A stretch of DNA of 33,514 bases, from the IMG/VR virus record IMGVR_UViG_3300030101_003117, positions 1 to 33,514 of that record; one strand, 5' to 3'. A program made the position numbers and the translations under genes. The notes under the pieces were generated by a model. It had not been told where the DNA came from. It searched no databases and was given only the letters and a program-made list of their open reading frames with translations. The DNA is from a virus. Below, one piece after another: positions 1 through 33,514 of this stretch; the first letter of the stretch is position 1; each line of letters opens with the position of its first letter.

Positions 1-2043
1 GCTAGAGGAAAAATTGATCGCATCGTAAGAGATGGATCAATAGATGTACCAGATAGTTCCTTTACTATTACTGGCACAGCAGATGATCCGGCAGCACTAA
101 TAACTTTGTATAGGAATGGTGAAGCTACTGATCGAAAGGTTGGTCATAAGTTTTCAACTTTAACTAAGATTGCAGCTATTAGAACAATAGATTCTGATGA
201 CAAGCTGGAAAGAAAAGAAGTTACAGATTTTAAAAATGTTAAAGCTAGAACATTTGAGTTTCCTTTTTCTTCAGAGTTTCCGGTCAAGCGTTATTTCGGT
301 AACGAAATATTAAGTCATGAAGAAGGAGCAGCAGATTTATCAAGATTAAATGATGGAGGCATAGTTCTGTTTAATCACGATATGAATAAACCCATTGGGG
401 TAGTCGAGTCAGCTAGGATTGACTCACAAACCAAACGCGGTTATGCAAAAATTCGTTTTTCAAGAAATAAGCTTGCGACTGAAGTTTTACAAGATGTTTC
501 TGATAATGTGATTAGAGGTGTATCTTTTGGTTATTCAATAAATGATATTGATGAAACTGAAGATGGCATGCTTGCTCGAAGTTGGAGTGTACACGAATTA
601 TCGGTTGTAACCGTTCCGGCTGATCCCACGATTGGCTTTGGAAGAAGTTTAATTGCACCCTCTCAAGGTAATAGTATTAATATGGAAGATAAGTCACCTA
701 ATCAGGAGATTAATTCTGCGGATGATTCCGCATCACCCTCTGTTCGCACTATGGAAGAACCAATCAAAGAAACTAAGGTTGAAGCGGAGAAATCCGTTGA
801 AATCGATATCAAAGCCGAAGTTCAACGTGCTATTGATGAAAATAATGCTCGTACAGCATCTATAACTTCACTTTGTCGTGAGTTTGGTGAGTATGGAGCA
901 GAAGATATTGCTGAAACTCTTATAAAAGGCAACAAAACTGTTGTTGAAGCAAGAGCAGCAATTCTTGATCTTGTTAAAAACAAGGCAGAAGTAAACAACA
1001 CCCCTATTCGTTCTACAGACATGACATCTAATGAAGTCGGCTTAGAAAAGAAAGAAGTTAAAAGATTTTCTTTCTTAAGAGCATTAAATGCATTAGCTAA
1101 TCCTAATGACAGATCAGCACAGGAAGCTGCTGCATTTGAAAGAGAAGTTTCCGATGAGGCATCAAAGCGTTACGACAAGCCTGCAAATGGCATTTTAGTT
1201 CCTAACGAAGTTCTTCAAAGAGATCTAAACGTAGGTACAGCAACTGCTGGTGGTAACTTAGTTCCGACTGAATTATTGTCTGGTTCTTTTATAGATATTT
1301 TGCGTAAAAGAATGGCTGTGATGGCTGCGAATCCTACCATGCTTACCGGGCTTTCTGGTAATATTGCAATCCCCAGAATGACTCAGAGCGCTACTGGATT
1401 TTTTGTAGGAGAAGGCGGTGAGCCAACCGAGAGCCAACAGGCGTTCGACCAGGTAAATATGACTCCAAAAACGGTTGGAGGAGTGGTTGAATTCACCAGA
1501 AGATTATTGCTTCAGTCATCTATAGATGTCGAATCAATGATTAGAGATGATATAGCCAGAGTAATTGCTACAAAGCTAGATAACGCAGCGATTTACGGTA
1601 CTGGTTCTTCAAACCAACCATTAGGTATAAAAGATACAACAGGTGTAGGAACACAGACAATTACTACATTTGGTACTTTTGCTGAGTACATCGGCATGGA
1701 AACAGATGTAGCCGCAGCAAATGCAGATGTAGCAAATATGTTCTACATCATTAATGCTTCTGCAAGAGGTGCGTTAAAGAGTACAGAAGTTGCATCAAAT
1801 ACAGGTAAGTTTGTTTTCGAGAACAATGAAATTAATGGCTATCCAGTTATTGTTTCTAACCAACTTGTTAACAACGATGCTTTGTTTGGTGACTTCAGTC
1901 AGTTCTGTATAGGTATGTGGAGCGGATTAGATCTAACAGTAGACACAATCACTAAGGCTGGTTCTGGTACTGTGAAGATTGTTGCGTTGCAAGATGTTGA
2001 CTTCGCTATCAAGCAACCAACTGCTTTCTGCTTCGGCACATAA
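1..2043 (+). CDS. Fused prohead protease and HK97-type major capsid protein (5' end outside window)
   Basis: The frame is open from base 1, so the gene starts upstream; the TTG at 106 need not be the start. Numbering from that TTG, residues ~45-180 look like an HK97-family (S78) prohead protease. The likely catalytic His is H91 (LFNHD) and the Ser is S140 (RGVSFGY), followed by the family signature HELSVVTVPADP. Residues ~190-320 are charged and probably helical, like a delta/scaffold domain. Residues ~320-645 are an HK97-fold major capsid protein (GGNLVPTELLSG, IAIPRM, GEGGEPTES, IYGTGSSNQPLGI). The protease would mature the shell by removing the delta region. Protease-capsid fusion is known in some phages. 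An internal ATG at 682 with upstream AAGG may also make capsid precursor alone. The assignment is firm; the true start and cleavage site are not visible. Confidence 0.93.
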   Translation, partial: ARGKIDRIVRDGSIDVPDSSFTITGTADDPAALITLYRNGEATDRKVGHKFSTLTKIAAIRTIDSDDKLERKEVTDFKNVKARTFEFPFSSEFPVKRYFGNEILSHEEGAADLSRLNDGGIVLFNHDMNKPIGVVESARIDSQTKRGYAKIRFSRNKLATEVLQDVSDNVIRGVSFGYSINDIDETEDGMLARSWSVHELSVVTVPADPTIGFGRSLIAPSQGNSINMEDKSPNQEINSADDSASPSVRTMEEPIKETKVEAEKSVEIDIKAEVQRAIDENNARTASITSLCREFGEYGAEDIAETLIKGNKTVVEARAAILDLVKNKAEVNNTPIRSTDMTSNEVGLEKKEVKRFSFLRALNALANPNDRSAQEAAAFEREVSDEASKRYDKPANGILVPNEVLQRDLNVGTATAGGNLVPTELLSGSFIDILRKRMAVMAANPTMLTGLSGNIAIPRMTQSATGFFVGEGGEPTESQQAFDQVNMTPKTVGGVVEFTRRLLLQSSIDVESMIRDDIARVIATKLDNAAIYGTGSSNQPLGIKDTTGVGTQTITTFGTFAEYIGMETDVAAANADVANMFYIINASARGALKSTEVASNTGKFVFENNEINGYPVIVSNQLVNNDALFGDFSQFCIGMWSGLDLTVDTITKAGSGTVKIVALQDVDFAIKQPTAFCFGT
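665..684 (+). promoter_or_regulatory. Possible internal ribosome start for capsid precursor
   Basis: AAGG at about 665-668 precedes an in-frame ATG at 682, exactly at the end of the protease domain. Starting here would give a ~453-residue scaffold-plus-capsid protein without protease, helping stoichiometry. The SD-ATG spacing is long (about 13 nt), so this is tentative. Confidence 0.3.
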
Positions 2044-2044
2044 T

Positions 2045-2248
2045 ATGAAAGTTGAATTAATAAGATCAACAATGATTGCTGGCACTCCTACGAGTGTCGG
2101 CACTTCTATTGAAGTAGAGGAAAATGTTGCTCGTATGCTAATTCTTAGTGGCAAGGCTATCGAATATGTAGAGAAGCCAAAGCCAAAAGCAAAGAAAAAA
2201 CCTATCCCTAAAAAAGAGGAAACTCAAAGTGGCAATCAATCAACTTAA
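2045..2248 (+). CDS. Small lysine-rich head-region protein
   Basis: A 67-residue protein starting at the ATG one base after the capsid stop (TAATATG). It has a short ordered-looking N-terminus (MKVELIRSTMIAGTP, then EVEENVARMLILSGKA) and a strongly basic Lys/Pro tail (KPKPKAKKKPIPKK). Small proteins of this kind often follow capsid genes; the first half resembles small phage proteins in which a conserved alpha-helix ends in a leucine/alanine-rich stretch, but I cannot assign a function. Its last 20 bases overlap the next gene, so the two are probably translationally coupled. The longer version starting upstream inside the capsid gene is unlikely. Confidence 0.7.
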   Translation: MKVELIRSTMIAGTPTSVGTSIEVEENVARMLILSGKAIEYVEKPKPKAKKKPIPKKEETQSGNQST

Positions 2249-2612
2249 CTTAGAAAAACTAGATATTACAGCAGCAGTAGCTTCTGCTTCTGTTACTGCT
2301 ACAGCCACATCAAGTGCTATTGATTTAAAAGAATTTGATGGAGATGTATTACTAGTTTTAAACTGTGCAGCGGGTACAGGCTCATCACCAACTTTAGACA
2401 TCAAAGTTCAAGACTCAGATGAAACAGGTGGTACTTATGGAGACTTGTCTGGTGCAACTTTTACACAAGTTACAACATCAGCTTCAGTTCAAACACTCGA
2501 AGTTAATAAAGACGAGTGCAAGAGATTCATAAAGATTGTACAAACAGTAGGTGGTTCATCACCTGTTTTTGTATATGGAATCTCCCTTGTCGGTGCTAAA
2601 AAATACGGTTAA
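2229..2612 (+). CDS. Putative head decoration/structural protein
   Basis: A 127-residue protein starting at GTG, overlapping the end of the preceding gene by 20 bases. It is rich in Ala, Thr, Ser and Val with alternating hydrophobic residues, suggesting an all-beta virion protein. The segment DIKVQDSDETGGTYGDLSGA followed by a Lys-rich KRFIKIVQTVGG turn resembles small structural proteins found next to capsid genes in many siphoviruses. Position between capsid and head-tail joining genes, directly before a strong terminator, fits a protein needed in many copies, such as a capsid decoration protein. Family assignment is by context and composition, not by a recognised catalytic or binding motif. 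Confidence 0.6.
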   Translation: MAINQLNLEKLDITAAVASASVTATATSSAIDLKEFDGDVLLVLNCAAGTGSSPTLDIKVQDSDETGGTYGDLSGATFTQVTTSASVQTLEVNKDECKRFIKIVQTVGGSSPVFVYGISLVGAKKYG

Positions 2613-2618
2613 AAATAT

Positions 2619-2640
2619 AGCCCCTCTATGGGGCTTTTTC
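2619..2640 (+). terminator. Rho-independent terminator after capsid genes
   Basis: Perfect 6-bp stem AGCCCC/GGGGCT with a 5-nt loop (TCTAT) followed by TTTTTC, seven bases after the preceding stop. It probably limits readthrough from the abundant capsid transcript into the tail genes. Its GGGG arm is also the nearest SD-like sequence to the next start at 2643. Confidence 0.85.
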
Positions 2641-2642
2641 TT

Positions 2643-2921
2643 ATGACTTTTATTGAAAGTACAAATTTATTTTTTGAGCATTTTGGACAAGATGTCTCAT
2701 ATAAAGGTGTGATTTATAAAGGTATTTTAGAGCAACCAGATGAAGTTATTGCTGATGGAATTGTACTAACTACTGATTTTGAATTAACTTCTAAACAAAG
2801 TGATCTAGGCTCTGTATTATTTGATGAAGAATTAGAAATAGATAAGAATAAATATAAAGTTAGAAGTGTTAGAAAAATAGATGATGGTATTTTTTGTAAA
2901 ATTTCGTTAAGTAAGGTTTAG
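2643..2921 (+). CDS. Head-tail joining / head completion protein (gpFII-like)
   Basis: A 92-residue protein. The ATG at 2643 is preferred over an in-frame ATG at 2628, which lies inside the terminator hairpin. The layout matches lambda FII-like head-tail adaptors: an N-terminal helix (FFEHFGQDV), a beta strand with VIYKGILEQPDE, a central stretch ending in DELEIDKNKYKVRSVRKIDDGIFCKISL. Such proteins form a ring at the capsid vertex that accepts the finished tail. The following gene starts two bases after the stop. The assignment rests on pattern and position between the capsid and tail terminator genes. Confidence 0.65.
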   Translation: MTFIESTNLFFEHFGQDVSYKGVIYKGILEQPDEVIADGIVLTTDFELTSKQSDLGSVLFDEELEIDKNKYKVRSVRKIDDGIFCKISLSKV

Positions 2922-2922
2922 C

Positions 2923-3351
2923 ATGGCTACTAAAAGAGAACAAATATTAACTGCTATTAAAACAAAGTTAACAGGAACTACAGGTGTCGGTACTCGAATA
3001 TATAGATCTAGACCAGAAGCTTTTAGCAGATCTGAGACTCCAGCAATAATTATTGAGCCAATGAGTGATACTCCACAAGATACAAATAGTTTTAATAATC
3101 GTATTAGATGGGAATTTAGATTTCGTGTAAGCGTAATTGTTAGAGGAGCTATTCCAGATAACGTAGCAGACGCTTCAGTAGAAAGTTTACATGCAAAGAT
3201 TACAGATGATCCGACATTAAATGGATTAACAATAGATATACGTCCATCAACTACTTCTTTTGAAATATTAGAAGCTGATCAACCTGCTGGTGTAACATCA
3301 TGCGAGTTTGAAGCAGAATATCAAACTCTTTATAACACCTTAAGTACATAA
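2923..3351 (+). CDS. Tail terminator protein (gpU-like)
   Basis: A 142-residue protein with the usual length and pattern of siphovirus tail terminators. The N-terminal helix (REQILTAIKTKL) is followed by RIYRSRPEAFSRSETPAIII, a strand-loop in which the ETPAI motif is typical, and then several beta strands ending in SCEFEAEYQTLYNTL. These proteins form a hexameric ring capping the tail tube and joining it to the head. Its place between the joining protein and the tail tube gene supports the call. A 96-base AT-rich gap without a gene follows. Confidence 0.72.
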   Translation: MATKREQILTAIKTKLTGTTGVGTRIYRSRPEAFSRSETPAIIIEPMSDTPQDTNSFNNRIRWEFRFRVSVIVRGAIPDNVADASVESLHAKITDDPTLNGLTIDIRPSTTSFEILEADQPAGVTSCEFEAEYQTLYNTLST

Positions 3352-3447
3352 TCAAGAATTTATAAAAGGCTAACAACCCTTATTGTTTATGATAAGAATT
3401 GAAGGTCAACTTAACATTAATTTTTAAAATTATTTGAGGTAAAACTT

Positions 3448-4470
3448 ATGCCATTGTTATTAAAAAAGAGAGTAATTCTCATTGAGCTTGAACAAGATAG
3501 TTCTAATCCTCCAGTACTTCAATATGGAATAGAGGCAACTATTGCCGGTGCTGATGCTGTTTTAGTCTCTGATTTAGCAATTGTCCCACAATCAAGTGAC
3601 GTTGTAAGTAGAGATCTTATTAGGCCATATTTAGGAGCTTCTGAGCAACTTCTTGCAAATACAAAAGTTGAATGTACTTTTTCTGTAGAATTAGCAGGGA
3701 GTGGAACACCTGGCACTGCTCCCCGATATGGAAAAGCTTTGCAGGCATGTGGTCTTGCTCAAGCAATTACAGACGAAGACAATTACGCTGGCGCTCCATC
3801 TGGTAATGATACAGTTACATACACACCTCTTTCCGCAAATTTTCCATCAGTAACTATTCATTACAATATTGATGGTGTAAGGCACAGAGTAAAAGGCGCA
3901 AGAGGAACTGTAGAGTTAGCTGCGGAGGTTGGACAAATCCCAAAACTAAATTTTTCTATGATTGGGATATATATTGCCCCAGAAAAATTCACTTTACCGG
4001 CAGTAACTTATGGTGATCAAGATGAGCCTTTAATTTTTAAAAATGGTAATACAACAGCTTTTGAGTTATTAAGCTTTGCTGGTGCATTACAATCTATTAA
4101 TTTTGATTTAGGCAATGAATTGGTTTATCAGGAACTTGTTGGAGGTACACAACAGGTGCTGTTAATTGACAGGCAGTCTACAGGTACAGTTTCCATAGAA
4201 GCTCCTAAACCAGGGCCAGCAACAGATCAAAATAATGCTCCAACTGGAGATAAAGATTATTTTGCATTAGCATTAGTTGATAATACTCTAGGTAATCTAA
4301 AATTTACGCATGGTAAGACTGCTGGTAATAGAGTACAGTTCCTTTCTTCTAGAGTTGATATTGGGGATGTTAATTACGGTGATATAGACGGTATTGCAAG
4401 TTTAGAAATTCCATATACATGTATACCAAGTACTAGTGGTTCTGATGAATTTAGCTTGATTTATACTTAA
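3448..4470 (+). CDS. Major tail tube protein
   Basis: A 340-residue, beta-rich protein with a clear ribosome site (GAGG at 3436) before its ATG. Features such as the early VSRDLIRPYLGASEQLLANTKVE stretch, the central VTIHYNIDGVRHRVKGARGTVEL and the C-terminal SLEIPYTCIPS fit tail tube proteins of the larger, cyanophage/proteobacterial-phage type. Many copies stack to form the hollow tail tube through which DNA passes. It is followed by the tail chaperones and tape measure, the standard order. No Ig-like add-on domain is obvious. Confidence 0.8.
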   Translation: MPLLLKKRVILIELEQDSSNPPVLQYGIEATIAGADAVLVSDLAIVPQSSDVVSRDLIRPYLGASEQLLANTKVECTFSVELAGSGTPGTAPRYGKALQACGLAQAITDEDNYAGAPSGNDTVTYTPLSANFPSVTIHYNIDGVRHRVKGARGTVELAAEVGQIPKLNFSMIGIYIAPEKFTLPAVTYGDQDEPLIFKNGNTTAFELLSFAGALQSINFDLGNELVYQELVGGTQQVLLIDRQSTGTVSIEAPKPGPATDQNNAPTGDKDYFALALVDNTLGNLKFTHGKTAGNRVQFLSSRVDIGDVNYGDIDGIASLEIPYTCIPSTSGSDEFSLIYT

Positions 4471-4521
4471 CAAATGCTAAATAAGGGCTAAAGTGTAGAA
4501 GTATATTTATTTTTACACTTT

Positions 4522-4857
4522 ATGCCTTTTGTAAGAAAAAAGAACAAAACCTTTAAATGGCCTGTTATTGTTCGTGAACCTAGTGAAAATGATGCTGGAG
4601 TTTTTGAGGAAAGTGAATTTATCGCTATTTTTAAACGATTAAAAGTAAGCGAGTATCAAAAAGCTGCCGATAACAAAACAGAGTTTGAATTATTGAAAAT
4701 GATGTTAGTTGGATGGGAAAATATGAAAGAAGAAGATGGAAAAGATATTCCATTTAATAACCAAAATTTAAAAGATATGATGGAAGATTCCTATTGGTTA
4801 AAAGCAGTTTCTGCATCTTATACAGAATCATTGATAGAAGATAAAGTAAAAAACTAG
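4522..4857 (+). CDS. Tail assembly chaperone (gpG-like)
   Basis: A 111-residue protein between the tail tube and tape measure genes, the position of lambda G. Its content fits the family: a beta-rich N-terminal half (FKWPVIVREPSENDAG) and a helical C-terminal half with LLKMMLVGWENMKEED and a small acidic helix. Such chaperones coat the tape measure protein and recruit tube subunits during tail assembly; they are absent from the finished virion. The last sense codons form a canonical slippery sequence, and the stop codon is at once followed by an open -1 frame, which makes the GT product described separately. Confidence 0.85.
   Translation: MPFVRKKNKTFKWPVIVREPSENDAGVFEESEFIAIFKRLKVSEYQKAADNKTEFELLKMMLVGWENMKEEDGKDIPFNNQNLKDMMEDSYWLKAVSASYTESLIEDKVKN
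4848..4854 (+). promoter_or_regulatory. Programmed -1 ribosomal frameshift site A AAA AAC
   Basis: The last two codons of the G-type gene, AAA AAC, preceded by A, form the classic heptamer A AAA AAC immediately before the TAG stop. Slipping back one base lets the ribosome read CTA GAG GAG and continue for 113 codons to 5195. An AGAGGAGG Shine-Dalgarno-like string lies just downstream (4856-4863) rather than upstream. Confidence 0.88.
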
Positions 4858-5195
4858 AGGAGGCAGTTCTGTATTGGTTAGGATCAGGTACGAAAATTAT
4901 AGATCAAACCCAAGAAGATGCGAAGGCATTTGGAATAGAACTGCCAAAACCTGTTAAAAAAGAAGAGAGTTTTGAGGTAAACGATGATAATTGGGATGCA
5001 TTAATGATTTTTTGTAATATGCAGACTCAATGGAATACTTCTTTGGGGGGTTTCATTGGATTAAAATATGAAGTATTGCTAATGCAGGGAGGTATGTTTG
5101 ACCTTTACAATATTGAAGAAAGGTCTAAAATCTTAGAAGAGATTCAAATCATGGAAGCAACAGCCTTGAAAGAATTAAATAAGGAAAATAAATAA
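4854..5195 (+). CDS. T extension of tail assembly chaperone, made as G-T fusion by -1 frameshift
   Basis: This frame is open for 113 codons directly from the slippery site, in the -1 frame relative to the upstream gene, with no good start of its own near its beginning. Joined to the upstream 111 residues it gives a ~224-residue GT-type protein. The segment has a Lys/Glu-rich linker (PKPVKKEESFEVND) and a compact helical part with W-D-A-L-M-I-F, WNTSLGGFIGLKYE and a Glu/Lys-rich end, as in other T domains that bind tube subunits. An independent start at the ATG 5004 would remove half of it and is less likely. Confidence 0.82.
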   Translation, partial: LEEAVLYWLGSGTKIIDQTQEDAKAFGIELPKPVKKEESFEVNDDNWDALMIFCNMQTQWNTSLGGFIGLKYEVLLMQGGMFDLYNIEERSKILEEIQIMEATALKELNKENK

Positions 5196-5196
5196 A

Positions 5197-7341
5197 ATGG
5201 CTAATCCAACCCAAACAGTAACAGTTGTTGGAATAAAATTTCAAACTGGTGGTGAAGAAAAAGTTGCGAAAGCATTTAGAAGATTAGGCAGAGAAGCAGG
5301 TGGGTTGAAAAGAGATTTTTCTGCACTTACTACTAAAGAATTAGCAAATGTAAGAAGTCAGCTTTTAGGTGTTAGTTCGGCAACGGTTAATAGTATAAAT
5401 AGCATGCAGGCTCAAAGAAATGCCTTGAATGGATTGCGTAATATGGCTGATGTAACAAGTTTAGAATTTAAGCAACTTACTGCTGATATAGCTGCATTAG
5501 ATGCCAGAATGAAAACAGCAGGCGCTAGTGCTACAGGGTTTAAAGGTAGATTAAAAGGATTTGCTAAAGGTGCTGGAGCGATTGCTGCTGGTGGAATTTT
5601 TGGAGGGCCGGAAGGTGCGATAGGTGGTGCTATTGGCCTTAAAGTAGGTGGCCCTGCTGGTGCTGCTGTTGGTGCTGCTATCGGCGCACAAGTTGGCATG
5701 GTTAGAAAGTCACTTGGTGAAATTACTGCATTCTCTGCTCAACTTGCGTTACAAAGAAAAGCTTTAAAGCTTGTTATTGGAGATATTGATAAATATAATA
5801 AATCTCAAGAATTTCTGGCACAAACCTCTAGGAAATTAGCAATACCACAAGATGTTATTACAAGGCAATTTACATCATTAACAGCTTCTGTTGTTGGTGC
5901 TGGTAAATCGGTATCTGATGCAGAAGAAGTATTCAAAGCAATTGCTGCTGGTATTAGAGGAACTGGTGGATCATTAGAAGACATGAAAGCAGCCATGAGA
6001 GCAACTGCCCAGGTGTTCTCAAAAGGTAAAGTGTCAGCCGAAGAATTGAGACAACAGCTTGGCGAGAGACTACCCGGTGCTTTTACTTTATTTGCTGATT
6101 CCATGGGCAAAACACCAGCAGAATTAGATAAAGCGTTGGAGCAGGGAAAAGTAACTCTTGATGACTTTATGAAGTTCTCACAAACATTATTTAAAACATA
6201 TGGTAAGAATGCTGAAATTCTTGCTCAAGGCCCAGAAGCCGCTGGAGATAGATTAAGGACTGCTATGGCAGAGTTAAAAGATAATATTGGAAGTCTTTTA
6301 CAACCTATTGGTGCAGAGTTTCAGTCAGTTTTTTCAGATATTATAGAGATAATTAATGATACAATTAAATCTTTTAAAAAATTTATGGGTATAGGCTTAG
6401 AAAATGCAATAGAAAAAGCAAGAAAAGCTGTTGAAACCGCACAAAAAAATTTTGATAGAGTAAGTGAACTAGATGATAAGTCTGGAGGAAATAGAGTTAA
6501 AAACCGAAAAGGACAGGCATTAAATCAACTAAATATTGCACAGCAAAATCTTAATGCTTTATTAGAACAGCAAAATAGACTGCAAGATGAGAACAAAGAA
6601 AGTACAGATAAAACAAAAGAAAGCACAGAAAATTTAAAAAATACATCTGTCAATGCATTTGAGGCCATGAAACTTGGTGCACAGGAATATATGGACTCTA
6701 TAAAAGATATGAATAAGCAAATAAAAGATACTTTTGTAAAAGCATTTAAAGGAATGGAAGATGCTTTAGTTCAATTTGTATTAACAGGAAAATTAAATTT
6801 TAGAAAATTAGCTCAATCAATTCTTGCTGATTTAGCAAGGATGATAGTAAGACAACAAATGTTCAATGCATTAGCTGGATTTAAAAACTTTATAAATCCA
6901 TTTCTGCCTAAAGGCCCAGCAGATGATGTTGCAGATAAAATGAGCTTTGGTCGTTCTCCTCTTGACGCAGCTTTGCAAAGAGATGATTTTGAGCCATTAA
7001 AAAATGCAACTGGTAATGCATTCGGCGAAAATGGTATAGTTCCATACGCAAAAGGTGGTATTGTGAATAAACCTAAAATTTTTGGTTTTTCAAAGGGGGT
7101 CGGTCTTATGGGAGAAGCAGGCCCGGAAGCTATACTCCCGTTGCAGAGAGGTAGAGGTGGAAAGTTAGGTGTTATTTCTCAAGGAGGAGGAGTTGGTAAT
7201 ATAGTCGTTAATGTGGATGCAAGCGGTTCATCTGCGGAGGGAGATGAAGGACAGAGTCAAGAGTTTGGTGAATTATTAGGATCAGTTATTAGATCAACTA
7301 TTATTGAAGAGCAGAGACCTGGAGGTTTATTAAATAACTAA
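5197..7341 (+). CDS. Tail tape measure protein
   Basis: A 714-residue protein right after the chaperones. N-terminus: helical with RLGREAGGLKRDF. A very Gly/Ala-rich hydrophobic stretch lies at ~120-168. Residues ~175-390 are a typical tape-measure domain (SAEELRQQLGERLPGAF, then GKVTLDDFMKFSQTL). A Gln/Asn/Lys-rich coiled-coil region is at ~400-490. The C-terminus has lambda-H-like features: LAQSILADLARMIVRQQMF and AKGGIVNKP...MGEAGPEAILPL. It sets tail length and is thought to assist DNA entry. At roughly 0.15 nm per residue the tail would be near 105 nm, an inference from the known length rule. The next gene overlaps its stop by one base (TAATG). Confidence 0.93.
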   Translation: MANPTQTVTVVGIKFQTGGEEKVAKAFRRLGREAGGLKRDFSALTTKELANVRSQLLGVSSATVNSINSMQAQRNALNGLRNMADVTSLEFKQLTADIAALDARMKTAGASATGFKGRLKGFAKGAGAIAAGGIFGGPEGAIGGAIGLKVGGPAGAAVGAAIGAQVGMVRKSLGEITAFSAQLALQRKALKLVIGDIDKYNKSQEFLAQTSRKLAIPQDVITRQFTSLTASVVGAGKSVSDAEEVFKAIAAGIRGTGGSLEDMKAAMRATAQVFSKGKVSAEELRQQLGERLPGAFTLFADSMGKTPAELDKALEQGKVTLDDFMKFSQTLFKTYGKNAEILAQGPEAAGDRLRTAMAELKDNIGSLLQPIGAEFQSVFSDIIEIINDTIKSFKKFMGIGLENAIEKARKAVETAQKNFDRVSELDDKSGGNRVKNRKGQALNQLNIAQQNLNALLEQQNRLQDENKESTDKTKESTENLKNTSVNAFEAMKLGAQEYMDSIKDMNKQIKDTFVKAFKGMEDALVQFVLTGKLNFRKLAQSILADLARMIVRQQMFNALAGFKNFINPFLPKGPADDVADKMSFGRSPLDAALQRDDFEPLKNATGNAFGENGIVPYAKGGIVNKPKIFGFSKGVGLMGEAGPEAILPLQRGRGGKLGVISQGGGVGNIVVNVDASGSSAEGDEGQSQEFGELLGSVIRSTIIEEQRPGGLLNN

Positions 7342-7931
7342 TGGCAATTTTTCCTACAACAATTCAACCAAGTTTTACTTTTCAAAAGACAGAAAAGCCA
7401 AAAGTAAGAATTACAAAACTAGGGGATGGATTTGAACAGAGAGTTGTTTTTGGCTTGCCAACACAATTAGATGCAAATGTTTTTGATGTAAACTTTAAAC
7501 ATATAACACACCAAGAAGCCAGAACAATTGATGCGTTTTTAAAAACTCAAGCACTGCGTGGGGCAAGTTTTACATTTACACCAGAGACAGAATCTATATC
7601 AGCAAAGACTGTACAAATAACAGTTGCAAGTGGAACTACTGTTGGTGTTATAGCTTCTAATAATCATGGTATTGCTGAAAATGATTTTATAAATATAACT
7701 GCAAGTGATGATGTTTCTATCGTTCCAGTTGGTAATTATTTAGTGCAACAATATGATAATCAAAATCAATTTAGAATCAAAACTCTAGTTTCAGATACCT
7801 CCAGTCCATTTAATATTACATACTTACGATCAGGTGCGGGACAATATTGTTGCGAAGATTGGTCTTATACTTTAAATAATGCTAAAACAGCTACATTAAA
7901 AGCAAAATTCAGACAAGTATTTGAGCCATAA
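7341..7931 (+). CDS. Minor tail protein (lambda gpM-like) with inserted domain
   Basis: A 196-residue protein, longer than lambda M (~109). Residues 1-85 carry the family pattern, with the GDGFEQR motif at 28-34 and a helix ending FLKTQ. The family C-terminal part returns at ~168-196 (CEDWSYTLNNAKTATLKAKFRQVFEP). Between them, residues ~88-163 form an extra beta-rich domain (HGIAENDFINIT...GNYLVQQY...QFRIKTL) resembling the 'HGL..GD.V' domain common in phage virion proteins. It helps build the tail tip around the tape measure end. It overlaps both neighbours by one base (TAATG). Confidence 0.82.
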   Translation: MAIFPTTIQPSFTFQKTEKPKVRITKLGDGFEQRVVFGLPTQLDANVFDVNFKHITHQEARTIDAFLKTQALRGASFTFTPETESISAKTVQITVASGTTVGVIASNNHGIAENDFINITASDDVSIVPVGNYLVQQYDNQNQFRIKTLVSDTSSPFNITYLRSGAGQYCCEDWSYTLNNAKTATLKAKFRQVFEP

Positions 7932-8809
7932 TGACTATTCCTGTTACTGATTTACAAGGTTTAAATAAGATAGCAATTCTTGATTTTTACTCAATTGAGT
8001 TAGTAGAAAACTTGCATTATATTCCTAACAATATTGATATGGATTATGCACAATCAGGTAATGTCATAACAATAACCCCTCCAGCTAGTTTTTCTATGCC
8101 GAGCAAAGGAGATCTTGTAAATTTAAAATTTAAAGAATTATTGGCTGATGGAAATGAAGCTGAAAATATGATTGATACTTTTTATACTGTTTCTGAAGAA
8201 ACAACTGAAACTTCAACTTTTTTCAAAGTAAAATCATTAACAAGTCAAACTGTTGCAAGTCAAACTAATGGAGTGACTTTTAAACAGTCAAACACTACTC
8301 CTCCAGTTCCTATTACATATTTATTTCATAATGGTGTAAATTTAAAAGATTCGCAGAGTGTGGTTTGGCAAGGTAATACTTATGTAAAATACCCATGTTC
8401 AGCCGAGGGTTATGCATATTCGACTAATGGTGCGTTGCCAAGACCTAAGATAAAATTTTCTAATGCTTTTGGAACTATTACGTCATTTTTTAAACAATAT
8501 AATATATTCCAAATAGGAGATTTCTCTTGTCCAATAAATTTAGGAGGAGCAAAAATTACACGACATAGAACATTAGCGAAATTCCTTGATAGTATTAATT
8601 TCTTTGATAATACAAATCCCTTTGGCACACCAGACCCAACAGCAGAATTTGAGAAAGAAATATATTTTATAGAAAGAATGATTTCAGAAGATAGAAATGT
8701 TGTTGGATTTGAATTAGTTTCAACTTTTGATTTAATAGGAGTAACAGCACCCTCAAAACTTGCTAATGAAGATGATTTTCCTGGTATTGGTAGGTTTATA
8801 AACGCATGA
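7931..8809 (+). CDS. Minor tail protein (lambda gpL-like) with inserted domain, lacking Fe-S cysteines
   Basis: A 292-residue tail-tip protein. The start (LNKIAILDFYSIEL) and the later part match the L family: TRHRTLAKFLDSINF at ~210-224, DPTAEFEKEIYFIERMISEDRNVVGFELVSTFDL at ~235-268, then VTAPSK. Residues ~35-125 are an insert (GDLVNLKF...TFYTVSEE...FFKVKSL) similar in outline to the insert in the preceding protein. Lambda L carries a C-terminal Fe-S cluster domain held by four cysteines; here the protein stops soon after TAPSK and has only two cysteines (C156, C200). It lies in the M-L-K-I-J order. Confidence 0.83.
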   Translation: MTIPVTDLQGLNKIAILDFYSIELVENLHYIPNNIDMDYAQSGNVITITPPASFSMPSKGDLVNLKFKELLADGNEAENMIDTFYTVSEETTETSTFFKVKSLTSQTVASQTNGVTFKQSNTTPPVPITYLFHNGVNLKDSQSVVWQGNTYVKYPCSAEGYAYSTNGALPRPKIKFSNAFGTITSFFKQYNIFQIGDFSCPINLGGAKITRHRTLAKFLDSINFFDNTNPFGTPDPTAEFEKEIYFIERMISEDRNVVGFELVSTFDLIGVTAPSKLANEDDFPGIGRFINA

Positions 8810-9510
8810 CTTGGAAAGAAAAAGCAAAGGAATATTCTGAAAAACTTTTACCTAAAGAAGCTTGTGGTTTAGTTGCAATAATAAAAGGAGAAGAAGTTTT
8901 TCATCCATGTAGAAATATCGCAGAATCTACAATGGAATATTTTGTTATTGATCCTGATGACTATGCTGACTGTGAAGATCAAGGAGAAATAGTAGGTATA
9001 TTTCACTCTCATCCTGTAACTGATTCAGTTGCATCGGAAACTGATATCTTAAGTTGTAATTATTTAAAAATGCCTTGGCATATTTATAGTTTTAAGGATG
9101 AATTATGGAATAAAATTGAGCCTAAAGAAAATTTAACAAACCCTTTAATTGGCAGACAATTTGTATGGGGAGTACAAGATTGTTGGTCATTAGTATATGA
9201 TTGGTATTCTCTTCATAGAAATATAACTTTAAAGAAATGGGAAAGACCTAGAACTTTAAGAGACTTTGAAAATAATCCATTATTTGAAAAGTGTGCAAAA
9301 GATACAGGTTTTAAAGAAATTAAAAACCAAGGGTTACAAAAAGGTGATGTAATGCTTATGGAGGGTATGTTTAATAAGTTAAGTCATGTTGCATTATATA
9401 TTGGAGACTCAACAATTTTGCATCATAGTGTTGGAAAGTTAAGTTGTAGAGAAATTTATGATTTAGAATATCAAAAGATAACAAAAAAAATATTTAGATA
9501 TGAGCCTTAG
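8806..9510 (+). CDS. Tail tip protein, JAMM metalloprotease + NlpC/P60 peptidase (lambda gpK-like)
   Basis: A 234-residue two-domain protein. The N-terminal Mov34/JAB domain keeps the full metal-binding set: E18 (KEACG) and HSHP with the spacing H67-x-H69-x7-S77-x2-D80. The C-terminal NlpC/P60 domain has the nucleophile C126 (VQDCWSLVYDWY), H194 (LSHVALYIGD) and a polar residue near H206/H207. Lambda K has the same pair of domains. It is a tail-tip component, thought to process tail proteins and/or cut peptidoglycan cross-links as DNA enters. It overlaps the upstream gene by 4 bases (ATGA) and the next by 11. Confidence 0.92.
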   Translation: MTWKEKAKEYSEKLLPKEACGLVAIIKGEEVFHPCRNIAESTMEYFVIDPDDYADCEDQGEIVGIFHSHPVTDSVASETDILSCNYLKMPWHIYSFKDELWNKIEPKENLTNPLIGRQFVWGVQDCWSLVYDWYSLHRNITLKKWERPRTLRDFENNPLFEKCAKDTGFKEIKNQGLQKGDVMLMEGMFNKLSHVALYIGDSTILHHSVGKLSCREIYDLEYQKITKKIFRYEP

Positions 9511-10159
9511 AAAAATAAGAATTTATGGTACTTTACGAAAATTTTGTGGTCAGTCTAGTTTTGAAGCTGTAATTAATAAACCAAAAGATGTATTTAGTTT
9601 TTTAAAAGTAAATTTTCCTGATCTTGAAAGTCACATGGGAAATCAACTTTATAAAATTAAAGTTAATGGTAAAACTTTAGAGAACCTAGATATTAACATG
9701 CATGGTGATATACAAGTTATACCTTTAGTTATTGGTGCGGGTAGGGATACTTTTAAAAATATTTTGAAAATTGGTATCGGATTAGTTATTTATTATTACA
9801 CTGGAGGATCTTTACCTTTTTTTGGAGAAGTTGGCCGAGAATTAATTAAAAATGAATTTTTAAATAGCGTAGTTGGTATCATTGGACAAACACTGGCATT
9901 TCAAGGAGCAAATTCATTACTTGGCGGTGGTGAGGATTACTCAAATCCACAAGAAATAGATCAATCAGATCCAAATCTTCGTGCATCTTATTCTTTTTCA
10001 AATATTAATAATGTCGCAACAGCCGGGACTCCAATTCCAATTATTTATGGTGAAATATTAGTAGGGTCGATTATCATTTCATCAGGAGTTGATACCTTGC
10101 AAGTTAGAAAAACTATAGGTGGCTCATTCGTTAGCTTTAGTAGTAAATTTGGAGGTTAA
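9500..10159 (+). CDS. Tail assembly protein I-like (ubiquitin-like fold + hydrophobic segment)
   Basis: A 219-residue protein. Residues 1-82 look like a beta-grasp/ubiquitin-like domain (KIRIYGTLRKFCG, KVNGKTLENLDINMHGDIQVIPLVIGAG). A hydrophobic segment (ILKIGIGLVIYYYTG) lies near 88-103, followed by a second weaker one. The C-terminus (AGTPIPIIYGEILVGSIIIS, near 180-200) is a signature of the lambda I family. It is needed in assembling the tail tip between K and J. Spacing is 11 bases of overlap with K-like and a 6-base gap before J-like, so one operon. Confidence 0.85.
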   Translation: MSLRKIRIYGTLRKFCGQSSFEAVINKPKDVFSFLKVNFPDLESHMGNQLYKIKVNGKTLENLDINMHGDIQVIPLVIGAGRDTFKNILKIGIGLVIYYYTGGSLPFFGEVGRELIKNEFLNSVVGIIGQTLAFQGANSLLGGGEDYSNPQEIDQSDPNLRASYSFSNINNVATAGTPIPIIYGEILVGSIIISSGVDTLQVRKTIGGSFVSFSSKFGG

Positions 10160-10165
10160 TTAAAA

Positions 10166-13100
10166 ATGGTAAAAATTGTTGGAGATCAATTCTTCGGTAA
10201 ACAAAATATAAGAAAAAAAGATTCTAATTTAAAACCTGACGACATTAAAAGTATTCAGTTTGCCAAAGTTGTTGATTTACTTTGTCACGGAGAGATTGAG
10301 GGAATTAAAAATGGTAATAGCGCTCATGCCTTTAATTATCAAGAAAACATATTTTTAGAGGATACACAGATTCAAACTACAAATGGAAGGCAAAATTTTT
10401 CGGATGTTAGTGTTGAATTAAGAACTGGTAAATCAAGTCAAGACTCTTTAAATATTATTGATGCTATTGAGAATACTTTTCCAGTATCGAGACTAGTAGC
10501 AAGAGATCCTTTGAATACTGCAAAAACAGGAGTAATCTTTGTAAATAGAACAGGTAATACAACTGATGTTTTAAGCCGTAACACTAGTGATTCTGGTTAT
10601 AGATTAGATTTTGGTAATAATGTTGAATTACCAGCAGAGACAATAGCTTTTATATATGCAAGTACAACACATCAATTTAAAGTAAACGAATTTGCAAATA
10701 TAGTAAGACTTGATACTGCGACACCACCACAAGAACTTGATGGAACTAGAAAAATACCAATAATACAAAAAAGAGGTACTGCCACAAAGACAGGTGATTC
10801 TACTAGTTATAAATATATTTTATTACAAAATACTGGTAAAAAATATGATAATACTCATAATTCGGGAAGACAAACTCCTTTACAAGCAAGAGTTGCTACA
10901 AGTGTTGGAGTAACGGCTACTACTAGTAGTATAAATTCTACAACAATTGATTTTGATAAATTAAGAGTATCAATACAATTTCCTGATCTAGGAGAATCAA
11001 AGGATGATGGTAGCTCAAAATCATTTTCAGCTAGTTTTCAATTACAAATAATTGAGTCTGATGGTAAAACACATTTTCCAATTGTAAGTGAACAAGTTAA
11101 AGGTGTTGCAGTAAGAGGTTACACGAGAGATTATGAAATTGATTTAATAAACTTCGAGACACAAGGTTTTTTTCTACCTGCCGATAGTAGTCAAGATAGA
11201 TTTTTTAAAATTAATGTAGGTATTGGCAATATAAATAATTACCAAGTTGGTGATAATATTACATTTAAATTTATAGATGTTACGACTAGTAGTGATGAAT
11301 CAATAAATAATAGACCTTTAGTAATTAATAAGACTTTTGAAAATGTACAGATAACTGCTATTGATGATGAAAATATTACAACAAATTTAAGGACAACAAC
11401 TTTAGGTGTTGGTTTAAGTGATTTTGAAACTTATAGTTTTACTAGACCTTCAGCAGATACTATTGTTGTTGATGAAAATGATCCTAATAAATTTATTATT
11501 CAAATAAAAAACATTCTTACTAATTTTCCTTTGCAAATCAAAGTTATTAGAAATATATTTGATGAGACTAATATAAAAAAAAGAAATAAAATTAATTTTC
11601 AATCATTTACAGAAATAAAAACTGAAACTAGACCTTATAACAATTTTGCTTTAGCTGCTTTACGGTTTAACGCAGAACAGTTTGGTAAATATCCTTCTAG
11701 GAAGTATATTGTTCAAGGTACAAAGATAAAGATACCAGCACCAGACTCAGATGGTAGAACTCCTGTTGTAGTAAGAGATCAAGATCAAGCTAATTCATTA
11801 GGTATAACTGGTACTTTAAAAAATTTTAATTTCATTCATTATCCTGATAATTATCTTTTTAATGGAACTTTAACTTCTACAAAAGTCTTTACAAATGATC
11901 CTAGTTGGATATTATTTGATTTGCTTACGACATCCAAGGGGTTTGGAGAACATATAAAGGAAAGCCAATTGGATGTATTTAGTTTTTATGAGACATCTAA
12001 ATATAATTCAGAATTATTAACCGTATCAGGAAGCGGAGAAGATAGTATAAAAGAACCTAGATTCGCTTGCAATGTAATTTTAGGACAAAAAAAAGACGCT
12101 TATCAGGTAATAAGAGATTTTTGTTCAAACATGAACGCTGTGCCGTTTTATTCTGTAGGTTCATTAAAAATATCTCAGGACAGACCAACAGATGTAAGCT
12201 ATGTGTTTGGATTGGCCAATGTTACAGAATTTGGTTTTTTATATAATACTTCATCGCAAAAAACAAAGTTTACTCAATGTACAGTTTCATATTTTGACAA
12301 TGAAATACAAGATTTGCAGATAGCAAATGTATTTTTAAAAGATTTACATCCGAATTTGTTGAATGTAGAATCCGCTTTTGGTATTAATATTAAAAATTTA
12401 AAGACTTTTGGGTGTACATCAAGAACTCAAGCAATTAGAGCAGCTAAATGGTTTTTATTGACACAATTCACAAGAGGAGAAACTGTTTCTTTTTCAGTAA
12501 CAGTTGAAGCAGGGGTCATTGTTAGGCCAGGCCAAGTAATTGCTATTCAAGATCCTTTAAAAATGAATGAAAGGACAGGTGGTCGTATAGTTTCTGCAAC
12601 TACAAATGACACTACGACTGTAATTACAGTAGATGACGTTGAAAAGACAAATCTTAATAGTACTGGAACAACAAGTATGCAATTAACAATTGTTTTAGAT
12701 ACAGATGAAAATGAAACCGATCCTAATAAAACTAGTAGATATGTTGAAACGAAACCAATATCGTCTGTTGATTTTGCTCAGAAAACTATTACCACTAGTA
12801 AATTTAGAAGTAATCCATTGCCAAATACTTATTATGTAGTTGATAGACAAGTTAATAATGTATCTTCTCTACCAAAATATCGAGTAGTTAGTATTGCAGA
12901 ATCAAAGAACGATGGTTCTTATGGTGTTACTGCTGTCTCGTATAACGAATTAATTTATTCTTTAGTTGAGTCTGTAGATCCAATCACAGTTGAACCTATT
13001 AAAACGGTTATAGATTTACCAAATCCTCCAACTAATTTAGATGCTGTTGAGAATATAATTATCCAAGATAATAGAGCTACTTCTGTCATAACTGTTTCTT

Positions 13101-14437
13101 GGACACCTGTACAAGGAATTAAAGAATACTTATTAGAGTTTAGTATTGATGGAGGAAGTCCAAAAAAAATTACAACATCAGAAATTAATTTTGATATATT
13201 TAACTCAACAAAAGGTAATTATGAGTTTGCAGTAAAATCAATAAATGCTTTCGGGCAGCAAAGCAATGTAACAACAGAAATAAAAAAAACATTTTTTGGA
13301 AAAACTGAAGCTCCTTCTAATGTCTCTAATCTTTTTGTTGAAACTGTGAGTGATGAATTAATAAAAATAAAATTTAATAAATCTACGGAGCTTGATGTTT
13401 TACATGGTGGATTTGTTGCTTATTGCTATGACAGTAATACTGATGGCAGTGGAAGTTTTTTCCTTGATGAGGATGGATTAATTTTTCCAGGTAATTCTTC
13501 AGAAATTATTGTCCAGAACCTTTCTGGTGAACACATGCTTAAATTTATCGATGATGGAGGTAGAACTAGTCTGCAAGCCACTTCTGTTGTGATAAATACA
13601 AGTGCAGCGTCAAATGCTCAATATAATGACATAAAGAAACAAACAACTGCAATTGTTCAAAATATTGCAGAACATGCGACAAATCCAAAATTTCAAGGTT
13701 TTCCTAATATAACTCTTTTTAATACAGAGTTTAATTCTATACTTGATGCCTTGACATTGACAGATACTGGAGTAACAAGTGGAGAAGCTGCATATTTATT
13801 TAAAGAAATATTAGATTTAAAAGAAGTTACAACAGTTCAATTAGAAAAAATAATATCTGCCGAGGGAATATCAAATATAAATTGGGATGACCATGTTGGC
13901 GATGTAGATACATTTAGAAGTTGGGATCAAGACCCTAGTGCTGATACATTTGATATTTCAGTAAAATTAAAAGTACAATCTACAAATAATGCACCAGCCA
14001 ATTCATCAAGTTATGTAATAAACGATTTTAGTGGTTGTCCATTTGTTGAGGTTACTAACTCTACATTTAGAGGTCGAGGATTTAGGTTTGTTTTGGAATT
14101 GTTTTGCAGAAACATAAATCAAAATATAAAAGTAAAACAACTTGGGTGCAATGTGAAAATTAATAGAAGGACAGAAACTAGTATCCAAACATTAACCACA
14201 TCAAGTAGTCAAGATACAGTAGTTACATTTGCTAAACCATTTTTTGCTGGTGATGCTTCTTTAACTATTGGAGCAAATTTAAAACCTCATGTAGAAGTAA
14301 CAGTTTTAAATTTAACTACAGGAGACACTTTATCGGTTACAAATATTACTAATACTAATTTTAAAATTAATGTACTTAATCAAAGCAGTCAAAGAGTAGC
14401 CAGAGATTTTACTTTTGTTGCTATTGGTTACGGATAA
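10166..14437 (+). CDS. Central tail tip / host specificity protein (lambda gpJ-like)
   Basis: A 1423-residue protein, slightly longer than lambda J. The N-terminus (IQFAKVVDLLCHGEIEGI, IFLEDTQI, SVELRTGKSSQ) is diagnostic of the J family and forms the trimeric tail hub. The body contains the phage tail-hub region (AFGINIKNLKTFGCTSRTQAIRAAKW; VRPGQVIAIQDP). Two fibronectin-III-like modules follow at ~950-1035 (PPTNLDAVENI...VSWTPVQGIKEYLLEF) and ~1045-1140. The C-terminal ~280 residues are diverse and beta-rich, the usual receptor-contacting part. It closes the M-L-K-I-J set and is followed by separate fibre genes. Confidence 0.9.
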   Translation: MVKIVGDQFFGKQNIRKKDSNLKPDDIKSIQFAKVVDLLCHGEIEGIKNGNSAHAFNYQENIFLEDTQIQTTNGRQNFSDVSVELRTGKSSQDSLNIIDAIENTFPVSRLVARDPLNTAKTGVIFVNRTGNTTDVLSRNTSDSGYRLDFGNNVELPAETIAFIYASTTHQFKVNEFANIVRLDTATPPQELDGTRKIPIIQKRGTATKTGDSTSYKYILLQNTGKKYDNTHNSGRQTPLQARVATSVGVTATTSSINSTTIDFDKLRVSIQFPDLGESKDDGSSKSFSASFQLQIIESDGKTHFPIVSEQVKGVAVRGYTRDYEIDLINFETQGFFLPADSSQDRFFKINVGIGNINNYQVGDNITFKFIDVTTSSDESINNRPLVINKTFENVQITAIDDENITTNLRTTTLGVGLSDFETYSFTRPSADTIVVDENDPNKFIIQIKNILTNFPLQIKVIRNIFDETNIKKRNKINFQSFTEIKTETRPYNNFALAALRFNAEQFGKYPSRKYIVQGTKIKIPAPDSDGRTPVVVRDQDQANSLGITGTLKNFNFIHYPDNYLFNGTLTSTKVFTNDPSWILFDLLTTSKGFGEHIKESQLDVFSFYETSKYNSELLTVSGSGEDSIKEPRFACNVILGQKKDAYQVIRDFCSNMNAVPFYSVGSLKISQDRPTDVSYVFGLANVTEFGFLYNTSSQKTKFTQCTVSYFDNEIQDLQIANVFLKDLHPNLLNVESAFGINIKNLKTFGCTSRTQAIRAAKWFLLTQFTRGETVSFSVTVEAGVIVRPGQVIAIQDPLKMNERTGGRIVSATTNDTTTVITVDDVEKTNLNSTGTTSMQLTIVLDTDENETDPNKTSRYVETKPISSVDFAQKTITTSKFRSNPLPNTYYVVDRQVNNVSSLPKYRVVSIAESKNDGSYGVTAVSYNELIYSLVESVDPITVEPIKTVIDLPNPPTNLDAVENIIIQDNRATSVITVSWTPVQGIKEYLLEFSIDGGSPKKITTSEINFDIFNSTKGNYEFAVKSINAFGQQSNVTTEIKKTFFGKTEAPSNVSNLFVETVSDELIKIKFNKSTELDVLHGGFVAYCYDSNTDGSGSFFLDEDGLIFPGNSSEIIVQNLSGEHMLKFIDDGGRTSLQATSVVINTSAASNAQYNDIKKQTTAIVQNIAEHATNPKFQGFPNITLFNTEFNSILDALTLTDTGVTSGEAAYLFKEILDLKEVTTVQLEKIISAEGISNINWDDHVGDVDTFRSWDQDPSADTFDISVKLKVQSTNNAPANSSSYVINDFSGCPFVEVTNSTFRGRGFRFVLELFCRNINQNIKVKQLGCNVKINRRTETSIQTLTTSSSQDTVVTFAKPFFAGDASLTIGANLKPHVEVTVLNLTTGDTLSVTNITNTNFKINVLNQSSQRVARDFTFVAIGYG

Positions 14438-14468
14438 ATTAGAATGTATAATAAATAAAAAAAATTAA

Positions 14469-15578
14469 ATGGCAAACAATAATGATTTCATAATTGACAA
14501 CGATACAGGTCAAGAGGTTCGTTTAGATATACAAGAAGCATTGCAACAATTAGCAAGTAATAATTTTGGTACAAATCCTCCTGTTACGACTGCTACTCCT
14601 CCTGTTCAAGTAGCTTTCCCTCATCAATGGTTTGCTAATGGGGATACTCAAAAGTTGATGTATAAAGATGCAAGTAATGGTAATGATGCAAATACAAACT
14701 ATTTTAATTTAGCAAACTTAACTGGTGGGATTTTTGTAGATCAACCTAGTACTTTTAATGGTGATGTAACTTTTCAAGGTGATAATGGTAGTTCTCTTTT
14801 TCAAATCGTTTATGATTCAAGCGCAAACAATAATAAAGGGGCTTTAATTGTAAAAGATGAGACAAGAATTTCTTTGGGTTCAGATGAAGATTTTATCCTG
14901 AGTCATGGTTTAGGATTTACTTTTTTAGGATCAAATACAAATACACCAGTCTACATAAGTGGCAAAACACCTAATACTAATGCCGCAGCCATAGAACTTC
15001 GCACAACACCAAGCACAGGCATATCAGAAATAGCTTATGAAGGTTATGTAGATGGGGGGCAACATTTATATTTTGATGGTGGTGGTACTCCAAAATTAAA
15101 AACTACTGCGGATGGAATAGAAGTTACAGGTTCTATTACTGCAACTGCACAGCCTGTTTGTCTTTTAATTGATCCTGTAGATACGGACATTACAAGCAGT
15201 AACGAATCTACTCCTATAAAATTTAATACTCAACAAACAAATGTTGGTTGTACTGTTAATACTGACAAAGATCGAATTACAGTACTTAGCAGTGGGACAT
15301 ATTTAATTTCTGTTTGTTTGTCAGGTATAAAAACTAATGCTACAAGTGATACTGATAGGATTTTAAAAATTTTAAAAAACGGCAATGATGCTGTTAATAA
15401 AGATGCGTTCCCAAGAGATCCTTTTGGTACTAGTAGAAATAATGAAAGTTTTTCACATACTATAACTATGCCTTTAGTGCTTAGTGCAAATGATTATTTA
15501 GAATTATGTTTTGAGGGAGTAGACAATGCCCTAGCTACAGTTAAATTTGGTTACTTTTCTGTTACAAAATTACATTAA
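14469..15578 (+). CDS. Tail fibre protein with C1q/TNF-like C-terminal domain
   Basis: A 369-residue fibre-type protein. The N-terminus (NDTGQEVRLDIQEALQQLA) resembles the virion-attachment module of many marine phage fibres. A beta-rich stalk follows, with HQWFANGDTQKLMYKDASNG and FNGDVTFQGDNG. The last ~135 residues (IDPVDTDITSSNES...SSGTYLISVCLSGIK...VLSANDYLELCFEG...VKFGYFSVTKL) look like a C1q/TNF jelly-roll trimer, a common receptor-binding head. It lies just after the J-like gene. Function by pattern; the receptor is unknown. Confidence 0.75.
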   Translation: MANNNDFIIDNDTGQEVRLDIQEALQQLASNNFGTNPPVTTATPPVQVAFPHQWFANGDTQKLMYKDASNGNDANTNYFNLANLTGGIFVDQPSTFNGDVTFQGDNGSSLFQIVYDSSANNNKGALIVKDETRISLGSDEDFILSHGLGFTFLGSNTNTPVYISGKTPNTNAAAIELRTTPSTGISEIAYEGYVDGGQHLYFDGGGTPKLKTTADGIEVTGSITATAQPVCLLIDPVDTDITSSNESTPIKFNTQQTNVGCTVNTDKDRITVLSSGTYLISVCLSGIKTNATSDTDRILKILKNGNDAVNKDAFPRDPFGTSRNNESFSHTITMPLVLSANDYLELCFEGVDNALATVKFGYFSVTKLH

Positions 15579-15582
15579 TAAC

Positions 15583-15828
15583 ATGGCAAATTCCGATTTT
15601 AGATTTGTATATTTTAATGATGATGACGTATTAACTATAGTTACACCATCTAATGAAAGTGATAGTTTAGATGTATTAAAAACTAAAGATTGCCCAAATG
15701 ATAGATTAGTAGTTACTGTAGAAAAGAATAAAATACCAAATAATGAAGAAGAAAAAAAAGCTTGGGTATTTTGGGAAGAAGCTATAGAAAACATCAGTAT
15801 TAACAACACAGAAATTGAAACTACATAA
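15583..15828 (+). CDS. Small acidic protein in fibre region, unknown
   Basis: An 81-residue acidic protein starting at the ATG five bases after the fibre stop. An upstream in-frame ATG lies inside the fibre gene and is not preferred. The sequence has DFRFVYFNDDDVLTIVTPS, then DCPNDRLVVTVEKNKIP and a Trp-containing helix (KKAWVFWEEAIENISI). No family is recognised. Small proteins at this place in marine phages can be fibre chaperones or adaptors; this is only a guess from position. Confidence 0.65.
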   Translation: MANSDFRFVYFNDDDVLTIVTPSNESDSLDVLKTKDCPNDRLVVTVEKNKIPNNEEEKKAWVFWEEAIENISINNTEIETT

Positions 15829-15879
15829 CTTTCAAAATAAGTCTTTACTGATATACTTAAAACATCATATTGTATTGAG

Positions 15880-16224
15880 ATGACTAATCAGCCAGCTACT
15901 TATAATTTTTCAATACAAAGAAGATCAACAGTACCTTTGGATATTACACATAAAGACAGTAATGGAGATGCTGTAAATCATTCTGGTTATGAATTTGCTG
16001 GTCAAGTATGGAACAAAGAAAGAACAGTTAAGTTTGCTGATTTTAGTGTTGAACACACAAGTAGAGAGCAAGGTAAAGTACTTTTTAAATTAACACCAAG
16101 TCAAACAGAAACTTTTAGACTTACAGAATTAGAATATGATATAAAATATAAACAACCTAACAATGATGAGTTTTATTTGTTAGAAGGTATTATATTCGTT
16201 AGTGAGGGTTACACAACAATATGA
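15880..16224 (+). CDS. Tail/baseplate-associated small beta protein (BppU-N-like)
   Basis: A 114-residue protein. The opening NFSIQRRSTVPLDITHKDSNGDAVNHSGYEFAGQV matches the general pattern of small phage structural domains seen at the N-terminus of receptor-binding-protein adaptors: a hydrophobic strand, a polar turn, then DG.p and a 'G..f..qv' strand. The rest is beta-rich, ending FYLLEGIIFVSEGYTT. It overlaps the next gene by 4 bases (ATGA), so the two are coupled. Probably links fibres to the tail tip; the exact role is unknown. Confidence 0.6.
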   Translation: MTNQPATYNFSIQRRSTVPLDITHKDSNGDAVNHSGYEFAGQVWNKERTVKFADFSVEHTSREQGKVLFKLTPSQTETFRLTELEYDIKYKQPNNDEFYLLEGIIFVSEGYTTI

Positions 16225-16451
16225 GTCAAATTAATGTAACTACAACAAAAAATACTGTTCAAATAATTGATGAAATAAATAATGTAATTGAAGTTTCTAG
16301 CACCGGCCCTCAAGGGCCAGCATTTGGAATAGAACTAGATCATGCAAATAAAGTTGATAATTCAATAATGTATTATGACTTAGCAGCTAATAAGGTTAAA
16401 CTAGATGCAACAGTCACAAAAACTTCAATAGTAAACGGAGGAAATTTTTAA
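16221..16451 (+). CDS. Short tail fibre/adaptor with collagen-like GPQGP motif
   Basis: A 76-residue protein overlapping the previous gene by ATGA. Short beta strands (INVTTTKNTVQIIDEINNVIEVSSTG) lead into a collagen-like turn, GPQGPAFG, and a polar tail ending IVNGGNF. The next gene begins one base after its stop. Such short proteins with one GPQGP repeat commonly accompany marine phage fibres and may trimerise or anchor them. The GPQGP codons form a small GC-rich hairpin. Confidence 0.6.
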   Translation: MSQINVTTTKNTVQIIDEINNVIEVSSTGPQGPAFGIELDHANKVDNSIMYYDLAANKVKLDATVTKTSIVNGGNF

Positions 16452-16452
16452 G

Positions 16453-17769
16453 ATGGCTAACACTATAAGAATTAAGAAAAGATCTGCTTCTGGAGATGCT
16501 GGTGCGCCAACAAGTTTATTTCCTTCAGAATTAGCATTCAATGAAAAAGATTTAAAACTATATTATGGGTTTGGTGATAATGGTTCTACACCTCCATCTG
16601 CAAGTTCAGTAATAACTATAGGTGGTGCGGGTGCATTTTTTAATAAAACTGATGTTAGAAATGCAAATAAAATTTTAGCTGGCCCTGTCTCTGGAAGTGA
16701 TGCAGCACCTACATTCCGATCACTTGTTTCAAACGATATACCTTCCATAACTGCATCAAAGGTCAGCAATTTCAATTCCACAGTTCAAGCAAATAGATTG
16801 GATGAGATGACTGCACCTTCCGCAGCAGTATCTTTAAATAGCCAAAAAATAACAAATCTTGCTGACCCTACTAGTGATGCAGATGCTGCAAACAAAGGTT
16901 ATGTAGATGGTGTTGCTCAAGGTTTAGACATAAAAGATAGCTGTAAAGTTGCAAGCACAGCAAATGTAACTATTGCAACAGCCTTAAATAATGGTGATAC
17001 ATTTGACGGTATATCTTTATCTACTGGAGATCGAGTATTACTTAAAGACCAAAATACAGCTTCAGAAAATGGTATTTATATTGTTGGAGCTTCTCCTTCA
17101 AGGGCTGACGATTTAGCAACAGGGGCAGACGCTTCTGGTATGTTTACTTTTGTTGAACAAGGAACAAATGCAGAAAATGGATTTGTTTGTAGTTCTGATA
17201 AAGGAAGTGCTGTTGTTGGTACAAATAATTTATCATTTGTTCAATTTAGTGGTGCGGGTCAGATAACAGCAGGTAACGGTTTAGATAAGTCTGGTAATAG
17301 TTTATCTGTTGATTTAAAAGCTAATGGTGGTCTTGTTATTGAATCCACTGAGATAGCTGTTGATCTTGGTGCTAGTTCGATAACAGGGACATTAGCTGTT
17401 GCTAATGGGGGTACAGGAAGTACAACTGCATCAGGAAGTAGGACAAATTTAGGTTTAGCAATTGGCACAAATGTTGAAGCACACTCGGATAAATTAACTG
17501 AGTTGGCAACAATGGGGCAAACTACAGCAGATGCATTAGCAGATTTATCAAATTCTGAGGTTTCAATACTTGATGGAGCAACTGTTACAACAACAGAACT
17601 AAATATTATTGACGGAGGTACAAGTGCAACATCAACAACTTTAGCTACAGCAGATAGATTTGTTTGTAATGATGCAGGTACTATGAAACAAGTTGCCTTA
17701 TCTGATTTAGTTACATTTTTAAAAGATGGTGCAACGAGTGATTTCTCCCTAGATGGCGGAACTTTTTGA
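16453..17769 (+). CDS. Tail fibre protein
   Basis: A 438-residue protein of Thr/Ser/Ala/Asn/Gly-rich fibre composition. N-terminal module MANTIRIKKRSASGDAGAPTSLFPSELAFNEKDLKLYYG is shared in outline with the next fibre and looks like a common attachment domain. The middle has the fibre signature SDADAANKGYVD and a GIYIVGA beta segment; later come ANGGTGST and LTELATMGQTTADAL. The C-terminus ends in DGATSDFSLDGGTF, without an obvious receptor-binding fold. Part of the fibre set following J. Confidence 0.8.
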   Translation: MANTIRIKKRSASGDAGAPTSLFPSELAFNEKDLKLYYGFGDNGSTPPSASSVITIGGAGAFFNKTDVRNANKILAGPVSGSDAAPTFRSLVSNDIPSITASKVSNFNSTVQANRLDEMTAPSAAVSLNSQKITNLADPTSDADAANKGYVDGVAQGLDIKDSCKVASTANVTIATALNNGDTFDGISLSTGDRVLLKDQNTASENGIYIVGASPSRADDLATGADASGMFTFVEQGTNAENGFVCSSDKGSAVVGTNNLSFVQFSGAGQITAGNGLDKSGNSLSVDLKANGGLVIESTEIAVDLGASSITGTLAVANGGTGSTTASGSRTNLGLAIGTNVEAHSDKLTELATMGQTTADALADLSNSEVSILDGATVTTTELNIIDGGTSATSTTLATADRFVCNDAGTMKQVALSDLVTFLKDGATSDFSLDGGTF

Positions 17770-17777
17770 ATTAAGCT

Positions 17778-20700
17778 ATGGCTAACACTATTAAATTAAA
17801 AAGGGGTGATACTACTCCTACCACTAGTGACATTGTTGATGGTGAGGTAGCAATTGATAAAACGGCAAAAAAATTATATATAAATGATGACGGTACGATA
17901 AAAGAGATTGGAGGTGGTACTGGTGTAAGCAATGGTGTTCTTACTCTTGAGGGAGTACAACCAAAAATCAATTTTACTGATAGTGGTGATAATCCAGATT
18001 ACGCTTTGATTGCGGACGCTGGCCTATTTGCAATAGGTGATGTCACAAACAATACCGTTAGATTTCAAGTTAATTCAGACGGTCATATTGATATATCAGG
18101 CAATTTAGATGTAGGTAATGGTATTGACGTATTAGACGGTAACATTACTCTAGCTTCGGGTCACACAGTTGACGGTCGTGACGTATCTGCTGATGGTACA
18201 AAATTAGATGGAATAGAGAGTAATGCCACCGCAGACCAGACAGCTAGTGAAATAAAGACATTACTTCAGTCTGACAAACTAACTTCTAATGAGATAGCTG
18301 ATGGTGCAATCGGCTCTGCCAAAATATCCGATGGAGCTATTGTAAATAATGATATAAGTTCAAGTGCTGGTATTTCTATATCAAAACTAGGTATTTTATC
18401 TGCAAATACATTAGTTGGTAGAAGAGTAAGCAATGGTACTCCTCAAGAACTAACAGCATCACAAGTAAGAACGATATTAAATGTTGAAGATGGTGCAACT
18501 GGTGATCAAACCGCAAGTGAAATTGTTGCATTAATAGCAAGTCAAACTATAGCTCCCTCTGCTTTATCTAATGGAGTAACAGCTACGACCCAATCAGCGG
18601 GTGATAATTCTACAAAGGTGGCGACAACAGCTTATGCAGATACAGCAATATCAAACCTTGTTGATAGCAGTCCTAGTACATTAAATACACTCAATGAGCT
18701 TGCAGCAGCCCTGGGTGATGACGCTAACTTCTCAACAACTGTCACCAACTCAATAGCAACCAAACTTCCTAAAGCGGGTGGTACTATAACTGGGAACTTG
18801 CAAGTAAATGGAACAATTACGGGAAATGGCAATATTCAATTAGGAGATGCTTCTAGCGAAACTGTAACTTTTACAGCAGTTGTTGATAGTGATATTTATC
18901 CGGAGGTAACAGGTACACATGATTTAGGTAATCAATTTCAAAAATGGGACAATGTACATGCAAATACTTTTACAGGTAATGCAGCCACCTCAACAAAATT
19001 AGCAACAGCTAGAACAATTGCAGGGGCAAGTTTTGACGGATCTGCCAATATAAATATTTCTTTTGATGACTTAACAAATAAACCTACAATTCCAACTAAC
19101 AATAATCAACTTACAAATGGGGCTGGATATGTTACTTCTAATACACAGTTATCAAACGAACAGGTACAAGACATAGTTGGTGCAATGGTTTCTGGTAATT
19201 CAGAATCTGGTATTACTGTCACTTACCAAGATAGTGATGGTACTATTGATTTTTCTGTTGCCTCACAAACAGATAATAATTTTACAACTGCTCTTAAAAA
19301 TAAACTTGACGGTATTGCTGCTGGTGCAACTAATGTTACCAATAATAATCAGCTAACTAATGGTGCAGGTTATGTTACGTCAAATACTCAATTATCTAAT
19401 GAGCAAGTACAGGATATCGTTGGGGCTATGGTCTCAGGTAACAGTGAAAGTGGAATAACTGTTACCTACCAAGATAGTGATGGGACATTAGACTTTTCTG
19501 TTTCTTCACAGACAGATAATAACTTTACTACAGCTTTAAAAAATAAATTAGACGGAATCGCTGCTTCAGCTACAAATGTTACCAATAATAATCAATTAAC
19601 AAATGGTGCTGGATATATAACTGCAAGCAATTCAGCAGTAACCAATAAAATGCCCAAAAGTGGAGGTACTTTTACAGGTATAGTCAGCAATCAATTTAGT
19701 ACTAGCTCTGGAGTATTACAAAATTTATATAACACTAACAATGCTCATGGAGCTTCTATTGCCTTTTCAGATCATTCAAGTCAGTCTCAAATTGGTTTCT
19801 TTGAATATTTTCATGCTGACGGGGTTTCAAATGGTTGTGCTAATAGTTTTCACTTTGACTCAAACCAAACATCAACAGCCGTAATTATTGACCAAACAGC
19901 AGGTAATAGTGGCTTTTATGTTGGAACTAATGAGGTGTTTCATGAGGGAAATGATGGGTCAGGAAGTGGATTAGATGCAGACAAGTTAGATGGACAGCAA
20001 GGTTCACATTATTTGGATTACAACAACTTTAACAATACTCCATCTATACCAACAAATAATAATCAATTAACTAATGGTGCTGGCTACGTCACTGCAAATA
20101 CACAATTATCAACAGAACAAGTACAGGATATTGTTGGTGCAATGGTATCAGGAAATAGTGAATCTAATATTTCTGTGACTTATAACGACTCAGGCGGTAA
20201 ATTAAATTTTTCAGCAACTAATACAAATACTCAATTATCAAACGAACAAGTACAAGATATCGTAGGTGCAATGGTATCTAGTAATTCGGAGTCAGGCATT
20301 ACAGTTACTTACCAAGATGCAGACGGTACTTTAGATTTTTCAGTTGCATCTCAAACAGACCAAAACTTTACAACAGCCTTAAAAAATAAATTAGATGGTA
20401 TTGCAACTGGAGCTAATAATATTACCAACAATAATCAACTCACAAATGGAGCAGGGTATGTAACTTCCAATACTCAACTTTCTAACGAACAAGTTCAAGA
20501 TATTGTTGGGGGCATGGTCTCAGGTAACTCTGAATCTGGCATAACAGTTACGTATCAAGATTCTGATGGCACATTAGACTTTTCAGTATCTTCGCAAACA
20601 GATAACAATTTCACAAATGCTTTAAAAACAAAACTTGATGGTATAGCTTCAAGTGCCACAAATGTTACAAATAATAATCAACTTACCAATGGAGCGGGAT

Positions 20701-21425
20701 ATATAACTTCTCAAAGGTCTGTTGAGTCCGTTCAAGATATCGTAGGTGCAATGGTCAGTAGTAATTCCGAATCTGGAATTTCAGTTACTTATCAAGATTC
20801 TGATGGGACGTTAGATTTTTCTGTATCATCACAAACTGATCAAAATTTTACTACAGCATTAAAAAATAAATTAGATGGTATAGCGTCCTCAGCTACTAAT
20901 GTAACTAACAATAATCAGTTGACTAACGGTGCTGGTTATATAACCTCAAGTAACTCAGCAATTACAAATAAACTTCCACTTGCTGGAGGTACTATTACAG
21001 GGTCTTTAAACGTAGGAAGTCTGAAATTAGGTTCTCAAGTAAAAGAAGTATTTAATAATATAAACAATAAATTAAGTAATGCTCCTAATATAGATGTCAA
21101 TAGTGGTAACGTTCACTTTTTCTCAGGTCAAAGTGAATCAGCTAATGCAACCCCAAATATTCGTGGTAATTCATCAACATCTTTAAATAGTGTATTAGCA
21201 ATTGGTGAGACAATAACTGTCAGTATTGTTATTGTTGCATCTGGATCTGGTTTTTATCAAAACGTTACTGTTGATGGTAGTAATCCATCTTTTAAAAGAT
21301 GGTTAAATGATAGTGAACCATCAGTGGCAGCAAGCTCAGGCGATTTTGAAATATATACATATACAATTTTAAAAACTGCAAATGCCCTTTTTACAGTTCT
21401 TTGTAATCGTAGTGTATTTAAGTAA
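17778..21425 (+). CDS. Large repeat-containing tail fibre
   Basis: A 1215-residue fibre. N-terminus MANTIKLKRGDTTPTTSDIVDGEVAIDKTAKKLYINDDG parallels the previous fibre's attachment module. Residues ~440-1055 contain repeats of about 81 residues (NNNQLTNGAGYVT..., EQVQDIVGAMVSGNSESGI, VTYQDSDGT.DFSV, QTDNNFTTALKNKLDGIA..ATNVT). These are interrupted by a non-repeat segment with KSGGTFTG, IGFFEYFHADGV and GLDADKLDGQQGSHYLD, typical of phage fibres. The C-terminal ~150 residues (NVHFFSGQSESANATP...) may be the tip. Protein repeats are nearly constant, but their codons are not. The next gene starts in its stop (TAATG). Confidence 0.87.
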   Translation: MANTIKLKRGDTTPTTSDIVDGEVAIDKTAKKLYINDDGTIKEIGGGTGVSNGVLTLEGVQPKINFTDSGDNPDYALIADAGLFAIGDVTNNTVRFQVNSDGHIDISGNLDVGNGIDVLDGNITLASGHTVDGRDVSADGTKLDGIESNATADQTASEIKTLLQSDKLTSNEIADGAIGSAKISDGAIVNNDISSSAGISISKLGILSANTLVGRRVSNGTPQELTASQVRTILNVEDGATGDQTASEIVALIASQTIAPSALSNGVTATTQSAGDNSTKVATTAYADTAISNLVDSSPSTLNTLNELAAALGDDANFSTTVTNSIATKLPKAGGTITGNLQVNGTITGNGNIQLGDASSETVTFTAVVDSDIYPEVTGTHDLGNQFQKWDNVHANTFTGNAATSTKLATARTIAGASFDGSANINISFDDLTNKPTIPTNNNQLTNGAGYVTSNTQLSNEQVQDIVGAMVSGNSESGITVTYQDSDGTIDFSVASQTDNNFTTALKNKLDGIAAGATNVTNNNQLTNGAGYVTSNTQLSNEQVQDIVGAMVSGNSESGITVTYQDSDGTLDFSVSSQTDNNFTTALKNKLDGIAASATNVTNNNQLTNGAGYITASNSAVTNKMPKSGGTFTGIVSNQFSTSSGVLQNLYNTNNAHGASIAFSDHSSQSQIGFFEYFHADGVSNGCANSFHFDSNQTSTAVIIDQTAGNSGFYVGTNEVFHEGNDGSGSGLDADKLDGQQGSHYLDYNNFNNTPSIPTNNNQLTNGAGYVTANTQLSTEQVQDIVGAMVSGNSESNISVTYNDSGGKLNFSATNTNTQLSNEQVQDIVGAMVSSNSESGITVTYQDADGTLDFSVASQTDQNFTTALKNKLDGIATGANNITNNNQLTNGAGYVTSNTQLSNEQVQDIVGGMVSGNSESGITVTYQDSDGTLDFSVSSQTDNNFTNALKTKLDGIASSATNVTNNNQLTNGAGYITSQRSVESVQDIVGAMVSSNSESGISVTYQDSDGTLDFSVSSQTDQNFTTALKNKLDGIASSATNVTNNNQLTNGAGYITSSNSAITNKLPLAGGTITGSLNVGSLKLGSQVKEVFNNINNKLSNAPNIDVNSGNVHFFSGQSESANATPNIRGNSSTSLNSVLAIGETITVSIVIVASGSGFYQNVTVDGSNPSFKRWLNDSEPSVAASSGDFEIYTYTILKTANALFTVLCNRSVFK
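19098..20945 (+). repeat. Tandem ~243-bp coding repeats in fibre gene
   Basis: Copies begin at 19098, 19341, 19584 (truncated), 20055, about 20226 (lacking the first part), 20427, 20670 and 20907 (truncated). Copies 1 and 2 differ at only 3 of 81 amino acids but at roughly 40 further codons synonymously. Confidence 0.9.
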
Positions 21426-22264
21426 TGTCATTATCTTCTCTAAGTCTTGCAAAAGTATCTTCATTTTTTATTACACCAAAACGAAGTCCACAACTTACTG
21501 GCGCTGATTATCATAACGTATCAGGTACTTCGTCAGGTAATAAAACCTCTATAACTGATACAAATTTAACCATTCCAGCGTTACCTATTGGAGGGGCAAA
21601 TAAAAGACATTTTATCGTTTTTGTTACTTACAGACATTTAAGTGGCAAATTAACAGGCACTACTAGTCAAAACAATTTTTATGGTATGGGAGGAAATCCA
21701 ATAGCACCAATCTCAGGAGGTAACATATCTTGTACTGTTAATGGAGTTTCTACAAGTTTTGAACTAGCCGCTGGTAGTGCATTTAATGGATCTGCTGTTT
21801 TTAAAGGTAAATCAGATTTAGCTGGTGGTACTGCATCTATCGTTTATAGTTTCCCGTCTTCTGGTGGTGGTAATTATGCTGTTGCTTTATATGTTCTTGA
21901 CTATGTAAATGACATACAGTTTGAAACAACATTTAGAAGATTTACAGGAGGTATATCTGCTAGTAATTTTGGTTTAAGTACTATTGCTGAATCAGATATC
22001 TCTCAAGTAGGAACTACACATAATTTTAGGGCTGCTCATGCTACAAGTAGTAATAGTAGTTCTCTATTTATTGCTACAGAGCCATTTAGTAGCGAACCAT
22101 CTTACACAAATGGATTAAGTAATGTAGATAATGGCACTAATGAGAGAAATGCAAGTTTTCATTCTTTCTCTACAGCCAGCACAGAAGATATGGTCACTGG
22201 TGTAGCTGGTGCAAATGCAAGTGGTGGATATAGTATTCTTCAGTTTTTTGCAAAAATAAGATAA
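21425..22264 (+). CDS. Putative fibre-associated / receptor-binding protein, unknown
   Basis: A 279-residue protein translationally coupled to the large fibre (TAATG). It is Ser/Thr/Gly/Asn-rich and beta-rich, with strands such as RHFIVFVTYRHL, ASIVYSFPSSGGGNYAVALYVLDYV and a Gly-Gly-Tyr end (ASGGYSILQFFAKIR). It has no signal peptide. Place after the fibre and composition suggest a tip or adhesin-type protein; I recognise no family. It ends the late structural run and is followed by a promoter. Confidence 0.68.
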   Translation: MSLSSLSLAKVSSFFITPKRSPQLTGADYHNVSGTSSGNKTSITDTNLTIPALPIGGANKRHFIVFVTYRHLSGKLTGTTSQNNFYGMGGNPIAPISGGNISCTVNGVSTSFELAAGSAFNGSAVFKGKSDLAGGTASIVYSFPSSGGGNYAVALYVLDYVNDIQFETTFRRFTGGISASNFGLSTIAESDISQVGTTHNFRAAHATSSNSSSLFIATEPFSSEPSYTNGLSNVDNGTNERNASFHSFSTASTEDMVTGVAGANASGGYSILQFFAKIR

Positions 22265-22271
22265 ATATAGG

Positions 22272-22300
22272 TTGTGTGTGTTTGTAACGCACATTATAAT
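22272..22300 (+). promoter_or_regulatory. Sigma70-type promoter
   Basis: TTGTGT at 22272-22277, a 17-bp spacer, and a perfect TATAAT at 22295-22300, in the 57-bp gap after the last fibre-region gene. It would start transcripts near 22307, just before the gene at 22322. Confidence 0.65.
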
Positions 22301-22321
22301 AAGTTCACTTATCTACTATTT

Positions 22322-22489
22322 ATGACACCACAAGAATTATACGAACAAACCAAAAATGAATTAGAAGTTGACACTGCTAAAAGCAGGGAATTACAAGAAG
22401 AACTTAATAAAGTAAATATAAATATTTATGCAAATCAAAAAATATTAGAAAAATTTAAAAATGTAGACGGTATTGTTATTAATGAATAA
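22322..22489 (+). CDS. Small coiled-coil protein, unknown
   Basis: A 55-residue protein starting at ATG 22322. A longer frame beginning with GTG overlaps the promoter's -35 and is rejected. The sequence is mostly one long polar helix (TPQELYEQTKNELEVDTAKSRELQEELNKV) with heptad-like spacing, then a short KILEKFKNVDGIVI end. It is the first gene after the promoter at 22272-22300. Family and function unknown. Confidence 0.62.
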   Translation: MTPQELYEQTKNELEVDTAKSRELQEELNKVNINIYANQKILEKFKNVDGIVINE

Positions 22490-22500
22490 TAATATTTAGT

Positions 22501-22839
22501 ATGGCTATTACAAAGACTTGGGAAGTTAACACATGCAGACGTTTTACAGTAGATGGTTTTATAAATAAAATCATTTATCGCGTAAAAACTGAGGAAGATG
22601 GTGTTGAAATAGATGGTACAAGGCATACAGGCAGTGTCACTTTTACAAAACCAGAAACTTTGCCAAATGATTTCATTAATTATGATAAGGAAGCAAAAAC
22701 ACCATCACAAGAAATTATGATAGGTTGGATTAAAAATACCCTTGGCGCTGATGAAGTTACAAGAATAGAAAGTGCTATAGATGAAAAAGTTAATCTTATA
22801 AAAATGCCTAATGAAGAAGAAGGTACTCCTTGGTCTTAA
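22501..22839 (+). CDS. Conserved cyanophage-type protein (DUF7936-like)
   Basis: A 112-residue protein. The opening MAITKTWEVNTCRRFTVDG, the central GSVTFTKPETLPNDFINYD and the C-terminal GWIKNTLGADEVTRIESAI strongly recall, from memory, a small family found in many marine cyanophages, usually near tail fibre genes (I believe DUF7936). Likely a soluble alpha/beta protein. Role unknown; possibly structural given location. Identity of the family is from memory and cannot be checked here. Confidence 0.72.
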   Translation: MAITKTWEVNTCRRFTVDGFINKIIYRVKTEEDGVEIDGTRHTGSVTFTKPETLPNDFINYDKEAKTPSQEIMIGWIKNTLGADEVTRIESAIDEKVNLIKMPNEEEGTPWS

Positions 22840-22908
22840 CACATAGTTTATAAAACTAATAAAAACTAAATAAATGATGTAGCATACAGCTTTAATTTAT
22901 TTAATTAA

Positions 22909-23259
22909 ATGCTTAAAAAACTTTTAGCTGTAGCTGCTGCTTCAGCAATATCACCAGCTTTTGCAGGGTTCTACGTCAACGTAGAAAATAATGGATCTTA
23001 TACAGGTGAGGACTACAATGGTTCTGGAACAGATCTTCACCTGGGCTACGAAGGTAGCAATGGTTCTGCTTCATACTATCTTCAAGGTGGTGCGTTATTT
23101 AGTAACCCAGACAATTCTGACTCAGAAACTAATTTCTCTGGTAAAGTTGGTGGTTCTATCTCAGCATCAGAAAAGATTGATGTCTATGGTGAGTTCTCTG
23201 TAGTTACAGATGATGTAAATTCCTACGGCACAAAATTGGGTTTAAAGATAAAACTCTAA
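22909..23259 (+). CDS. Exported outer-membrane/beta-barrel-like protein
   Basis: A 116-residue protein with a textbook signal peptide (MLKKLLAVAAASAISPAFA, cleavage before GFYVN). The mature ~97 residues alternate aromatic/hydrophobic and polar residues (GFYVNVENNGSY, DLHLGYEGSNGSASYYLQGG, KIDVYGEFSVVTDDVNSYGTKLGLKIKL), with a terminal aliphatic strand as in beta-barrel proteins. At this size it could form only a few strands, so a small barrel, an oligomer or a secreted sheet protein. In a phage it may alter the infected cell's envelope or help lysis. No conserved catalytic residue is seen. Confidence 0.68.
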   Translation: MLKKLLAVAAASAISPAFAGFYVNVENNGSYTGEDYNGSGTDLHLGYEGSNGSASYYLQGGALFSNPDNSDSETNFSGKVGGSISASEKIDVYGEFSVVTDDVNSYGTKLGLKIKL

Positions 23260-23282
23260 TCATGTAACTTAATATGAATAGG

Positions 23283-23300
23283 GGTGTGCTTACACACACC
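23283..23300 (+). repeat. 6-bp inverted repeat GGTGTG/CACACC
   Basis: GGTGTG and CACACC flank a 6-base loop (CTTACA) between the exported protein gene and the membrane protein gene. No T tract follows, so it is not a standard terminator; it may be a short operator or mRNA hairpin. Confidence 0.35.
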
Positions 23301-23346
23301 GTAGTTATGACTATCATGTATATAACTGCAAATGCACCTCTTCTCA

Positions 23347-23582
23347 TGTTAAATAAAATCTCTTCTATATTGTCCATCGTATCTTTTGTGATCAGTATTT
23401 CAACTTTAGGTGGAGCGTATGCTGGATATCGTTACATAACAAGCCCACAGTTTGAAAAGATGATGATGAATAAAGTTATGGAAAAGGTACAGGGCATCAT
23501 GCCCAAAGTATTAGATGGAGCGTTACCTAGCACAACAGGAACATCTATCCCTGTCAAAAAGCTTAGTTTTATTCAAGATTAA
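23347..23582 (+). CDS. Small membrane-anchored protein, cyanophage-type
   Basis: A 78-residue protein if started at ATG 23347 (MLNKISSILSIVSFVISISTLGGAYAG). An earlier in-frame ATG at 23274 would add 24 residues spanning an inverted repeat and is not preferred. One N-terminal membrane helix is followed by RYITSPQFEKMMMNKVMEKVQGIMPKVLDGALPS, which recalls a conserved hypothetical of marine cyanophages. Its stop overlaps the next start (TAATG). Could be lysis-related or a membrane anchor; function unknown. Confidence 0.68.
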
Positions 23583-23749
23583 TGAACTGCTGGCACTGTA
23601 ATACAGAATTAATCTGGGGCGGAGATCAAAGTATTGATGAAAATTGTTTACCGCATCTGCAAGAAGAGTATTCAATGATGACAAATTTATCCTGTCCTAA
23701 ATGTCATTCTGACGTAGAAGTCCTAAGACCAAAGTATGCCTACGATTAA
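23582..23749 (+). CDS. Small zinc-ribbon protein
   Basis: A 55-residue protein starting at the ATG overlapping the previous stop (TAATG). Two CxxC pairs, C3/C6 (NCWHCN) and C38/C41 (SCPKCHSD), with a WGGDQS loop and an acidic linker make a likely zinc ribbon. The form resembles small zinc-binding proteins of cyanophages. Possibly binds nucleic acid or a host protein. It is too short for many gene finders but is supported by overlap, cysteine pattern and strand. Confidence 0.7.
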   Translation: MNCWHCNTELIWGGDQSIDENCLPHLQEEYSMMTNLSCPKCHSDVEVLRPKYAYD

Positions 23750-23753
23750 TTAA

Positions 23754-23888
23754 GTGAGAAATTCCAAAAACCTTGATCCTATGAGTTCTGATGGGCATCC
23801 ATCTTTTATAAGTAAAACTAAGAAAAGAAAACGAACCAAAAAATATAAAAATGTATTAGATGAAATTAAAGACGTTAGCATAAATTAA
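23754..23888 (+). CDS. Small basic peptide
   Basis: A 44-residue frame with a GTG start four bases after the zinc-ribbon stop, ending in a TAATG overlap with the next gene. It contains LDPMSSDGHPSF and a very basic KTKKRKRTKKYKNVLDEIKD helix, as in nucleic-acid-binding peptides. The coupling on both sides supports translation; function unknown. Confidence 0.55.
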   Translation: MRNSKNLDPMSSDGHPSFISKTKKRKRTKKYKNVLDEIKDVSIN

Positions 23889-24514
23889 TGCCTATAAAAG
23901 AAATTCCAGAAATTCATATTCCTGACATACATATACCACAAGTATTTATTCCAAATTATGAATATTCAAATATAAATGTTATTGGATGTAATTATTACCA
24001 TAGAGATACTGTAAATACAGGTAATAGAAACTTATTATTAGACGATCCAAATGGTGTAATATCTGACTGTCCTTTTCCTTCATTTATTCCTTTAAATTAT
24101 GATGCAAAAAATTTAATAATAACAGAACAGTTAGCACCAATACAGGAAGACAAGGCAATGCCAGAAAGTAAGACGACTAAAGGTGAATTGCCAAAACCAA
24201 AGAATAAAGACCCACTGATACCTGACTGTCCAAATAAAAATCAAAGAAGAGTTGGAGAATATACAAGTGAAGCAAGAACTGAGAGAATAAAAGCATATAA
24301 ATTAGTAAACAATGAATGTATTATCGAATACGAGGAAGTCACATTTGTTGATTCTTTTTTGCCTAGCCCTAGTGCTGCTCTTAACGTGGCTACCATTAGT
24401 CTTATCGCTGCGGCATCTCCAGCAATTTTAAATTTAATAAAAAGTGCATCAAAGACTATTTTTAAAAAGATTTTTGCTAAATTTGACAAGGGCAAGAACA
24501 ACAAGGCTGGTTGA
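23888..24514 (+). CDS. Conserved cyanophage-type protein with C-terminal membrane segment
   Basis: A 208-residue protein. The N-terminus is an unusual Ile-Pro-rich repeat (IPEIHIPDIHIPQVFIPNYEY). Then comes GCNYYHRDTVNTGNRNLLLDDPNG, a motif I recall from conserved hypotheticals of marine cyanomyoviruses, a Pro/Lys-rich linker, DCPNKNQRRVGEYTSEARTERIKAYKL and ECIIEYEEVTFVDSFLPSP. A hydrophobic helix (NVATISLIAAASPAILNLI) precedes a Lys-rich tail, giving a tail-anchored topology. Function unknown. It is coupled upstream by TAATG and ends within a hairpin shared with the convergent gene. Confidence 0.72.
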   Translation: MPIKEIPEIHIPDIHIPQVFIPNYEYSNINVIGCNYYHRDTVNTGNRNLLLDDPNGVISDCPFPSFIPLNYDAKNLIITEQLAPIQEDKAMPESKTTKGELPKPKNKDPLIPDCPNKNQRRVGEYTSEARTERIKAYKLVNNECIIEYEEVTFVDSFLPSPSAALNVATISLIAAASPAILNLIKSASKTIFKKIFAKFDKGKNNKAG

Positions 24515-24536
24515 CTTGCCTATTATTTTATTTTTA
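24491..24536 (+). terminator. Probable terminator between convergent genes
   Basis: GGCAAG (24491-24496) pairs with CTTGCC (24515-24520), with an inner AAC/GTT, followed by an interrupted T-rich run (TATTATTTTATTTTT). It spans the stop codon of the preceding plus gene and sits where the minus cluster converges. Confidence 0.5.
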
Positions 24537-25239
24537 ATTCGTGCGTGTGTGGTATAACTTGATTTGGAGGTACTGATACACTAATTCCCTCGCAAATACT
24601 TGCATATTTGCCTGAAAATGTAACACCTAAGTTAGCTTGCTCTCCGCACAGTTTAAGACGAAACATAGCAGTTTCTAAAAGGGTTTTCTGATATAACAAT
24701 TCTTGATTTTTTATATTTACCTCTGTTGCTTTTAAACATAATTCTGGTGCTTTTCCTAATGGAATACTTATTTGTGCTGAGATTCCATAGTTTAAGTTGT
24801 AATTATCTTTTTCAAATCTAGGTGTTTCTTGTATGTATTTAATTTCGCCAGTATCTTCATCATAAATATTTTGCCTAGTAACAGTTTCTATTGGTCTGTT
24901 AAAACTCCAACCGTCTGTTACATAAGGTGTAATTGTAAGACTTGGAGAGCTACAAATAATACCTTGTGACATACGAAACTGAGGCGTTGATGAGGGGGCT
25001 ATCATTGTGGCGTTATTATTAACTACCCCTTGTGCTGTGGAATTAGGAGAGGCCACTGTGGTATTAGCTAAAATTTTAGTAGGACAAAGAAAAACAAGAA
25101 TTATTGACCAAATGTAGTTTCTACAGTTGTTGTTGTTGTTGTATTTATGGTGCGATTTATTTGGGTTATTGTGTCGATACCTGGTGAAATAATATTTTCG
25201 ACCAGAGAAAAGGGTTGACCCTCGCTTACGATCTTCCAT
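24523..25239 (-). CDS. Exported protein of cyanophage type; start uncertain
   Basis: The open frame is 238 codons from ATG 25239, but the N-terminal ~42 residues overlap the preceding gene out of frame and are low-complexity (a run of Asn mirrors the other frame's run of Thr). A signal peptide (WSIILVFLCPTKILA, then NTTVASPN) only begins at ~25113. The likely start is a non-standard ATT or ATA at 25113, 25104 or 25101, next to the upstream stop. The mature part has SQGIICSSPSLTITPYV, GISAQISIPLGKAPELC and LKLCGEQANLGVTFSGKYASICEGI, with spaced cysteines suggesting disulfides outside the cytoplasm. It resembles, from memory, the third of three exported proteins in marine cyanophages. Confidence 0.62.
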   Translation of the reverse strand: MEDRKRGSTLFSGRKYYFTRYRHNNPNKSHHKYNNNNNCRNYIWSIILVFLCPTKILANTTVASPNSTAQGVVNNNATMIAPSSTPQFRMSQGIICSSPSLTITPYVTDGWSFNRPIETVTRQNIYDEDTGEIKYIQETPRFEKDNYNLNYGISAQISIPLGKAPELCLKATEVNIKNQELLYQKTLLETAMFRLKLCGEQANLGVTFSGKYASICEGISVSVPPNQVIPHTHELKIK

Positions 25240-25538
25240 CTAGGCACACTCTCCAATGTAGGACTCGTATAAGAAAAATTAATTCCATTTACAGTTTGTG
25301 TAGCTTCTGCTGTTGGTATTGCATTAATATAGCCATTTATATCATCACTCTCTATATTATGTCCTGAGACACTCAGCGAATACCCTGTCCGATATTGATA
25401 ACTCGTTACACTCTCTGTTACCACACTTTGAGAAGTGCTGTTTGTTGAAGAACTTCCTGTACGGAAGGTGGGTATAACTGGGTTTGCAAAGGTTTTTACA
25501 GGTAAAAATATTATTAATAGCAACCAAAGTCTAGTCAA
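25101..25538 (-). CDS. Exported protein of unknown role
   Basis: A 145-residue protein with a clear signal peptide (MTRLWLLLIIFLPVKTFA, cleavage before NPVIP). The mature part is Ser/Thr/Asn-rich: VTESVTSYQYRTGYSLSVSGHNIES, GQPFSLVENIISPGIDTITQINRTI and a Thr run ending TTFGQ. It overlaps the upstream exported gene by 8 bases and the downstream one around its stop. From memory, this triplet of exported proteins recurs in marine cyanophages. Likely acts in the periplasm or cell surface of the infected host, or is virion-attached; function unknown. Confidence 0.7.
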   Translation of the reverse strand: MTRLWLLLIIFLPVKTFANPVIPTFRTGSSSTNSTSQSVVTESVTSYQYRTGYSLSVSGHNIESDDINGYINAIPTAEATQTVNGINFSYTSPTLESVPRWKIVSEGQPFSLVENIISPGIDTITQINRTINTTTTTTVETTFGQ

Positions 25539-26052
25539 TGGTTATAGTTATTTTAGTTGATCCAATACAGCTAGTACCTGACCCGCCAGCGGTGCAAGTA
25601 TGTATTCCAGAGCTAAGACTGGTAAGTCCAAGACTTCCAGCAGTTCCTCCAGATGCGACTGTAGTTGTCCCTCCCAATATTGGTAATGTTGCTATTCCAC
25701 TAGAAGGAGTTACAGCAGAAGGTGTAGCATCTCCCATAGTAACCGACTCAGTTTTTGCAAAGGCCGAGCCACTTGTGGTTACAGTGGTATCTGTTTGAAT
25801 CATAGCAGGCACACCATTTGTAAGACTTCCAACATTTATACCTCCGATCTTTCCTGACGTTGTAGTGTCCCCTATCGTCACAGATGGAGTAATATTGTTT
25901 CCGCTTAGTGAATAGGTCGTACCAACTTTTTGAGTAGTTACAAAGGGCATATCTACAGTAATTTGAGCAGATGTCACGAATTCTTGCTTTATGTCGGCAA
26001 TAACTGGAGATCCACTTACAAAAAATAAAAATGGTAGAAGCTTTTTAATCAT
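25531..26052 (-). CDS. Exported Thr/Ser/Gly-rich protein
   Basis: A 173-residue protein with a signal peptide (MIKKLLPFLFFVSGSPVIA, cleavage before DIKQ). The mature part is rich in Thr, Ser and Gly with many short strands (VTSAQITVDMPFV, TTYSLSGNNITPSVTIGDTTTSGKI, SVTMGDATPSAV), ending with a Cys pair (HTCTAGGSGTSCIGS) and KITITID. Fibrous or adhesin-like composition. It begins within the stop of the small membrane protein (ATGA overlap), so the minus cluster forms one operon. Family recalled from cyanophages only; no function assigned. Confidence 0.7.
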   Translation of the reverse strand: MIKKLLPFLFFVSGSPVIADIKQEFVTSAQITVDMPFVTTQKVGTTYSLSGNNITPSVTIGDTTTSGKIGGINVGSLTNGVPAMIQTDTTVTTSGSAFAKTESVTMGDATPSAVTPSSGIATLPILGGTTTVASGGTAGSLGLTSLSSGIHTCTAGGSGTSCIGSTKITITID

Positions 26053-26318
26053 GTGTTACTGATACCTACTTTGGAATCTTTGTTATCTACTATGTCTATC
26101 TTACCTTTTGGCTTTTTATTATCGTTGTTTTTCTTAATATTCAAACCATATTGCGCTGTCACGGCCGAAAGTAAGCCGGCAGCGAAAGTTGTATCAATTT
26201 GTCTTGTAGGATTTGGATTGAAATATGACCATGAGATTACTCCTAGACTCCAGAAAAGAATAATCATCTGAACCACATTGGCAATCAGACTATGTCCTTC
26301 TTTTTCTTGTTCTTCCAT
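26049..26318 (-). CDS. Small membrane protein, holin-like candidate
   Basis: An 89-residue protein started at ATG 26318 (MEEQEKEGHSLIANVVQM); an upstream TTG is less likely. It has one strong hydrophobic segment (IANVVQMIILFWSLGVISWSYF), a second weaker one (TTFAAGLLSAVTAQYGLNI) and a basic tail (KKNNDNKKPKGK). GHSLIANVVQMI recalls a conserved cyanophage protein. Size and topology fit a holin or membrane adaptor, but no test of holin function is possible from sequence. First gene of the minus exported-protein operon; a stem-loop covers its leader. Confidence 0.68.
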   Translation of the reverse strand: MEEQEKEGHSLIANVVQMIILFWSLGVISWSYFNPNPTRQIDTTFAAGLLSAVTAQYGLNIKKNNDNKKPKGKIDIVDNKDSKVGISNT

Positions 26319-26325
26319 ATAAGGC

Positions 26326-26370
26326 AAGTAGCCATGTGTGAGGAGAGTAGTGCAAAACTACAGGCTACTT
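26326..26370 (-). other. Stem-loop in leader of minus exported-protein operon
   Basis: Perfect 8-bp arms AAGTAGCC (26326-26333) and GGCTACTT (26363-26370) enclose a smaller GTAGT/ACTAC hairpin (26347-26361). On the minus transcript the 3' arm ends about 8 bases before the ATG at 26318, so it could hinder ribosome entry. Confidence 0.45.
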
Positions 26371-26419
26371 ATGGTAAATTTAGCAAACTTTGATATCTTT
26401 GGAAAGGATTTATATTCCT

Positions 26420-26524
26420 ATGATTGTTACCGAAAAAATTAAAGCAGCAAAAAAAAGAATAGCAGAATTAGAATTGCTTATAGATATTTGGACACAAAAA
26501 AAGACCCCTATGAAGAGGTCTTAG
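26420..26524 (+). CDS. Possible small helical peptide
   Basis: A 34-codon plus-strand frame with an AAAGGA site about 12 bases before its ATG. It encodes an amphipathic Lys-rich helix (VTEKIKAAKKRIAELELLIDIW) and ends inside a hairpin that is the minus-strand terminator. The helix pattern and ribosome site support it; the short length and terminator overlap argue against. Confidence 0.4.
   Translation: MIVTEKIKAAKKRIAELELLIDIWTQKKTPMKRS
26494..26522 (-). terminator. Second minus-strand terminator
   Basis: Reading minus: a 9-bp stem with one mismatch (AAGACCTCT/AGGGGTCTT), 4-base loop TCAT, then TTTTT. It lies 80 bases beyond the first terminator of the upstream minus gene. A plus-strand terminator is unlikely because the plus side lacks a T tract. 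Confidence 0.7.
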
Positions 26525-26601
26525 TTCTTGCAAGTATCTAGTGTGTCCATGTTTCCACTAGTTACATACAAGCACTCCTACACACGCGGATACATTAGCA
26601 C
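26523..26601 (-). ncRNA. Possible small RNA between two terminators
   Basis: No gene fits here. On the minus strand it holds a perfect CTAGTG/CACTAG inverted repeat and the palindrome CTTGCAAG, and ends at the second terminator. A small transcript or a readthrough tail is possible; no promoter is convincing. Confidence 0.25.
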
Positions 26602-26627
26602 AAAAAAAACCCCCTGTATTTAGGGGG
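26602..26627 (-). terminator. Strong minus-strand terminator
   Basis: Reading minus: CCCCC, 8-base loop, GGGGG, then eight T. It begins 11 bases after the stop of the cysteine-peptidase-like gene. Confidence 0.82.
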
Positions 26628-26637
26628 CTGAATAAAA

Positions 26638-27105
26638 TTAAATTTTAGACCAGTAGCCTTTAAGCGTTTTTGGCCTTTTGCCTCTGCAATCCCATGTATC
26701 CCAAATAGCTCCGTCTTTAATAGCCACATAATGATCAGCTAAACTAGCTATACAATGATCAGGAAAGTTGCCTTTAAGAAACATAGTGTCTCGTAAAGTT
26801 TTATATTCCCAATCGTAAATACCGAGATTATAAAGTGCATTTGTTAACGCCCATCTTGTCAAACCACCATTTGCAGTAGCTTTAGTTGTTTTCCAAGCCA
26901 TGTTTGGATGATACCTATATTTAGGAGTAGTATCTCTGACTGCTTTTGTAGCAGCTTTCCAAACTTTATTGTATGGAAGATCTAATGCTAAACAAATAGC
27001 TCTAGTTCCACAATCACTATGATGCTCTTTTTTTGGATTTGGATTTCTACGATAGAAATGCAATCCAGTAGGATGCGATGATGGTAACAAAGCAGTTGAT
27101 GCCAT
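26638..27105 (-). CDS. Papain-like cysteine peptidase candidate
   Basis: A 155-residue protein. The motif SDCGTRAICLALDLPYNKVWKAA (C32) matches the nucleophile helix of small phage papain-like/C39-like proteins. DHYVAIKDGAIWDTWDCRGK supplies a likely catalytic His (H125) and Asp (D136) in the usual C...H...D order. The N-terminal ~27 residues contain HFYRRNPNPKK. No membrane segment or signal peptide. Possible roles are a lysin-like or processing peptidase, or cleavage of a host protein; substrate unknown. Its own terminator follows, and upstream is a non-coding region with hairpins. Confidence 0.62.
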   Translation of the reverse strand: MASTALLPSSHPTGLHFYRRNPNPKKEHHSDCGTRAICLALDLPYNKVWKAATKAVRDTTPKYRYHPNMAWKTTKATANGGLTRWALTNALYNLGIYDWEYKTLRDTMFLKGNFPDHCIASLADHYVAIKDGAIWDTWDCRGKRPKTLKGYWSKI

Positions 27106-27132
27106 AATTTAAAATTGTCAAGGTACATAAGG

Positions 27133-27148
27133 CCGCTGCTTCCAGCGG
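27133..27148 (-). other. Perfect short hairpin upstream of peptidase-like gene
   Basis: CCGCTG/CAGCGG with a 4-base loop, unusually GC-rich for this region, 28 bases upstream of the minus start at 27105. It probably lies in that gene's leader; a TTGACA string follows it on the minus strand but has no matching -10. Confidence 0.45.
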
Positions 27149-27188
27149 TTACCCTTATTATAAAAACCCCTAATAAACAATAGGAATT

Positions 27189-27218
27189 TAGTGTGCCACT
27201 AATTTAACTGGCACACTA
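27189..27218. repeat. Perfect 10-bp inverted repeat
   Basis: TAGTGTGCCA and TGGCACACTA flank a 10-base AT-rich loop (CTAATTTAAC). The plus side has eight T, but 13 bases after the stem, so it is not a standard terminator. Could be an operator, replication element or RNA hairpin. Confidence 0.6.
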
Positions 27219-27259
27219 GTAATGACTAAAGTTTTTTTTCTAGATTTGTATTAATATTT

Positions 27260-27388
27260 AAGTAATCGGGAAGCCTGATGATTCTTAGTTGTTCCAAGGG
27301 CTAAGAATATGAAAGCTATAGCACCCTTGACATGGGGTAAGGCAGGGCGGTTCACAAGGTTGGCTGACTCATCTCCCGATTATTTTTT
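27260..27388 (+). ncRNA. Putative structured non-coding RNA with H-type pseudoknot and terminator
   Basis: No gene fits this stretch. Closing stem: TAATCGGGA (27263-27271) with TCCCGATTA (27374-27382), extendable by G-U and A-U pairs, followed by six T. Inside, ATTCTTAG (27281-27288) pairs with CTAAGAAT (27301-27308). The loop's CAAGGG (27295-27300) is complementary to CCCTTG (27324-27329). This gives an H-type pseudoknot with 8- and 6-bp stems and loops of 6, 0 and 15 nt. AGCC (27272-27275) can pair with GGCT (27362-27365); GATGA (27277-27281) can instead pair with TCATC (27369-27373), a mutually exclusive choice. I match it to no known RNA family. Strand is inferred from the T tract and from the plus gene at 27400. 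Confidence 0.6.
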
Positions 27389-27399
27389 CAACTATCATT

Positions 27400-27561
27400 A
27401 TGCTTAAAATTATTAGACCAATAGTTTTTGCTTTTCTTCGTGGCAATGCAATAAAAAGGCTCGCAATAGATATACTGCGAGCTATGGTTAAAAAAACCGA
27501 TAATACAGTTGATGATAGCCTTGTAGATATTATGGAACGTAACCTTTTTCCTAATAGCTAG
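27400..27561 (+). CDS. Small basic cyanophage-type protein
   Basis: A 53-residue frame starting 12 bases after the structured RNA. It has an N-terminal hydrophobic helix (LKIIRPIVFAFLRGNAIKRLAIDILRAMV) and then KKTDNTVDDSLVDIMERNLF. From memory, similar short proteins occur in marine cyanophages. The helix might associate with the membrane. A 7-bp perfect inverted repeat lies in its coding sequence. Missed by length-limited gene calls. Confidence 0.6.
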   Translation: MLKIIRPIVFAFLRGNAIKRLAIDILRAMVKKTDNTVDDSLVDIMERNLFPNS

Positions 27562-27582
27562 GTACGCTTACAGTTCCAGTTA

Positions 27583-27660
27583 CTACTTTCCCACTTTTAC
27601 TTTTGTCTTTTTAGTTTTCTTTTTTTTTGAAGAGCCATAGCCTCTTGTTTGTGTATCCAT
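27583..27660 (-). CDS. Possible 25-residue Lys-rich peptide
   Basis: Minus frame ATG 27660 to stop 27583, encoding MDTQTRGYGSS then a Lys/Thr run ending KVGK. The TRGYGSS start recalls tiny basic peptides in cyanophages. Lies in a T-rich stretch with no other gene; support is weak. Confidence 0.35.
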   Translation of the reverse strand: MDTQTRGYGSSKKKKTKKTKVKVGK

Positions 27661-27716
27661 TTTTATGGTGTAATAGCTATTTCTATATTAAAATATAAAA
27701 CCTTATAAATCTATAA
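27661..27716 (+). promoter_or_regulatory. AT-rich leader of the NrdR-like gene
   Basis: Almost all A/T, with TATATT, TATAAA and TATAAAT strings but no clear -35 at the right distance. A promoter here is likely from the gap between oppositely directed genes, though I cannot fix its elements. Confidence 0.3.
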
Positions 27717-27914
27717 ATGCATCGACTAACTTTTGTAAAATGTCCAAAGTGTGATGAATTAACAAGACAAAAAGTTATTAGATCAGAAAGAAACTCTGAA
27801 AAAGTAATAATTAGAAGAAGATTATGTATGGTATGTGAACATAGATGGCATACTGTTCAATATCCAGAGGTAACTATTGAAGATAAAAAAGCAGGTTATG
27901 TACGATTAAACTAG
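27717..27914 (+). CDS. NrdR-like zinc-ribbon protein
   Basis: A 65-residue protein. Cysteines C9/C12 (KCPKC) and C37/C40 (CMVC), with IIRRRLCMVCEHRWHTVQYPEV between and after, match the zinc ribbon of the NrdR regulator of ribonucleotide reductase genes. The ATP-cone half of NrdR (~150 residues) is absent. A short phage DNA-binding regulator is plausible; it could modulate host or phage nucleotide genes, though the target is unknown. Isolated plus gene before another small plus gene. Confidence 0.72.
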   Translation: MHRLTFVKCPKCDELTRQKVIRSERNSEKVIIRRRLCMVCEHRWHTVQYPEVTIEDKKAGYVRLN

Positions 27915-27965
27915 ACTTTCATAAATACTAAGTTATGTTGAAAGTAAAAAATAGAACCTTGGATA

Positions 27966-28181
27966 ATGGCAGATATGACTATGGAAGAAGAATTACATGT
28001 AGAAATGACCTTAAGAGCAGTTTTAAATTGCATCGATCCTGACGAAATACCTGATCTTATTTCTGGCTTTGCAAAAGAAAACTTTAGGTTAGTAAAAATA
28101 ATTAAACAAGCTGGGGATTATATAGATAAAAATAATATTAATTCTAAATCTGCTTTTCCCAAAAGTAAGCGCAATCTTTAG
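27966..28181 (+). CDS. Small acidic helical protein, cyanophage-type
   Basis: A 71-residue protein. MEEELHVEMTLRAVLNCIDPDEIPDLISGFAKENFRLVKIIKQAGDYI is helical and acidic. The pattern of an acidic 'EEEL..E...R' start and 'NF....LLKQA' end recalls small cyanophage hypotheticals. Its C-terminal 38 bases overlap the convergent minus gene. Function unknown. Confidence 0.6.
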   Translation: MADMTMEEELHVEMTLRAVLNCIDPDEIPDLISGFAKENFRLVKIIKQAGDYIDKNNINSKSAFPKSKRNL

Positions 28182-28458
28182 CCCATATTCCTCCACTTGC
28201 TTTTCCTTCTGGCATTCCAAGACCACACTCTGCTTTGATTACCAAATGATGAATACAATCTATGCATAAAGGATGATCTCTACTCATACATCTAACATCC
28301 GCATATATATATTCTGCTTCAATTATTGCTAATTCTAATTCAGTAGCTGTTAAAGGAAAATTTAATTTTTCTTTTTTTGTTTTTATTTTTACTCGCCATT
28401 TCTTTGGTTTTTCTTCATACAGAACCATACGCCCTGCATGATATCTAAGAGAAGGCAT
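28144..28458 (-). CDS. Cysteine-rich hypothetical protein
   Basis: A 104-residue protein with a basic N-terminal half (KKWRVKIKTKKEKLNF) and cysteines at C57, C65, C68, C78 and C96, with HH at 70-71. The CMSRDHPLCIDCIHH cluster suggests a metal site. The first part looks like a small beta domain of phage DNA-binding type. Its 3' end converges on and overlaps the plus gene by 38 bases; its start overlaps the upstream small gene (TAATG). Last gene of the minus early operon. Confidence 0.6.
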   Translation of the reverse strand: MPSLRYHAGRMVLYEEKPKKWRVKIKTKKEKLNFPLTATELELAIIEAEYIYADVRCMSRDHPLCIDCIHHLVIKAECGLGMPEGKASGGIWAKDCAYFWEKQI

Positions 28459-28604
28459 TATTCACGCCAATTTCTACCGTCTATCATTTCCCAATCATCT
28501 GGAGGCGTACTGATCCAATGTCGTTTACCATTAATAACTCTAAAAACATGATTTCCGCAGCATACAATTTCTCCCTGTAATAATTCTTTCTTCTGTTCTT
28601 TCAT
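28458..28604 (-). CDS. Small hypothetical protein with HVFRV...HWI
   Basis: A 48-residue minus-strand frame overlapping the next gene by TAATG. It contains GEIVCCGNHVFRVINGKRHWIS and PPDDWEMIDGRNWRE, with the beta strand plus HW pattern seen in several small phage proteins. Too short for length-limited calls but supported by coupling and composition. Function unknown. Confidence 0.6.
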   Translation of the reverse strand: MKEQKKELLQGEIVCCGNHVFRVINGKRHWISTPPDDWEMIDGRNWRE

Positions 28605-28610
28605 AAATAT

Positions 28611-28856
28611 TTAATCAATAATTTTTATAATACAATCACTCCACCTTTTTTTTGCATACTTTATTGCCTTATCCTTATTTTCTGCATAAGTCGATAATCT
28701 CATTGGTGCATTACCAACTCCTTTAACAATTAAATTATACTTTTTTGTTTTTGCTTTTTTATCTGGTCTGGTAACACCTACTGCATCTGGTACATGATTT
28801 TCTAAAAATTTCATGCTGTTCTTGCTAGAAAGTGGTTTATGTTCTTGTGACATCAT
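28611..28856 (-). CDS. Hypothetical protein
   Basis: An 81-residue basic protein in the early minus operon; either of two adjacent ATG codons may start it. A polar N-terminal half (HKPLSSKNSMKFLENHVPDAVGVTRPDKKAK) leads to a compact C-terminal alpha/beta part (KKYNLIVKGVGNAPMRLSTYAENKDKAIKYAKKRW). No family recognised. Confidence 0.55.
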   Translation of the reverse strand: MMSQEHKPLSSKNSMKFLENHVPDAVGVTRPDKKAKTKKYNLIVKGVGNAPMRLSTYAENKDKAIKYAKKRWSDCIIKIID

Positions 28857-28860
28857 GGTT

Positions 28861-29142
28861 TTAGAGTTCTTTGTCTGCTTCTTTTCTCTCTACTGGAGAA
28901 AAATCTGTAATTTTCATTCTATCAATTTTTTTTATTTGGATATTATATTTAATTAAAATAATTCGTATATTTTCACCAACTCTATCTTTACAAGATTCAT
29001 TCACATATAAAGTATTATCTTTAGCTAAATGTAATAAATGATCATAACCTTTAATTTCTTCATCTAATTTTTTTTGCAAAAAATCTATTCTATTTTTTTT
29101 TAGAATTTTTAATTTTTCTTGTGATTTTCTACTGTCTCCCAT
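28861..29142 (-). CDS. Coiled-coil hypothetical protein
   Basis: A 93-residue, highly charged helical protein (KSQEKLKILKKNRIDFLQKKLDEEIKGYDHLLHLA). A short middle part with a single Cys is followed by RIILIKYNIQIKKIDRMKI. The start overlaps the upstream stop (TAATG). Unknown function. Confidence 0.55.
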   Translation of the reverse strand: MGDSRKSQEKLKILKKNRIDFLQKKLDEEIKGYDHLLHLAKDNTLYVNESCKDRVGENIRIILIKYNIQIKKIDRMKITDFSPVERKEADKEL

Positions 29143-29549
29143 TAGAGTTCCATAAGTTCTGAAATAGTTAGCATATGAGCTTTTTGTTCTAATGCTTCAT
29201 ATGTTTTAACACCTAATTTATTAATTAAAAGATTTTTAAAAGTATCTTTATATTGTGTTTTATAAGTTTTATTTTTTTCTTTTTGTAAATCGATTATTCT
29301 AATAAATTGATTACAAATGTTAATTTTTTTATTTACCTTATGAAACCAAGGGTCATCTTCGTGTGTTTCTTTTTCTTTTTTTACTCTAGCTACCATAAAT
29401 TGCATTTCATCTATAGCAACTTTTAATTCATCTTTTAGTACAGTTTGTTCATTAGAATTTAAATCGTTGATTTTATCAACATGAATAACTCTACTTAAAC
29501 TTATGCTTTTATAAAAAGCAGACATGGTGTAATTACAAGGGGTATACAT
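29142..29549 (-). CDS. Helical hypothetical protein
   Basis: A 135-residue frame; the start may be ATG 29525 (MSAFYKSI), nine codons in, rather than 29549. Mostly helical and charged (DELKVAIDEMQFMVARVKKEKETHEDDPWFHKVNKKINICNQFI), ending GVKTYEALEQKAHMLTISELMEL. Overlaps the next gene by TAATG. No family recognised. Confidence 0.55.
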   Translation of the reverse strand: MYTPCNYTMSAFYKSISLSRVIHVDKINDLNSNEQTVLKDELKVAIDEMQFMVARVKKEKETHEDDPWFHKVNKKINICNQFIRIIDLQKEKNKTYKTQYKDTFKNLLINKLGVKTYEALEQKAHMLTISELMEL

Positions 29550-29586
29550 TTTATTTTAACTGATTTAATTTGTTTTATCTTTAAAA

Positions 29587-30420
29587 TTATTCAGATAATT
29601 TAGGATATATCTTTAACATGTATGTAATATCAGAAGGAGGAGCAACAAATCTTGTTTTCTTTATATCGTCAATCCAAAAATTAAATAACCTTATAAAAGC
29701 ATTTAGTAAATACCTTTGAGAAGAAGAACCTCTTTGCCTAAAACCTTTTGACATCATTTGATGTCTAAATGACAATATCGGATTATCTATTTCTAAATTT
29801 GCTCCTTCTGAAATTTGTTTCCAAAATTTTTCGCAAATTTTTTCATCATAATTATTATCTTTCATTAACTTATACATAGCAATCGCTACACTTAAAGTAA
29901 AAAAATGAAATTTTTTATGACATACATTAATTTCTTTAACTATGAAATCCCATATTTCTTTGTTTTTAATATAGTTATCAAAAATTTCTAAATGAGTAGG
30001 GTTTATAACATTACTCCAGTTACCTTTTGGATACCTTTGGTATAGTATATAAACTTTAATTCCAGCAGCCACTCTTGAAGGTTGTGTACAGCCCTCTATA
30101 AATAAACTATCAGCAGCAGATCTTGCTGTTCCTGTATCAATACAATTAAATATTTTTGCACTAATATTCCTAGTAACCATCATTGGTAATGTTTTACCAG
30201 TTTTTACAATTGCTTCAAGCCTATGCTGACCATCTAATAAATAACCATTATCATCAAAAGCAATACCTTGATGAGTAACTACCCATTGTCCATTATCTAT
30301 TGCTGTTATAAGTCTATTTAAATTTGCTGGTTTAATTGACCTATTATTTATATTTTTAGTAGTAAGAACATCAATAGCAAAATCAGGAGTAATGTTTTCA
30401 ATTTGCGTAGAAATTTGCAT
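29587..30420 (-). CDS. ParB/Srx-like DGQHR domain protein
   Basis: A 277-residue protein. Residues ~15-105 resemble the ParB/sulfiredoxin-like N-terminal fold, with GYLLDGQHRLEAIV (DGQHR at 63-67) and an additional DTGTARSAADSL motif at 95-106 seen in phage proteins of this type. The rest is helical and basic. ParB-like proteins bind nucleotide and/or DNA, and some cleave DNA; here catalysis cannot be judged. Located between the SSB-like and hypothetical genes in the early block. A 99-base gap upstream has only a weak 7-bp hairpin. Confidence 0.7.
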   Translation of the reverse strand: MQISTQIENITPDFAIDVLTTKNINNRSIKPANLNRLITAIDNGQWVVTHQGIAFDDNGYLLDGQHRLEAIVKTGKTLPMMVTRNISAKIFNCIDTGTARSAADSLFIEGCTQPSRVAAGIKVYILYQRYPKGNWSNVINPTHLEIFDNYIKNKEIWDFIVKEINVCHKKFHFFTLSVAIAMYKLMKDNNYDEKICEKFWKQISEGANLEIDNPILSFRHQMMSKGFRQRGSSSQRYLLNAFIRLFNFWIDDIKKTRFVAPPSDITYMLKIYPKLSE

Positions 30421-30487
30421 TTTTAAAAAAGTTATAAGAATAAAGTGTAAAAGGTCTTACATAAATACAGTTCTTTTGGTTCATCAA

Positions 30488-30507
30488 ATTAAAGCTGTAA
30501 CTTTAAT
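30488..30507 (-). repeat. Hairpin after SSB-like gene
   Basis: ATTAAAG/CTTTAAT, 7 bp with a 6-base loop, in the gap between the SSB-like and ParB-like genes, with only a short T run after it on the minus strand. It may weaken readthrough; not a convincing terminator. Confidence 0.35.
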
Positions 30508-30519
30508 GCCTCAATATTT

Positions 30520-30894
30520 TTAGAAAGGTATAAAATCTTCTGCGGAATCTTCTGCGGCTTTGATAGGTATTGCATTGCCTGCATCAGATTCTTCTATCTC
30601 TTTAAGGGTTTTGTAATCTGGTTCTAAACTGATGCCTAGATACTGCAATCCATTCTTAGATGTATTCACATAACCAACAGCTTTAACAGTTACAACACCT
30701 TCTGGATGATAATCATTAGGCTTTAATTTTGCTTTTTGTAAGTAAGTACAAAGCTTAATTATATCCATTTCACTTAACTGGATAGTTCCATTATATTGTG
30801 GATAATTTTTAGAAGGATCATATTTATCCCCATAAAATTTTTTGTTGCTTTCTTCTGTTGATTTGAATAAGGCAAGGTTTAATTTAAAATCCAT
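30520..30894 (-). CDS. Single-stranded DNA-binding protein-like
   Basis: A 124-residue protein. It opens with a strand-rich part (MDFKLNLALFKSTEESNKKFYG...YNGTIQLSEMDIIKLCTYLQ) and EGVVTVKAVGYVNTSKNGLQYLGISLEP, fitting an OB-like fold. It ends in an acidic tail capped by SAEDFIPF, the signature protein-docking tip of SSB proteins (acidic residues then IPF). Genes for RecT- and RecE-like proteins lie upstream, the usual company of phage SSB. The main domain is too divergent to recognise by itself. Confidence 0.72.
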   Translation of the reverse strand: MDFKLNLALFKSTEESNKKFYGDKYDPSKNYPQYNGTIQLSEMDIIKLCTYLQKAKLKPNDYHPEGVVTVKAVGYVNTSKNGLQYLGISLEPDYKTLKEIEESDAGNAIPIKAAEDSAEDFIPF

Positions 30895-30897
30895 AAT

Positions 30898-31086
30898 TTA
30901 AGTTGTAGTAGATTTACGTTTTGCTGATTCTAGTAATTCTATATCAGCTAATTTATAGAGAATTTTCCCATTGATTGAAATGTAATCAGGAGGTTTACCC
31001 TCTCTTCTCCATCTTTCGACAGAGTTCACATGAACTCGCCATCTTTTTGCAAGTTCAGTGGGAGTAAGAAATTTATGTTTTGGCAT
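30898..31086 (-). CDS. Excisionase/MerR-type HTH DNA-binding protein
   Basis: A 62-residue protein with a winged helix-turn-helix of the excisionase (HTH_17) kind: FLTPTELAKRWRVHVNSVERWRREGKPPDYISINGKILYKLADIELL. Its start overlaps the recT stop (TAATG). Small proteins of this type act as excisionases or transcriptional regulators; without an integrase in the window I cannot choose. Position suggests regulation of early genes. Confidence 0.8.
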   Translation of the reverse strand: MPKHKFLTPTELAKRWRVHVNSVERWRREGKPPDYISINGKILYKLADIELLESAKRKSTTT

Positions 31087-31253
31087 TACATTCCAAAGTC
31101 ATCAGGATTCTCTTTTTCTGATTGAGGTGTAACATCTAAAGGCTGTATATCTACAACCTCCTCACTAGTTTGCACCCCTAGCAATAAATCTGGGATATAT
31201 TGCCTACCAAAGAAAGTTGCAGCGCGGTTACGGAGCTTGAGTATTTGCTGTTT
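31086..31253 (-). CDS. C-terminal fragment of RecT-like protein (-1 frame)
   Basis: Fifty-five sense codons in the -1 frame relative to the N-terminal part, with RNRAATFFGRQYIPDLLLG then a tail with SEEVVDIQPLDVTPQSEKENPDDFGM. No separate start with a ribosome site is seen, so translation would need the frame to be rejoined upstream. Confidence 0.65.
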   Translation of the reverse strand, partial: KQQILKLRNRAATFFGRQYIPDLLLGVQTSEEVVDIQPLDVTPQSEKENPDDFGM

Positions 31254-31681
31254 CTAGTCCAACCTTCTTCTCGTGCCATTTTCATAGAAACAGAAGTGCC
31301 TTTAACTTTCTTACTGTCTTCTACTCTAATCGCTTCACAATAAACAGACAATGATGCTCCTTCTCCTGACACAACATAATCAAAATTTTTAAATCTACCG
31401 CAGCCTAGTATTTGACTAGAAATGAATTGAGCGCTCCAAGACGGCGTTCCATGAATAATATTAAGGTTTTGCATAACAGTTAAAGGACTAAGATTCATTC
31501 TTTTGCTCATTTCTAATGCAACCAAACAATTAGATAAACCTTTTTGTCCTTGGTAAGAAACTGGTACAAGATTTGATTCGCATAAGCTTTTTGCTTGTCT
31601 TTGTGCAAACTCAAAACTATCTACTGATTGATAAATAGATGAGTTGCCTTCTTGGTTTGTTGTTGTAATGTCTGTAGTCAT
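31178..31681 (-). CDS. N-terminal fragment of RecT-like protein
   Basis: Open for 167 codons from ATG 31681. Residues 1-145 fit the RecT annealing core (SYQGQKGLSNCLVALEMSKRMNLSPLTVMQNL). The final ~20 residues are out of frame, so if made alone the product lacks the RecT C-terminal helices and is probably inactive. It follows the RecE-like gene by two bases. Confidence 0.7.
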   Translation of the reverse strand: MTTDITTTNQEGNSSIYQSVDSFEFAQRQAKSLCESNLVPVSYQGQKGLSNCLVALEMSKRMNLSPLTVMQNLNIIHGTPSWSAQFISSQILGCGRFKNFDYVVSGEGASLSVYCEAIRVEDSKKVKGTSVSMKMAREEGWTRNSKYSSSVTALQLSLVGNISQIYC

Positions 31682-31683
31682 AA

Positions 31684-32511
31684 TTAATAAAGTTCAATGT
31701 CCTCATGTTGTGGCTGTTGTTTTTTCTCGGTCATCCAAGGAGGAAGACCAAGTTGCATTATTTCTGGTGTATAGTCTGGAAACTCTTTAGATACCATTGC
31801 AGTTTGTATTTCTGGCATAAGTTGATCAAGTTCTTTCATTGCAAAGTTAATCATGTCTCGATCTGCTTTATAAACTCCAACACAAAAAGGTGGTGTCTTT
31901 TCTATTGCAATAAAAATAAATTGTTCAGCAGGCAAACCAAGTTTTTGTAATCCTCTTAAATACCATCCAAGTTGTAGATGATAACCCCATGTACTAATAG
32001 ATTTTTGAAAACCTCTAGGACTTGCATCAGTTGTCGTTTTTATATCAACAACAAGAATGCCATCATCAGATAACCAATCTGGCCTGCATTTACCCTTTAT
32101 TGTGCCTAAATCATCCCAAAAATAGCTTAATTCTGTTTGTCCTTTGATATCGTATATTAATTTTGCTGGACTATCCATAAAAGATTTCTCCATCTCATAC
32201 AGATTATTGCCAAGCTCAGAATCGATAATAATTTTGCTTTGATGTTCTTGCGCCCATTCTTTACCTAGCTTTGTACTAAGTCGCATATCTGCTGGTTTAA
32301 TAACAAAATCAGTATCAAACTTATCTCGTTCTAAGAAGAATGCATGAACAGCCGTACCATCTGCCATTGATTTAGTTTGTTTTACCAAGTCATGAGTCAA
32401 ACTATAATTAAACTGCTTCCTGTTCTTCTTAAAAGTGCGAATGTTAGTAGAAGACAGATGTGTTTTTCTTCCGTGATATTCAGCGTTTGTAATAACTTCT
32501 GGTTTGTACAT
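31684..32511 (-). CDS. RecE-like PD-(D/E)XK exonuclease
   Basis: A 275-residue nuclease of the RecE/DUF3799 type. Motifs: GTAVHAFFLE (H56), TELSYFW (E127), GKCRPDWL (D145), LVVDIKTTTDASP (D156 and K158, the D-x-K core) and YHLQLGWYLRGL (Q180). All residues expected for Mg2+ catalysis are present. Such enzymes chew one strand from double-strand ends so that RecT can load. Paired with the broken recT two bases downstream. Full length appears intact. Confidence 0.87.
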   Translation of the reverse strand: MYKPEVITNAEYHGRKTHLSSTNIRTFKKNRKQFNYSLTHDLVKQTKSMADGTAVHAFFLERDKFDTDFVIKPADMRLSTKLGKEWAQEHQSKIIIDSELGNNLYEMEKSFMDSPAKLIYDIKGQTELSYFWDDLGTIKGKCRPDWLSDDGILVVDIKTTTDASPRGFQKSISTWGYHLQLGWYLRGLQKLGLPAEQFIFIAIEKTPPFCVGVYKADRDMINFAMKELDQLMPEIQTAMVSKEFPDYTPEIMQLGLPPWMTEKKQQPQHEDIELY

Positions 32512-32512
32512 T

Positions 32513-32935
32513 TTAATAACCTAGTTTTGCTTTTTTAATTGCTAATTTACAAGCTTCTGGCTTGTATGAAATACCTCTTCCTACTGTTTTTACCCAATGT
32601 ATGCCTTCTTTTAATACACCATTTTTTCGATATTTAACTAAAGAAGCTTCAGATTTTAAGCCCATCATATCGGCAGCAGTTAATTGCTGATAAAAACCTT
32701 TACTTGCGTAATACTTTCTTTTATATGGGTCGTTTGGGTCATTTTTTATTTCTGGTTTTTTGTCATTTACTTTTCTTACTTTTTGTATGTAAACAAGTAG
32801 CTCTAAAAGTTTTATAGTAAGCGGACTTTCTAATTCTTTTTTTTCTTTTTCTCTTTCTTTTTGAACAACATGAAGTGCCATTAGTATTGACCACTCGATA
32901 TCTGAACATTGTTTTTCAGTAAAATTAATCTTCAT
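32513..32935 (-). CDS. Putative DNA-binding early protein
   Basis: A 140-residue basic protein. N-terminus helical (CSDIEWSILMALHVVQKEREKEKKELE). The C-terminal ~60 residues (YYASKGFYQQLTAADMMGLKSEASLVKYRKNGVLKEGIHWVKTVGRGISYKPEACKLAI) resemble an excisionase-type HTH in which a variable 'G..s..tl.kyr..G.l..g.Hw' helix leads to the wing. Probably DNA-binding; role unknown. Two bases before the RecE-like gene. Confidence 0.6.
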   Translation of the reverse strand: MKINFTEKQCSDIEWSILMALHVVQKEREKEKKELESPLTIKLLELLVYIQKVRKVNDKKPEIKNDPNDPYKRKYYASKGFYQQLTAADMMGLKSEASLVKYRKNGVLKEGIHWVKTVGRGISYKPEACKLAIKKAKLGY

Positions 32936-32938
32936 TAT

Positions 32939-33244
32939 TTATTCCTCCACAACCATTTCAAAATCAAATCTATCTTTGAATTCTTTATTGTTAGCCAGTA
33001 TATGCATAATAATTCTTGCAAGACCCTTCATACCTAAATTAGAACTATGTTGTTTTTCCATAGTTTCATATATAAGTTTTATATCACCATCAATCATTCT
33101 TCTAATTTGATCTTGAAAACTAATTTCAACTGATTTCATCATTAATGCTCTTGCATCATCATGATCACCTCTACTAGAGCAGATAACACTTTCGTCTAAT
33201 AAGACTTTTGCTAATTTTTCTTGTTGTTCTTTGTTCAATTTCAT
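32939..33244 (-). CDS. Hypothetical early protein
   Basis: A 101-residue helical, charged protein (RGDHDDARALMMKSVEISFQDQIRRMIDGDIKLIYETMEKQHSSN, then LGMKGLARIIMHILANNKEF). No motif recognised. Spaced tightly within the minus operon. Confidence 0.5.
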   Translation of the reverse strand: MKLNKEQQEKLAKVLLDESVICSSRGDHDDARALMMKSVEISFQDQIRRMIDGDIKLIYETMEKQHSSNLGMKGLARIIMHILANNKEFKDRFDFEMVVEE

Positions 33245-33249
33245 TTTTT

Positions 33250-33432
33250 TTACTTTTTTCTTGCCTCATTGTTTTCTTTGCAAAATCTTTTTACAGCTTC
33301 TTGTCTTGTAAGACCTTCTGTCATATATTGCTTTACAACTTTTTCTATTGCTGAGAAAAAATTTTTAGTTGAAGGACTGTTTGCAATTTCTTGACTGTAG
33401 TACTCTTCTTCTCGACTGTAATAGTGTTCCAT
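33250..33432 (-). CDS. Small hypothetical early protein (operon start)
   Basis: A 60-residue, Glu/Tyr-rich start (MEHYYSREEEYYSQEIA) followed by SPSTKNFFSAIEKVVKQYMTEGLTRQEAVKRFCKE, which looks like a short helical domain of the kind found in phage early proteins. First gene of the minus early operon seen in the window, just downstream of the right-edge regulatory region. Confidence 0.5.
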   Translation of the reverse strand: MEHYYSREEEYYSQEIANSPSTKNFFSAIEKVVKQYMTEGLTRQEAVKRFCKENNEARKK

Positions 33433-33514
33433 AATTGCTTGACATCTGTACTAATATATTGCATCATAGAACAACAAATGTCAACACAATGCAACTTAGG
33501 GATTATCAAAAAGT
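33433..33514. promoter_or_regulatory. Divergent regulatory region with paired TTGACA boxes
   Basis: TTGACAT (33439-33445) and ATGTCAA (33478-33484) form a perfect 7-bp inverted repeat 32 bases apart. Read plus, TTGACA is followed after 17 bases by CATCAT; read minus, TTGACA is followed by TATATT after 20 bases. The minus site would drive the early operon; the plus site points out of the window. -10 boxes are imperfect. Confidence 0.45.

Follow-up and report, generated by a model that had tools for sequence, protein, structure and literature searches.

A structured RNA of about 100-130 nt encoded by marine picocyanobacteria and siphoviruses

In this study, we analysed the window, a 33,514-nt stretch of viral DNA (IMG/VR record IMGVR_UViG_3300030101_003117, positions 1 to 33,514), and found that it encodes one member of a class of RNAs of about 100-130 nt that is present in marine picocyanobacteria and siphoviruses. 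The RNA is structured, conserved and selected on the + strand. A covariance model (R1), trained on 17 relatives and on no window-type sequence, places the whole conserved RNA at 27259-27386 (+), with 69.6 bits and an E-value of 2.3e-15. The RNA is new at the level of the class, since no described family matches it (the ncRNA Yfr103 was compared by description only); "categorically new" thus refers to the RNA class and not to a demonstrated new mechanism. In its fold, helix P1 encloses two arms, and one of these is itself branched. The parts of the RNA and its immediate surroundings in the window are as follows.

27240-27262 (+): possible promoter region, weak, with the A/T-rich box TATTAAT just upstream of P1
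27263-27271 (+): P1, 5' strand, TAATCGGGA, read in the sequence
27274-27276 (+): P1b, 5' strand, CCU, partner of 27345-27347
27281-27288 (+): variable hairpin P2, 5' strand, ATTCTTAG
27301-27308 (+): P2, 3' strand, CTAAGAAT
27310-27314 (+): conserved linker UGAAA, near-invariant columns
27315-27317 (+): P3a, 5' strand, GCU, near-invariant columns, partner of 27341-27343
from after the P3a 5' strand, within 27310-27323 (+): start of the internal loop (AUA..), near-invariant columns
27324-27337 (+): P3b hairpin, CCCU..GGGG, both-sided changes at all four pairs
27341-27343 (+): P3a, 3' strand, GGC; the middle pair covaries from C-G to U-A
27345-27347 (+): P1b, 3' strand, RGG (GGG in the window)
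27348-27366 (+): P4 hairpin, CGGUU..GGCUG, the strongest covariation of the molecule
27367-27373 (+): 3' linker, in the consensus with a conserved AUC end before P1
27374-27382 (+): P1, 3' strand, TCCCGATTA
27383-27388 (+): U tract (TTTTTT), window type only, missing behind P1 in most relatives
27400-27561 (+): small gene phrog_2738, function not assigned, outside the RNA family (its relatives occur without the RNA)

The original prediction described 27260-27388 as a structured RNA in a stretch without a coding frame, and this is borne out. No gene was called across the stretch, and the fold of the + strand is more stable than that of shuffled sequence (-41.8 kcal/mol, z -2.45), whereas folding of the - strand is no better than chance (z -0.89). 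Both predicted stems, the perfect 9-bp closing stem TAATCGGGA/TCCCGATTA (P1) and the 8-bp stem ATTCTTAG/CTAAGAAT (P2), are present and covary across relatives. The comparison of homologues that had been proposed as a check revealed compensatory changes in P1, P2, P3a, P3b and P4 of the R1 class. In a MAFFT alignment of 17 diverse relatives, evaluated with a hand-set structure, 17 pairs changed on both sides, compared to a mean of 10.9 in shuffles, none of which (0/500) reached 17; the covariation score was 0.448 versus 0.206 for shuffled alignments and about 0.1 or less for slid partners. When 109 sequences from phages and hosts were used, the score was 0.399, against 0.168 for shuffles and at most 0.104 for slid helices; this alignment was fitted to the model and its counts lean towards it, a bias from which the 17-row MAFFT alignment is free. 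All five modelled pairs of P2 show both-sided changes among the 109 sequences. The three pairs of P1b (CG, CG, UG/UA) are retained in nearly all of them with slight variation, and covariation is therefore no test of this helix. A structure-blind mutual-information test gave the highest ranks to pairs of the model itself and added one, column 149 with column 172, which is the first C-G pair of P4; with it, P4 becomes longer and P1b is reduced to CCU/RGG. A version of P1b with four pairs, GCCU/RGGC, was corrected because its final C is the partner of the G after P4. RNAalifold alone gives a different inner pairing. Paired columns hold 226 G-U against 65 A-C combinations, to which one more column adds 95 U-G, and this excess indicates that the + strand is selected as RNA.

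Other elements of the predicted fold fared differently. The 6-nt complementarity between CAAGGG (27295-27300) and CCCTTG (27324-27329) exists, but the H-type pseudoknot built on it found no support. In-place shuffles of the loop match over 6 bp or more in 41% of cases (P 0.41), any loop-to-downstream match of at least 6 bp is present in only 6 of the 109 family members, and the structure-blind test gives no signal for the pseudoknot. CCCTTG sits in the 5' strand and loop of P3b, where its CCC pairs with GGG instead. The alternative helices AGCC/GGCT and GATGA/TCATC, read as a switch, are not retained; P4 and the 3' linker of the relatives differ. Six T do follow the closing stem at 27383-27388, but as a feature they are limited to the nearest relatives.

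The element has the sequence signature CGGGAAGCCUGA..UGAAAGC..AUCUCCCG, and the near-invariant single-stranded linkers of the class are UGA, UGAAA, AUAnAAnA, AAA and AUC. That its family is absent from the catalogue, as predicted, was confirmed with the 4227 models of Rfam 15: none matched at the site in the window, even at E 5, or in any relative or host copy that was scanned. No paper naming the element was found in the open-access literature searched. At another site in the window, 26521-26587 (-), Rfam Cyano-1 (RF01701) matches with 42.9 bits (cut-off 41), directly followed by a terminator-like hairpin (26522-26501); judged by this match, the site is a phage-borne copy of the cyanobacterial sRNA Cyano-1. 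The window resembles a hammerhead ribozyme in having CUGAUGA before P2 and GAAA after it. This candidate was rejected: in relatives, P2 starts inside the would-be CUGANGA, the text of which varies (CUGACG, CUGAUA..), and the third stem is not followed by a U-H cleavage site, A being the letter after P3a.

In window-type phages the small gene begins 17 nt after P1, and P1 of the window is followed by six U. The RNA might accordingly be regarded as a cis-acting riboswitch or attenuator of this gene, with P1 and the U tract as terminator, but we consider this barely credible. Among relatives of the small gene, L002-L005, L023 and L026 have the RNA, whereas L006-L022 retain the gene with no RNA upstream, and the R1 search found no match in the searched members of this latter group; a leader linked to the small gene was ruled out on these grounds. 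Across the family there is no consistent downstream gene; the genes differ, and several groups face the 3' end of a convergent gene. Furthermore, the U tract is not general.

Scanning viral contigs with a conserved-core pattern yielded many more copies in several distinct gene neighbourhoods. In the main search, R1 matched at every one of the 82 listed loci, a figure that is not an unbiased hit rate, as the loci were mostly preselected by the short core pattern and two contigs were entered twice; for such loci the informative part is the match of the remaining structure. R1 also matches three cultured Prochlorococcus siphophages, MED4-117, MED4-184 and P-HS2, the records of which have no RNA feature annotated there; the matches in MED4-117 and MED4-184 overlap, at their start, the end of a small gene annotated as hypothetical. 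BLAST with single members against phage records was too weak to find these phages, except for the L064-type query. Phage copies lie beside a RusA/O-like replication region, within a few kb before a terminase gene or in the setting of the window, and those near the replication region or terminase share the strand of these late or replication genes. Copies of the MED4 (e.g. MED4-184), L042, L064 and L130 types directly follow a stop codon, those of the L066/L103 type lie 53-54 nt behind one, and L047-type copies are not directly behind a gene. Window-type copies have no preceding gene and a promoter-like box instead; the A/T-rich box upstream of P1 is retained in window-type relatives, while a consensus promoter scan did not report the TATTAAT region upstream of P1 in the window. 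Nearby, an inverted repeat, AGTGTGCCACTAATTTAACTGGCACACTA (about 27187-27216), matches intergenic DNA of the cyanomyophages S-SSM7, S-RIM8 and metaG-MbCM1. Elsewhere, the window carries a cyanophage outer-membrane-like beta barrel (PF24653, 22909-23259, +) and a weak, below cut-off DndB-like match (29587-30420, -).

The RNA is not confined to phages. R1 matches were detected in 21 of 386 cyanobacterial genomes, all of 1.7-2.9 Mb, and in 56 of 400 genomes of one picocyanobacterial family. A genome holds up to at least 8-9 copies; in the survey of 400 genomes eight candidates were scored per genome, so that 8 copies is a lower bound there. Matching genomes include those we take to be Synechococcus CC9605 (the genome of L289/L290), WH7803 and CC9902 and Prochlorococcus MIT9313. 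No match was obtained in 384 Pseudomonadota genomes, and of the 24 candidates from a pattern scan of bacterial genome contigs R1 confirmed none. Copies often cluster, for example at 2377-2396 kb in G568, at 1059-1062 kb in G605 and at 1568-1572 kb in the L289/L290 genome.

In the hosts the position of the RNA is characteristic, and most copies are placed as a 3'-UTR element would be. For 59 of 72 host copies a same-strand ORF ends within 60 nt upstream, compared to 19.5 expected at random positions, in a crude control that counts every ORF of at least 40 aa; the usual distance from the stop codon is 0-20 nt, and 12 copies lie at distance 0. The upstream genes show no sequence relationship to one another (RTX repeats, TM2, small secreted proteins), yet several have a common 5' UTR motif, CGGAGAUGGUGUGUnCA, found at 19 of the 72 copies by a strict pattern. 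Behind many host copies lies a terminator with the pattern CCCCGUCAGCAAUGGCGGGG-U(n). In the L289/L290 genome the leader motif occurs at three places as a pair exactly 119 nt apart, as if two start sites preceded the same genes. In L196, L197, L199 and others, the stretch behind P1 is often CCUCACACACACC, which could pair with GGUGUGUG of the leader as a contact between 5' and 3' UTR. The roles proposed in the original prediction were all phage roles. The numerous copies that follow stop codons on host chromosomes do not fit a pure leader, an origin or a packaging RNA; a free sRNA is a possible role.

It is tempting to speculate that the RNA is a module of mRNA 3' ends that is read by a host factor, a reading to which we give about an even chance and which fits the near-invariant linkers and the carriage behind many unrelated ORFs. 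The short helices would present these linkers, the most likely binding site of the factor (a protein or a ligand), which might stabilise, process or otherwise control the transcript. In window-type phages the RNA is probably transcribed alone or as the first part of a transcript and would engage the same host factor, either helping the phage's own transcript or occupying the factor. Several observations count against such a 3'-end module: an upstream gene is missing from some host copies (L194:2991 and L284, for example), window-type and L047-type phage copies lie away from gene ends, and a strict search detected a terminator behind only 24 of the 72 host copies.

Copies without an adjacent upstream gene, in hosts as in window-type phages, speak for an autonomous RNA. 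The element might act in trans as an sRNA, either autonomous or derived from a 3' UTR, with the mRNA around it serving only as carrier; we rank this second, as possible but rather unlikely. It would agree with the TATAAT or TATTAAT-like boxes that L126, L077 and window-type copies carry roughly 10 nt ahead of P1, with the sequence TTGACA..TATATA before the L210 and L212 copies, and with P1 joining both ends of the molecule as in free-standing RNAs. However, most host copies are tight behind the stop codons of unrelated genes, and a conserved long single-stranded, antisense-like seed is absent. The L210 and L212 copies (2965-3082 and 3003-3120, both on the - strand) are diverged, have a P3 region nearly identical to that of window-type phages and sit in a candidate defence locus with PADLOC PDC-M33A and PDC-M33C and a C5 methylase.

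A structured element that recurs, in clusters and directly 3' of ORFs unrelated to each other, is also reminiscent of attC sites. Host genes with a common leader and trailer might be swapped in islands, the element marking the boundary of the recombined cassettes; the multi-copy clusters of G568, G605 and the L289/L290 genome and the orphan elements would suit this. We regard it as highly unlikely: the G-U-rich covariation on one strand indicates selection at the RNA level, the element is a branched junction unlike the attC hairpin, and a leader and promoter-like sequence of their own are present in at least some units. The attC boxes GTTRRRY/RYYYAAC were not seen by eye in the consensus, and no associated integrase was noticed in an unsystematic inspection.

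Yfr103 is an abundant ncRNA of 290-328 nt of marine Synechococcus and Prochlorococcus, with seven paralogs in Synechococcus CC9605 and with WH7803, CC9902 and MIT9313 among its carriers, according to the published description (Hou et al., 2016; PMC5069720). By this description, the element resembles it in copy number, host group, conserved structure and perhaps promoter type, and differs in its length of about 100-130 nt and its usual position behind the stop codons of coding genes. The element might be part of Yfr103: the genome taken to be that of CC9605 has nine matches at E 0.05 or better, the genomes taken to be those of the carriers WH7803, CC9902 and MIT9313 also contain it, and some leaders are preceded by a palindrome, in agreement with the promoter position reported for Yfr103. 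In the L289/L290 genome, however, it lies within transcripts of differing build and length, of which only one (1532561 to about 1532845) is near the reported size, and we lean towards its not being part of Yfr103. If the two were the same, the novelty would shrink to a new position and a phage distribution of a known RNA.

Taking up the 3'-end module again, we tentatively propose that many unrelated genes share this RNA as a common 3' end, often together with a common 5' leader, that it is recognised by a putative host factor, and that phages acquired it to use or block this factor. Few bacterial examples are known to us of a folded 3'-UTR element whose core stays constant behind a large number of unrelated genes. 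An RNA common to viruses and their hosts points to an undescribed post-transcriptional system that the viruses also use. With the covariance model and the structure at hand, the cultured pair P-HS2 and Prochlorococcus MED4 makes the RNA testable, and its carriers include the most abundant phototrophs of the ocean.
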